Shown here: piece by piece, positions 1 through 64,000 of the stretch
How the letters are laid out: each line of letters opens with the position of its first letter
How positions within the stretch are numbered: the stretch's first letter is position 1
NCBI GenBank assembly: GCA_025531455.1
Contig: JAMYHL010000053.1
Span: forward strand, 1-64,000
Reading direction: 5' to 3'
Origin: Apiotrichum sp. Y4204
Lineage: Eukaryota > Basidiomycota > Tremellomycetes > Trichosporonales > Trichosporonaceae
DNA: 64,000 bases
Program-made: the position numbers and the translations under genes
Notes under the pieces: model-generated
Database searches by the model: none
Told to the model about the DNA's origin: nothing
What the model saw: the letters and a program-made list of their open reading frames with translations, nothing else

Positions 1-477
1 TCTCTCCGGCGATATGCCGAGGCTGAGGCAGTCTTCTGCCAGTCATTGCCCCGGGAGCGGGGCCGTCCGATCCTATCGCCCAAGGGGTGGCGACGCCCGT
101 TCCTGTCGGTCTTGGGGCAGGACCATCTGATCTTGTCGCCCATGAGGTGGGGCGCCTGGCGGGTATGCGGCTACTCCTTGGAGTCCTAGGTGCGGAGGTT
201 ACAGCATATCCTCCGCATCCCTACCCATCATCGTACTCATATCCCTACCCATGGTGCGTAGGGACGTGTGTCCTACTCATATCCGTTCCCACCACGACAA
301 TCGATAGCGAGAATGGGTGCAGCGGCGCGGAGCAATGGCTTCGCCACTCCGACGACGAAGTGGGAGGGGCACCCCACGAGTACACCCCGGTTGACCGGCA
401 AACATCGTCTCCGCAATGGGCAACGATAGGAGGCAAGGAATCGCAGCCTCGACACTGGCGATTGTCGGCTGCCACAA

Positions 478-502
478 AATCGTCCGGGTATCCCGGACGA
501 TT
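478..502. repeat. 25-bp palindrome, copy 1 (covariant)
   Basis: Arms AATCGTCCGGG and CCCGGACGATT around spacer TAT; 11 of 11 pairs. It differs from the consensus arms (AACCGTCCGGG/CCCGGACGGTT) by a matched change in both arms, so pairing is kept. Confidence 0.95.
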
Positions 503-664
503 CCGACAGAAATCGCCCTCCTGAGGCGGCTGCGTCTTACTTGTCGCCGTTGCCCCCGGTGTCCTCTTCGCCGCTATCGGAAGCGAGAGGGGCAGCCGGG
601 GCTGTGGTGCCTGCTGCTCTCCTCTGTCATTTCGCCGCCGAAGGCTGCGCACCAGTCATGACGC

Positions 665-689
665 AACCGTCCGGGCTTCCCGGACGGTT
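665..689. repeat. 25-bp palindrome, copy 2
   Basis: Arms AACCGTCCGGG and CCCGGACGGTT around spacer CTT; 11 of 11 pairs. It lies outside the polyprotein frame. Confidence 0.95.
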
Positions 690-774
690 CCGGCCGAAGT
701 ACCAGCGCGGAGCGACTGTGTCCTCTCTTCCTTCTTTGCCGGCAGCGCGCACACAGCGGCGGCACCGATAGCCT

Positions 775-3700
775 CTACTCGATGTCGGGCAGTGTCGAAG
801 AGTCTGCCGGCCGCTGTCTCTGCCGCTCTGTCAGACTCTCCTCTCCCCCCCCACTCGAATAGGCCTGTCCTCGGGCCTCCTGTGGTTCCTCGACAGTCTG
901 TCTGGTTCCCAGGTCCACTCGCTCCCCGCGAATACGCTGGGGGCGATAAACCACAGGGTTCGGTCTCCCAAGCGGCTCGGTTCTCGGATAGAAACGTCGG
1001 AGCCGGTTGTGGCTAATCCTGCTAAGGCGTGTGTCGTTCATCGGAGCGCCGTCGAGTTCGGAGACGCGCACCGCACCGTAGGCGCCCACTTCTCGCACGA
1101 CGTACGGTCCCAAGTATCGGTCCGCCCGCCGCACCGCCATACTGTTGTCCTGTGCCGAATTGCGAACCAGGACCAGATCCCCCGGAATGAAGGAACGGTC
1201 GGATTGAGAGTGCTCTCGAGCCGAGTTGTGGTTCAGCACCGAGTACTCACGGGCGCCCTCTACTGCAAGCCGAGCAGCCGCTTGGTCCTCTGGCAGCCGC
1301 TCCAACTGTCGCGCTCTAGCGACTAGTAGGTCGGCTGTGCTCATCCCGTCCTCCCACCGCGAGACGAGGAAGGTGCCGTAGGTCGCATCTATGGGTAGGA
1401 TACTGTTCTGCCCATAGAGGAGGTAATAGGGAGTGTGGGAAGTAGTTCTCTTCGCCGTTGTCCTATCTGCCCATAAGACATAGGGCAGCAAACGGCCCCA
1501 CTGCGGTCCGCGTGTGCGCATCAGTTTGAATAGCGCCTCTTTGACCTGCGAATGCCCCCGCTCCACCATGCCGTTAGCAGCCGGGTGGTGGAACCCGGTG
1601 CGTATGAGCGGGATGCCGTAAGTCCTAAGACATTGGATAAACTCCTTTTGGAATTCTGGCCCGTTGTCTGTGCTCACGTGACCAATTAGCCCAAAGCGGC
1701 ATATGACGGACTTGAAGAAGAAGTCCGCTACTGCTGCCGCTGTGGCTTCTCTCAGGGCACAACCTTCTACCCATCCCGTTAGGTCATCCCTAACCAAGAG
1801 GATTGTCCTCTCTCCTCGGTAGCCCTCGGGCGTCGGCTGAGGACCAGGGTCCTCGGGCATCTTCACACAGTCAAGAGCCACACGACCAAACACCGTAGGC
1901 ACCGAGAGGATACGCCGCGCGTCCTCATACATACGCTTGTCCCTCGCCTGGCAATCTGGGCACGATCGCACCCATTGCCGCACGGAGGCTACCATGCCGT
2001 CCCAATGGAACCGATCGGCTACCGCCACATAGGTAGATTTCTCTCCCCTGTGGCCATGCTCCTCATGCAGTCCCCGCAGAACCTCCTTGATATCCTCCGG
2101 GCGAGCAAGCACAAGGGTTGGTATCCTTGCTTCCCACCCGCGGATTATGCGGCCGTTTTGCAGCCAACAGCTCGCTGCCAACTGCCTGATCGTGGCACGC
2201 TGGCGGCGTGTCATATCGGCACCCCACTCCTGTTTGTCAAGGAACAGGCCTACTTCTCGCCAGCGGCTTGGTGCGGGATAGTAGGTGGCGTCAAACATGG
2301 GACGGCCGGCCTCTTGACGAAACCGTCCGGGAAACCCGGACGGTTCTCTCTCTTCCCCTCCGCCGCCCGCGGAGGCGGTAGAGGCAACCGAGGCAGCGGC
2401 CGCGAGGACGACAGAGCCGCAATGCCTATCCAACCACTCCTCCGGATCTGTGTCGCTATCTGTGTCCTCTTCAGCCCTAGGACGTCGCGACAACCCGTCT
2501 GGTGCCTTGTGGCGCTCCGCCGGCACATGGCGCAGTATAAAGTCATTCAACTTGATATACCAACACCACCGAGCCTCCGCGGCCGAGGGAAGCACAGGCG
2601 CATTGATCATCTGCTTGATTGACGTGCAATCAACCTCGAGAATGAACCTTGTGCCATGTACCCAATATCGAACCGCACGCAGAGCAACGAACACGCCATA
2701 GAGCTCCAGCTTCGGCTGGCTATAGCGCTTCTGCACCTCATTGAAGTAGAACGACAGGAAGCGAGCTATATACCGCTTCCCGTCTGTGCCCATCTGTCCG
2801 AGAGTGACTCCGCACCCTTCGGTACTAGAGTCGACGGCTACGATAGGCGGCTCTTCCTCCACACGCTCATAATCGAGCCCGCGGATCGCCCCGCTGGCGA
2901 GCACGGCCTCCTTTATCTCTGCCATTGCTCGCTCTTCTGCGGCGCCCCACACAAACTCGTCCTGCGATCGCTTCGTCAAGAGAACTAGCGGTCTGGCTTT
3001 CTGGCCATAGTGGCTAACCCAGTTGCGGGCTATCCCTACAGTCCCAAGGAAGCCGCGGACTTCCTTCACTGTCCTGCAAGGTGGCCAATTGGCAACCTTG
3101 CTCAGGGCGCGCTTGGTAATGCGGCGTCCCTCTGCCGAACAGAGGTAACCGACCACCTCTATCTCTGGCACACCTAATTGGACCTTCCCTCCCGAGAACG
3201 TTCCTCCGTAGCGGCTCATCTTGTGCAGGACACGGTTCAATTGTACCGCATGCTCATACACAAACTTGCGCACGCCTGGTGCCTGTTCCTTAGGCCTCCC
3301 GTCGGCTCCCAGGTACTGTGTCCTGGGACCACAGATGACTACGTCATCGATATAGACATGGAGTGTCTGTTGCAGCTCCTCTGCGAAGACGAACGCCATA
3401 ACCTTCTGGAACGCGGCCACCGCATTCGTCCACCCTTGCGGCAGTCGCCGCAACCGCATGGTTCCCATAGGAGACTCGAATGTCGTCAAGTCTCGTGACT
3501 CGACATGCAGCGCCACCTGGTCATATCCAGAGAATGCGTCTAGACCGGTGTACACATGACAACCAGCAAGCACCTCTGTCATCTCGTCCATATGCGGAGG
3601 GAGCCCTGCGTCGCGAACAGTGACACTGTTGAGCTTCTGCAAGTCATGCACCAACCGCACCCGACCGTCCTTCTTCTCCACAGCGAAGAAGCCAGAACGA

Positions 3701-6700
3701 TAGGCCGACTGTGACCTCTCATACAAGCCCGACTCGATCTTCGACTTCAGATATGCGATGACCTTGTCGCGTGTCCGCAAAGGCAAGCGGATCGCTCTGT
3801 CCTGCCAAGGGCGGTGCTCTACCACTGGTATCTTGACCGGTGGTACGAACTCCTCTCGGAAGCCACCCTTCTCTTCTTCTACCCACGCCAAGGCCGCCTC
3901 GTTCTGCAAGAGCACTCCTGCGAACATAGCCTTCTCTCGGGTGCTCAGGTTGTCCCCGAGAGCACTGAACAACGCTTCTCGCCTTTCAGCAGTCAGACGA
4001 GTACCGGCGGGCTGCTTCTTCCACTCGGGCAACTGCAAGTCTACCGCTGGAAGGCCGGACCAGATGTCCTCCGGCTCTCGCATGAGCAGCTTGTCCTCCT
4101 CCGCCATGCCCGTGTTCACAGGCCTCTTCTTCTTCGCCACACTCTTATACACCCCGAGGACTTCCACCGCGTATCGCTGGCGAATTTCCTCGTCTAGACT
4201 CGAGCTGCCACTGCTCTCTTGCTCGAGAACAACGGCGGCGTCGGACTCGTCATCGAATTCCACCTGCAGTGCCTCCAGGAGAGATTCGACGAAACCGTCC
4301 GGGATACCCGGACGGTTGTCCTCCGACCACTCCGCCGCCGGGCCGCCTATCTCATACACACAAGCGGCATGGGACAACACTCCACTCGCGCCCTCTGTAC
4401 CCTCAGGAGACACGCCAGGGCCGGCCGTCACATGACCGACCCATATCATGCTCCCAGCGGCCGTGGAATGCAGCGCCATAATCCGCTGGTCTTCCTTGTC
4501 TGTGCCGCGGCCGAGAAGCCGCAGCTCTCCTAGCCGGAGAGACCGAGGCTTTCGTTGGGGACTGAAGTCCCGTACTGTAACCAGCGGTCCCGACACGGGA
4601 TGCATGGCCATCTCGACCGTGCCCTGCTCTGTGTTCATGGACATGACTCGACGGTTCCCACTCCAGTAGAAGTTGACCAGGTTCCGCGTAATGAACGGCA
4701 TTCCGAGGAACACTTTGTCCGCAGGAGCCGAACGGTTGACCCAGAACACATGCTGCGTGGTTACGCCGGCCACTGTGATAGCACCGACGAAGTAACCCGC
4801 CAGGGGACGCGGTTCCCCATGGACACCAGAAACCGAGAACGATATGTCGCTCCGGATCCCTACTGCCTGACTCTGGCAGATCTTGTCGAAGAACTCCGCC
4901 GACACCATGTTTATCTGCGATCCGTCGTCCACGATAACATGGCACGGCACACCACAGAGCACGGCAGCAACAAGCACCGTCCGTACAGAGAGAGGGAGAG
5001 GCCCATACTGCTCACCCCAGATCTCTCCTCCTCGGATATCCTCCTCGTCGCCCTCGAGTGCGGCATTGTGTGCCGAGACGTCCCCATAGGTTGTCTCCAC
5101 ATCTGCCGAGCAGATTGGGACTTCCTCTGACGGCAACGCCGAGGTCACAGAGGCACCAGCGACAGGCACCTCTGCCGTGGTCGAGGGCTCGGCTTTGGTC
5201 GGTCTTGCAGTTTCCTGCATGTACCGCACAAGCAATGGAGAGATTGCCATTATCTCCATCAGCGTCACCTCTCCCTTCCCGAGGGCAGGTGTCGCCAGGA
5301 GCTTGTGGCAGACCTTCCTCCAATCTGCCTCCCTCACGAGCAGCGAGTCCTTGGGAACCAAGCGCTGAGGCAGCCTAGGCTCCTCCGAGGCACTGGGCAC
5401 CACTCCTCCGGGCCGAGCAAACCTTACGGCCTTCGGTCCGCCCGGTGGTGCCACCGCCTTGGCGATCGTAGCAGAACCGTCCGGGTTTCCCGGACGGTTT
5501 GGCGCTTTGGTGGTCGGTACAGAAACCTCCGGGTTTCCCTGACGGTTCTTTGCCCGAGCCGCACCAGACACAGGAGCTACTGCCGCGGGGGCACCGTTCG
5601 CAGGAAATAGCCCCGATGTCCTCCCGGGCCGTCTCCCCGAGACTGCTGGCGCCTCCTTGCTATAGGGTGCCGGCCGGGGTGGGTTTGCCGCCGACGAACG
5701 TGTCGCAGCAAGAGCCGACAGAGTCCTCCCATCTTCTTGGGAGAGCAGGGCGGCCAGATGCTCTACCACTGCCTCCCGGAGATCTAGGTCTGACTCTTCT
5801 GCTTCCTCTGAGAGTCCCCAGTCATTGCCAAAACCAAACGGGAACTCCGGCTCGTCTCCGAATGTCGAGAATACTGCCCCTTCGGGGTAGTCTTCCCCTT
5901 CGAAGAACTCCTCCTCTTCCTCGTACTCTCCGGCCGCGAGGCCGTCAGAGTAGTCGTATCGCGGATCGCCATGCCCCGTGTGGCCAGACACCGACAAGGT
6001 CCTCGCCACCTCCGGAGCAGTAGCGCCGGATCTCGCCCTCGCCATTGCAGCCGCGTCCCCGACAAGCCGGAGCACCATTTGGTATGGCGTTTCCCCTTGA
6101 TCTGGGACGATTGCTCTGCCATCCAAAGGAGAGCCGGGGACCGACCAGCGGCTTGCCGAGCGCCACCGGCCGCTCTCTGTCTGGAGCCGGACTATCTTTA
6201 TCCAGCCCTTCTCGGCACACTTGTTTCGCTTCTCGCAGCGGAACTGAGGATGCCCGTGCTCCCCGCAGAAGTAGCACACCAGCTCGCCGCCGTTCCACCC
6301 TACGGCCCCGCGAGGCATCCGCGGCTCCTGCCCTAGCGGTGCTCCTCCGGGAGCCCCATAGGTCCTCCCCATGCCAGGAGAAGGAGCGGCCGGCCGCGCG
6401 TGTGCCAAACCTGCCGCTCCGTGCGCTGTCAACAACTGTCCGGATTTCCCGGACGGTTGCCGTCCGGCACCACCGAAGTAGGTAGGCTGGGGCAAGCGTA
6501 CCGATACTCCCAGCGCGTTGGCTTTCGCACCAACCCGCGCATGCGCGACCAGGTACTCCATCGAGCCGAGTCCGGAAGAGCGAGCAACATGGAATGCAGC
6601 CTGCTCTTCCTTCGCCAGCGACTCGCCGTCTCCCAGAGTGTCTCCTACAGAGGGCGCCCAGTACTGTGCGACTGTCGGACACTGCCTCTTCAAACTGGCA

Positions 6701-8127
6701 TGGAGCACGCCATACTCGGCAGCCGAGCGGGCGCGCTCTTCAGTCGTACCTCTCGGCACTCCCAAAGCCAACTTCCCCATCTTCTCCACCAACTCGTCGA
6801 CCGACATCTTGTCGGCCGACAAGGCGCCGCGCGAGCCATAGGCAGGAGGTCTGGTCTTCCCTGTCTCCCGTTCTGACTCCGCAGCAGACACTCGCTTCTC
6901 TTTCGCCTTCTGTGCCTCTACAGTGAGCAAGGCATGCGACACGAGGCTCGGTTGCACTCGTCCCGCTCGGCCGGCTCCCCACTCGTTCTGAGGATGGAGC
7001 ATCTTCTTGAGTGCCTCTGCGACCCATCTCCACTGGGGAACAGTCTGACCTGTCCACCCATGCTCCTTCTCCCAGTCCCTCCCGTAGCGACTCTCAACCA
7101 AGTCTCCTAGAGCGCTAGGGAGGCACGAGAAGAACAGTTCATCTGCGAACCGCTTCCCGCCTCCTCCTCTCTCGTGGCGTACGGCAAGCCGGCCGAACAG
7201 ACCAGTCAAGCGAACCACATCCTCAAAGGAAGACAGCCCTTGCAGCCCCAGTGCCTCTGCCGCGGTGCGGAAGTCCATTGACGACAGTGTGGCAATGCGA
7301 GTTCGGTCCGGGTAGCTATCCTTCAGGAAGGCTACGAACCTGTCCCAAGAGGATATGCCCCACACGGCCGTGGCGTCTTCCAATTGCTCGCGAACCGCGG
7401 CGCCCGTGTAACGAACGTACAGTGCGATCTTCTCCTCATCCCGGAGGTCTGCAGGAGCCTCGCGGTCGAACCACTCTAAGTGCTCAACCAACGAGGAACC
7501 TTGTCCGTCCCACATGCGTGCCTTCTTCGAAAAGGGGTCCGGTATAGGCTCCCGCCTCTCCGGCCGATCAAACCGCTCGACACGAGGGCCCCATGAGAAG
7601 TCTCTGTAGGGTGCCTCTCGGGGCTCCCCACCCGTAGGGTGGTGATGCCTCTCGTTCTCTATCTGCCTGTGTGTCCCCGAGGGCGGCTCCCGCGTGATTG
7701 GGTAACCACTCCTCGTCGCCCAATCCGTCCGGGTTTCCCGGACGGTTTGGTCACTTGTCTCCTCTCGCTGCGCCGCACTGTCGTGCGCGCTATCCTGCGG
7801 GGCAGGAAACCTTTCGGCTCCTCCTCCGAGGCCAGGATGCTCCCTCCTCTCCTCAGCAGACATGTCTGTGGTGTCGCTGTGAGGAGGAGGCTCCCTGTAC
7901 TCACGGAAGGCCGCCACATTCATCCTCGCCGCCGACTCCGCACTCCCTTCGGCGGCTCCGTACCCCTCTCCGTCCCTCTGCTCTACTACGTTGTCCGTTC
8001 CTCTCGCCATTGGGTATCTTATTATTAGCTTGGTGGGTATACTTTGTGTGTTCTTTGTTGTCGGTGGTGTCTTGCAGCATACGATAACTCGGTCGGGGGA
8101 AAGCGCAGGCGTCCGGCGCCGGCGCAT
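775..8127 (-). CDS. Ty3/gypsy gag-pol polyprotein, intact
   Basis: One continuous frame of 2450 residues from the ATG at 8127 (2411 residues from the ATG at 8010, start MARGTDNVV, an equally good start). It encodes the structural and enzymatic proteins of a retrotransposon. Approximate order, numbered from 8127: Gag in the first ~600 residues; a CCHC zinc knuckle (CYFCGEHGHPQFRC, residues 618-631); a long Pro/Ala-rich linker; an aspartic protease with VIVDDGS near 1066; reverse transcriptase with YIDD near 1595; RNase H with VAVDSS near 1753; integrase with an HHCC finger (about 2026-2066) and a DDE core (VSTDNGPEF near 2158, MVERGH near 2190); and a GPY-like segment (YLGPYVV). No chromodomain is seen. 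There is no frameshift between gag and pol, so Gag:Pol ratio control would have to be post-translational or otherwise. Six copies of a 25-bp palindrome are translated within linkers. Confidence 0.95.
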   Translation of the reverse strand: MRRRRTPALSPDRVIVCCKTPPTTKNTQSIPTKLIIRYPMARGTDNVVEQRDGEGYGAAEGSAESAARMNVAAFREYREPPPHSDTTDMSAEERREHPGLGGGAERFPAPQDSAHDSAAQREETSDQTVRETRTDWATRSGYPITREPPSGTHRQIENERHHHPTGGEPREAPYRDFSWGPRVERFDRPERREPIPDPFSKKARMWDGQGSSLVEHLEWFDREAPADLRDEEKIALYVRYTGAAVREQLEDATAVWGISSWDRFVAFLKDSYPDRTRIATLSSMDFRTAAEALGLQGLSSFEDVVRLTGLFGRLAVRHERGGGGKRFADELFFSCLPSALGDLVESRYGRDWEKEHGWTGQTVPQWRWVAEALKKMLHPQNEWGAGRAGRVQPSLVSHALLTVEAQKAKEKRVSAAESERETGKTRPPAYGSRGALSADKMSVDELVEKMGKLALGVPRGTTEERARSAAEYGVLHASLKRQCPTVAQYWAPSVGDTLGDGESLAKEEQAAFHVARSSGLGSMEYLVAHARVGAKANALGVSVRLPQPTYFGGAGRQPSGKSGQLLTAHGAAGLAHARPAAPSPGMGRTYGAPGGAPLGQEPRMPRGAVGWNGGELVCYFCGEHGHPQFRCEKRNKCAEKGWIKIVRLQTESGRWRSASRWSVPGSPLDGRAIVPDQGETPYQMVLRLVGDAAAMARARSGATAPEVARTLSVSGHTGHGDPRYDYSDGLAAGEYEEEEEFFEGEDYPEGAVFSTFGDEPEFPFGFGNDWGLSEEAEESDLDLREAVVEHLAALLSQEDGRTLSALAATRSSAANPPRPAPYSKEAPAVSGRRPGRTSGLFPANGAPAAVAPVSGAARAKNRQGNPEVSVPTTKAPNRPGNPDGSATIAKAVAPPGGPKAVRFARPGGVVPSASEEPRLPQRLVPKDSLLVREADWRKVCHKLLATPALGKGEVTLMEIMAISPLLVRYMQETARPTKAEPSTTAEVPVAGASVTSALPSEEVPICSADVETTYGDVSAHNAALEGDEEDIRGGEIWGEQYGPLPLSVRTVLVAAVLCGVPCHVIVDDGSQINMVSAEFFDKICQSQAVGIRSDISFSVSGVHGEPRPLAGYFVGAITVAGVTTQHVFWVNRSAPADKVFLGMPFITRNLVNFYWSGNRRVMSMNTEQGTVEMAMHPVSGPLVTVRDFSPQRKPRSLRLGELRLLGRGTDKEDQRIMALHSTAAGSMIWVGHVTAGPGVSPEGTEGASGVLSHAACVYEIGGPAAEWSEDNRPGIPDGFVESLLEALQVEFDDESDAAVVLEQESSGSSSLDEEIRQRYAVEVLGVYKSVAKKKRPVNTGMAEEDKLLMREPEDIWSGLPAVDLQLPEWKKQPAGTRLTAERREALFSALGDNLSTREKAMFAGVLLQNEAALAWVEEEKGGFREEFVPPVKIPVVEHRPWQDRAIRLPLRTRDKVIAYLKSKIESGLYERSQSAYRSGFFAVEKKDGRVRLVHDLQKLNSVTVRDAGLPPHMDEMTEVLAGCHVYTGLDAFSGYDQVALHVESRDLTTFESPMGTMRLRRLPQGWTNAVAAFQKVMAFVFAEELQQTLHVYIDDVVICGPRTQYLGADGRPKEQAPGVRKFVYEHAVQLNRVLHKMSRYGGTFSGGKVQLGVPEIEVVGYLCSAEGRRITKRALSKVANWPPCRTVKEVRGFLGTVGIARNWVSHYGQKARPLVLLTKRSQDEFVWGAAEERAMAEIKEAVLASGAIRGLDYERVEEEPPIVAVDSSTEGCGVTLGQMGTDGKRYIARFLSFYFNEVQKRYSQPKLELYGVFVALRAVRYWVHGTRFILEVDCTSIKQMINAPVLPSAAEARWCWYIKLNDFILRHVPAERHKAPDGLSRRPRAEEDTDSDTDPEEWLDRHCGSVVLAAAASVASTASAGGGGEEREPSGFPGRFRQEAGRPMFDATYYPAPSRWREVGLFLDKQEWGADMTRRQRATIRQLAASCWLQNGRIIRGWEARIPTLVLARPEDIKEVLRGLHEEHGHRGEKSTYVAVADRFHWDGMVASVRQWVRSCPDCQARDKRMYEDARRILSVPTVFGRVALDCVKMPEDPGPQPTPEGYRGERTILLVRDDLTGWVEGCALREATAAAVADFFFKSVICRFGLIGHVSTDNGPEFQKEFIQCLRTYGIPLIRTGFHHPAANGMVERGHSQVKEALFKLMRTRGPQWGRLLPYVLWADRTTAKRTTSHTPYYLLYGQNSILPIDATYGTFLVSRWEDGMSTADLLVARARQLERLPEDQAAARLAVEGAREYSVLNHNSAREHSQSDRSFIPGDLVLVRNSAQDNSMAVRRADRYLGPYVVREVGAYGAVRVSELDGAPMNDTRLSRISHNRLRRFYPRTEPLGRPNPVVYRPQRIRGERVDLGTRQTVEEPQEARGQAYSSGGGEESLTERQRQRPADSSTLPDIE
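2321..2345. repeat. 25-bp palindrome, copy 3 (in coding frame)
   Basis: Arms AACCGTCCGGG and CCCGGACGGTT around AAA; 11 of 11 pairs. It is translated on the minus strand as EPSGFPGRF in the linker between RNase H and integrase. Confidence 0.95.
4293..4317. repeat. 25-bp palindrome, copy 4 (in coding frame)
   Basis: Arms AACCGTCCGGG and CCCGGACGGTT around ATA; 11 of 11 pairs. It is translated as NRPGIPDGF between protease and reverse transcriptase, a different frame from copy 3. Confidence 0.95.
5475..5499. repeat. 25-bp palindrome, copy 5 (in coding frame)
   Basis: Arms AACCGTCCGGG and CCCGGACGGTT around TTT; 11 of 11 pairs. It is translated as NRPGNPDGS in the linker between zinc knuckle and protease. 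Confidence 0.95.
5524..5547. repeat. 25-bp palindrome, copy 6 (decayed, in coding frame)
   Basis: A degenerate copy 49 bp from copy 5: one base missing in one arm and one substitution in the other (AACCTCCGGG / CCCTGACGGTT around TTT). It is translated as NRQGNPEVS. Confidence 0.8.
6434..6458. repeat. 25-bp palindrome, copy 7 (in coding frame)
   Basis: AACTGTCCGGA and CCCGGACGGTT around TTT, with two arm differences. It is translated as QPSGKSGQL in the Gag linker before the zinc knuckle. Confidence 0.85.
7723..7747. repeat. 25-bp palindrome, copy 8 (third reading frame)
   Basis: The core arms CCGTCCGGG and CCCGGACGG around TTT are perfect, with one outer mismatch. It is translated as TVRETRTD near the Gag N-terminus, the third of the three possible frames. 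Confidence 0.92.
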
Positions 8128-8383
8128 AATTATAAGGCGTATAGTTTGCTTCTCTTCCTCTGGCGTCTCGAGTGTCCGGATCTTGGCGCTGCCCCTATTG
8201 GCTATGCACTACTGCCTCTCTTGGCAGAGCGGTCCGTGCGTGAGTCGCTGTCTCCTATTGGAGGCCGCAAGCATCCCAGTTGGCGAAGCCTGGCGGTGAG
8301 ATGCTTGTCCAGTGTCGAGTTGCGGTGTTGGCATGCTCCTATTGGCAGCCGGGTGGTGGTACGATAAGCGTGGTCGATGTTCA

Positions 8384-8735
8384 GGTCCGTCTCCGTTGGC
8401 TATGCCCGTCGGGGAGAACGGTCGTTGTTCCGGTCTGTCTGGTCCGTCTCCGTTGACTGTGTCGAGCGGGGGAGAACGGTCGTGTCGTCTGTTGTCTGGT
8501 CCGTCTCCGTTGACTATGTCGAGCAGGGGAGAACGGTCGTGTCGTCTGTTGTCTGGTCCGTCTCCGTTGACTATGTCGAGCAGGGGAGAACGGTCGTGTC
8601 GTGTGGTATCTGGTCCGTCTCCGTTGACTATGTCGAGCGGGGGAGAACGGTCGTTATGTGTGTTGTCTGTTGTCTGGTCCGTCTCCGTTGACTATGTCGA
8701 GCGGGGGAGAGCGGTCGTTGTTGTGGTCCGATAAG
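8384..8735. repeat. 57-bp tandem repeat array, about six units
   Basis: Units begin with GGTCCGTCTCCGTTG at 8384, 8441, 8498, 8555, 8612 and 8676, giving spacings of 57, 57, 57, 57 and 64. The middle units are nearly identical; the first unit and the 64-bp unit are diverged. Each contains a GGGGAGAACGGTCGT segment (GAGAGCGG in the last). The array lies between gag and the presumed 5' end of the retroelement. Confidence 0.97.
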
Positions 8736-9251
8736 CGGCGGTGTTCGCACACTAGAGAGAAGCCCCATACGAGGCTCCATTTTGTGGGGGTTTTACCTCG
8801 GCCGGCATAGGAGTAGTCCCCTCCGACGCCGTCGAGTCCTCTCTAGTGGTTACTGCTACGCGCCGCTCCATGAGTCTGTTGTCCGTGTCGTAGTACTGGA
8901 GGGCCGAGAGCCCTCCTCCCTCTCGTCTCTTGCTCGCGCGGTCCTTCTGTCATATGTGGTTGTCGTTTCATATGTCGGTGTCGGAGCAATATGCTCACGA
9001 CGACGCCGAGCCTTTCGGCGGCAGCACGGCCTGCAGCAACCACCTATGGTGGTTGCCTTGGCAGCGGTGACAAGCTAGAAGCCTGAAGCGGCCGACTCGA
9101 AGAGTTGGAAGGATCGTTTGGTGTGAGGGAGAGTGTGTGTGTGTCATAATGCTACGGAGGTCCTCGTCGATATGTCCTATAGTCTACGTATCCTATGTCC
9201 GCACGGCCCTATCGCCGTCTCCGTGCAACCCGCCCCTTCGCGGATTACAGA

Positions 9252-9276
9252 AACCGTCCGGGTAACCAGGACGGTT
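9252..9276. repeat. 25-bp palindrome, copy 9
   Basis: AACCGTCCGGG and CCAGGACGGTT around TAA, with one mismatch. It lies upstream of gag and forms a tandem pair with copy 10 at a 29-bp period. Confidence 0.92.
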
Positions 9277-9280
9277 ATGA

Positions 9281-9305
9281 AACCGTCCGGGTTTCCAGGA
9301 CGGTT
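9281..9305. repeat. 25-bp palindrome, copy 10
   Basis: AACCGTCCGGG and CCAGGACGGTT around TTT. It shares the same arm mismatch as copy 9, which points to local duplication. Confidence 0.92.
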
Positions 9306-9645
9306 GTCGCGGCGGAGATATCGCCGGACTTCGTTTTCCCTTCTCGGTTAACCATCGATCTCCGTACTGCCGGTAGCCATGTGTCCTGTGTCCTTTGTCC
9401 TTGTGTCCGTGCGCCGTCCTTTGGTGTGTCCTTGTGTCCTTTGGTCCCATGTGTCCTTTTACCGTCGCGCCCTATTGCGCTCCCGCGGCCACGGCCGTAC
9501 GCGTCGTCTAGTTGCCGATACCATTATCTCGCACCACACCGTCGCCGAGTCCGCATTCCGACTCCAAGACTGCAGAAGGATCGCCGCAAGTCCGGACGGA
9601 GTGGAGTTAGAAGGATCGTCACTCGCCCCTAACTCGCTCGTGACA

Positions 9646-10152
9646 AACCCTCCCCACTCACAGGAAAGTCCTGAAAAACTCCGACAAGACCTGCACGTGG
9701 CAACCACCCACTCGTCTAGCACAGATTTGTTTGGCCTGGACAAATTTGACACAGAGTGTTGCAGCTCCAGAGGTTTGCAATGATTGATTCCACTCACCAC
9801 TGCTGTTCGTTCCTCCATTAAGATGTACTGCAGCAGTCGGGGCAAAGTCAAAGACGCAAGCTAACATTTCCTGCATCACAATACAGATATTTGCCTTTTA
9901 CTCAGTCAAGGGTGTCAGTAAATTCTGATCAAGCACTGCGATGTCGTGATTCTTTATCTGCATAATATGGTTTCGTAATTCATCAGCGTTGCGCGCTGTG
10001 AGACACTTCGTGCCGGGGTTCGCGTCGTGTTGTTGTCCCCAGATTGATTGCCTCGTCAGCTCCGATGGCACGTTACATTCGACATCGAAGTGGCTCAGAA
10101 GCGGAACGAATGGTTACACCGTCCTCTATGCATGTGAATGATGTGTGTTGTG
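9646..10152. other. Intergenic, right flank of retroelement
   Basis: This holds the boundary region and the 3' flank of the IBtk-like gene. I see no gene, RNA or strong repeat. Confidence 0.5.
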
Positions 10153-13100
10153 CTAGTTATTACTGTCCTCCTTTCCCTTGTCCTTGCCCGTTCTACCACG
10201 GCCTCGCCCGCGCCCTCGAGCGCTACTGCCGGGTCCAGTACCGCTGCCGCCATGGCCGACTGCGCTTCCTCCTAGGGTGGCCTTGGCGCTGGCTTTAGAA
10301 ATGCTGAACCCATTCGTCCGGTTGGTTCCACTGGCGCTTTCGACCCCACCTCCCAATCCACCTGCGGTCGTGGTTCCATTCGCCTTCCCAGCCGGTCCAT
10401 CGGCTTTCCCTCCAGGCTTGTGGTTATCCATCCGGTCCGCGTCCTTCTTGTCGAATTCCTTCTTGTCCGCCTCCTTTTTCCGTCCGCCGCCACCCCTGTG
10501 CGGCGTGCGTTTCTGCTGTGCACGCCCGCGCCCGCGCCCTGCAGAACCCCCCCCACTTGGCCCCGCCCCGCCAGCCGTGAGGCGTGCCTCCTCCTCCTGC
10601 CACCACCGCATGAACTCCTCCTCCTGGGCCTTGTCTTGCCGAGCGCGCGCCTCTTCGGCTTGAATCTCGGCGAAACTTTTGATGCTCTTTTGCGAAACAC
10701 GCGCCGCCGCCTCACGCTCCTGCTCCTGTATGGCAAGCAGTGAGAACGCCTGTGTCGGTGCCTGTGGCGAAGTGGCGACCGGCGGCGGCGGAGCGTACGT
10801 CGTCGGTGTTGACCATGCTGGGCCCATTGCGGCGCTGCGTCGCGGGGTGGAGGTGTGTTTCTGTGGAGTTATGATACCTGCCCGCTGTGGAACAGGCGAA
10901 GCTTGCGAACCTGTCGGTCGGGAGATGACATTTGACAACGGAGAGCTCGAACCAGGAGACGTGGACAGCCCCTGTTGGGCCTGCTGTGCTTGCACAGCCG
11001 TGAGTGATGTTTTCCGAGTCGTCTCAACCGTACGCCAACCTCCTGATACCCCCAGTGAGGATCCGAGCACTGGAGAGGTATTGGATGGACTTGAGACGGG
11101 TCCAAGAGACGGCGATCCACTTCCCGGTACGACGCGCCGTGTTGATGACGACGTTCCCTGGGGCTTAGCGGCCGCGGTCTCGGCCATGATGTTCCGCAAG
11201 TCAACCTTCTCAGATTGGATGGTCTTGGACTTCCACACCGGCGCCCTACTCGGCCCCGCAAGGGTGAGAGGCGTGATGGGTCGGCTGCGGTCTGTGCCGT
11301 TTGTCTGAGGCGTCCCTGGGGTGCTGGGTTCCATGTCCATAGTAAAGATCTCGTCTATGGCCGGAGCGGTGAGTGGCTTGAGGTCTGGGGTAGTATGCGG
11401 CGAGCTTGAGGAGCGACGGCCGGTGTCGCGCGGGACCAGCTGCGGGGAACGTGTTTCCCGTGTCTTCCAGCGTTGCGGTACACGGACGCGCGGAATCGGA
11501 ATGTCCTGCAGTGCCAGCCAGTCGCGGTGCTTGGCCATCAAGTCGGCAATGAGAACACCGGAGCGGGGCACGATGGCACGGTCAGACTGCTTGGTGGCGA
11601 TGGCGGTCGAGAGATCGCGCAGTACATCGTCCTCCATGTCGTCGAGCAGGCCGCTCTCGAGCATGGTCTCCATACATACGCTGATGTAGTCAAAGACACT
11701 CTTCTTGAGCGCTGCGGCCTGATAGAAGGATGCTTCGGTGGCAAGTGCCGCGGCATTGTAGGGGTTGCAATGGCTCGCAATCACTCGCGAGCACACGAGC
11801 ACAAGCCGGTCCACAAGGAGCTCGGTCGCAGCTGCAAGCACCTCAAACACAAAGTCGAGGAACTCATCCAGCGTCTCCTGGTGGAGATAGTCGAACAAGT
11901 CGTCTTCGAGCCCTTCGTGCATGTACCTGAAGACGAGGTTCATCGGCCGCCACCGGAGGTGAGCCATCTGAATGACGAGCATGCCATCGCTCCGGCTGCG
12001 CTCCAACGTCCAATCGCGGTCTGCGAACAGTGACTCGAAGAATGGGCAGCGAGCGCGCAGGAGGGTCGAGTGAACGGCAACCTCACGGTCTGCGAGAACG
12101 ACAAGCGTGTCGCATTCACGTGATGGGGGTGTGAGGGTCGCTGAGTGGAATGCGGCCAGATCGGCTGGCAGAGATTTCGTAGGAATCGGCGCCTTGGATC
12201 CAAGGTTAAGGACCTGGACCAAGGGCGTCAGGTCCAGCACCTCTGCATACCGCTTGAGATTAGCCTTGATATCCGCAATGGGGAGTTTCATTTCCGGGAA
12301 ACGCGTCATGAGCAGATGCGAGACGCGCGAATCCCATATCACCGCCATGTCGTCGGCATAGAGGTACTGGAGGAGAAGCAGGGCAACAAGCGGGTGGCAC
12401 GCTCTCATCTCGAGGACTGAGTCGCGGAAGTGCAGGCCGTCCACATTCTTGCCCTCCAACACGAGTGCAAGCACAGGAGAGCGCAGGCTGAGGATCACGC
12501 TGTGCGCAGGGATGGCATACTCGCCTACGCGCACATGAACGTCACTGCCCAGCAGTGACTCGCTCCACGCAAAGAGCGACTCGTTGTTAGTCGCTTGCCA
12601 GCGGTCGATAATCTGGCACATGGCGACTGCGACGACTGAGTCATGGGTAACGGAATTCGACCCCTCGTCGTCCTCTTCGTCGTCCTTATGGGTGTTCTGC
12701 GCGCGTGCGAAATCTTCGGCATTCATTTGGCTCTCGAATCGCCGGAAATGCGGTTGCAGGAGGAACATGTCGTCCTCCAGTGTTTTCCCCGTCAGATCAA
12801 TGGGGGACGGACGAGCGTCAACGCGGACAGCAGCGAATGCCCCGGATTCGTTCGCTGCAACCTTGACCACGCGCTGGAGGTACGGGATGCGGCGGAAGGC
12901 GAGCTGTCCCGAGCCAGCCTTTAATCGTTGCCTCACAAAGACATGTCCCGAGTAGGTACAGATGATAATCGTACCGTCGGAGCCGAGTGCCATATCACGG
13001 ACTGCAGTAAAGCTTTTACGCAGCGCCCACTGCACCTGTGGTTTGACTGTGACGTGGCGATCGCGGACGTCCTTCGATGCTTCCTCGGATGGATGAGGCA

Positions 13101-14645
13101 GCTGGAACGTACAGACGTCGCCCTTCTTGGACAGAGTGGCGAATGTCTGGCCGCACGAGGTCACCTTTACAATCGTTGGGTCGAGGTTCACCTGGCCAGG
13201 ATTCTTCGGGGTCTTCAACGAGCGCTGCGGGGAAGAGAAGTTGATTCTAAAGTGGGTGTCGTGGTGGAAACACAGTACCTCGTTGGTGTCAATGAGGCAT
13301 AACATGGCATAATCCTGAGGTCAGAAAAAGGTAGAGCTAGTTGGACGCACGGATAACGCAATGTCAATGACTGGCTGGGTAATGGCCGGCACGCGCCGAG
13401 GAATGGCCTGAACGGGGTTGGCGGCCTTCTCGTAGCCAAGATGGCCAAGGTTCGTGCCCCACGTCCAAACGGCGTCTGCAGTCCAACACGCGCTCGACAT
13501 GCGGCCGGCCGCAACTCCCCGCACCCACTCTTTCTTTAATGGCCCAACAATACGCTTTGGCGATGTCTGAATCTGGTCATCGCCGTCGCGCGCGAACGGC
13601 GACGGTTTTTCTGGCGCCTCTATCACATATCCGAGCTGCGCAAAGTCGTTCTTTCCCCATGAGAGGATATAGCCCCCGGAAGTGAGGGCAAGCGTATGTC
13701 CCTGCCCCAGAGCAATGGAGGTAATGGTGTGCGGAAGGTCGGGAAGAGGGAGGAGAGCCGACTGAGAGTGTATCGAGCGTCCTAACCGGCCGCCGGAGCC
13801 GAAGCCACACAGACTAAGATTCCCGCGCGCCTCGGTCGTGACGACACCAGTGTGTAGCTTGCCGAGAACCACGTCCTTGACTCCAACGTGATAGAATCGT
13901 TGCGCGGGATCGGGATTATCCGAAGCTTGCCGCTGCGTGAGGAGGTTGATATGATCGGGCCAAGCCTTGTCACCAGCGTCGCCTGTGCCCAGTGTGTAGT
14001 TCCGGTTCGTGCCCCAGACGAATAGGTCGGTGCCATCCACTGCTCCAGTGGGAGGATTGGTCTGCAGATGAGTATAGGAACCAGGCCTCGTCGGTCACAA
14101 CTCAGGACTCACCCCGTCTACTGTGCCGTTATAGAGGTCGAACGCAGTCAGGCCTTCGTGGTCCTTGATAGTCACGTCCGTGTCGCTGCGTGCAAGTAGA
14201 TCGCGGGCGGCACGAAGGTTGCCGCTGTACAGTGCGCGATGTAGCGCAGTGTATCCACTCTCATAGTCCTGAAGATTGACAGAAATGTTGGGATTGCGCA
14301 ACAGTATTGTGAAGAACGTATATGCCTGTGGCAAGCTCGACGACGCCGCGAGGTGGAGAACGCTGGAGGGTCAGTGAAAGCCATTGCGACGGTCCATGGC
14401 ACAAAGCTCGTAGTCGGATGAGAAAGCACGTACGTCCTGCCTTGCGCATCGCGTTCGTTGGGATCAGCCTTATGCTGCGGCGCGTGTATCGCTAGCGTCC
14501 ACGACTTGCCTCCTGACGCGCTGGAAGGCCCAACACCGCCGTTGCCGTTGGCGCGGGACTGGTGCTGGGCCGCGGCGGTCCCGTCCAGCTCCTGGCGGAA
14601 CGCCTTGACGCTGCCATTGTAGAAGTGTGCGTGGAGATTCTTCAT
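10153..14645 (-). CDS. IBtk-like ankyrin-RCC1-BTB protein
   Basis: A 1444-residue protein from four exons: 14434-14645, 14113-14362, 13351-14061 and 10153-13314 (introns 71, 51 and 36 bp). The first intron joins GRT to VLHLAAS, restoring an ankyrin repeat. Domain order: ankyrin repeats in the first ~150 residues (YTALHRALYSGN); RCC1 repeats (DLFVWGTNRNYTLGTGD, YILSWGKNDFAQLG, AVWTWGTNLGHLG); two BTB/POZ domains (about residues 645-715, VRVGEYAIPAHSVILSLRSP, and 790-860); and a long Ser/Pro-rich tail with a SFAEIQAEEARAR helix and a Gly/Arg/Lys-rich end. This order is that of the inhibitor of Bruton tyrosine kinase family and fission yeast Btb3, which act as Cullin-3 adaptors. A role in substrate recruitment for ubiquitination is inferred. 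The start ATG at 14645 is preceded by an in-frame non-ATG extension. Confidence 0.9.
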
Positions 14646-15917
14646 GCGCAGGGGGTGGGACGAGGGCGGACGGAGCACGGGTTGTGCTCGGCGTTCGCTC
14701 TCTCACGTCCGGTCGCCAGCAGCGCGGTGCTGCCGTGGCGATGTCGGGCGGTGGGGAAGTGGGGCGGGATGTGCCCTGTACGCAGGAGATGCCGCGAGGG
14801 GGTATAGGTGAAGGTGTGGGCGGGGTAGACGGTATTGGATCCCAAAGTGAGATGAGATGCGAGATTAAGCGAGATGGGATCGGCGCCGGACAAGCACGAC
14901 TGGGCGAGAGATGAGAGTTGAGATGTCGACGCGTTGCCAACAGTGCATGCAGTGGTTGGGTGACACGCGTTGTGTAGCGTGCAAGTGTGCGTGTGTGGTT
15001 GTACGTGTTGTTGTGGGGAACGCGGAGACACTAGACACACGAAGACGCGGGGGGGTCGAACGTGTGCGGGGGGGATGTTGTGATGATGATGATTGAAAGC
15101 TTGGGAAGCCTTTTGGAAGCTTACAGTAAGAAGAAGGAAATAAGAGGATCGAGGGGAAGTACTGGGTACTGGATGCAAAAGTGGTCATGAGAAACGTGCA
15201 CAAAAAAACGCCAGCCAGGGTGCCAGGCCTGCCAGGGTGTACCACCACCAGTCACTGGCTGGGCACAGGTCCCCCCGGTCCCGGTGGCTCAGTGGCAAAA
15301 TATCCGCGCCACTGTCAGCCTGATCAGCCCGGCAACCCAACTGCCTCGACGTCACCAGATCAGTCCTGCAGTAGAGTGCTGCATGCGGGACGACAGCGCA
15401 CATAGCTTCTCAAAGTCAATGCATTCAGCGTGAGAGACCTCCCTCGCCGCAGCTTGAGCTGCCTTTTGCGGGGCAATCATGCCGGCCTCATGCATGCCTA
15501 GACATTGCTCTAGCCTCGAGTCTACTTAGAGCGCTCCCAACCCCGGGTTTCCATCCAAGTCCTGAATGTTTGGGGCCAAGGAGTGACTCGGATCCGTCGA
15601 CCACTCATAGGCCATTGGCACCGTGAGACAAATGGAAGCAGGTAAACAGTTACTGTGATACTGGGAAGTGCTGCAGTGTAGACTCTACCGAATCCCTCTC
15701 TCAAAGCACAAAGCACTAGCATGCGTCGACTACATCAGTCTACGGCTGTATTAGGATCGGTGCTAGGTATATCGTCACAACGAAAGACGTTCGGAACAGC
15801 GCGGGCGAGGGGCGAGAAAGAGAAGAAACCGATGGAGGAGATTTCCCAGGGAAAGGTCGTTACGTTACAAAGGCCGAAGGCCACACAACATTCAAGCACA
15901 AAGCACTGTCGGGCAGT
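14646..15917. other. Intergenic, promoter side of IBtk-like gene
   Basis: No gene is seen. It contains the presumed promoter of the minus-strand IBtk-like gene and the 3' flank of the DUF3602 gene. A tRNA-like GGTGGCTCAGTGG near 15280 lacks a matching B box. Confidence 0.5.
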
Positions 15918-16891
15918 CTACTTGGCAGTCTCACCACGAGCGGCGCGTGAGAGAGATCGGAACATGCTTCCGATAACGCCGCCGGACGCGCGGCCGCGGT
16001 CACTCACTGGCGAAGCTTCTTCGCGAGTGCGGATGTTGCCCGCGCCGCCGCGACCGCCGCGTGAGACGACGGGACTCTCGCCATGCACCTTGCGGGCCGC
16101 GTCGGCTTCCTCCTGAGCAACGGCAGAAATGTCGACAGGCGTGAGATGGTTGTTCACGGATCCTGCGCCTCCGCGTCCTATAGAACGTCTGTGGTTAGTA
16201 CTAACTTGGCAACGAACTTCGTAACTCACTGCACCCCAGCAGAAGCTTCGCCTTCCTCGTATTTCCGCTTCATCTCGGCCTCGTAGCGCTGTTCTTGGGC
16301 GAGCTTGATGAGGTCCTCCTCTCCCATCTCCTCTGTTATGTTGCCATAACCGCCGCGTCCCGAGCTGAAGCGCCCGAGGGGGTTGGGGGTGCGTGTGCGG
16401 GACGATTCACGCTGATTAGGCGAGTCGCCACCGCCGCGGACGGCAGAACGGGAGCGCGAGCGCGAGTCGGAGATATTGCCGACGCCGCCACGGCCAGAGG
16501 AGAAGGGTGCTTCCGCCTGACGGCCGCGACGCTCGGCGATCAGCTTCTCCTGGAGGGCCTCCTCCTGTGCGTCCTCCAGGCGATCGCGGGTAGGGTCACG
16601 AGAGGGCGACCGGACGTTTCCTGCGCCACCGCGGCCGGCATGAGTGGGCTGAGGTCAGAGATGGGGGTTAAGGGCCAGCACGGCTGCCTGACGAAGTGAC
16701 ATTGCGTTCACTCTTGAGGTGTCTCTGGTGACACTCACGCGCTCTTTCGAGGCCTCGCGGATCTCACGGCCGCGTTCGGCGCCAGCAATGGCGTCCTCCT
16801 GACCACACGAGATGGAGCGGACAAGATTACCAGCTCCACCGCGACCAGTGGAGATGAGGGGGGTGGGGTCGCGCCCGCGAGAGTTGCTCAT
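15918..16891 (-). CDS. GRGGAGN-repeat protein (DUF3602 family)
   Basis: A 280-residue protein from three exons: 16739-16891, 16230-16648 and 15918-16188. The introns are 90 and 41 bp, and the second carries a perfect TACTAAC branch site. It contains six Gly/Arg motifs: TGRGGAGNLVRS, AGRGGAGNVRS, SGRGGVGNISDS, SGRGGYGNITEE, IGRGGAGSVNN and GGRGGAGNIRT. They are separated by charged helical segments (LEDAQEEALQEKLIAERRG, EEDLIKLAQEQRYEAEMKRK). This is the pattern of the fungal DUF3602 family, whose function is unknown to me. Ser-Arg stretches (SRSRSRS) add an RNA-binding flavour. Repeats 2 and 5 begin close to exon starts, so exon duplication may have built the array. Start chosen at the first ATG (MSNSRGRDPTP). 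Confidence 0.85.
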
Positions 16892-18915
16892 GACTGTGAT
16901 GTTAGTGGGCGAGGGGTTGAGGGAGGGTCGGGTGGCGAACGTCGATGTTGGAGGGAGAGATGATGATGAAAAGGAAGAGAGATTTGGGCGCGGCGAGCCA
17001 AATAGCCAGAGGGCTACAGAGCTCTGGAGAGACCGAGTTGCTGCGCTGCTGCGGGGGTGGATCACGGATCACGGATGACTGATGACAGATCACTGATAAT
17101 CACAGGATTGGAGGGTGGAGTTCAAGTAAAGAGTCGACGCGATCGTCCGAGAGGCCAAGAAATCAAGAGACCTTCTGGGTGCCCAGGGGGGGGGGAAATC
17201 GCGGAGCTGAGAGACAAGAGCAAGGCAGTCCCCAGCGGATCGGCGGAAGAGGGTGATCGGATCGGGAAAAGGAGGATGGGAAGCGGAAAGAGAAAGGGGG
17301 GAATAGAACGAATGCTGACGAGGAGAGGTCAGAGGCGCGGACAGGACCGAGAGGATCGAGAGGAGGACGAGGTGGCGTGTTACGCGTGCTAGGTGTGCAA
17401 GGCGTGCAAGCGAGCAAGCCGAGGGGATGCTGCAAAAGACACATCAAAGACGCGCGCATGCGCCAAGCACAATCTCACAATCTCACAATCTCTTAGCGCT
17501 CTAGAGCCTTTCTGATTCTCTGCATCTCAAACGGAGACGATTGTGGCTGCGCAGACCACTCTGTCTCTGGATCTCTAGAGCGACGAAGCGAGTGGAGGGC
17601 CCGGGCCAAACAGGGGCCAGGGGGGGGGGAACCGACTATCTCCCTCCCTGGGCCCAAATGACAACTTCGTATCGGAGCGCGGATTGTGATTGGCTGTGCC
17701 TCCAAAACCGCTTCTGGCAACCCACTGATAAGGAAAATGGTTGTGGGTCGGGTGAGTCAGGGTGACGCAGTACGGCGCAGATCGCGCAGAGTACGGTGTA
17801 GTGTGCAGCGTACGCAGCGACGGGTAGTGCGTTGCATGCATCCCGTCAGCTATAGCCAGCGAGCGGTAGCGCATAGCTCGGACAGCTCGGAGGGCAACGG
17901 ACTGAACATGGGGCCATGAGGCTGGGGGCTTATCGGCAGCCACCCGAAGAGAGGCCGGGGGAAGAGTCCAATGAGACACCCCGATAACACTCGCGATAGC
18001 GACCAAAAGGCGGCAGGGGTGAGAGCAGGCGAGAGCGTCAGAGCACAGAGCAGACGAGGGGTCTAGGTGGTCTGAGCTAGCTGTCTCATCTGGCTGATCC
18101 GGCCAGATACGACGGATCGGTGCGGAGGAGCAATAGACGAAGGAGCAGGAAGGCAAGGAAGGAGCGCAGAGGAAGACCCGACTCCGCAAGCAGGTTTATC
18201 ACACGTCGCTCACTATCGCGATATCGCTCGCGCTCATCACTCACCGAAACTGCTTCGTTCCGGCGAGTGCCGTCCGGGGGAGAGCGCACGCAAGCGGTCC
18301 TTGAAAGAGGTGAACGAAGGGTGTTTATCGTTATCCGTGCTGGACACGAGCGTGGCCGCGCTGCCGCCCTCGTATGCGACCATGTTGGCTTCCGGGTATC
18401 GGCTATTGACTATGGTGGGTCTTTTGGGTGGGGCGGTGGCCAAGTGGGTGTGCGCCGTTGGACAGAATGGAGGGAACGTCGTGAGTTGGGCGAGTCAGTC
18501 TATGGTCGTGAACAGCAAAAAGTCATCACATCCATCCATCCATCCTCATCCCCATCTTCCGAGCCAGATTATGGCGATGGGACACTATGCAATTGCACTG
18601 GGCTGCTGAAGGGCAGAATTGGAAAGCAACGGCAAGCACGAGATGGTGGATGGAGGCCGTGCGTCCGGTGGCAAGGAGCGGACGTCCATCCGGGGGCGTC
18701 CATCCGGAACCGTGCACGCGGAGCAGTAGTGATCTCCGGTGTCCACAGGGACCACCATACCTCAAGCCCAACAGTCACCCGGCTATCAAAGATGCACCCC
18801 CCAGGATACCGAACCCTCTTCTTGATCTCGGTCTCAAGGTTGAGAACAAGCCTCGAGACGAGCTACGCACATTTCCGTTTCCTCGCAGCGCAGCGACTGC
18901 GCACCCGGCGTACAT
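16892..18915. other. Intergenic, ~2 kb
   Basis: This holds the promoter side of the DUF3602 gene. There are G-runs near 17187-17196 and 17620-17630 and a short TCCA microsatellite near 18529-18544. Open frames here (for example 18120-19016 on the plus strand) have no recognisable domain and run into the tRNA gene, so I call no gene. Confidence 0.45.
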
Positions 18916-19039
18916 CCCGCCATGGCGAAACTGGGAAACGCGCTGTCTTTAAACGCATTTGTGGAATAATCCTGGGGGGTTCCTCTGGCACAGCGTCACA
19001 GTCCCTTCGGGGTTGAGGGTTCGAGTCCCTCTGGCGGGT
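18916..19039 (+). tRNA. tRNA-Leu, probably anticodon UAA, intron-containing
   Basis: The acceptor stem CCCGCCA/TGGCGGG pairs 7 of 7. An A-box-like TGGCGAAACTGG and a perfect B box GGTTCGAGTCC are present. The T arm GAGGG-TTCGAGT-CCCTC pairs fully, and a class II variable arm (TCCC-TTC-GGGG) marks Leu or Ser. An oligo-T terminator follows at 19043-19047. The anticodon loop reads TTTAAAC, giving UAA if the 5' stem is CTGTC. The total of 124 nt implies an intron of roughly 38 nt. The 3' side of the anticodon stem is ambiguous because CACAG occurs twice, so the exact splice sites and anticodon register are uncertain. Confidence 0.65.
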
Positions 19040-19042
19040 ATC

Positions 19043-19047
19043 TTTTT
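19043..19047 (+). terminator. Pol III terminator of tRNA-Leu
   Basis: A T5 run four bases after the tRNA 3' end. Confidence 0.6.
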
Positions 19048-19677
19048 GGAAGCAGATCTTTTTGTTTGGATTTGATTCGATCGCGAGCGCGATCGCGCGG
19101 GGGCGCGGTGAAAGCGCGCGGGGCGGGGCACCCCAGAGAACCGCGATCCGGGAACGGGCAGATGGCTGATTGACGCATAATGGAATGGAGACGAGGTACA
19201 GGGAATTCACTCAACATGTCAGCATGCAACATAGTCGGCTCTTAATTTTGTCCCAAAGCTCGACATGGTGGACATGGGAACTCGACTTAGACGCGAAGAC
19301 ACTGTGTACTACTAGAGACGGCGCGAACTTGACCACTTACATTCATGCCTGCCCATCTCGCTCATCAAGTGATTTACTGATCCCCCGGTGTACTGATTAT
19401 CGGTCATCAAGTGTCGTTGTTCTCGAAGCGCATGGACCATATGACTCCTTGAAGTGGAGACGCGCACCGTGCACGCTCGACGTGCTCGACGTCGACCCAC
19501 GGATCGACAAGGGATGAGGCCTCGCTACTTCTCCCACCGCATCCAAAATACAAGTAACGCTCGCAACACAGAGTATAAGAAACATGCATTGCCCGGGACA
19601 ACATGATACCACAAGTTATTAAAGAGAGTGAACGGGTGGAGTCCTATGATATGAATCAACGAGCTCTAGTCAACGCG
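19048..19677. other. Intergenic between tRNA-Leu and ammonium permease 3' end
   Basis: No gene, RNA or strong repeat seen. Confidence 0.5.
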
Positions 19678-21258
19678 CTACTGGGTCGCCACCTCGGAGT
19701 CTGACGTCTTCTCGAGTTTATCGGTGGGCTCTATGTGTGTCTGCTGCTCCTCTGGCCGTTCGACAGAAGCGCGATCGCCAGGGGGCGGCGGCGCCGAGAG
19801 ACGGTGCAGGCGGAGCTCCGGGTCCGCGCCCACAAAATCGTAAGCGTACTCGCCGAGGAAAGCGTCGTCGACGCCGACAATCTCGGCGTCCTCGTCCGCC
19901 CGCAGTCGGAGTCCTGGAATAAAGTGGAAGATCCAGCAGAGAATCGTCGAGACGGTGAACGACCAGGCAAAGCCCGCAACCATGACCGCCACCTGCCATC
20001 CAAGCTGCTCCCAGTTGTGGTTAAACCAGCCGCCAGGAATCTCAGTGATGCCGTCAAATCCGGCAACACGCTTGTCGCCGAACAGGCCGGTGAGGGCGCC
20101 GCCGATGCCACCGCCGATGGAGTGAGTTGCGAAGACATCGAGCGCCTCGTCGACACCGATCAGGACCTTGAGCCGAGTGCCGTAGTTTGCGCCGACGGCG
20201 GTCAGGAATCCGATGGCGACCGCCGAGGGCGTACCGACGAAGCCGGCGGCAGGGGTGATACCGACGAGGCCAGCAATGGCACCGGAGCAGAAACCGACCG
20301 CGGAGAACTTGCGCTCAAGACGCCAATCGAGCAGCATCCAGGTAATGGCGCCGACGGAGGCCGAGACGTTGGTGACGATGCAGGCCTGGACGGCACGGAG
20401 GTTGGCGGAGAGCGCCGAGCCACCGTTGAAGCCGAACCAGCCGAACCAGAGGAAGACGGTGCCAAGGATGACATACGACGTGTTGTGTGGCTTGTACGCA
20501 AGACGCTCAGTGCCGTATCCGCGGCGCTTCCCGAGGTAGAGAGCGATCGCGAGCGAGGCGGTGCCGGAGGAAATGTGGACGGGTGTGCCACCTGCAAAGT
20601 CGAGATCGCCGTGGAGGAAGGCCCAGCCGTTAGGGTTCCATGTCCAGGACGCCATGGGGCAGTAGACGACGGTGAGCCAGCAGAACATGTAGAGCATTAC
20701 GGGACCGATGCGGCTGCGCTCGGCGAATCCGCCGATAACGATAGCCACGGTGATGATGGCGAACATGCCCTGGTAAAATGCGAACAGGAGGGCCGGGATG
20801 CGGGACGACCCAACGGATGGCTGGTCGAGAACATTCACCAGACAGAAATACCGCAGCGTGCCGATGAACGAGGAGGCGTTGTCGGCAAATGCAAGAGAGT
20901 ATCCCCAAAAGAACCATTGGAAGGTGGCGACCGCGATTGCCGCCATTGAGAGGAAGACCATAGAAAGCGCGTTCTTGCGCCGCAGGAGGCCGGAGTAAAA
21001 GAGGCCGACGCCGGGAACCATGAGCCACACGAGAGCCGCGGCCATGATGACTGTTGTTAGCGATTGTGAGAAGGTGCGATCTCTGGCTGCAGCACTCACC
21101 CCAGGCCATGTCGCCCAGGTTGTAGATGACCGGCTCGCCATCAGCGTACGCGACAAGGTCGCTGGATCCTTCGGTGTATGTTACGTTCTGCAGTTAGCGA
21201 TAGTCATTGCGAAGGGCTGCTAGCGGTTATGGCGCTGTGCTGTGTGACTCACCACCAT
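19678..21258 (-). CDS. Ammonium permease (AMT/MEP family)
   Basis: A plasma-membrane ammonium transporter of 488 residues from three exons: 21253-21258 (six bases coding Met-Val), 21100-21187 and 19678-21050 (introns 65 and 49 bp). The spliced N-terminus reads MVNVTYTEGSSDL, then NLGDMAWVIMAAALVWLMVP, matching the family's first membrane segment, followed by GLFYSGLLRRKN. Eleven hydrophobic segments are visible. The two pore histidines lie in GTPVHISSG and DVFATHSIGGGIGG. Other family marks are FQWFFWGYSLAF and WFGFNGGSAL. The cytoplasmic tail is acidic and Pro-rich and ends SDSEVATQ. MEP proteins take up ammonium as a nitrogen source, and some signal filamentation; which MEP paralog this is cannot be told. 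GATAAG motifs upstream fit nitrogen control. Confidence 0.93.
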
Positions 21259-23569
21259 CGTGCAAGAAAAAGGTAAAGTGTGTTTGTTGATGGGAGAATG
21301 ATAGAGCGCGTCTTGTGCTTGTATTTATCAACTCGCTGGTGGTCGAGTCGCATCAGATGTTGAGAGTGGCGCGCAGGAGACGCGTGTGCAGCTGCAGCGC
21401 TGCAGGCTGCCTGCCACGACTGCCGCATTTCGGCCCTCCGCTGTCTCTCTCCCTTGATCCCTCGTCTCCCTTTCGACTTGGGCACCGTACACTGCCGATC
21501 TAGGGTCGAGTCCAGAGCGGCTTGTCTTGGCCTGTGGCCTGATGCGTCCGCGCTCTGCGTTCGGCATGCTCTGCACATCCCGCGCTGATCAGAATGGCCC
21601 ATCGGTCAGAACCGGCAACCAGCTCTGCCCGCCACACAGGCCAGGCCGTTCCCAGGAAGCCCATTTTTATTGGCTCCAGTTATCGCTGCTGGTGCGTGTC
21701 TTGGGTCTTATCTCGTGGGACGGAACCGGCAACTCTGGTCGTCCGTCGCATGCCAAGTTCGCGGTTCACTCCGGCGGGACTTGGGGTTCAAATGCCTCTC
21801 GTAATCTCCTGATCTGTCCCGGATGCTATGCAGCTGAGGATTATCTCTCTTATGCTCTCAGGGACCTCTGTCGACGCTACAACCTGACTCGGTCGTCCGC
21901 GGTCAATGCAACTCTACGACGGGTGCACGGCGATATCCAGTTGCCAGTTGCCAGTTTGGGCGCGCTCAAGCCCCGCGTCAGCCCCGCAATCTGCAATCTG
22001 TCCATCTGGAGGGGGTTAGGCCGGTGAGGGTCTGTGCATCCGTACATCTGTGCATCGACTAGCTTACACACAGACCTCGCATACGCACCTACGGCGCACC
22101 GGACCCCCTCGGCGATCAACGGTGACACCCTCTGTTGCCTGTTGGGCCGCTGCCCGGCATTCAAACCGATACATACCCGTGTAGTACGCTACTACAGAAG
22201 AGCCACAGCAATTGGTGCTGGACGCGGGCTTAGACAGTGCGACGCGGGCTTGACGCAGCAGCCAAGAATAGCATGGATGTCGGACTGGACGCAAACTGGC
22301 CAAAACAGCCCAGACCCGCTCGCCCGCCACTTGCCCATGGGCCCTGGCCAGAGATAAGCAATCGCGCCACCAAACTCCTTATCTTGCAGTCTGGCTTCCT
22401 CTCGTCGCCCGCCCTGTGCGGATCGCGGCGGTCCCCGATATGGCGCCTTCCGGAATGACCCGAATTTAGGTAACGTCGAGATAGTGACCGTGTCGTGATT
22501 TCGGACTGGCGCCGTGCGCCGTGACGTGATGCATGCATATGCGCAGATGTCTGGTTCGCGCGTTTGCTGTTTGTGTATCGCTCTCCCGCCAAGCCAACGA
22601 TATCTCCCAACTCTTCCCACGCCACGGGCGGTGGAGTACGGAGGCCCGCCGAGGACTTCATACCGCCGATAAAGTGCATCATTTCCGCGACACCGCGGGC
22701 GAAAGGCTACTACTTGCTCGCTGCGCTTAATGTCGTTGGCCAGAAGCCTTTTGCAGTGACTTGCCTAGGTCCCAGATCCCTACGATACAGCAACTCACGA
22801 ACTGGGCAAACTTTGCTCTGAGGCTCCAGATCCTCAAGCCTTCAGCCTTCATGTTGCAACAGTTATCCATGATAACCATGATATAGTGTAACGAAGTCGA
22901 CTTGACCGTGAACGGCCGATCGGCAGTTCTAGCAGTTCTGATCAGCGTCCCTTTACTTCCATGCCGCCGATCCGCCGCCCCAAATACCGGCTGGTGTCCC
23001 CTCCCGGGCGCGCTCCCGGCTGGGCCGACTGCGCAGTGGAGGGCGGTCGATGCACTGAGCCGATCTGTTGATCCGTCGATCTATTGATCACTCGACCATT
23101 GCATTCATTGCAAATCAACCAGATCGGCAGGGGAGGCGGAAAAGGACTACTGCATTCGGGCAGTGAATACTTACCCATCTGGCGCCAGCTCTGGGTCATT
23201 CCTGGTGGCCGTCCATCATGGAACAGTATTCACACTGTGATGCGAAGGAGCGTAGCCTCATTTTACAAGCGACAACGAGGATGTCTATCACAAAGGAGAT
23301 GATTGGTGCACAGGCCTTCCCACTGCCTCGGACAAGATAAGATTGACTATAATTGCAGAGCAACTATCGGCGAGCAATCCTCGGCGTTCCAACCCATGTC
23401 TTGCCCGGAACCCTGGCCCCTGGTTGACTGGTGGCTTTACACACAATGTTCATCTCGTTGGATTCTGTATACGCATCTCTATGTACATTTATTCCGTCAT
23501 TTCCAGTCAAGTTGTTACGTGCGCCCTCAAGGATATGGTTGGCGTATTCTTCTATTTCCATTTCAGCCC
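21259..23569 (-). promoter_or_regulatory. Long upstream region of ammonium permease with GATA motifs
   Basis: This 2.3-kb gene-free interval lies between the permease start and the 3' end of the phosphatidylserine decarboxylase gene. GATAAG hexamers occur at 21707-21712 (minus), 22353-22358 (plus) and 22378-22383 (minus), with TGATAA at 21325-21330 (minus) and GATAG at 21300-21304. Fungal GATA factors of the Gat1/Are1/Nit2 type bind such sites under nitrogen limitation. The hexamer count is not beyond chance in 2.3 kb, so this is suggestive only. Confidence 0.35.
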
Positions 23570-26500
23570 TCACTCAGGATGCCCACGCCCGATACCCATC
23601 CCGACGCGGACAAGCGTTTCAATGGTGGCGCGTCCGTTCGACAGCAGGTCCTCGTCCCAAGTCACTTTGCCCTTCGGGATCACACAGACGATAGTGGAGC
23701 CACCTGAACGTTAGCGACGACACTTCATGCCTGCGATCTCTCTACCCACCGAAAGCGAACCATCCGAGCTCGTCGCCGCGGTCAACCATCTGCCCCTCGG
23801 CAACGGTGGTACCGATGCTGCCCACCACTGTTTGTCAGCACATTTCGAACTTTTGTACTCACTCATAGCACCGACCCAGACAGTCATTACGGTACCAAAC
23901 TCCTCGCTCTCGATCGGCACAATCTTGCGCACGTTCTCGCCATAGACATCAAGCGAGGTGCGGATCGCCTGCGGGTTGACAGTGTAATACTCTCCGTCAA
24001 TATAAGTCATCTTGCCGATGCGGCCGCGGACAGGCGAGTGGAAGCGGTGATAATCCTGCGGAGCGAGACGGAAAATGACCACTGCGCCGCCATCGTACTT
24101 GTCCACCTGATCCTTGTATTGCGGCCCAAGCAGACGCGCAACAGTAAAGTCACGACCCTTGATCCACAGCTTAGTAGCCTCGCTGACTGTCTCGAAAGCC
24201 ATCATGCGACAGTCGGCCGCAGACACGAAGCGGTACGGGTTGTCAGGCTCGTCGACTGGGCGTGCTTCGGGCTTCAGCTTGCGGTAGAAGAACTCGTTGA
24301 ACGTCTTGAACGAGTCGAGAGGGTCGCGGATCTCAGAAACGTCCAGGTTGTGGAAGTCGATAAAGCCCGGGATCTCGGCCGCCGAGGAAGGCGAGTCGTA
24401 CTTGATTCCTTGCTTTACCGACAGACTCTTCAAAAGTTTCCTGGCCCGGGCGCCTGCCATCTGGCCACGCGCTCCTTTGTAGAGTACGCGGATACCGATA
24501 CGCACATACACGGCCATCTTCTCTTCCTGCAGCTGGCCGGTCATGCGATCCTGCACGAGAATGTTGGCAGAGTTGGCGCCGAGCGAATACGAGCCGATTG
24601 CAACCTTGTTGATGATCTTGGTGACAAGCTTGCGCTGCGCCTGGCTGGAGGTAACGTATTGCGCAGTGACCAAACGGTTGACGCGGTTCCAGTCGGAGGA
24701 GGCACACACAGCAAGATGGGTAATGATGTCCTGCTCGCTCCGCTTACCGAGGCGCGGACGGTGGCACAGTGGGCATTCCTTGATGTTGATGACCCGCTCA
24801 AACTCGGACGGTGCAGCGTCAGAGTTTTCCTCAGCGTCCGAGTGTGAGCCAGGGGAGCCGGAACCTGTCTCTGGAGCGGCAGGCGTGTCGTGACGAGAGA
24901 CAGCGGCAACTTTGACAGCCGGAACGGCGGCGGTAGCCGGCAACGGGGTAGGAATAGGCTTTGAAGCCGTGGGAGCCGCAATTGAAGCGTTGCTGCTAAC
25001 TCCCGTAGTGCTGTTGCCAGTGGTGCTTCCGGCATCCTCACTGTCGGTTTGATGCTTTGGATAGCTGTCGTAGAGCCGGTCCGACAGTTCGGAGAGGTCA
25101 ACAGAGCCCTGTGGAGCAACCCGCTTCTTCTCATCCGCAGACTTGGTCATCTCACTTTCGAGGCACTGCAAGACCTCGTCGAAAGTGAGCTCGTCCTTAT
25201 CCGCCGATTTGCCGAAGCGCGCAAAGTATCCCTCGATCGTCTCGCGCGATAGTGTCGACCCCAGCGAGTCGAGCATACTCGTCAACTCGACATACGACAT
25301 GGTGCCTGTGTCGTCTGCGTCGTACTGCATTGTGTACTGGCGCCAGAAACGCTGGCGAAGGGCGTCATACGGCTCGTACTTGGCGCGGACCGTGAGCGTC
25401 GGAGAGTGACGTGCCTCCCAAGCCATGCCCTTGGACGTGACAATCGGAAGGACAAACTCCTTGCTCTCGTGCTTGCCATCCACATTCTTTCCATAGAGAC
25501 CGGAAAGCTCGTCGGGCTTTGGCGCGTCCGCAATGAGCTCCTCAAGGGGGAGGGTGCACGTGCCAACCATGTCATTGCCCGAGATCTTGTCCCAGTCGAG
25601 CACTGCCATCTGGATGTTGAAGTGGTCTTCGTGCTCGTGGACGTGGAACAGCAGCTTCTCGTCCCAGGTGGGGTTGAGCGAGTGGCGGATAACGCGAGTG
25701 CGGAACACCTTCTTGCCAAAGGAGAGCACCACGAATGGATCCATGTCCCAACCGAGGCGGAGCGAGTTCTTGAGTTTTGGAAGATCGTTTGCGCTCTGAA
25801 TCTCCATGACGACAATGCCAAGGACACCCTTGTTGTCCTGCAGGTTGTACTCCTTAGCGGAGCGCTTCTTGCGCTTGAAAAGTTTGCGACTGCTTTTAGG
25901 GACGCCGGGGGTACCAGCGCTCGGAGTGCTAATGCCGGGTGTGCTAAGACCGGGAGTGATACCAGGGCTGCTGGCCAGACCGGGGGTGGACGCGCCAGAC
26001 GAGCGGCGGCTCCAGGAGAATCGGGGTGAAGACGAGAGACCGCCCACATCGAGAGACGACTCGGGTGTCTTGCGCTCGACGTGTGGCAGCTCTCGCTCAC
26101 GGAGAACACCATCTTCGTCGCCCTCTATCGCATCCTCCATGACCTCCTCCTCGTCCGAGGTGGAAAGACCGTCATCAAGATCGTACTCTTCCACGAACGA
26201 GTCTGGATCCTGTTTGAGCTGGCCGCTCACAGGTGCAACCATAAGAGATGTAAGGAGTTGAACGCCGGCCTTTGGCGTCCGCGCCTCGTCGGGGAGGCCA
26301 CCGTTTGACATCATGACGGTCCCGATGCCCTCGTGCTAATAAATGTCAGCTTGACCGCGCTCTGAGCGTTCTCTCCGACCACATCCCATCGTCTCAGGTA
26401 TCCCTTCACATCGCAAAACTTATTGCGAAAGGCACTTCTCTTGCCGATGCACATGCTTTGCCCGTCGCCCTGGCCTCGATCCCTTGGGCTTTGTTTTTTT

Positions 26501-27928
26501 CTCTTCCTCCCAACAGTCTTCCACTTACCGCGGGGACGCCAAGGACGCCGAATTGTCCGCCAAGGAATGCACGTTGGAGAATGGTGTCGTATACCTTCTT
26601 GACCTTGGTCAAAGCCTCGATGCTGTCGGCCGCCGGTGGAGACAGGAATCCTATCTGGAGCGAGACGGTTCCGGACACCTTCTGGCGGCGCCTCGTGGAG
26701 ATGAGTGGAAACGTTTGGATCTGCGTGTGTGAGCGGGGTGGAGCTGCAATGCGCCTAAGGCAGAGCTGCGATTGCCCTGGCTCTGAGGCTGGAGCTTCTC
26801 ACTGGAATGTCGTCGTGCCAAAGCCGGGCGGAACCAGTGGGGAACCATTGATCGACGCCGACGAAAAGCTCGCCCATGTACTCCTTGCGCATGAGGTCCT
26901 GTGTGGTCAGCAGCAACACAAGTGCGCCGGGCAATGGCCAGGCCTGACTCAAGACGCACCTTGTCCCACACGACAGCCTCCAGGCCGCGCCCGCCGATCA
27001 CTCCAGCCAGGCTGAGGTAGAGCGGGAAGTCGAATGTGCTTGAGGCAGCAGGGAACACGGGGTTGAGAGTGCGCTTGATGACGGGGGTGGTGTGGCGTGT
27101 AGCCGGCGCGATCACGACTGAAACGAAGCTGCGAGTCAGTCACCTGCGTTCTAGCCTCCCACCGCAAATGCCGCATATATGGTCTACCGTTACAACGGCC
27201 TCGGCGCCAATCTGGCGTGTTGTTTGGAGGGGGTTGCCAGTCAACACTCACGGGTCGCTGAATCCGTTGCGGTCCTTAACCACGAGGCCTTCAGCTGAGA
27301 CAACGCGCACACGGAGGATCGCCGCAGGCTCCTCGCCCTCGAGTTGCTTCTGGGGTCCGCGAGCGACCTGTGCAACTTGGGCAGCGTCAAGCACACCACC
27401 GCTGCTGCTACGCGCCTTGTGGTGTTTCCGGCGCATCGGCAGACTGCGGCGCTTCTTCTCCGTCGGAGGCTCGAGGAAGGAAGACTGGGTAGACGCGCCG
27501 GAAGGCAGCGGGGTGGCCGACGGGGTGTGCGAGCGGTCCGGAGCGTCGAGCGTAACTACGAGCTCCTCCTCAGGAGTCGCAACCATAGAGCCGGCTCCAG
27601 AAGCAAAGCCAGTGCTGGAGCTACCATCTTTGTGACTGCCACCAATGCGAGATGGGACAGAGCCAATAGCCGAGGCAGCGAGCTTCAGAGGCTTCAGCGG
27701 CTTAGCAGCAAGACGCTTGAAGCGGGGGCCGCTGGAGGAGCCCGAACCGGAAGACGAGCCCGTGGAGGAACGGAGGGCGCTCATGGCCGGTGCGGGTGCG
27801 GTGACAGGGACGCCGGTATCGGCAAGTGGAATGTTGTGGAGGGGAGGAGTAGAAGGTGGGCCTCCAAGCGGGGGGTTGCCACCAGCCAAGTCGGGGGTTG
27901 GGGAGTCGTCCGGGATGGGGCCCGTCAT
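23570..27928 (-). CDS. PSD2: Phosphatidylserine decarboxylase, C2-domain type (PSD2-like)
   Basis: It converts phosphatidylserine to phosphatidylethanolamine. 1272 residues from seven exons: 27252-27928, 26960-27128, 26803-26898, 26529-26720, 23863-26335, 23750-23827 and 23570-23703 (introns 123, 61, 82, 193, 35 and 46 bp). Order: low-complexity N-terminus; first C2 domain (LRVRVVSAEGLVVKDRNGFS, then DPFVSVVIAPATRHTTPVIK); second C2 (IVVMEIQSANDLPKLKNSLR); an EF-hand (YDADDTGTMSYVEL); and the decarboxylase domain with YHRFHSPVRGRIG and, after the last intron, GGSTIVCVIPKGKV. The GGST serine is the expected self-cleavage and pyruvoyl site (LGST in many homologs). Two C2 domains plus an EF-hand match yeast Psd2-type enzymes of Golgi/endosomal membranes rather than mitochondrial Psd1. 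Start chosen at ATG 27928 (MTGPIPDDS). Confidence 0.94.
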
Positions 27929-30773
27929 TGTGAGAGACTGATGAAGCGTGTAGTATGTATATAGCACTGGCGAGATGTGTGTGTGTGTGCGTGTACGTGG
28001 GTCGATAGATTATAGCAGCCGATGTCTCACCGCAGTCGGGGATCGGGGAGACGACAGCCAGGAGCAGTCAAGGAAGGGTTAGGGGTTACACACACGAGGC
28101 AGCTGGCCAGCTAGAAGCATTCGAGCGCGTCCTTGATCCGTTCGTGCTGCGGCGCGATCGGAAAAGAAGCAATAGAAAGGAAAGATTAGATGAGACACGG
28201 CAAGCGCAAAGTTGGTCGTTGGCGATAGCGTGTGCAAGAATGTAAAGAATGAGAAAGAGAGAGACAGAGAGTAGGATTGCGTCGTCGTGTACTGAACACA
28301 CGGTGGAGGGGTTGAAGGATCCAAAGGACGGACCAGTATCGCCAGGATGCACAAGGATGAGGATGAGGTAGAAGAGGTCGGTCAAGTCCTGAATCCTGGA
28401 TGCTGTAGCTATTTTCTGGATTTCCTCTGTCTTTCTGCCTTGCCCTGGTAGTGCTGGTGCTGGTGGTGGTGGTGCCCGCCGCCTTTGCTCACTGTGTGTG
28501 GTGTGCGCCCGGTCTTTCGGTCGGCTCGGGCCGTGTCCCCTTCTCTTGGGTCCCTTTTTTTTCGGTCTGCACAGCCAGCGCGCCTGGAGAGCACAGAGCG
28601 CACAGCGTCACAACGCACACGGGCCACACGGCGCACAGCCAACACATCTCCGCTGAAGTCATCCCCTCCCTCCCTAGATCTCTGGCCTCTGGCCGCCTCC
28701 CCCGTCTCGTTTGCGTCAGCGGCGATGCGCTACCGCGGGCCCCATCGCGAGCCGCCATCAAGCCTTCCTGCAGTGCACGTCAGTGCATCGATCCCCTGCA
28801 CTCGGTCCGCAAAGCACAGCATGCATTCTTGAATGCAGTCCGAGTGTTAAGGATTCAAGGATGGGGGGTATCCTCGTTGCTGCATGTATGTATCACGTCC
28901 CAACCACGCGTCTGACGCTGCTATGATGTAAACGGGGACCGATTACCCTTTTTTCCACTTTTTCCACCTGCTCTGGACTGGCGGCGGGGGGCAGGAGGCC
29001 CGGAGGGGAGGGAGGAGGGGCGCAGCCAAGAATTCCCATTATAGCCACTCGGCAGTTTTGGCTGCCGTTCAGCTACCTGGCCTGCCGGATATGCCGGCGG
29101 GGGGTGTGGAAATGCAGCCAATATGCCAGCATGCCAGCATTTGCAGAACCAACGATCGACGTTCCATATGCATTTCGCATTCCATGGTGACACCTTCTCG
29201 GATCCAGCTGATCCTGCTGATCCTTCTGATCTTCTGATCTTCTGAGGATTCTGCGTTATATCTGGATCAACTTGGTCGATGAATCACCATCGCCTTGCTG
29301 CGCGCGCTGCGCGGAGCTCGGCAAGCTCCAATGGAAAGCGCACTGCCATGAGTTCATACGTGTGCTGGACGCTTGACCCTGCGACGTGCGGAATCGGGCA
29401 CGGAGACTTTTGCTCCGCCGCCTCGGCACCGCCTAGCGGGTCCCTTTGGTGCGAGTCTGCGAAACCCACCGCCGTCCGACGCGTCCAGGTTGCGTGTTCC
29501 AATCCCTTTCTTTCCCCTTTTGGGCCTGTTCGGGAGGGCGTTTGGCGCTTGCCGGTTCCAGACGTACCAGGATACCAGGATCTGGACCTCTGGGAACGAA
29601 TCCAATCAACTGCACAATGTAACTGTTGTTGCGGCCCCTGGCGTGCCGCGTCTCAGCCAGGACATGAGAAGGGGTTGCGGAGATGCCACGTATTCTGTCC
29701 GCTCTTTCTGATCTTTGCTACAAGCATCGAGTGTTCAGCGGTTGGGCAGACAGTTGCACAAGGTCCGAGGACACACCGAGGCTCTCGGATACGTGATGCA
29801 GAGACCACTATCCACTCACTGCACCGCTCACGTGTCGCGCCCGGCGATGCGGCTCCGAGCTCGGACCCGTCTCGCCTCACTCATCACAGGATCACAGGTG
29901 GCCAGTAGCCACTCCGGCGGCCGGCGGCCGGCGACCGATTCCCATTCATATTTCAATTATAACTCCTTCTGCACTTCTGGTATGCAAATCTCCCATCGTT
30001 CATCTCCTTCGTGGCCTTTGTCGGAGAGCATGAGACCAGGAATGCTGGCACTGGCCGCGGATCCCTCGAGGCTGTGGCGTCCATCGGGCGTGCTTCGTGG
30101 GGGTCCGTGCGCGATCGCAGCAGGTGGCGTTCAGGATGGATGGGCAGGGGAGGATGCGCAGAAGATGGACCCGGGGGGGATACGCAGATTGACTGCGGAT
30201 GGGCCAGGCTTGCGCTATTTGGCGCCCGAGGCCTGTGCGTAAGGAGCGTCCTGATCGTCCTGAACGGCGGGCGTTACGCGACTGCATACGATCAGTACGT
30301 TAGTACGCAGATCGTACGCAGATGTGTGAGTCATGAGTCATCGATGCATGCGCGCATGCATGGCTTCAACGATCGTCCCCATGCAAGCATGCCGTGCACA
30401 GTGTGGCGCTCGTTCTTGTCGTTCAAGACTGCCTGCCTCCTGCGTTGAATCATGCACTCCTGCCACAGTCCTGGTTGGTGCGCAAAAACATCAATTTATC
30501 CTCGTGATTTAGAGGTTTGGAAAGAAATTCGAACAGGGGTCTTGTGGAACAGCTTCTGTGGTATTTGGTAAAAGACAAAACACTAATAAGTGAACGACCG
30601 TATCCACACCCCCGGTAAGATAATATAAATTTCGGCCCATTATAAACAACTCAATCGCTGGCTCCTGGGGGCAGAGACTCTCCAACAACCCCGTACATGT
30701 CCGCGCGTTTTTGAATGGCCAGTGGAATCTGTTTTCTCGTCGCGCTGGCGTCAGCTTGATCCTCCCGCCCACC
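27929..30773. other. Intergenic, ~2.8 kb
   Basis: The promoter side of PSD2 and the 3' flank of the nitrilase-family gene. No gene is supported. Contents include CTGATC-rich short repeats near 29205-29245 and an 18-bp perfect palindrome at 30344-30361. Confidence 0.45.
30344..30361. repeat. 18-bp perfect palindrome
   Basis: ATGCATGCG followed directly by its reverse complement CGCATGCAT, in intergenic DNA. Alternating purine-pyrimidine sequence of this kind can be Z-forming; no function is evident. Confidence 0.9.
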
Positions 30774-31845
30774 TTACTTCACAATGCTGGTGTCAATGTC
30801 GCAGATGAAGTACTCGCCGCTTGCGTTGTATACCGCCTCGATGTCGGACCCGCCCTCCTCGATGCTTCGCAGCCGGCCGAGTTCCCGTCCCCATGGATCA
30901 AACGCCAGAGACTCGCCCCACGATGAGCGGTCCGGGTTGTGTGCGCCCCACTGCGCTGCAGCAAGAACATACACCTGGTACTGGATCGCGATCGCGCGGC
31001 AAAGTGTTGCTGCTGTCAGCGGCCGCCAACCTCCGTCCAGTAACTCACGCCAATGGTCTTTCCCAGTCTTGAGAGTAAACGCCGACGGAAAGGTGAGGAT
31101 CTCAGCGCCCATACGAGTAAGGATCACTTGAAGCTCAGGAAAGCGGATATCGTAGCAGATTTCAAGCCCGACGTTCCCGAGTCCCTCGACGGCAAGAGGA
31201 GGAACGATCTCGGTACCGGGGATAATCCGGTCCGACTCGCCCGTCCGTTTGGGAGGCTTCGAGCTCCCGTCTGCATTGGGGGGAGACTCAAGTTCAACAT
31301 CAAAGAGATGGAGCTTGCGGTACCGCGCTCGCAGTGCGCCATCGGTGCCAATGAGGACGTGAGTGTTGAACACCCTAATACTGCCCTCCGGCTCAGAAAT
31401 CGGCTCATGTGCCTCCGGAACCTCGTGCACGCCCGCGGATATAGTCACTCCCAGCTCTTTCGCAAGCTCTCTCAATCCAAGGGTATAGCCGTGCTCCGAG
31501 AGCGGGGAGGACAGGTCACGGCACTCTTGGGCCGATGTCGCGATGAAATCTGACGCCTCGGGAAGAAAGCATGCCTTTGAAATCAGTAAACGAAAGGCGC
31601 AGAGGAGCGCATCAAAGTCTCACAGTCGCACCAGCCTTCACTGCATCACGGATGACGGCCGTGGAGATGGCGAGGTTATGCACCGGATCGTTCGTGGAAC
31701 GGATCTGACACACCGCGACCTTTGGCATCGTAGTTATCTGTCGGACGAAGGCGCTGGACGTAAATCGGACGGGACGAGATGAAGCCCTAAGTTGTTTTGA
31801 GAGTGTTGGCGCGAAAAGCGATTTGGAAATGTTGCCCAGAGGCAT
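30774..31845 (-). CDS. Nit-family carbon-nitrogen hydrolase (nitrilase superfamily)
   Basis: 340 residues from two exons: 31624-31845 and 30774-31574 (49-bp intron). The catalytic Glu-Lys-Cys triad is visible: E in CFLPEASD, K in YRKLHLFD, C in GLEICYDIRFPEL. The FDPWGRELG segment near the C-terminus is also typical. Nit1/Nit2 proteins remove amide groups from deaminated glutathione or omega-amides. I cannot separate Nit1 from Nit2 with confidence, though ICYDIRFPEL leans to Nit1. The first 39 residues (MPLGNISKSLFAP, then Arg/Ser-rich, ending VRQITT) look like a mitochondrial presequence before a second in-frame ATG at 31728 (MPKVAVCQIRSTNDP, 301 residues). Two start sites could give mitochondrial and cytosolic forms. 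It shares a short divergent promoter with REV3. Confidence 0.92.
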
Positions 31846-32201
31846 TACTTGGTCTTGAGAGGAAGAACGAGTTGTCCACTTTGCGTGTTATCTTTGCCCG
31901 AGCTCGCCATCCTGTCGGCTGAGAGCGATGCCTCTTTCCTCTCCGCGTCAATTGGGTGATCCGGGGTCCCCAGGTCACGTGAGATTCAGCTGACTGGACC
32001 TCCACCATGGTTTGCCGCACATGAGATGGACAACAATCTCTCTCTTTCAAAGCTCCTATTGTTAACCCAACTCCCATCCCATCATACCCATCTCCCAACA
32101 ATGCAGACCCAAGGTGGTCCGGAGAGTGAGCATCTCAAAGTTCTCAGCTGACAGCAGGCGAGCCCGCTCTCCGCCTCCGGATCACCCACATTCTATCGTC
32201 A
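31846..32201. promoter_or_regulatory. Divergent promoter between Nit-family gene and REV3
   Basis: These 356 bp separate two start codons pointing away from each other and must hold both promoters unless one gene has a further 5' exon. No clear TATA box is seen. An ATG at 32101 opens a short frame upstream of REV3. Confidence 0.6.
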
Positions 32202-35200
32202 ATGGCGGGTCCCCTGCCAAACCTGCGTGTCCACTACATTCCCCCGTCGCTGCCATCAGCGGTTCCGACCGGGCTGCTTCCGCAACAGCTACCTGTCATT
32301 CGCATCTTTGGGACCACACCAGCACATCAGAAGATCTGTGCCACTATCCACCTTGTTTACCCCTATTTCTACGTTCCCTTCCCGATGGACTCACACGACC
32401 CACTTCGACCGGAACGCGTCATTGCATTGTGCCAGCGCTTTGCCGTGTCGCTCAATCACGCCATCTGTCTAGCGCTAAGGCAGAATCCCACTGGCCCTTC
32501 GGCCGCTGCGAACTTCGCGGGAGGGACGGACCCGCGACATCTGCATGTCGTCTCTGTCATGCTCGTCAAGGGTGTGCCGTTCTACGGATACCATGTGGGC
32601 TACAGCTACTTTCTGAAGGTGTCGCTCGCAAGCCCGGCTCGGATGAGGATAGCGACCGAGCAACTACGAAAACCGGTTGTTCTCGGACGCGAGTGGCAGC
32701 CACACGAGGCTCATCTATCCCACGTGCTCCAGTTCATGTGCGACTTTGACCTCTACGGTTGCGGTACGCTTGACATTTCCGGCGGTTTCTTTCGTGAACC
32801 ACTGCCCGATATTGATGCCTCAGACGCATCAGATAATGATAAACTGATCACACGAGCATCCGTCCCCGAGCACATGATCTACTCCTTTGGCCTCTCGCCA
32901 CCGAAAGACACTTATACCGCGCTGGAAATCGATATCCTCCCGCACCAGATCATGAACCGCAACAGATTGACCCAGCGGCCGTTGCACCAGGACTTTGTTG
33001 AACTGCTACATAATCCCTTGAACCCAGAGGAGAAGCTTGTCCCGGCAATGAAGGAGCTGTGGGAGGACGAGCGCCGCCGGCGTGCAGCCCGAGGGCTGGG
33101 TACGACCGAGTTCGAGATGCTTCCCGTCAGTGGCGGCGGACGCGGCAGGTCCATGCAGGAGCTGGGGTACAAGCTTGAGGGCGAAGAGCGGCTGCCCAAC
33201 CGTGGAGGCGATTGGAAGATCACGGACGAGTTGTGGGACATCATCGAGGCGCGCATGACCGCCGAGCGTGCTCGTCGCGGGCGGTTGACGTTTGACCTCT
33301 TCGCGGGCGATCTACGGAATGGAAAGAACGGTGAGAAGAGGAAGTACGACCGCGTGAGTGTGTGGAACAAGGGCATGCTATTCGGGCCATTACTGATCGC
33401 CAGTGGGTTCTGACAACGTTTGAGGCTGTATCGGCGCATTGGCCAAAGGCGTACCGCACACAGCGCACCCAACGCACGCAGGCACCGTCGGCACGATCCC
33501 CCAAGACATCACCCACAAAGGATGGCTTACGACCAAAGTCGTCATCGCAAACCATCCCGAGCTCCCCATTGGCATTCACGGAGGAGGAAGATGAAGAGGC
33601 CAATCCCTTCGATTTGCTCGCGACACAGGCATCACAGGGTGAACGTGTTCTTGCCGAGGTGAACACCCATGCGGTACAGCTCGAAGCCGAGGCAGAGCCG
33701 GAGGAACCGGAAGAAGATGAAGAAGATGCCGCTCAGATACGCCAGCACGAGGAAGCAGCTCGGCAACATGCGCAGGAAGGCGAAATGTTCCGTGCGACGC
33801 AGAAGGCGCCGGAGGATTTTGACGATGAAGACCTCGATCAACTTCTCAGGCAGGCAATCCCAGGCGGCGACACGCCTGTTTCTGCGCGCTCCACTTCGCG
33901 AGGCCCGAGAACGCCTTCTTCTTCTCGAACTACAGATGGCCGCGGTTCGACTGGTCGGCGGAATCTCCAGCGCCGGGTCGAGGCAGCAGGTTTTGGCGAC
34001 CTGAGCGCGATCATGGAAATGTCTTCGTTCACCCTCTCCTCGCCAAGCGCGAACCCGTACGCCGACCCGAAGACGCCGACGCGGGATCGTGTTTCACGAG
34101 ATTCTCCAACACCTTCCTCTCTGGTTCGTAACATCTTCTCTCGACAACGCGACGTCCTCGAGACTCCGACAAAGCCGTCCCAACGCTCAGCTGATGCCGT
34201 CGTCCTTCCTCGCCCTCAGCAAGCTAGTGGATGGAGTCTTTCTCCAGCGCACTCGTCACCAGAACAACCAAGTCCTACGCCGAAAGCCAAAACCCAACCC
34301 CCATTGCGGGAGATTACCGCCAGAGCGGCACCACCACCCGCGCCCAATGCACAGCGCACGCCTGCAACGCCACTGCCTCCTAAACGTGACCAGACCCTCG
34401 TGATGCCAGTCACTCTTGCCAACACTCCACAACTCTCGCCTACCCTTCCCTCATCTGACCGCCCAAAGAAGCGCGTGCGCATCTCGAGCCCGACGCACCC
34501 AAGCAACGCCTCGCCCACTAAGTCAAGTGCGTCCGCACCAGCTGACCCATCGGATAACTCATCCACAACGCCACTTCCAACAAACGGCTGGGTATTCGCT
34601 GAACTCGCGCCGACCGTCGCGCAGGCAAGAAGATCAATGGTGGAATGCGGACTCGACGAAGTCGAATACCATGAGCCCTTCTACTCTGACCCAGTCGACG
34701 TTCCACCTCGCCCCAAGCTTTTTGCAGGGCGAGCATTTCGAGTCAAGACGAACAGCGTGTCTGGTCTTCCCGAATTCGAGTACGAGGTTCCGCCCCCTCG
34801 TGGCTGGCTCAAGACGCGTCAGGATCGACATCGAGCACTCCCACAATATGGATGGGAATACGCTCTTCCGCCCCCGTCACGCCGTTCTGTCGTGGACTTT
34901 TGTGCCAAGGAGGATGCGGTCGTTGCAGCAGCCGCGTCGCAACTTGCCGTGCCGACGCAGAAGAACAGGTATGGGTTCAAGCTTTCACAAAAGAAGCCAC
35001 AGCGCGAGGCGCGTAACATGTCGGTCTTGTTACTCGAGGTATTCTCGCCATCAAGGCTGCAGCTGCTTCCTGACCCCGAAAAGGATGAGCTGGCGGCTGT
35101 CTTCTTCTGCTTTCAGAATGACCGGGAGGATCTTCCGGATACAACACGGCACGCGGGCTACCATGCCGGCTACGTTGTTATCGACTCGCCGCAGGTGGTG

Positions 35201-37678
35201 GAACGACGCGCGCGCCTCGACGGAGTCCCTTGTTACTATGTTGATAGCGAGCTTGACCTGATCAACTGGGTCATCGATTCAGTTAAGGACTGGGATCCAG
35301 ACGTCCTTGCTGGGTGGGAGCTCCACAACGCCTCATGGGGGTACCTCTCTGCTCGTGCTCTAGAGGCTTTCAGTAAGGGAGAGCAATAACAGCAGGGGCT
35401 GATGGCAGGCATGTCGCTCACTTCCGAGCTCTCGCGAATAATCTCCAGTGATGGCCCTATGCGCAAGGACGCGTACTCGGAGCATCACACATCCTCGTTC
35501 AAAGTTACCGGGAGACATGTACTAAACATTTGGCGTGTCCTCCGCGGTGAGGTGACACTCAACACCTATACGTTCGAGAATGTGGTGTTCCACGTGCTGC
35601 ATCAACGGTGAGCTGTCCTTGTCCTTTGAATTGGCGCTTTTGATCCCATCGCTCACAACAGCATTCCATACTATACTGCGGCCAGTCTAACGGCCCTGTG
35701 GAAGAGCAAGACGCCGGAGAACACCGTCCGCGTGCTCCAAATGTTCTTCCAGCGCGTTGTCATCTATGCTGAACTGGTCGACGCTGCTGAGATCATCTCG
35801 AAGAACGCCGAGTTTGCCCGTGTCTTCGGCGTCGACTTTGACGCGGTCATCTTCCGCGGATCACAGTTTAAAGTCGAGTCCTTTATGTTCCGCATCGCCA
35901 AACCCGAGAGTTTTGTGCTCGTCACCCCCTCGAAGCGGCAAGTAGGACTGCAGAACGCGCCGTTCGCGGTACCTCTCATCGCTGAGCCCGAGTCAAAGTA
36001 CTATCCTCATCCGATCGTCGTGGTGGATTTCCAGTCGCTGTACCCCTCTGTGATGATCGCGTACAACATCTGCTACTCCACTTGTCTTGGGAGGGTGGAG
36101 AAGTTCAAGGGCACGGACAAGTTTGGCTTCACGGAGCTGAAAGTCGCCGACGGCCTTCTCGAGCTCCTGAAGGACTATCTCACGGTGACGCCGAACGGAA
36201 TGGTCTTTGTCAAGCCCGCGGTGCGCAAGTCCCTACTGGCCAAGATGCTTGGCGAGATTCTCGATACGCGCGTCATGGTCAAGAACGCGATGAAGCATGC
36301 GCGCGGGGACAAGTCGTTGCTGCAGATGTTGAATGCGCGCCAATTGGGTCTCAAGCTCATGGCCGTGAGTTACTTCCTGCCTTTTTACTCAACTCACGCA
36401 CAGAACGTCACGTATGGATACACATCCGCGACGTTTTCAGGTCGCATGCCGTGTATCGAGATTGCCGACTCGATTGTTCAAACGGGACGAGAGACGCTGG
36501 AGAAGGCACAAGAGCTGATTCATTCGCGTGAAGACTGGGGCGCGACGGTCGTGTATGGTGACACCGACTCATTGTTCATTGCTCTCCCTGGACGGTCCAA
36601 GGAGGCGGCATTCAAGATTGGACATGACATTGCCGACACGGTCACGGCTACCAACCCGAAACCTGTAAAGCTCAAGTTTGAGAAAGTGTACATGGGCTCG
36701 GTCCTCATGGCAAAGAAGCGTTACGTGGGGTTCAAGTATGAACACCCGGACGAGACCGAGCCGGTGTTTGACGCCAAAGGCATCGAGACAATCCGGCGCG
36801 ACGGCTTCCCTGCCCAGCAGAAGATCGAGGAGGTGTGCCTCAAAATGCTGTTTCGTACGCAAGACCTCTCCCAGATCAAAGAGTTCTGCCGGCAGGAATG
36901 GACAAAGATCCTACAAGGACGGGTCTCGATTCAGGACTTTATCATTGCAAAGGAGGTGCGCCTGGGCACGTACTCGTGAGTCGTCCACCTACCTATGCCG
37001 TGCTGGCTGTGCGCTGACTCTAGTGAAAAAGGCGTTCCCCCACCAGGCGCGGCTGTCGCGTACCGGCGTATCCTGAAGGACCCGCGCGATGAGCCGCAGT
37101 ACGCGGAACGAGTGCCATATGTCATCTCGAACACTCCTGGCCGACGTCTAGTCGACCGTGCCCGCACTCCAGGTGAGATGCTCGCCGCACCGTCCCTCGG
37201 CATCGACGCAGAGTACTATATCCGCAACCTGCTCATTCCCCCACTGAGCCGGATCTTCAACCTCGTCGGTGCGGACGTGGAGGCGTGGTACGAGACCATG
37301 CCGCGCACGAAGCGCGCGGGCCGGTATGGTGCTGTTGGGCCAGCGACTGTGAACAACGCGGGAACGAGGATCGACGCGCACTTCCGCTCGACGCACTGCG
37401 TCGTCTGCGATGACAGGTCAGACGGCGAGAGGGTGTGCGCGCCCTGTCGCGCCGAACCGGACAAGGCAGCGTATGCCCTGTTGCGAAGGGAACAGGTGGC
37501 GCAGCGACGCGTCGCGGATCTGCAGCGTATCTGTGCGAGCTGTGCAGGCACGCCGCCCGCCGAGCCGATTCTCTGTGCCAGTATCGACTGCCCTGTCACA
37601 TATGCCCGTGCCGGGGCGGAGCGCGATGCCGCCGAGCTGGCGGATGTGCCGGAATTGATAGCAAGACTGGAATGGTAG
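32202..37678 (+). CDS. REV3: DNA polymerase zeta catalytic subunit REV3
   Basis: The catalytic subunit of the translesion DNA polymerase that extends past damaged bases. 1749 residues from six exons: 32202-33353, 33404-35372, 35409-35607, 35662-36364, 36404-36975 and 37024-37678 (introns 50, 36, 54, 39 and 48 bp). The N-terminal B-family region has VIRIFGTTPAHQK and VYPYFYVPF. The middle (about 400-850) is long, low-complexity and Ser/Pro-rich. The polymerase core carries DFQSLYPSVMIAYN (motif A), KLMANVTYGYT (motif B, rebuilt across an intron), YGDTDSLF (motif C) and KKRYVGFKYE. The C-terminus has two cysteine clusters: CVVC with CAPC, and CASC with LCASIDC. The second is the position of the iron-sulfur cluster in B-family polymerases. 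The length is between yeast Rev3 (~1500) and human REV3L (~3100). The start is the first in-frame ATG; an extra small 5' exon is possible. Confidence 0.95.
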
Positions 37679-38249
37679 TTGTGTCCTGTTGTACGGTAAT
37701 CTGTTTGTATCCCAATGTATCATACCATACTCTTGTAACGCCAAGCTGACGGGGAGACGTCGTCCGCAGAAGATAAGATAATGGGTTCCCTGGGCCAGTG
37801 TGCCTGTCGCGGTGAGTCTCGTCGTAATCGTGTCAGTGGTACCATCTTTGGGCATCTTCTCGCGACGTTCTGGAGAGCGGTAACCTTACAACCTGCGACA
37901 ACTTGTTCCACTTTCCATACGCACAACAGAGTTCTCACAACATTAAAGGCGCGTGGCCTACAACCCCAAGCTGCTCCCATGCCTCCCGTCTATCCCATCA
38001 CCCCTCTCCGCCAACGTCCCCAGCTCCTCTCCTCGCTCTTACCCCTTGCGCCTAAGACTATGCAATTGCGGTGTTCGGTGTTCGGTGTTCCTTCTCCGTC
38101 TTGCCTGTTTGTTCTTGTTCTGCTTGTCCGGGCCGGACTGTGGTGTAAATTAATTGTCTCGGTCTGCCGTGTCGTTTGACTTGTCTCGCTTAATTTTCGC
38201 CGGCCAATGTGGATAGAATTACGATTACTGATAACGTCGGTGTTCCAGC
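37679..38249. other. Convergent intergenic region
   Basis: This holds the 3' ends of REV3 (plus) and the DUF2415 gene (minus). No gene or repeat of note. Confidence 0.5.
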
Positions 38250-40514
38250 CTACGCCATGGACCAGGTGCCGCCCTCTCCGCCGCCGTAGCGGCGCAGGTC
38301 CCACTCGACGACCGTCCGCTCTGTGCCGGCATACAGCCAGTCGCCGGTGGGATCAAACGCGACGCCTGATATGCCCCAGTGGGGTGTGTCGACACCGGTG
38401 CGCGTCTTGGGCTCAGGGTGCTCCCGCGTGCCAGCCGGCACGGGGACGACGACGTGAGTGTCGAACGTGCGCGCGTCGATGATGTGGATGTTGGTCGACT
38501 CTTCCGAGAACACGAGGAGGTCTCGCGACGAGCCCTCGGGGGAGAACTTGACGACGCGGGCGGCTTCCCGCCCTGATGAGGAAGTCACCTCTTCCTGGTG
38601 TAGGTGGCCGACACCGTGATCGTGTTCGTGTGCCGTGGGTGAAACAGGAGACGAGAAGAACATGGCCAGCGGGCGCGACGACCGGTGGTCCCATACCGTC
38701 ACCTGGCCGTCCTGCGACGCGACAGCAAACTTGCGTCCGTCCTTGCTCCACGATGTGGAGAAGCACCAGTCGGTGGCCGCTGTGTGTGAGCAGGAGAGGT
38801 TGTAGGGAATGGAAGCCCTCGTTACCCACCCTTGTAGACATCAATCTTGCGGAACTGCCGTCCTCCGTCAATGGCCTCGTAGAGATACACCTCCTTTGAG
38901 TCGCCAACTGTAACCATCGTGCGCAGATCAGGCGAAAGGGACGCTGGTGGGTTAGCTTGAGTAAGTCCTGCTCAGTACCCACCATGGTTGACCGGCACCT
39001 TGAAGCGCGTGCCGCCGACGAGCGACAGTCTGCGTGGCTCGCCGCCCTGGTCACGCAAGCGCTCGCGGCGTGAGATCTCCGCTGCGCGCTCCTGCCTTAG
39101 ACGAGTGTTGCGGCGCATGCGCGCTTCAACTTCACTGTCGCCCGAGGGGTTGCGAGCACGGTACGCGCTAGCGCTCTCGCCGAGATACCTCGTACCCCGT
39201 AGACTGAGCTCTGTAGCGCCGACAGAGGCACTGGGAGACGTGGTGCGCGAGCTGCTGGCATCACCCAAGCCGCTAGGCTCCGCGTGGGGAACAATGCCCT
39301 CGTTCAAGCCGATCATCGTATCGTACCCAAACGTCGAGCCCATGAACAGCGTGCGCTGCAGCGAAGTCGCGAACGGCGCGCGGTCGCGATACCGCTCCAG
39401 GCGCTCCGCATCGCCGCTCTGGGTCTGGCGCATGGCGCTCAGTGCTGGCGCTGCGGCTGCGGCGGGAGGCTCCCACTCCGTGCTGGGCTCTGGCTCCGCG
39501 GCGGGACGAAGCGAGAACATCTTGACGGTCCTGTCATTGTTGGACACCAAGATGCGGGGCATGTCTACGCGCGCGCGGCGCGAGTCGCCCGACGCGGTCG
39601 AGTGCGAGTGCGTGCTGCCCCGGCGCGAGGTGACGTACTGCGGTCCGTGGCGGTGGCGATGGCCGTAGTCGTGACGGTGGCCGTGAGCGCCGCCGCGGAC
39701 GGGGATGCGCGGAGCATGGCCAAACGGCAGCGAGTTGGGATAGGTGGCCACGGCGGGCGACTGGACCTCGTCATAATCGACAATGTCCCAGTCCGAGGTG
39801 ACATCGCCATCATCGTCGTCGTCGTCGTCGACATACGTTTCTGCGTCGCTGCCGTCTCCATCTCTGAGATCATCGTCGTACCCCGCGTGTCGGCGCCGAC
39901 ACTCAGCCTGACGCTCGGCCCAGCCGCCGGGGTACGATGGAAGGATAGCTATCGCGTTGTTGATCCATCCAGAGGGCAGGCGCATGTTCAGCTGGAAGGG
40001 CCTTACAGGAGGTGCGCGACGATACAGCCCTTCCTGCGGGAGGTCGCAGAGGAAGAGCTCGGCCTTTTGGCCACCACAAGCAAAGATTGCGCCACTGCTG
40101 TCAGCTGACAACACAGTGTGAGTAGCGAAGTGCTCACTTTGTGGTGATGCACGTCGGCACAAAGCTAAGCTTAAAGAGCTCGTTCGTCGTGCTGTCGCGC
40201 ACTTCCACCGGTGCGGGCTGGGCGCTGGGCTCGGCGGGGTCGTCGGGCGCATCCCACCGCTGCTCGTAGATGGCGCTGCGGTGGGGGTACAAGACATGTC
40301 CGCGGCGGAGCGGAAGGATGAGGTCGCGAAGCTGGGGGTGCGAGATTGAGACCTGGGCGGGAAGAACCGCCGACGGCACGAGGTTCACGTCGCGCAGCTC
40401 CGAGCTGCCCAGGAGCGTGGGGCCATGTCTGCGGTTAGCGAGTTGAAGGAGGGCTGGAGAGGGAGGACGGAGAGGATGGAGACATGATCCGGACCCAAGC
40501 TCCCAGCCATGCAT
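38250..40514 (-). CDS. WD40-like protein with DUF2415 domain
   Basis: 711 residues as modelled from four exons: 40138-40514, 38983-40097, 38830-38943 and 38250-38779 (introns 40, 39 and 50 bp). WD-like blades include SGAIFACGGQKAELFLCDLP, TMVTVGDSKEVYLYEA, KFAVASQDGQVTVWDHR and a terminal HWGISGVAFDPTGDWLYAG with TVVEWDLRR, which resembles the DUF2415 segment of fungal WD proteins. The centre holds an Asp run (DDDDDDDGDVTSDWD), a His-rich patch (HGHRHDYGHRHRHG) and a basic coil (RMRRNTRLRQERAAEISRR). The function is not known to me; a scaffold role is a reasonable inference. The 5' end is uncertain: 40514 is the first in-frame ATG (MHGWELGSG), but a small upstream exon is possible, because conserved-looking sequence begins at LGSSELRDVNLV. 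Confidence 0.78.
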
Positions 40515-40963
40515 GCACGAAGCGTAAAGCACGGCCGTTTACGTTTGCACAAACACGATGAGACTTGTTCATGGTGACCGCGAAGCTCAGCATGCGCTGT
40601 GCGAAGCACGGCTCGCGAGTTGCAAGCGGCAAACGGGCTTCGGCCAGGTTATCAGGGAGATGGAGGGAGCCCCGCCTCCTGCCGATCATGCGATGGAAAC
40701 GCGTGCGGAGACGTGCTGCCGTACTGCCGTGCGATGCATTACCTGTCGGCTCTTGCATACGACACGCTCAGTGGCGAAGAACATGAGGGAGAATGGAGCA
40801 AGAAGTGAAAGGTGACAGTGACGCACCGAGTCATGGCCGTCCGGTGCTCGCGGGTTCAAGGATGTGGTCGGTGGCGATAAAGGGATGGAGTGCTGGGCGG
40901 TGGGAGAATGCGAGAAGGGTGTCCTGGTGGTATCAAGAAACTGAACCGGAGAGAATGTTAGTC

Positions 40964-40991
40964 AGAGAGAGAGAAAGAGAGAGAGAGAGAG
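40964..40991. repeat. (AG)n microsatellite
   Basis: A 28-base run of AG dinucleotides broken once by an AAA. Confidence 0.95.
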
Positions 40992-41156
40992 CGAGTAGGA
41001 TGTGGATAGAAGGATAGTGTGCAAAGAGGCAGGTTGTTGTCGATGGTGACGAGGACAACAAAGACTGGTGGTGTGGTGGTGCAAAGTGTGGAGCCCAGCA
41101 CAACAAGGACATCCATCTCCTGGGCCCTGGGCCCTGGGGGTTATTTGCCGCGCCAC

Positions 41157-41170
41157 CACACACACACACA
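41157..41170. repeat. (CA)n microsatellite
   Basis: Seven uninterrupted CA units. Confidence 0.95.
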
Positions 41171-42354
41171 GACGCTGAGAGAGTCGCGCGACTGGTGATT
41201 GCTTGTCTTCCATTTCCCTTGTTTTTTTTCGACGCCGCACATGCAGCTTGCTGGCGCTGTCCCATTCCAGTCCAGACCAACTTAGGCTGCTGGCTCCCTC
41301 TCTTAAGAGAGGTGGTCACGGGGCCACTGGCAATCGTTTGCAAACCTTCCATTCCAGCACTACAACAGAACAGTCAAGTGATCGCACCGCGCCGCTCATC
41401 CTCTGATGGTGTGCATTGTCTGGGAATGACTGCAATGACTACACTGGACGCGCTCCGCTCCGCACTCGCCGCTCGTATGCACTCCGCACTCCCCGCTCTC
41501 CCGCTGGAGCTCGAGCACCGAGGTACCGAAGGTACCGAGCAGAGAGTCATGATGACGCATGATCATGCCAGTGACGTCGATGGCCGCGGCCAGGCGGGGC
41601 CACGCAGGACACAACATGTGGCATCGAACAGTGTCCGAGATTTTTTCGGCCCATGCACCGGAACTCGCTCTTGCTCACGATACACAACCACGGCCAACTA
41701 GCCGTGTCCCGATACCGACAGCAATGCAGTAATGTGGTTATCTGGAGACTGCAATGTGGTGGATCGTTCGTTGTAGAATCCTGACGGTGGCGGCACGCGC
41801 CGTCGTCAGCAAATGCATTGTGGACGTGACGGTTACTGCACTCTTCACCCTCACTGGCATAACCTCATCCACCGTCCCCATTGCCGTCGCTCTTCTGATC
41901 CTTTGACCGCCACCATCGTCCGCCACCGCCACAACCCACCCTACCATGCTGTATATGTCCCCAATCGAAGTGTGCCCCTGCCAGCCAGACCCCAATCTCG
42001 ATCCAACGATCCCCACTCGCGCGAGGCGCCGCAGGTGACGCTTGGGCCGCGAGTAGGGGAGCTCATGAGTCAAGGGTACCAGTACATGACCCGTGAGCGC
42101 TCGAGCCAGCTCTGCGGACATCTCAGTCGTGTGAGCGCTCGGCTAAACCCCGATACTTGCGACAGACTACATGACTTCTGATGGTCTGAGAGAATAAAAC
42201 AACAGCCACAGCAGCCAACCACAATTGCCTCAAATATACTCATGCCCGCGAGGCAGGACGTGCATGCTATGGTTACAAATGCAAGCGACAACGACCTGTG
42301 GTGTGACAGTCGACAGGGTGCGTACATCGGTGGGGCCGCGCGTAGGACACACAG

Positions 42355-44574
42355 TTATTGGCCGATTGGCTGTTGGTCAGCAACCAGATCGCACCTCGCT
42401 CAGCTTCGCAACTCACAATCCACTGCCCCATGATAGCGACGGGGATGCCGTAGCGGTCACGCCGGATGGTGATGCTGAAGCACGTCTTGATGACCCGGTA
42501 CTCCTCCTCAGGCCCTGGCGTCGAGCCTCCCGCGCCCTGGTTCGATGAGATAGGCGTCATGGCGATCGACTGCGGGAGATGGAACTCTGGGACCGAAGAC
42601 GTGTTGACCGTAGGCGGGTGTGCTGGTGTGTTGCTTTGTGTGCGCGACGGGTGCGCGCGCGTCAGTGATAGCGGAATCTTGAGTGTGCAGTGAGTGTACA
42701 TGTGGCTCTGGCCTGCACTGTCAGCAAAACTGCTTTTAAAAAGGGCCTCCTGGCCAGCCACCCATGCTCACCTTTCTCAAAGGCCACCTTGCCATAACCT
42801 TCCCAGAAGCGCACGGCGCTGTCCTCGTCCATGAGCTCATACACACACAGCTGTCCGTTGCGAAACAGCGGCGCAGGAATTCCAGTCAAGCTGGCAAACT
42901 CTTGGTTGGCCTTTTGAATCTCGCCCGTTCGCCGCCAGATGCATGAGGGGGTGTGAATCGAGGCAAGCGCACGATCGTATTGCAGCATGAGACGCTCGTT
43001 TGCCTCCTCGACGAACACGAGGTCCAAGTCGGTAAGTTCCTTGGCGATACGCCGGAATCGCGGGCGGAACCCCTCGAGTGCGGCGAGAATTCGTCGTCTT
43101 GATTCGGGAGAGATCGAGCTGCCCGAGGGCGGAGGGGGAACGACCAGACGCTGCTGCTGGGGCTTTATACCGCTACCGCCCTTGGTCGGACTACTTGGGC
43201 GTGAGCTCCCTTCGACACGCGCAGCACGTCCCGAGTCCATCCAGCGGTTCATGCGCTCGTAGCCCTTGATGTAGTCGTACGGCTTTAACAGTCCAGCCTC
43301 GTATTTTGCACGGATAACCTGCGTTAGACGCGATGCGCGCGAGCCGTCGGGCTGGTCGGCGGCGGCTAGCAAGTACTGTTCAATGCGCGAAACGGCCGAG
43401 AACGGCTCTGCTTTTCCCTTCCCCTTTCCTTTGGGGTCCGTACGAGCGCTTGCCGGAGCGGTCCCGTTACCAGCCCCATTGGCGACGTCGGGTGGAATGT
43501 CCATCTGTGGTGGGGGTTGGGGGTTGGTAGCTGGCGCAGTAGTGGACGGATTGGGAGTGTTGTTGTTGCCGTTATCGCGAACAACTTGGGATAGAACATC
43601 CACGAAACCCCCTGGGAGAGTTGGTACCCGCAGCGTTTTGAGCATATCACTGCGAGTCAGAACCCTTGTCATGCAACGCCCCCTTGTCCCTGCATGTCAC
43701 GACTCATTAGAACTCACCTGAGAAACCCAAACTCGGCGTTGCCGCCCCAGCCAGCGCCCGACACGCCGTTTTGTGATGGTGCAGATATGGTACTAAGATC
43801 AATAGTGCCTGTTGATGGTCCTGCATTGTTGGGATCCGTGAGCAGCGGCCACGACGATGATCCAGCGTCGAATAGCTGCGGTTGGGACCCCTGCTGGGGC
43901 ACGAGTGGTGGATGAGCTGATGGCTGTGGCAGAGATTCGGCCTTCACCTCGACATGCTCGTGGTCGAGATCCCCTTTCGGCGCGGCACTGGATCCTGCCG
44001 CGTCGCCGCCTTTGCTCGCCGATGGCGGCGGAGAAACGTCTCGGCAAAGGTGAGCAATGTCGCGCTTGATACTTGGGGGTTAGAGGGACAGCACGGGCAC
44101 GGTATATATTGGCGCTCACCATCGCTCGCAGGGTCGTCCTCCTTCACACACCATATGGCTGGGTATCGTCAGCTAATGTCCCGGTGGAGAAGAGGGCAAG
44201 GCCGAAACGCTTGGGAGCGGGGACGGAGTAAACACGCACCTTCGGCGGCAGTAGACACATGCCTTGCCTCCTTTGCGTTTAGCCTTCTTCGTCTTCTGTC
44301 CACTCCGGGCTGCCTCATCATTGTCGCGTTCGCGTTTTGGCGTCATGGTCTTCCAGGCGGCAGCCCCGTTGCCGTTGTTGGCGTTGTTGGTGTTGTTGTT
44401 GTTCTTGTTATTCCGTGCTGCCTGTTGCGGAGCGTTTGGCTGCATCGGGCGTGGTAGAGTGTTAGAGTTCATCTTCTGCGCTTGCTGCTGGGGTTGCGGC
44501 TGCCGTTGCTGGGTATGCTGTTTCTGCTGTGGTGCGAGTGAGGAGGCTGAAGCTGGAACAGGAGGATGAGGCAT
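42355..44574 (-). CDS. ERT1: Zn2Cys6-PAS transcription factor, ERT1/AcuK type
   Basis: 643 residues from six exons: 44240-44574, 44120-44158, 43718-44071, 42772-43664, 42417-42712 and 42355-42369. The introns are 81, 48, 53, 59 and 47 bp. Two introns split the zinc cluster, which after splicing reads CVYCRRSHMVCEGGRPCERC then IKRDIAHLC (C-X2-C-X6-C-X5-C-X2-C-X8-C), preceded by a basic stretch KTKKAKRKGGK. A Gln/Asn-rich N-terminus comes first. A PAS-like domain follows (about 450-560: IHTPSCIWRRTGEIQKANQE, NGQLCVYELMDEDSAVRFWE), then a C-terminal CFSITIRRDRYGIPVAIMGQ. The last exon codes only PIGQ. The spacing of the cysteines, the PAS domain and the C-terminus are those of ERT1/AcuK/Rds2 regulators of gluconeogenesis and use of non-fermentable carbon. 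Start at ATG 44574 (MPHPPVPASASS). Confidence 0.92.
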
Positions 44575-47500
44575 CGTGAGTTGCAGCGGTTGCAGTGTGC
44601 GCGAGCTCGACGTCGGGCGGTGTGTTGTCGGCCGTCGCGGCGTGCAGTGCGATGGCCGGCGGTGCGCTGTCGGGCGGGAGAACGCCGAAAAAGCTCAAGG
44701 TGATGGAGATGCGTTGAGAGTTAGGAGTCCGCCTGATCGATGTGATCTGGCGGCTAGAACAGCGAGGACAACGGTGCAGCACGAGCCGCGAGTGTCATCG
44801 ACTGGCCCACTTGGTGGTTGTGGGAGTGTGGAAGTGGCCTGGGGGCGACGCTGACGGTGGAAATGGGATGCGGTCCTCGTCGGTTCGCACGGGCCCACGG
44901 GGTTGGGTGGATTGGCCGAGGGTGGTGAGTGGTGGTGGTGAGAGGATGGAATGGGACGAGGTGGGATGTGCGGATGTGTTGATGGCGAGCAAGGGAGATG
45001 TGGTGGTGAGGAAGGAGAGTAGATGGATGTCTAATCAATAAAGGGGGGTTGATTAGAGCAGATGATTAGATGATGGGGAAGTGGTGGGACATTCGAGTCA
45101 ACAAACAAAGAGTAGTAAAAAGTAAATACAAGTCCCTCCAGTCCAGTCAATGACCCGGATGGATGACCGACCTCTTCTGCTCTGCTGCCGTGCCCTGTGC
45201 CTAACCATTAGCATTAGCTCCGAGCTGGCTCCGAACTGCGTAGCCCGGCAAATGAAGCATCCTGGGGGCCTGGGGGGCCGGGCTGGGGGGGGGCTGCATC
45301 AAATTTATCCGGCAAAAAGGGTTTATGCGCAATATGGAGCAGTTCTTTATGATTCCTAATGAGACATTTAGGATCCATTACAAGCTCAACCGGGTATCGA
45401 AAGCGGCTATTAGCCTGTGTAGAGTACCCGTTAGTGACCATGATGATACGAGCGGATTTTTATATTTTTTATTTTTTTCTCGCCCTCCTTCGGAGCCTCG
45501 TTCCTCTCCTCCCCCCTGATGTGACAGAGACAATTCGGAAGATCAGCGGATCAGCTCTGATCAGAAGCTAGCAGTGGCCTAATAAAAGGGCTCGATCACC
45601 CCCCCCCGGGACATGGCAGGAGAAGATATCGCCATCAAATCAACAATTCAAAATCTTCAGCCAGTCACGTTCGCGATAATCCTCACCCTCATCATGCCTT
45701 TACGCCGCATTCGCCTCGTGCACAACGCAGATATAATTGCCAGCAATCCCTGCGACCAGACGCGTAAGAAGCCTCTCACGGTCTCACAACGCCCCCATGT
45801 CCGTCACCGTCGGCAGCGCCTTTGAAGAGTTACAGATAGACAGTACGCATCGTGCTGTCCAGCAATATCATACCGTCCGCATCGCGGTGATCTGTTCTCG
45901 GAGACACCCCGTTACAAATCACACACTGATGCACTGACTTTTCTCACGACTGACTCTTATTCACCCTCATTACTCGTGTGATGCAGTGTCAAGACACACA
46001 GGACATGCCTGGACACAGGGATGCTGCGGTCTGTGGAGAGCGACAGCGCGGTGTCCGTGCTGCGATTTGACTGATCAAAGGGCTCACGATAAGATCACGC
46101 AGCTCGACCAGCTCCTCAACGTCGATGAGCGCGATACCTAGGATCGTGTAAGAGATTGTCAGGTGTGCGGATCCCCTTTTCCAGAATTTCAGTCCATTTG
46201 GGCTAAAGGGGATCGCCGGTGCGCCCCTCCATCTTCGCCACATGCGTCAACGGACCCCGGCACCCCGCGGTCGTGCCGTGCCGTGCCGTGCCGCTGATAA
46301 CTTCCCGTCGCCCGACATAACGCACACAGCTCGGTATCCAGATAACGCAGCTCACTCCCAATACAATCCCAGCAGCCCATGACATCTCATGTGGCACGCG
46401 AACAACAGCGCGCCAATTCGGAACAAAAGCGCCGTGCTAGGGTGGCGTGCGATTCTCCTGGGACCCCGGATCGAGCGTGTGATGAAGCGCACGGTGGCAC
46501 CTCGTCTGGTTAGTCCTGGAGGCGCTGGACGAAGGAATGTCAGAGAGCAATAGAAGGACAGCAGGGGCAGACTCGATGAGGCAGTGACGTGACGCGAAAC
46601 AGCGCGTGAGGCCAACCGCCGAGCTGCACGAGCTGAGCCCGTGATCCAGCTCTACATGCGCCATGATGTCAAGTCACCAACACACAAGCGCAAACAGTCC
46701 CATACTGCCATAAATTGTTCTGCTCGTTGAATCGCGTTGAAGTGCTGATTGTCTGCCGTGTTTCACTCTCACACACGCAAAAGTGGCAGTGAGCGTCTAG
46801 CACGGATGCTCTGTGTTTTCGATGTCCAATCCCTGTCTTTGGGTGTGGAGTACTTCCCCGCAGCACCGACAGCTACGGCTAACAGCTAACAGTGATCTAG
46901 TGAATAACCTCAGGATGATCATCGCCCCCCGCCATGAGAGGATGGTCGCTAGCGGCCCACGTTGCGATGTTTTATTTATTAATATTTATTTATTTATTTT
47001 GTTATTATTTTGTCTTATTTTCATTTCACTGTGTTTATCTTGGCTGCAAGGTCCCTGTGGAACTGCGAGCTTCTTCTACAATTCTACGCTCATGGTGTCC
47101 GCCTGATCCGCCAAAGTGCTCTCTGATTCACACTGACCGTCGATCCCGGCGATCTGCTGATCTATCACGTTCTGGTTCCCCTGCCCTGATCGGCTGGGCC
47201 AAGGGGGTTACGAGGGACTAACGCTGATAGCGGTAGATCATCCTGATCGTCTGCATCGGATCCACGTCTTGGCATGAACCCCACAAGCTGCGGGCCGCGG
47301 GCCATAAAATACATCACACGGAGACCGTAGATGTGCATGGCAGGATTGGGCACACGCATAATCTGTTAACAAAATCCCCACTGCCGGGTGGATCAATGGA
47401 GCTCCACCCTACCTCCGACAACCCAGGTCCGGTAAGAAGAGAGTTGCATCCGAGCTCCGAGAGCATGCGGTTATCTCGGATCTGAGCATCAGCCTCGGGT

Positions 47501-47818
47501 GAACTCGGACCTGCGAAGGCACACCCGATCGGACACTGATGAGTGGCAGGAGAAATAATTGGGGCCAAGCGCGACGTACAGCATCTTCTTCTGCATGTCG
47601 CTGTCACCTGTGTTCCCTTCGTCCCGATTGGTTCCCGCTCAGGTGAACCTTCCCGTCGAGGCCCCGATGGGTGAGTCGAGTCAATCACTTGTTGCTCGCG
47701 ACCAGATGGCGCGATCAACCCTTCGTCCACAACTCTGCGCAAGAACAGGAAGCCATATCCCAATCTCCCCTCGCTTCCACGCGCGCGTAGCCGTGCATGA
47801 GGCATGCATCTCGCCCCG
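44575..47818. other. Long gene-free region upstream of ERT1
   Basis: About 3.2 kb without a supported gene, probably a long regulatory region of the ERT1-like gene. A strongly AT-rich stretch (TTTATTTA repeats) sits at about 46968-47040, in contrast to the GC-rich surroundings. Confidence 0.45.
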
Positions 47819-47823
47819 AAAAA
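47819..47823 (-). terminator. Pol III terminator of tRNA-Ala
   Basis: A T5 run on the minus strand, 11 bases after the tRNA 3' end. Confidence 0.65.
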
Positions 47824-47834
47824 GGGATATACGC

Positions 47835-47925
47835 TGGACGAGTTAGGAATCGAACCAAAGACCTTGTCAATATAGGGGCTGGTGGTCCTGCTAATGACAC
47901 GCTCTACCAACTGAGCTACACGCCC
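47835..47925 (-). tRNA. tRNA-Ala (AGC) with 18-nt intron
   Basis: Read on the minus strand: acceptor GGGCGTG/CTCGTCC (G-U pairs and one U-U), D arm GCTC-AGTTGGTA-GAGC, anticodon stem TGTCA/TGACA, loop TTAGCA with anticodon AGC. After position 37 comes an 18-nt intron (GGACCACCAGCCCCTATA). The T arm is TTTGG-TTCGATT-CCTAA with one mismatch, and the discriminator is A. The mature length of 73 nt matches the family, and the acceptor and anticodon loop match yeast tRNA-Ala. Confidence 0.93.
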
Positions 47926-48224
47926 TGCGATGCGATTTTTTCTGGGGCCCTCGGCGCGTCGTGGACTCGAGGTCGGGCGCGATCGCGAGGGACTGACGAG
48001 GAGCGACACACGCGACATTGTCTTGGCGAGCTTCCGAAACGATGGTAAATGCCCAGTTGTCGCTCGTAGACTGTAGCCACGATCATGAGTTGGTCGAATC
48101 TCGTCAATGAACGATGTGACGGTACACAGTCAGTCAGTCAGTGACTCCTCAGTCTCACCCGCATCCCGGCGGTCGCAAACCGATGCAGGGTTAGATAGAA
48201 GCTACAGTAATATACCCCACCGCC

Positions 48225-49230
48225 CTACTTTCCCTTAGCCGCTGCGCTCTCCTCGAACCGCTTCTTCATGTCGTAGTAGTTTGTGTGCAGGCCGCACTCG
48301 GACTTGGCCTTGCCCTGCCACCGACCAGAGCGCTCGCCCGCGTCGGTTGCGTTCGGGTCCGGCAGCGCCGTCGAGTGCCAGTCCCCGATTGAGCGGTAGC
48401 CCTTGTCCAGCAGCGGGTTGTACGGTACGCCCCTGGGTGTCAGTGGGTGCGTCAAAGTATGGGGAGTTGTGATGGGGATACCACATCCGGTTCACAGACA
48501 GTCATGCGGCAACTGTAGATGACCATCTCCGGGCCCCATTCTTCCCACTCACTCCTTATCAATGTACTCCTTGACCTCCTTGAACGACCACGTGATGAGG
48601 GGGTTGACCTTGATAAGTCCGCGCTCGTCGACCTCGACAGCCTTGAGGTCTGCGCGGTTCGCGCCCTGGCTCCGCCGCCGGCCAGTGATGACCGCACGCA
48701 CCCCGAGGTCCTTGTACGCCCTGGCCGCCGGCTCGACCTTGACGAGGTAGTCGTAACTCCCCTCGTCGCTCTCCCACAGCTTGTCGCCGTACTTTGCGGC
48801 AAACTCGTCCGCGGTGGAAACGCCTGGCGGGGTGTAAATCGTCACTGGTACGAGGTACGTGTCCTCCACGCGCTTCGCGAGCTCCAGCGTCTCGGGGAAG
48901 TGGTGCAGCGTGTCGAAGAAGATTAGCGGGACGAGGTGCGTCTCCTCCCGGTCCATCGAGATCTTCGAGATCATGTCAACTGCAGCGAGGCCAGTACTGT
49001 TGTCAGCCCGACGAACGGCGCATGGGGATGTGGAGTCATGACCTGAACATCCCCACTATGGGAGTTCCAGAGCTTCACACTCACAGGCCAAACGCAGTTG
49101 TCTGGTACAGGCCATCAATGTTGTCGATTGCCCACTTCAGCACCTCCTGCGGCGCCTTGCCCTCGAGCTGCGCATTGAACGCGTCAATCTCCTCGGGGGT
49201 GTACTGCGGTGTGAGACGCTCGTCGGTCAT
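48225..49230 (-). CDS. MET16: Phosphoadenylylsulfate (PAPS) reductase
   Basis: It reduces PAPS to sulfite with thioredoxin in sulfate assimilation. 265 residues from three exons: 49085-49230, 48553-48996 and 48225-48432 (introns 88 and 120 bp). That length is close to yeast Met16 (261). Recognisable blocks: [19 protein letters not shown] (rebuilt across the first intron), [76 protein letters not shown] and the active-site cysteine in SECGLHTN near the end. It diverges from LHS1 across 766 bp. Start at [14 protein letters not shown]. Confidence 0.95.
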
Positions 49231-49996
49231 CGTGTCAGTGGTCGGTGAGAGTAGAAGAAGAAGAAGAATCAACAGTTGCCATGAGTCTCTTTTCTTGTAT
49301 CTTGTAGCTGGTGGGAAACGGACTGTTGTTCGGCAGACATTTTTGGTTGCTGACAGAGCCCCGTCATTGTTGTCGCCTTCATCACACCATTCTCCGCGTT
49401 CTGGAATACTTTCTGGAATTCTGGCCACACAACAAGGGGCCCCGCGGCAGAAGGACAACCCCCAGGCGCCGGAGGCCCCAGGGCGCCAGGGCGCGGCGCA
49501 CTAAGCACGCGCCGATCGCGTGGAATTTTAAAGAATGTTCCACACGCGAACTACACGCGCGTTTCATGCCTGAGCCCCTGTTGATCAAAAGTCGCTGATC
49601 GGTTTTTTCTCTGACGCCACGTCGACCATTTTGACCTGCTTTGACGTGTTTTTTTGAATGTCGCCACCAGCAGTGCAAAAAGGACTTTCAGAGCAAGGGG
49701 GAGCAGAGTGCATCATCATCATCAAGGGAACAGAGAGTGCACCGCAGTAGGAGGCTCCAGAGCTTTAGACCCTTGTCTGCCATGCTCTTGGCCCCGCCTT
49801 GTTATCCATCAGGGGGGTTGCCGTCAAAACGTTTCGTTTCAACACTAGCAGGCACTGCCTTTTGGCCAAATAACACAGCACCGGATATATCGACGTGTAA
49901 CTGACTGCTATCTTCTCTTCCACATCATTCCTCTCCTTTCCTTATAACTCCCACATCAAAAGCGTGGACAACCGTCCACAACAAACCCGCCCCATC
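49231..49996. promoter_or_regulatory. Divergent promoter between MET16 and LHS1
   Basis: These 766 bp hold the upstream regions of both genes. No exact CACGTG (Cbf1-type) site was found. A CGACGTGT near 49890 is a weak candidate for an unfolded-protein-response site. Otherwise I see nothing in it. Confidence 0.4.
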
Positions 49997-52655
49997 ATGA
50001 GACTGCGCCAGCTGCTCGTGTTTCTCCTCGCATGCGTCCTGCCGGCCGTGCAGGCCGCCATCCTCGCCATCGACTATGGAGCAGAGTTCACAAAACTCTC
50101 CCTCGTCAAGCCCGGCGTGCCGTTCGACGTCCTCATCGACCGGGATAGCAGCCGCAAGATCAGCAGTGTTGTCGCATGGAAGCGCGAGGACCGTGTCTTT
50201 GGCGCCGAGGGCAAGAGCTCTGTAAGTTGGTGACTGCATGACGACAACTCAATTCCATGACTAACGCCAGGCGACGCGCTTCCCTCAGACCACCTTCCCG
50301 TACGTCAAGCCGCTGCTCGCGCCCGAGGAGCTCCCCGACATGCGCATCTACCCGCAGCCCCCGACCGTGAACGACGACGGCAGCATCATCTTCCCCCACC
50401 CCAAGGTCCCGAAGCACGTCTCGCCAAAGCACGCATCGGACAAGGAGGTGTGGACCCCGACAGACCTCCTCGCCCACCAGCTCGCGTACTACCGCGGACT
50501 GGCCGACGACATGGCCCGCCCCGAGACCGTCACCCAGGCCGTTGTCACTGTTCCCGCGTGGTGGACGCAGGCCCAACGCCGCGCGTACCGTGATGCCCTT
50601 GAGCTCCAGGGCCTCTCGTGTCTCGCCATGATCGGCGAGGGCACCGGTGTCGCTCTCAACTACGCCATGTCCCGCACGTTCCCAGACTACGACCCCGAGA
50701 CCGGCGTCGGCGAGAAGGAGTACCACGTCGTGTTCGACTCGGGCGCCTTCACCACCTCGGCCACTGTCCTCGCACTCTACCAGACCAGCTACCGCCCGTC
50801 GCCCAAGTCGACGACCCTCATCAACACGACCCACATTGACACCCTCGCTGTTGGATGGGAGGATGTTGGCGGCGTGCACCTCGACCTTGCGGTTCTCGAG
50901 ATGATCACCGACGACTTTGTCAAGAAGTCTGGCCTTGAGGCTGCCCGCAAGGACAGCCGCGCGATGGCCAAGCTCCAGAAGGAGGCGGTCCGTGTCAAGC
51001 ACATTCTCAGCGCCAACCAGGAGAGCATTGTCGCCATCGAGTCGGTCTACAACGACGTCGACTTCCGCTCCATGCTCACCCGCGCTGCCCTCGAATCGCG
51101 CTTCCAGGACGTCAAGCGCTTCACCCGCCCGGTTTCTGATGCCCTCGCCGCCGCCGGAATCACCCTCAACGACCTCACCTCGGTGCTCCTCTTCGGCGGC
51201 AACACGCGTGTCCCTATTGTCCAGAATGCCCTTCGCGACCTTCTTGGCGACAAGGAGTCGCTCATCGCCCAGGGCGTGAACACGGACGAGGCAGCCGTTC
51301 TCGGTGCGGCGTTCTACGCCGCTGGCCTCAGCCGCCAGTTTAAGATGAAGTCGATCGAGGTCGCCGAGCGCATCTTCGCAGACATCACCCTCGACAACGG
51401 CGACGTCGTCTACCCCGCTGGCTCTGTCTTTGGCGAGCGCAAGACTCTCCTCCTCAAGCCTGAGGACCAGATGCACCTCGAGTTTGCGCAGAATGGCAGC
51501 AAGATGCTCGGCGTCGACCTCGTCAACGTCAAGGAGGCCCTCGGCAACTTTACCGCACCCTCGCCCGTGGTCAACATGACTCTCCGCCTCGACTCGCGTG
51601 GTATCTTCTCAGTCGCCAATGCCGCTCTTGTCTCCAACGCCACGGCGGACGAGAAGGCGGATGCTGGTGTCGCTGGCGCCATCAAGGGTCTCTTCGGCAA
51701 GAAGGAGACCGAGGACGACAAGGAGACTGAGGAGGCTGACGACGACAAGGCCGCAAACGACACCAAGGCGGCGCCCGTCAAGCCCAAGAAGGAGCGCATT
51801 CCCATCAAGTTCCGCGAGTCGGCCATCGGCTTCAAGCCCTTGACTGGCGAGCAGAAGCGTGTTGCCAACCAGCGTCTTTCGTCGATCGCCGCCTTTGAGG
51901 CCGCACGCGTGGCTCGCGAGGAGGCCCGCAACCTCCTTGAGGGATACCTGTACCGTCTCCAGAACCTGCTCTCCGAGGACACTGAGAACCGCGCGCTGCA
52001 TGAGTACGCGACCGATGAGGAGCGCACGCGTCTTGGTGACCTCGTCAAGGAATCGTTTGACTGGCTGCACGACCACGCCGACGACGCCAAGGTGGAGGCT
52101 CTCCTCGGAAAGCGCACCGCTCTCGAGGTCATCGAGGCGCCGATCATCAAGCGTTTCACCGAGTACCGCGCGCGTGGCAAGGCGGTGGAGGACTTTGCCA
52201 AGGCCATGTACGCGAGCCGGGCGTTCCTCGTCGAGGCGGCGAAGAACCGCACGGCCGCGCTCGAGGCCGCCGCGGCAGCCCCGCCCGAGAAGCCGGTCGC
52301 GCCGCCCAAGTTTACGCAGGAGGAGCTCGACACGGTGCGCGACATGATCAAGGAGTCTGAGGCGTGGATGGACGGCCTGATGGAGAAGCAGGCGCCGCTC
52401 GACGCCGACAAGACCAAGGACCCCCTCATCTTCGTCAAGGACATTGACGAGCGCGGCAAGAAACTCCAGTTCCACGTTCAGCGCCTCGAGAAGAAGCGCC
52501 AGCCGCGGGCGCCTCGTCCGCCAAAGCCCGAGGAGAAGAAGGAGGAGGCCGAGGCCGAGACGTCGACAACAGAGACGACACAGGCAAAGGAGTCAACATC
52601 TACAACAGCGGCCAAGGAGGAGGAGACGGGCGTCCCCAAGCACGAGGAGCTTTAG
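49997..52655 (+). CDS. LHS1: ER Hsp70-family chaperone/exchange factor, LHS1/GRP170 type
   Basis: 869 residues from two exons: 49997-50221 and 50271-52655 (49-bp intron). A signal peptide (MRLRQLLVFLLACVLPAVQA) leads directly into the first ATPase motif (AILAIDYGAEFTKLSLV). Further Hsp70 blocks: VVTVPAWWTQAQRRAYRDA, GEGTGVALNYAM and SVLLFGGNTRVPIVQNAL. The second phosphate motif is degenerate (VVFDSGAFTTSATVLAL rather than DLGGGT), as in Hsp110/Grp170 proteins. An acidic Lys-rich loop (about 550-590) separates the substrate part from a long helical region, and the protein ends KHEEL, an ER-retention-like signal. Lhs1/Grp170 act as nucleotide exchange factors for Kar2/BiP. Large antisense frames here are shadows of GC-rich coding. 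Confidence 0.95.
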
Positions 52656-53248
52656 AGTAGGATAGACGTAGTCTTGCATAGCATGGAGCATGGATCGCAT
52701 AGAATTTCCAGTGTGGACTGTGAGGTGGAGTGGGACGCGGTGGCACGTGACCCGGCCGACGCGCCTGACATAGAGGGCTCTGGGCGGGGTGTGCCACAAA
52801 ATGCACCAAACAGCCAAGCAATGGTCCACAACGAGAGTCGTCACACAAATCATCAACAAACTTGTTGATGATACCATCCACTTTACTCCACAAACATCCA
52901 TCCCCTCATTTCTTACCCATTGCCACTCTTGACACTCACTTTGAAGCGCGTGAGACATTCCGCTTCTCCGTCGCATACACACCGCGTCAGCGTCGTCGAC
53001 GCACACCGGACCGTCCGTTGTTTGTCCGTAAACATTGGGTCCACAACAACACGACCTCCCTCTGATATCGGCACACGAGTTGGCGTCGGAGGCGGCACCC
53101 CTTCCGAGCAACCGGCCCAGCAACAACTGCGAATCGGGACTTCGTCTTCTTTTCTCCCAGCTCCCATCCTTATACTCTCGTGACACCCTCCTCACACCCC
53201 TCCGGCTCCCTCCCTCGCCTTCCTCCACCCGCCTCCTCCCTGCGCGCA
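52656..53248. promoter_or_regulatory. Upstream region of the CENP-A gene
   Basis: 593 bp between the LHS1 stop and the CENP-A start, on the same strand. No gene, repeat or clear promoter motif is recognised. Confidence 0.4.
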
Positions 53249-53976
53249 ATGGCCCGCACGATAGCAAACCCCGTCGCTGGGAACGCTCCCGGAAGGGGGC
53301 CGCGGCAGATCAAGAACACGGCACGGCAGAGTACTGGCGGCAAGGCTGTGCGGCGGAATAGTGGTGAGTGCGGAGGTTCAGGAGTGGGCTGAAATGATGA
53401 TGGGACTGGGTACTACATCATTCTGGACCCAGTGCACCCATGTCTTTCTAGGCTATGCCCCCCCTCATAAACCTTGGCGTAGACTGACACCCAGGACCAG
53501 CACGGGGGCGCAACTCGTCGCCGCAGCCGAAACGCCGTTATCGTCCTGGAACCGTTGCACTCCGCGAGATCCGCCAGTACCAGAAGAGCACGGATCTTTT
53601 GATTGCCAAGTTGCCGTTCTCGCGTGTGGTGAGTGTGGTGATTGGGCAGGATGCGCATGTCGGGATGTCCACATCTTAGGCTTTAGTAGCAATTGACGAG
53701 CCGTACGGATGTGCGACACATACACCTCCTGCTTGCCTCATCCCGCGCTAACCCCAGGTCCGTGAAGTCGCGCTCAACCTCACATCAAAGGACATCCAGC
53801 ACTTGCGATGGCAGAGCACGGCGATCCAGGCACTGCAGGAGGCGACCGAGGCGTTTCTCGTCCATCTCTTCGAGGACGCCAACCTGTGTGCGATTCACGC
53901 CAAGCGCGTCACCCTCATGACGCGCGATATGCAGCTCGCGCGCCGGATCCGCGGGCCATGGGCTGGATTGGGATGA
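53249..53976 (+). CDS. CSE4: Centromeric histone H3 variant (CENP-A/Cse4)
   Basis: 155 residues from three exons: 53249-53363, 53495-53628 and 53758-53976 (introns 131 and 129 bp). The histone fold is clear: [54 protein letters not shown] and [11 protein letters not shown]. Marks of CENP-A rather than H3 are a longer loop 1 ([15 protein letters not shown], more residues than H3 and with Trp for Phe), a short tail, and a C-terminus ending [10 protein letters not shown]. The N-tail ([14 protein letters not shown], then [15 protein letters not shown]) still echoes canonical H3. CENP-A nucleosomes mark centromeres and seed kinetochores. The presence of a CENP-A gene argues against a Mucorales-like loss. 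Confidence 0.93.
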
Positions 53977-54446
53977 GAGGATGAGAAGATTGGAAGAGAG
54001 GGGAGATTCAGAGAGGCGGACGCCGGTGGGAGAACCGGTGTAGTGTGGACGGATGGGAGGCTCCAGAACAGTGGTGAGACCGCGTTCCCTCAGATTGGTG
54101 ATTGTTCGTGACGCGTCGCGGCACGCAGACGCGCTCCCGACGCTTGTAGTTATTCCTGTTGCGTGTTACGTTTTCTATTCCTTCTTCATGGTTCAATAGC
54201 GATACAAATGCAACAGCGCAACATTGTAGCAACCCAAGTCAGGTGCACCAACGAGCAACACAGTTCCGAGCCAAAGGGTGGTAGTCTGCCCCTCATGCAT
54301 TACACAACAGTGGCCCCTCTACTATTATCTACACTCCCCTCCCGGCCATCCGTTGTATAGAGAGTGTTGGAGGAGGAAGTCAAAAAAAAAAAAAAAAGTT
54401 GCCTGAAAAGATGAGGGTTGTTTGTTTGTCACCGACATGGCGGGTG
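53977..54446. other. Convergent intergenic region
   Basis: The 3' ends of CSE4 (plus) and SPE2 (minus). It contains a 16-base poly-A run at 54382-54397. No gene seen. Confidence 0.5.
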
Positions 54447-56248
54447 TCATGACACGGGCGCGAGCTTGGCCACGGTCGGCGTGATGGGGCTCTTAGGCTC
54501 CACCCAGCCCTTGCGCTCAAAGAACGCGAACACGAGGTCATAGCCTTCAAACTCGTATCCGATGCGGTCCTTGCGCTCAAAGTCTGCGAGGAGTGCCCCG
54601 CTGGTGATTACAGGCGGGACGGGGTCATGGCCCTTGCCAGTGGACGCAAAGAGGGTGATGCACAGACGGTTGGGCTGGAAAATGTCCACCACTCGGCGGA
54701 TGAGCGTCGTGATGTCAGGACGTCCGCCCTCAACCATCTCCTCGGTGCGGGGGAGAGGCACGTTGCACTCAAACGAGGCGTAGCTCCAACCGTCCTCGGG
54801 CGTGACGTGGATGGTGAAGTAGCCACCGCTGCCGCTACATGCCGAGACGCCAGAACCAACAACGGCGTTGGCCGAGTATCCGCACGGCTCGAATCCGAAA
54901 GAGTCGAGGGTCGTCTCCGACTGAGGGAAGAGGGTGTCTATGCCGAGCTGTGCACTGATGGCGGTACCGAGCTCGTGGCCTGAGCGTTCGCAGTTGAGTT
55001 CCGTCTCAGGGATGAAGAACGGGAGACGCCCAGCCGGGGTAAGGTGGCTCATCAGAATCTCGAGGGTCTGATCCTGGTGGGGGGGAGCGGCGCACGGTGG
55101 GGGGAGGGCCCGTGGACGCTCCGCGCGCTGAGGCGCAAACTCGATGTTGGGCGATGTGAGGTACACCAGCCAGTGGTCGCGGTTGATCGGGCCCACGGTG
55201 TACGCCGAACCAGAAGTGCCTAATTGTCAGCCACACTCATCATCACAGAAGGAAAAGGTGAAAGAAGTTGTATTCGAGGCCACAGAAGCGGCCCAAAGTC
55301 TGGATTCACGACAGTGACAGGCTACTCAGTTACAGCCATCAGACGTCACTTCAGGGTCACAACGGCAAGCATGAGGCGAAAAGTTTGCCCAGACTCGAGT
55401 GTTGGATCGTTGAGTGCGGACGGAGGCATGCACGGAAAGGCAGGAAAGTGCAACGGTCGTTCGTGAACGGTCGTTTGTGCTGACACTTACCAAAGACTTT
55501 GTCGAGGAAGCGAACCTCGTCGGTCCAGTCGCGGTGGGGGCCCTGCTGACGCTCGGGGAAGAAGAAAGACTTGCGCGAGTAGAAACACCTGTGGTGTGAG
55601 CGTGCCATTACTGAGCAACACCATCCGAGACCTACCGCCAGACAGTAGAGAGGCCGCAGTACTGGTTAGCAATCTCCAGGATGCGGTGGAGACCGAGAAG
55701 GTTGAGGGTGGTACCGCAGGTCTTGAGGATGATAACGTGGGGCGCGACGAAGAGGGACGACTCGCTGGGTTGTGAGCACATGGCTTCAAGATTCGGATGA
55801 GCAATAGCACGAGAAGCTGGGGTGCTAGTCCGTTCTGTTGTCGCTGCGGAAGCGGCTGCCGTGCACGCCACGGTCATCACCACGGAGATGCCGTCCCGCA
55901 CCCTACAGCCATCAATCATACTAACCTGAGCAGGTAGGCGTCAATCTCATCGCCCTCGACGACACTCAGGACCTTGCACTTGACAATGTCCAGCATCTCC
56001 TCCCACACTGCACGCGGCACAGTGCGGAGGCCCTGGAAGGACTGTCCGTTAGGAGAGGTTCCTGCTCGGAGGATAGCATCGTGACCGTTGCTGCCGTCGG
56101 AAGAGTGCGTGTTCTGGGGAAGGAGGTCGGGCGAAGGGGCAAACCAAACTTCGAGGAGCTTCTCGGGTCCCTCGAACGGGCCAGGCGACGTGTCGGGCTC
56201 GGCGAGAATGAGCGGCGAGGGGGGCGTGGGCGGCTTGGTGTGGGCCAT
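54447..56248 (-). CDS. SPE2: S-adenosylmethionine decarboxylase proenzyme
   Basis: It makes decarboxylated AdoMet, the aminopropyl donor for spermidine and spermine. 440 residues from four exons: 55926-56248, 55636-55764, 55491-55588 and 54447-55219 (introns 161, 47 and 271 bp). Family blocks: GPFEGPEKLLEVWFAPS near the N-terminus; LSESSLFVAP across the first intron, with the Glu-Ser self-cleavage site that yields the pyruvoyl group; ILKTCGTTLNLLGL with the catalytic Cys; CFYSRKSFFFPERQQGPHRD; GSAYTVGPINRDHWLVYLTS; and GYFTIHVTPEDGWSYASFE, with the processing His and the substrate-binding Glu. A TATA-like box lies about 174 bp upstream of the start, and no upstream ATG lies between it and the start at MAHTKPPTPP. 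Confidence 0.95.
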
Positions 56249-57814
56249 CGATGCGTATTTGGGCTTGCTGGTCTCGAGGCGCTTGCGGGCTGGAAGGGAG
56301 TGGCGAGCGCGCGCAAATCGAGACGTCGGGGCTACGACGAACAAGAGAGGACGAGCCTCTTGTGACGAAGAAAAAGTCTAAGCGTGCCGGGAGAGGCAGG
56401 GGCGACGGCGAGCGGCGAGGGTTATATATAAGAGTATATACAACCGTCTCAGGCTCGGGAGCGATTGGGTGCTCGCTTTTAGCTGCTTTAAAGCAGGTTT
56501 TTTGTTGCTGTCTACTAAGGACGCGGTCTAGTGATGTGCGTGCTGGCCTGAATAGGCTGGCGGCGGCGGAGTGAGGCGGGGTGCGACGAGCTTCGTGCGG
56601 GCACTACGTGCGGACGAGCGACGTGCGGACGGCGTACGTGGGGTGAAAACGTACGGGCGGACGGGCGTGGCGTGCGTGCGACGGGCGGGCGACGGGCGGC
56701 GGGCGGGGGAACGCTCCTCTGGCTCGACGGCGGCTTATGCTACAGGCTTTTAGGTGATGGGGGGAAGAGTGGAGAGAGAAGAAAAGAGAAGGGGGGACGA
56801 CGACGACGGCGGCTGTGATGGCATCGTCGGCGAGTGGTCGTCGGGTCGCGGCCATCACTCGACGCACGACCACCACCACACCCAGAAACATTGGCTTGTG
56901 GGACTGCACACCACCATGTGCAAAAAAAAAAAAAAAGTCGTTAACGGCCTGAATGAGTTTATTACAGTCAGACATTGTATTTTGTAATGTCACGTGAAAC
57001 CCCATTAGAACTACTTGTAATAGGTTGGTTTATTCGGGATCAGAAAATGTGGGAATGACATCAGGGTTCAGGGGGGAAATTTTTCTGACCAAAAAAAGGT
57101 CTGGCCGCGGGTCCTCTGCCTGACCCGGAGATGTGAGTGGCACAAGTGGCTAGTGGCAACTGCTCCCCATATTGCACACTGCTCACACGACCAATACGCA
57201 GCCTGGAATAACCTTGATTCGAACGCGTCAACAGAGCCGAAACTAGCGAGAGTGGTTGTGGACGCCCTGTGTACGTGTATAAGATGTAGTGTGGTGGGTG
57301 TGCATGTGGGAGCATGACGATAACTAGGCATATCGTCATGAGATGATGGCAGATGCCTCGTTGCCACAGTCCGGTGATCGCCGCCCGAGCCCCGATCGTA
57401 CCGTCCGCACAGCCATACATCTCTCAGCCCGCCAGCTCTTCGGCGCGTTCAGGCGAGCTAAATAGGCACTACATGCCCGGGCCATCTCGGAAGACGGATA
57501 GAGAGAAGTCCGAGGAGTATGTCACCGCCACAGGTCTCAATTTCTCGCAAGATTGTAGGCTCCTCTCCACCCTGAACATTGTGGCGCCTGCATCCACATC
57601 TTCGCATTCGCACCAGTCCCACTCCTCTTTCATCACATCAAGCTTATAGCGCTCATGCGTCGGATATCCGCTGCATGTTCATGCGATCCGTTCAGGGCCC
57701 GGAAAGCCTCGCCCCCGGCGAACCACGCGGACCAGCTCCGGATTGACGGGTCTGCGCTCCGCGCGCTCTGCGGGTCCACGCGTCCAACTCTCTTCCGCCA
57801 GTCGCGGCGTCAAG
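56249..57814. other. Gene-free region upstream of SPE2
   Basis: About 1.6 kb. It contains the SPE2 promoter with a TATA-like element, CGGGCGGACGGG-like GC-rich repeats around 56640-56710, and a 15-base poly-A run at 56922-56936. No gene supported. Confidence 0.45.
56422..56431 (-). promoter_or_regulatory. SPE2: TATA-like box of SPE2
   Basis: TTATATATAA, flanked by further TATA repeats, 174 bp upstream of the SPE2 start codon in otherwise GC-rich DNA. Confidence 0.55.
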
Positions 57815-57819
57815 AAAAA
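57815..57819 (-). terminator. Pol III terminator of tRNA-Glu
   Basis: A T5 run on the minus strand, about 25 bases after the tRNA 3' end. Confidence 0.5.
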
Positions 57820-57844
57820 CGTACACGCGCTCGCGCGCGTGCTC

Positions 57845-57948
57845 TTCTCCGCCAGGGAGTCGAACCCTGCTCTATCGCGGTGCGCTCCTCCTCTCGGAGG
57901 GCTCTCTCGACTGAGAGGCGATTATACTAACCGATATACTAGCGAAGA
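57845..57948 (-). tRNA. tRNA-Glu (CTC) with 32-nt intron
   Basis: Read on the minus strand: acceptor TCTTCGC/GCGGAGA fully paired (one G-U), D arm GTA-TATCGGTTAG-TAT, anticodon stem ATCGC/GCGAT, loop CTCTCA with anticodon CTC. A 32-nt intron starts after position 37. The T arm CAGGG-TTCGACT-CCCTG is fully paired, and the discriminator is A. The mature length is 72 nt. The intron is itself a possible hairpin (CTCTCGG/CCGAGAG-like). Confidence 0.93.
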
Positions 57949-58378
57949 GGACGAGAATGCCGTCGTGGAGGAGTCAGAAAAGTGTTGCGGCCCTCCTCTT
58001 GTTTGCGACGTGCAGAGGTCATAGACGCCCGAACACAGCGTTCCTCCCCACAACACTTATTCACGAGAAGCATGGTACAGAGCGAGACCTTGAGTTGCGG
58101 CCCTCCGTTTGCCAATGTCACCTGTTCTTTCAACGACAGCGGAGCCGACAATCGCTCAACTTTCAGGCCGCGTCCCATTCCGCCTCGAGTTCTAGGTCAT
58201 CAATGGAGCAGGACGGGGGCAGGACCCTGTGCCGAGTGACAGTGCGCTCTTCCTCTTTAACCTCCTAGCTCCGAAGGTCCCCGCCCTGCGCCGCTTACAG
58301 ATCGCGCGCAGCGCGCGAAGGCTCCTCTTCTGAGCTGCTTAAAAAGGGGTGTCTCTGGCGATGTCCAAAGGGATGCTT
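57949..58378. other. Spacer between tRNA-Glu and tRNA-Asp
   Basis: 430 bp separating two same-strand tRNA genes. No other feature seen. Confidence 0.5.
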
Positions 58379-58457
58379 CTTCCTGACGGAGAATCGAACT
58401 CCGATCTCCCGCGATCTCAGTGACAAGCGAGCATACTAGCCGTTATACGATCAGGAA
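58379..58457 (-). tRNA. tRNA-Asp (GTC) with 7-nt intron
   Basis: Read on the minus strand: acceptor TTCCTGA/TCAGGAA fully paired, D arm GTA-TAACGGCTAG-TAT, anticodon stem CTCGC/GCGGG (one U-G), loop TTGTCA with anticodon GTC. A very short intron (CTGAGAT) is followed by C38. The variable loop is AGAT, as in yeast tRNA-Asp; the T arm CGGAG-TTCGATT-CTCCG is fully paired; the discriminator is G. The mature length is 72 nt. Confidence 0.92.
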
Positions 58458-59406
58458 GGGATGTCGATAAAAATGGAGTGTGCAGAAGAGAATGACGACC
58501 GGGACGCGACGGACGGCCAATGGGGTCCAAGTCCGGCCGTTTGGCAGTGCATGTTCTACAAGCCTTGTACCGACGAGGGCCCTATCGCTCCTACTGTTTG
58601 ATCCAATGTCCTTCTGTGGATGCGATGGTTGCGACCGTATCGAACAGGACCAAAACAGATGTTGTGACACAATTTGCACAAGAGATTTGTGGAATGTGGC
58701 ACAATGTTTGAGTGTGGCACGACGATCACCCCGAATATCCAGATCCAGATTTGCCACCCAAAAAGCCGCTAAATACCAACAATAGGGCGCACCAAAAGAT
58801 CCAAGTCACTCTACATTGCATCGCTCATCAGCGCATTGCTGATAAGCACTAACACAACGGTATGGAAAGGTCTTGATAATCTACTTGCGCACATGAAAAG
58901 AGTCACTGCACAGTCTACGGTATTGGGTTTGAGTGGCGAATGGTAATGGGACTGTCTGGAATCGGTGGAAAACGTGGAATGGGGGTGTCGGTGCCCCTTG
59001 CTCGTGCTGCGCTAGTCCATGTTTGCCAGGACTGGCTTTTGGTGGTTGTGGCGACGGGCCATATCGTGGTGTATCTAAGGCTGGGGACGACTCGGGGGAA
59101 ATTGGCAGTGGGAGGAAGACGGGAATCAGTCTGTGACCGGGAAAACAGTGTTGGTATGTAATTGAGTGGTGCGGTGGTGGATCCGAGTTTCCGCTACCGA
59201 CTTCGAGCCAAACGTGGTGGGCGGCGTTCACGATCACCTTTCCGGAGAAAGATGTGTTTTGAGGGATAGCCGTCTGTAATAGTTGGAATGGAATGATGTA
59301 TGCCGGAAATGTGATCATGGGAGTTGAATGAATAGAGCGGATGTGGATCGTGTGCAGACGGAATGTGGAGGAGGGAGAGACTCCTACCAGACTTTTGGTT
59401 ATTGGC
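58458..59406. other. Intergenic, ~0.95 kb
   Basis: Between tRNA-Asp and the 3' end of the hypothetical gene. Nothing recognised. Confidence 0.5.
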
Positions 59407-59967
59407 TCACCAAGAGCCAAGGCCCGCACCCTCCCAGTAGACGGGCCACTCCTTGGGCCAGGGGGAGTATGGACCTTCGTCGTGGTGGTCCTGTTCGAGC
59501 TTGACCTGAGCAGCCGCGGACGCGACGATAAGGTTAATGAACTCCTCCTCAAGCATGAGGTAGTCTGAGGCGGTGTCTAGCAGGTCGGAGTAGGAACACT
59601 GGGGAGAGGGGGGCGCGTGGGTGGGCACCGGTGAAGAAGCGGCTGTAGTGATGGGAGTGACGGGCGTCACTGGCTCCGTGCTATTGCTGGTGCTGCTGTT
59701 TGCACTGTGCGAACTGTTGGGGCTGTGCGGAGAAAGGGGCGTCAAGAGCGAGCTGCGTTCCAGCGAAACCAAGGGAGGACGGTGGAGTGTGGTTGCCTCT
59801 GAACTGGAGGGCGCGGAGCCGGAGCTGTGGGGACAGCCTGGGGTCTGGAGCGCGGAAGGGTGCGAGGGGTACAGCGCTTCCGGAGCTGGACGGACAGACG
59901 AGTGCGAGCTGGCCCTGCGCTTCTGGGTGGTGTGGGTGGTGGACATAAGCATGGTTGACGTCGTCAT
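59407..59967 (-). CDS. Hypothetical Ser/Thr/Pro-rich protein
   Basis: A 186-residue open frame from the first ATG (MTTSTMLMSTTHTTQKRRASS). I do not recognise it. The first ~130 residues are low-complexity (Ser, Thr, Pro, His). The last ~60 look more structured: YSDLLDTASDYLMLEEEFIN, then LIVASAAAQVKLEQDHHDEG and an aromatic end WPVYWEGAGLGSW. The acidic, hydrophobic C-terminus after a disordered stretch could suit a small regulatory protein, but no domain is claimed. A 5' exon upstream is possible, since the frame stays open to about 60027 without an ATG. Chance open reading in GC-rich DNA cannot be excluded. Confidence 0.45.
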   Translation of the reverse strand: MTTSTMLMSTTHTTQKRRASSHSSVRPAPEALYPSHPSALQTPGCPHSSGSAPSSSEATTLHRPPLVSLERSSLLTPLSPHSPNSSHSANSSTSNSTEPVTPVTPITTAASSPVPTHAPPSPQCSYSDLLDTASDYLMLEEEFINLIVASAAAQVKLEQDHHDEGPYSPWPKEWPVYWEGAGLGSW

Positions 59968-62360
59968 GGTTGTGGTGGTGGGAAAGAGGTGGTTGGGAGA
60001 GAAACGGGGGGAAGTACACGCTGTCAAGAGAAAACGGTACGAGATGTTGGGGTGAGAGGTGCGGGGGGGTGCGTGTGAGCTGCGCAGTGTCGCAACCTGT
60101 AGCGTGACGTGAGCGACGGATCATGAGCAGCGAGCTGAGCACGGGGTAGGATCGACACTCACGAGAAGTTTGTTTTGGAGGCGACAGCCAGAGGGAGGAA
60201 AAGTTGCAAGGTGAGGAGAGATAAAGTCGTGGAAGAAGAAGGTAAGTCGCCAAAGAGAGTTCTCCAAGACGAAGAGGGGAAACCAGAAAGTGGTGACGAA
60301 GTGAAAGGGCTTTGCGGTGACACTCCAGTGAAGCGGGGAGATGTGAAATGGAGAAAAGTCAAGTTTGAGGCAAGGCGATGGGTGATGAAGATTCAAGAAA
60401 AGTTGACGACCACCCAGAAAAACTTGTCCTGGCTGAGATGCTGAGGTGTGCAGAGATAAGGACGACGCGAGATGATGTGGGCGAGTGATAGCAGGGTTAC
60501 GACGCGATGCTGGCACGCGCTGTGAATTGTTTCAGACTAGTGCAGAGCGAGTTCCGGCCGTCGTTATCAGCGAGGCTGCGAGCAGTGGATGCAGTGGACT
60601 AGGCCAGGGCGTGGCAGTGGTCTGGAAGCGACTAGCACAGTGCGCGACCGGTGGATGGGATGAAACGGTTCTGTAGGGTGACGCCGAGGGCGATGCTACA
60701 AAAACTGGGTTTATGTGAAGAGAGAGAAGGATGAAAAAGAATCACGCGCTGGAGGAAAGTGATGAGGTGAGCAAAGCGCCGTGAGACGGCAGTGATAGCT
60801 GTGCGAGGTGGTTGTTGATCAAACAAAGCAGCGAGGAGAGTCTAGAACGCTAAAACTACAGTGTTGCACGAGTTGTAGGAATGTCGTGGTCGAACGAAGG
60901 GAGGTTCTTATAGGATCCAGAGCGAGACGAGAAAATTGCGCAACACCAGGAGTCCAGGAGCGAGGAGAACAGAGACTGTTCCAGAGCACAGGAGCAGAAG
61001 AGAGCTCGACGCTCGCGGTGTTCGCCAGTGTTGGTTATTCTATGGATCTGTAGAGCTGTCCTCGAGCATTACAGATGCGTGCCACGCATGCCACGCACCG
61101 CCGATCTGGGATGGCCCAGCGCCACAGATCCGCACAGCTACCACAAGGATGGCCAGCCACCGCGCGGACGTCGTCTCCAGCGAGCCGGGACGCCCTTGAC
61201 CTTGGGCACATTGCGACGCGACGGGCCAGTGTGGCTGTGGTGGACGGTGTACCGCGGTGGACATCGCGAGCAACCTCGAATAACAGATAGAGTGGCAAGA
61301 TTGAGTACCAGGCTGCGCCCGGGGCTCGCGGATCGCAGATCACTCCACGGCACCAGATTTCTGACGTCGTCGCCCCGCCGCCCCTCACCCAAACGCGCCG
61401 CAACACCCGTTCTCAACACCGTCCACGAGCGCCCAGTGGCGCCGAGGGCACGGCATCCCGTGGTGCTGTTGGTGCCGCTGGAACGGTGGCGTGCGGCATG
61501 GAAGCTCGTCCTAAGCGGGGTGCAGGTGGCGCATGACGCATGTGCAGCGGCAGTTGACGACCGCCGGCAATGTCCAGGTCAGATGCCTGGGGCCAGAGGC
61601 TTGCAGCTACAAGCGAGGGTCTGGCCGTTATACCACCACCATGGTATTCGCCGAAGACTGCGTTTCAACGGCGGAACGAAAGAGTGCATTCCTACACCTC
61701 CCGAGGTTGCGTTTCAGAAAGTAATGGGCGTGGGCTCTAGGTGAAAACATCACGCTAAGCTCTTTGGCCTCTGGCCTCGTTGCAGAAGAACAGAATTAAC
61801 AGAAGGACGCGACTGTCTCACATTGCTGTATCAGATAACAAATCCTCCTGCCCTCCGGGCTAGGCGGAGAAGCGGCCGGCACCGCCACGGAGACTTGTCC
61901 CTCTGGGCGCAGAGTATGGCAGCTGCCTGGCGTTGAGCGAGGGTAGCGAGGGCGCTCATTAACGCATTCCATGCGCCTTACCCACATCTCTGAATCTGTC
62001 AATGTCTTTCCGTCCCGGACTGACCCAAGGCCGTGGGTTAACCCATCAACTCGTCTCCAACACTCAAAATTCGAACGAGTTCCGTGGCGCGAGAGGAAGA
62101 GGACATGACGTCTCGTATCCCTCTGCAGCTCTGTGGATGTTGGCGTCAGCTTTCCCCCGTTACTTCTGGCGCCACCTGTTTACGCTGTCGTCATCTCGAT
62201 CTTGCACTGCTGCCTGCGCTGCACATCCTCTCCACCTCTCCACCGCCGACAGCGGCGCTGAGATGCAACCCGCGGCTCAGCTGATGATCGTTCATTGGAT
62301 AACCGTGTCCGACATCAAGTTGGGACCGAGATACGAGAATAACGACGCTGGATCTGCGAG

Positions 62361-62392
62361 TCACGAGCTCACGAGGTCACGAGCTCACGAGG
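62361..62392. repeat. 16-bp direct tandem duplication
   Basis: Two identical copies of TCACGAGCTCACGAGG in a row, each with an internal GAGCTC. Confidence 0.95.
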
Positions 62393-63315
62393 TGGCCTGC
62401 GCATGTCGAGCGGCGTGCATGATGGTCGGATCGGCGACAGACCGGAGTGGGATGGGCGGATGGGCAAGCGACTCGTCTTGCAGATCGCTCGCTCGCTAGC
62501 ATGTTCGCTCCCTCAGGGATCAGGAACAGAGAATGCGCGGAAAGGGTACTAACGCTGGGCGTGGGGATGGGATGATGCGACAGCGAGCCGGGATCGCCAC
62601 CCCTTGGCGCTCGACGATCCGCTACTTTGATCAGCGCGCTACCGCTGTTAGCGACTCGCGCGACATCGCAGTCGCGGCTGCTCCGCCTGAAGTGGCTAGG
62701 CGCACGGAACGCGCAAACGCTCAGGCGGAAGCGGGTAGAGGGGTTCTGTCGCCTGATCGGAAACGCCATCGGCAGTGCCGGCCCGTGCGATGAGAAGTGA
62801 CTGTCTCACGCTGCGAGTGATTGCTGTAGATGCTGGTGAGAGCCATCAAGAAGAGTATCAAGAGCGCGAGGAGAAAAGAAACAAACTTGAATGATAACAG
62901 AGTTTACACAGTTAGTGCTGCCCAAAGTGAGAGCGTTCGTCTGTCCGTTGCTTTCTGAACCGGGTGGTATTATAGCATTAGCTCATTCAACCAAATGCTG
63001 GGTGCAAGCACACCAACCTTGCGCAGCAGGTCACCACGGTATGTGGCACTGCCAGCCACAGTGGAATGGAGAGTCTCCGTTCTCGCCCGCTGTCCATCCT
63101 AACTGCAGTGATTCCAGTTCATCGCCATTATTGCACTGGCCCTGTCGTGTCGTCGCAGGAATTAACAATCGTGATCGCTACATGGTGAGTAGATTAAGCC
63201 ACGGACCTAATACCATTTCCGCACAACCAAGCCCTCGAGACGATGGCGGAGGATGTCCAAGCTGCTGCCTGTGAGCTGTGCGCATGAGCTTGTGCGTTGT
63301 GAGTGATGGCGAGAA

Positions 63316-63355
63316 GCAGATCTTCAGATCTGCGGATCTGCAGATCGGGAGATCG
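63316..63355. repeat. GATC-rich palindromic cluster
   Basis: Overlapping inverted repeats: GCAGATC and GATCTGC with a 4-base loop, then the perfect palindrome GATCTGCAGATC. It lies about 235 bp upstream of VPS60. Confidence 0.8.
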
Positions 63356-63587
63356 CCGGTGCGGAAGGGGAGGTGGGAGTGTCCTGGGGCCGTCAACAGT
63401 GACATTTACTAATACGTGTACTTTTTCTTATCAGATTCGCCACCCATTGCTTACTGCCGCGCCTCCCAACATTGAGCCCCGCCTGGCGCGGCTTGCCCAG
63501 GACAGCCAGGACCCCGAATCGTCATCGTCGCGGAACCCAACATGAACATCCATCCACTTTCTTCCTTCTCCTCATCACACCATCATC

Positions 63588-64000
63588 ATGAACAGAGTGA
63601 GCTAGCATGCGTGAAAAGAAAGCTGACATCAGATATTCGGGACGAACAAGGCCAAGCCCAAGCCGAATCTGAACGATGCGATTTCGTCTGTGAGTGGAGC
63701 ATGCGCGTCGACGCTGATGCTGATGGCAGACGGACACGCGCATTGGGAACATCGAGGTCAAGATCAAGAAGCTTGACAACGAGCTGCAGATGTACAAGGG
63801 CCAGATGGCGAAGTTGCGCAATGGACCAGGCAAGGTGGGTGCTCGCGGAGTGGAACGGGTAACCGGACTACCACTAACCCGTCGTCCTCGTGCACGACTA
63901 ACACACAGACGGCGGTACAGCAGCGGGCACTGCGCACACTGAAGCAAAAGCGGATGTACGAGTCGCAGCTCATGCAGCTGCAACAGCAGACGTTTAACAT
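63588..64000 (+). CDS. VPS60: ESCRT-III-like VPS60/CHMP5, 5' part
   Basis: The N-terminal 88 residues, cut by the window end. Exons: 63588-63596 (nine bases), 63633-63689, 63730-63834 and 63909 onward (introns 36, 40 and 74 bp). The spliced protein starts MNRIFGTNKAKPKPNLNDAI and continues TDTRIGNIEVKIKKLDNELQ, MYKGQMAKLRNGPGK, then ALRTLKQKRMYESQLMQLQQ and QTFNM. This follows CHMP5/Vps60 (MNRLFG start, KKLDxEL, KMREGPAK, ALRVLKQKRMYE) residue for residue over long stretches. The protein acts late in multivesicular body sorting with Vta1-Vps4 on endosomes. The intron joins are phase-consistent (171 bases before exon 4). Confidence 0.93.

Follow-up and report, generated by a model that had tools for sequence, protein, structure and literature searches.

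The window, the whole 64,000-nucleotide stretch of contig C132 of Apiotrichum sp. Y4204 that was analysed, contains a Ty3-type retrotransposon, and the contig also carries ordinary genes (Table 1). The Ty3-type assignment rests on the order of RT, RNase H and integrase in the gag-pol frame, the TG...CA ends of the LTR and the target-site duplication of a copy on C10 and C1. The zinc-binding part of the integrase scores above the Pfam cut-off, and the integrase core lies below it (24.7 bits). This second copy (copy A) is split between the two contigs and sits in a MULE transposase gene with a 4-bp target duplication, ACGG; the last 77 bases of the window LTR, in plus-strand view, recur at C1:1-77.

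Table 1. Features of the Ty3-type element and its palindromes in the window.
Feature	Position	Strand	Description
palindrome	478..502		spacer TAT; downstream of gag-pol; one compensatory C/G to T/A change
palindrome	665..689		spacer CTT; downstream of gag-pol
gag-pol, single open frame, 2450 aa	775..8127	-	RT, RNase H, integrase zinc-binding
palindrome	2321..2345		RNase H-integrase linker; reads PSGFPGR; left flank GACGA
palindrome	4293..4317		stretch before RT; reads NRPGIPDG; left flank GACGA
palindrome	5475..5499		gag-pol, outside Pfam domains; reads NRPGNPDG
degenerate palindrome, 3 mismatches	5523..5547		48 bp from 5475, flanks similar; apparent local duplicate
palindrome	6434..6458		in gag; reads PSGKSGQ
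palindrome	7723..7747		near gag N-terminus; reads TVRETRT
57-bp tandem repeat, 5.8 copies	8384..8718	-	leader
primer-binding-site-like TGGAGCC...	8766..8779	-	3 bases inside LTR, by reading of sequence
5' LTR, 756 bp	8783..9538	-	TG...CA on sense strand; 94% identical copy at C10:116516-117240
palindrome	9252..9276		in LTR; window LTR has two, C10 LTR one
palindrome	9281..9305		in LTR; core same as single C10 LTR palindrome

Ten copies of a 25-base palindrome, AACCGTCCGGG-n3-CCCGGACGGTT, were found between 478 and 9305 at up to three mismatches, and none in 100 dinucleotide shuffles (0 expected). An earlier sequence-only reading had listed these ten copies; nine of its coordinates are right and the remaining one, 5524, should be 5523. 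Perfect 11-bp arms, which it had ascribed to five copies, are exact at 665, 2321, 4293 and 5475 and are preserved at 478 by the paired change. The six spacers that it named (TAT, CTT, AAA, ATA, TTT and TAA) are also right, and no match at up to three mismatches was found in positions 9306-64000, as it had reported for the other ~54 kb. Its description of conserved arms around a free spacer is not supported. The spacer is restricted to A/T at 40 of 42 bases in an element of 60.5% GC, TTT or AAA fills 9 of the 14 sites known in the assembly, and changes in the arms (13/286) and the spacer (5/39) differ with a Fisher p value of 0.051.

A pattern search of the host genome, which the same reading had proposed, returned 14 sites at up to three mismatches in the 48.9 Mb assembly, compared with 0 for the reversed-pattern control; genome-wide repeat counts are lower bounds. 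The four sites beyond the window lie at C10:116983-118806 and belong to copy A. The proposed confinement to one retrotransposon is true of the element family and not of a single copy, with at least two partial copies present. The short core of palindrome 1 showed no excess over the control outside the element, so that a comparable density across the host was not found, and a host transcription-factor site in ordinary promoters was rejected on the same comparison. Lone half-sites were not found in the visible element at up to one mismatch. At two mismatches they are, if anything, rarer in the element (2 in ~13 kb) than in the rest of the window (17 in 53.5 kb), and at three mismatches the densities are equal.

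In other organisms, the exact 23-base core was observed once each in 10 bacterial and 2 viral-contig stretches, and a shorter core once each in 11 viral-contig stretches, those 2 included. One occurrence falls within a replicase-like frame on a contig of RNA-phage type, another between listed open reading frames. No related element was detected by tblastn in the 12 stretches; among the matches listed, tblastx of the two viral stretches gave only short ones of E 3e-4 or weaker, and blastn of stretch L058 gave only the palindrome itself. We take these occurrences to be unrelated hairpins.

Six of the ten window sites lie inside the gag-pol frame. They use three reading frames and encode three different peptides, which excludes a peptide motif or a polyprotein protease site. 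None of the three peptide patterns was found in 30 gag-pol homologues, all of which are at most 48% identical and align poorly in the linkers. The palindrome is stop-free in all frames of both strands with six of the seven observed spacers; the seventh, TAA, creates one stop and occurs only in the LTR. The two LTR palindromes of the window are located at LTR positions 234 and 263, ahead of a TATA-like motif at 357.

In a relative on contig C90, with 70% identity in RT/RNase H, seven decayed tandem repeats contain a different palindrome, AACCCGGAA-n5-TTCCGGGTT. Identity among these repeats is 89% across the palindrome columns, compared with 53% and 56% in the 40 adjoining columns to either side. 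The genome-wide search for this second palindrome gave 31 sites and its control 8. Twelve of the 31 have exactly three mismatches, and 18 of the 19 better sites fall on the four contigs with known element sites, as counted by contig. Its sites on C142, C90 and C7 (a pair near 83.8-83.9 kb) lie outside open reading frames of at least 150 aa. It is also present in Copia-type LTRs and, in one of 383 bp, appears to stand ahead of a TATA-like motif. Four further LTR loci, drawn from 14 Ty3 and 5 Copia places, have long-armed palindromes only singly or as matching pairs, so they do not bear out the idea that palindrome families are general among the LTR elements here. At one of them, three short palindromes with a common 8-mer were also observed.

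Both Ty3 lineages carry a Cys-rich gene on the opposite strand. The C90 gene is located on the same contig as pol, on the strand opposite to it, the C90 LTR being putative; the C10 gene lies between the 3' LTR and the contig end, with pol on another contig. When the genome was searched with the antisense protein of C90, the matches were confined to C90 and C10, with no third locus. The predicted proteins can be read as sharing the arrangement C-x2-C-x6-C...C-x2-C-x5/6-C. No zinc-cluster Pfam match was found up to E 10 for the C90 protein and two C10 pieces other than the first exon, no outside homologue was found, and the fold prediction for the C90 protein (pLDDT 34) gave no usable model. By our reading, two palindromes lie in what appears to be an intron of the opposite-strand gene.

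The pattern of flanks indicates that a unit was copied, as the sequence-only reading had suggested. In 4 of 26 half-flanks the pentamer GACGA stands directly next to the core, to its left or to its right, and six identical flank pairs were counted where 0.53 are expected, a number that none of 2000 random sets reached. A tandem arrangement is apparent only for 5475/5523 and 9252/9281, two neighbouring pairs that look like local duplications; a single ancient tandem duplication behind all copies, the origin that would have counted against that reading, is rejected on this basis. The LTR neighbours 9252 and 9281 have a CCAGG variant in common, and the extra LTR site therefore seems to have arisen locally. 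The sites could belong to a selfish palindromic mini-repeat that multiplies inside the element and does the element no service, comparable to the palindromic elements of Rickettsia or the GC clusters of fungal mitochondria. Besides the shared flanks, the use of three frames, the placement outside Pfam domains and the stop-free arms fit such a repeat. However, no site was found beyond the element family in 48.9 Mb, the only copy-number difference observed between element copies (two sites in the window LTR, one in that of C10) resembles a local tandem duplication, inspection by eye showed no target-site duplication around the palindromes, and the palindrome of the related family is conserved in decayed repeats. 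We regard the mini-repeat as possible and rather improbable. Rickettsia palindromic elements are likewise palindromic inserts in reading frames, but they are much longer than 25 bases and spread over many unrelated genes; here the palindrome is confined to one retroelement family, with no excess outside it. The GC clusters and hairpin elements of fungal and sponge mitochondria are short mobile-looking palindromes, whereas the contig studied here holds a Ty3 element and ordinary genes.

The two tandem-looking pairs, and the fact that the copies are few and similar, would also suit a neutral by-product, in which slippage during replication, together with template switching, multiplied a GC-rich palindrome in one recent lineage where it has yet to decay. 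Against this, the sites are scattered across 8.8 kb of C132 and 1.8 kb of C10 and show 13 changed bases among the 286 of their arms, and the C90 repeats conserve theirs; this origin seems to us the least probable of all.

RNA hairpins in the genomic transcript, serving packaging, dimerisation or RT pausing, have several observations in their favour: four sense-strand stretches with a single site each adopt the hairpin when folded (z -2.7 to -4.8), the change at 478 is paired, and the inner pair of family 2 covaries (score reached by 1/500 shuffles, paired cells by 2/500). Yet in family 1 the paired cells are reached by 196/500 shuffles and the covariation by 92/500, and changes are mostly one-sided; a hand count gives one G-U compatible change for the pol-sense strand and two for its complement. 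The two neighbouring sites of the sense LTR stretch pair with one another and do not form two hairpins (z -5.8), two sites fall in the apparent intron of an opposite-strand gene, and the G-U pairs of family 2 are found on one strand only. No known RNA family was detected in window positions 1-10500. The hairpin role is not favoured because compensatory pairing does not exceed shuffles; it is unlikely, and the least favoured of the three roles that the sequence-only reading had offered.

Of those three, sites for a dimeric protein fit best, given the sister element, and the mini-element stays a rival. In the earlier interpretation, the independence of reading frame is supported and compensatory pairing is not. 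Family 1 is private to its element family and consists of complete dyads with a fixed, A/T-rich 3-base centre, found in non-coding parts as well as in the LTR, in exons and in a probable intron; in the related lineage the dyad is another one and is strongly conserved. We give about even chances to the reading that these are element-owned cis-acting dyad sites for a putative dimeric sequence-specific DNA-binding protein, spread by short duplications. The dyads would be read as double-stranded DNA by the protein, which would act on the element promoter or chromatin, and a unit of ~25-30 bp may have spread inside the element. Sites would be tolerated in linkers because arms with the usual TTT or AAA spacer are stop-free in all frames.

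We counted in favour of binding sites the 14 genome-wide sites against none for the control, the short core not exceeding its control outside the element, the lack of lone half-sites at up to one mismatch, the three frames, the C90 conservation, the LTR placement before a TATA-like motif, the restriction of the antisense protein to C90 and C10 and the CCAGG variant common to the LTR neighbours. Counted against them were the coding position of 6 of 10 window sites, unusual for regulatory sites; internal sites without orthologous copies; the half-site densities at two and three mismatches; antisense proteins without a zinc-cluster Pfam match, homologue or usable fold; the presence of family 2 in Copia-type LTRs, by which a host protein is equally suggested; and the four other LTR loci without palindrome families of this sort.

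Fungal Zn2Cys6 regulators bind CGG-type inverted repeats. Both palindromes similarly have CGG/CCG triplets in dyads of fixed spacing, but the antisense proteins differ from the Zn2Cys6 consensus in a longer linker between the cysteine halves and in having no Pfam match. Speculatively, this Cys-rich protein of the element could be the binder and change together with its sites, as in the VANC/VANDAL system of Arabidopsis. VANDALs are DNA transposons. Their 9-base motif is mainly non-coding, and binding by the anti-silencing protein VANC has been shown, according to the available parts of the sources (PMC5735166, PMC10398659), which contain no mention of palindromes. Like VANDAL motifs as described there, palindrome 1 is short and enriched in a single element family, with few sites beyond it (14 sites, control 0), is present in many copies per element and is replaced by another motif in a related family, although that of C90 is shared with Copia-type LTRs; motifs occur in tandem repeats and introns in both, and the factor, element-encoded in VANDALs, would be so here. 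Unlike VANDALs, the element here is of LTR type, the motif is a dyad, sites are also found in exons, with 6 of 10 window sites in the gag-pol frame and not mainly in non-coding DNA, and the binder is a candidate gene.

Antisense open reading frames between pol and the 3' LTR have been described in the plant Ty3 elements Grande, RIRE2 and Retand, and Retand has family-specific repeats and proteins with a TRP28 domain, in contrast to the Cys-rich protein without a Pfam match found here (PMC7264820, PMC11963269). The available text of these sources does not mention element palindromes (in one, only in the reference list), and the 2020 review calls the functions of retroelement antisense ORFs yet unknown (PMC7264820).

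A broader proposal, which we hold tentatively and consider doubtful, is that this retrotransposon lineage runs its own sequence-specific control or anti-silencing system, with a candidate antisense Cys-rich binder and a private dyad in promoter, exons and intron. Protein and dyad would have co-diverged from one sister lineage to the other, and one of the dyads would have been borrowed by a Copia-type element. In the parts of the literature available to our search, a private-motif system with an element-encoded factor was found only for VANDAL elements. If LTR elements of this organism run such a system, with sites tolerated in their own coding sequence, retroelement antisense ORFs would have a testable job, that of binding the dyads of their own family.

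Palindrome 1, a 25-bp pattern of two 11-bp arms and a 3-base spacer that the sequence-only reading had placed inside one retrotransposon, here a Ty3-type element, was observed ten times in the window (≤3 mismatches), always within 478-9305. None of 100 dinucleotide-shuffled windows contained it. Across the 48.9 Mb assembly (182 contigs), in which counts of repeats are lower bounds, the same threshold gave 14 sites versus 0 for the reversed control: ten on C132, the contig whose first 64 kb form the window, and four at C10:116983-118806. A 21-mer of the palindrome (≤2 mismatches) gave 16 sites (7 for its control), 13 falling within the element; the inner 14 bases with a gap of 0-12 gave 14 (9 in the element, 5 elsewhere) versus 12. 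By these two assembly-wide searches, therefore, there is no excess over control outside the element. Lone half-sites with ≤1 mismatch are absent from both the visible element and the 53.5 kb of window beyond; at 2 mismatches, they number 2 and 17, respectively. On a short RNA-phage-type contig from outside this assembly, palindrome 1 also occurs once, at L058:382-406, where it falls in a replicase-like frame.

The window element (copy B) is open at its 3´ end, which lies past the start of C132. Gene style, and a Puccinia protein among the homologues of its gag-pol frame, suggest a fungal source; the frame matches the integrase core under the cut-off of that domain. By inspection, a primer-binding-like TGGAGCC is located just inside the 5´ LTR. 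Two 47-48 bp pieces within window 117-423 resemble C109:213474-213589 and C46:346149-346264 at 87-94% identity. Their order differs, and weaker, shorter pieces lie beside them; this stretch, at the 3´ part of the element, may be a captured gene fragment.

Features of the retrotransposons and associated loci
Feature	Location	Strand	Remarks
gag-pol frame	window 775-8127	minus	one open frame, 2450 codons; RT, RNase H and integrase zinc-binding domains
5´ LTR	window 8783-9538		TG...CA ends
tandem repeat	window 8384-8718		57-bp unit, 5.8 copies; leader, between LTR and gag
MULE transposase gene	L005:4251-6812 and L021		interrupted by copy A; 4-bp duplication
antisense gene	C10 beyond 3´ LTR; C90:4012-5340	opposite to pol	encoded proteins related
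identical hairpin pair	L042:1196-1220 and 8250-8274		two matching places
identical hairpin pair	L044:372-397 and 7762-7787		two matching places
identical hairpin pair	L041:577-598 and 7374-7395		two matching places

A 94% copy of the window LTR lies at C10:116516-117240, and contig C1 opens with the last 77 bases of an LTR (77/77 matching C10, 75/77 matching C132). ACGG precedes the LTR on C10 and follows it on C1; when target duplications of 3-6 bp were tried, only 4 bp gave identical flanks. The MULE transposase frame that starts on C10 extends to residue 930, meeting a zinc-knuckle-like motif on C1 in frame at residue 881, only with this 4-bp duplication; with 3, 5 or 6 bp, it ends at 794, 823 or 793 and lacks the motif. 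From LTR identity, the ACGG flanks and frame continuity, we infer that a single insertion, copy A, has C10 on one side and C1 on the other. By inspection, the sense strand is purine-rich next to the C10 LTR, as would be expected before a 3´ LTR. The visible 3´ part of copy A carries four palindromes. The LTR contains one, a second lies past it, and the other two are within an apparent short intron (GTAAGT...CAG) of an opposite-strand gene. Three contig ends (the C10 end, C132:1 and C1:1) lie inside this element, so the assembly may lack further copies.

The six gag-pol palindromes occur in all three reading frames (3, 2 and 1 copies), encode NRPGxPDG, PSGxPGR-like and TVRETRT peptides, and all lie outside Pfam domains. 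Spacer length is 3 in 14/14 copies, with A/T at 40/42 spacer bases and TTT or AAA in nine copies. Changes and flanks were counted on 13 copies, the C10 LTR copy being dropped as the counterpart of 9281. Changes affect 13/286 arm bases and 5/39 spacer bases (p = 0.051). In 4/26 half-flanks the core is bordered by the pentamer GACGA, which lies to its left at 2321 and 4293 but to its right in the two C10 intron copies. Six flank pairs are identical, versus a mean of 0.53 expected, a count reached in 0/2000 random sets. These shared flanks suggest that a slightly longer unit was copied and, from their sides, apparently in both orientations. The neighbouring pairs 5475/5523 (48 bp apart) and 9252/9281 (29 bp apart, with a single counterpart in C10) look like local duplications.

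Predicted folding of the sense-strand RNA is strong at these sites, which does not discriminate a hairpin from a DNA dyad because any such palindrome must fold. In the 13 copies, 93.7% of cells are paired (reached by 196/500 shuffles), covariation is reached by 92/500 shuffles, and one compensatory change is present, at 478.

DNA searches of this assembly found no orthologous internal palindrome sites; beyond the element itself they gave short stretches, in one search palindromes matching one another, and, with the window's internal region as query, one distant relative, on C90 (amino-acid identity 70% across 589 RT/RNase H residues and 55% across 441 integrase residues). C90:1-1406 has a 92% copy at C110:438561-439977, which may be a solo LTR from this relative. 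A de novo census showed that the C90 palindrome (palindrome 2) differs from palindrome 1. Its pattern, AACCCGGAA-n0-8-TTCCGGGTT, has 11 exact sites genome-wide (C90 5, C142 4, C7 1, C120 1) versus 0 for the control, and the centre is 5 bases long in every one. Allowing ≤3 mismatches gives 31 versus 8 for the control; 19 of the 31 have ≤2 (C90 7, C142 4, C120 4, C7 3, C111 1). The seven C90 copies lie within diverged ~337-bp tandem units, in which palindrome columns are 89% identical and other columns 56% (53% and 56% in the 40 columns to the left and right). On C142, a Copia element that looks intact carries palindrome 2 twice in each of its 383-bp LTRs (99.7%). Related LTRs are present on C7 (93.5%) and C120 (80%); the sites in the C120 LTR are decayed, and the good C120 sites (48059, 48260) are ~2 kb off, beside a 74-bp LTR-like piece. 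In a selection of 14 sequences, 13 of them distinct, that excluded a twin LTR, the decayed sites, C7:57820, C120:37100 and C111:404120, one inner pair covaries, as reached by 1/500 shuffles, partly through G-U on one strand only.

Both Ty3 lineages also appear to carry an antisense gene. The C10 and C90 proteins share 27% identity over 370 residues (E 2e-21, one-to-one with composition correction off), and genome-wide the C90 protein matches only these two places (C10 E 3.6e-9). Inspection of the alignment reveals conserved cysteines, C-x2-C-x6-C ... C-x2-C-x5/6-C. Pfam gave no zinc-cluster match up to E 10, and structure prediction yielded no usable model. Searches with the C10 exon gave no outside homologue, and the C90 query matched only an identical protein.

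Four further LTR loci were fetched from 14 Ty3 and 5 Copia places; the hairpin pairs of L042, L044 and L041 probably lie in paired LTRs.

The palindromes look like sites of a dimeric DNA-binding protein, since the dyads are complete, fixed in geometry and private to one family, precede TATA-like motifs in LTRs, and are matched in a related lineage by a palindrome that stays conserved amid decaying surroundings. The literature searched, with most subscription journals outside its scope, yielded no description of palindromes of this kind in fungal retrotransposons. The nearest precedents are the Arabidopsis VANC system (PMC5735166, PMC10398659) and plant elements with antisense ORFs (PMC7264820, PMC11963269). 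By inspection, both palindromes contain TCCGGG/CCCGGA in opposite arrangement, which might fit sites of related binders. Because palindrome 2 also occurs in a Copia-type LTR, its sharing argues for either a host protein or borrowing between elements.
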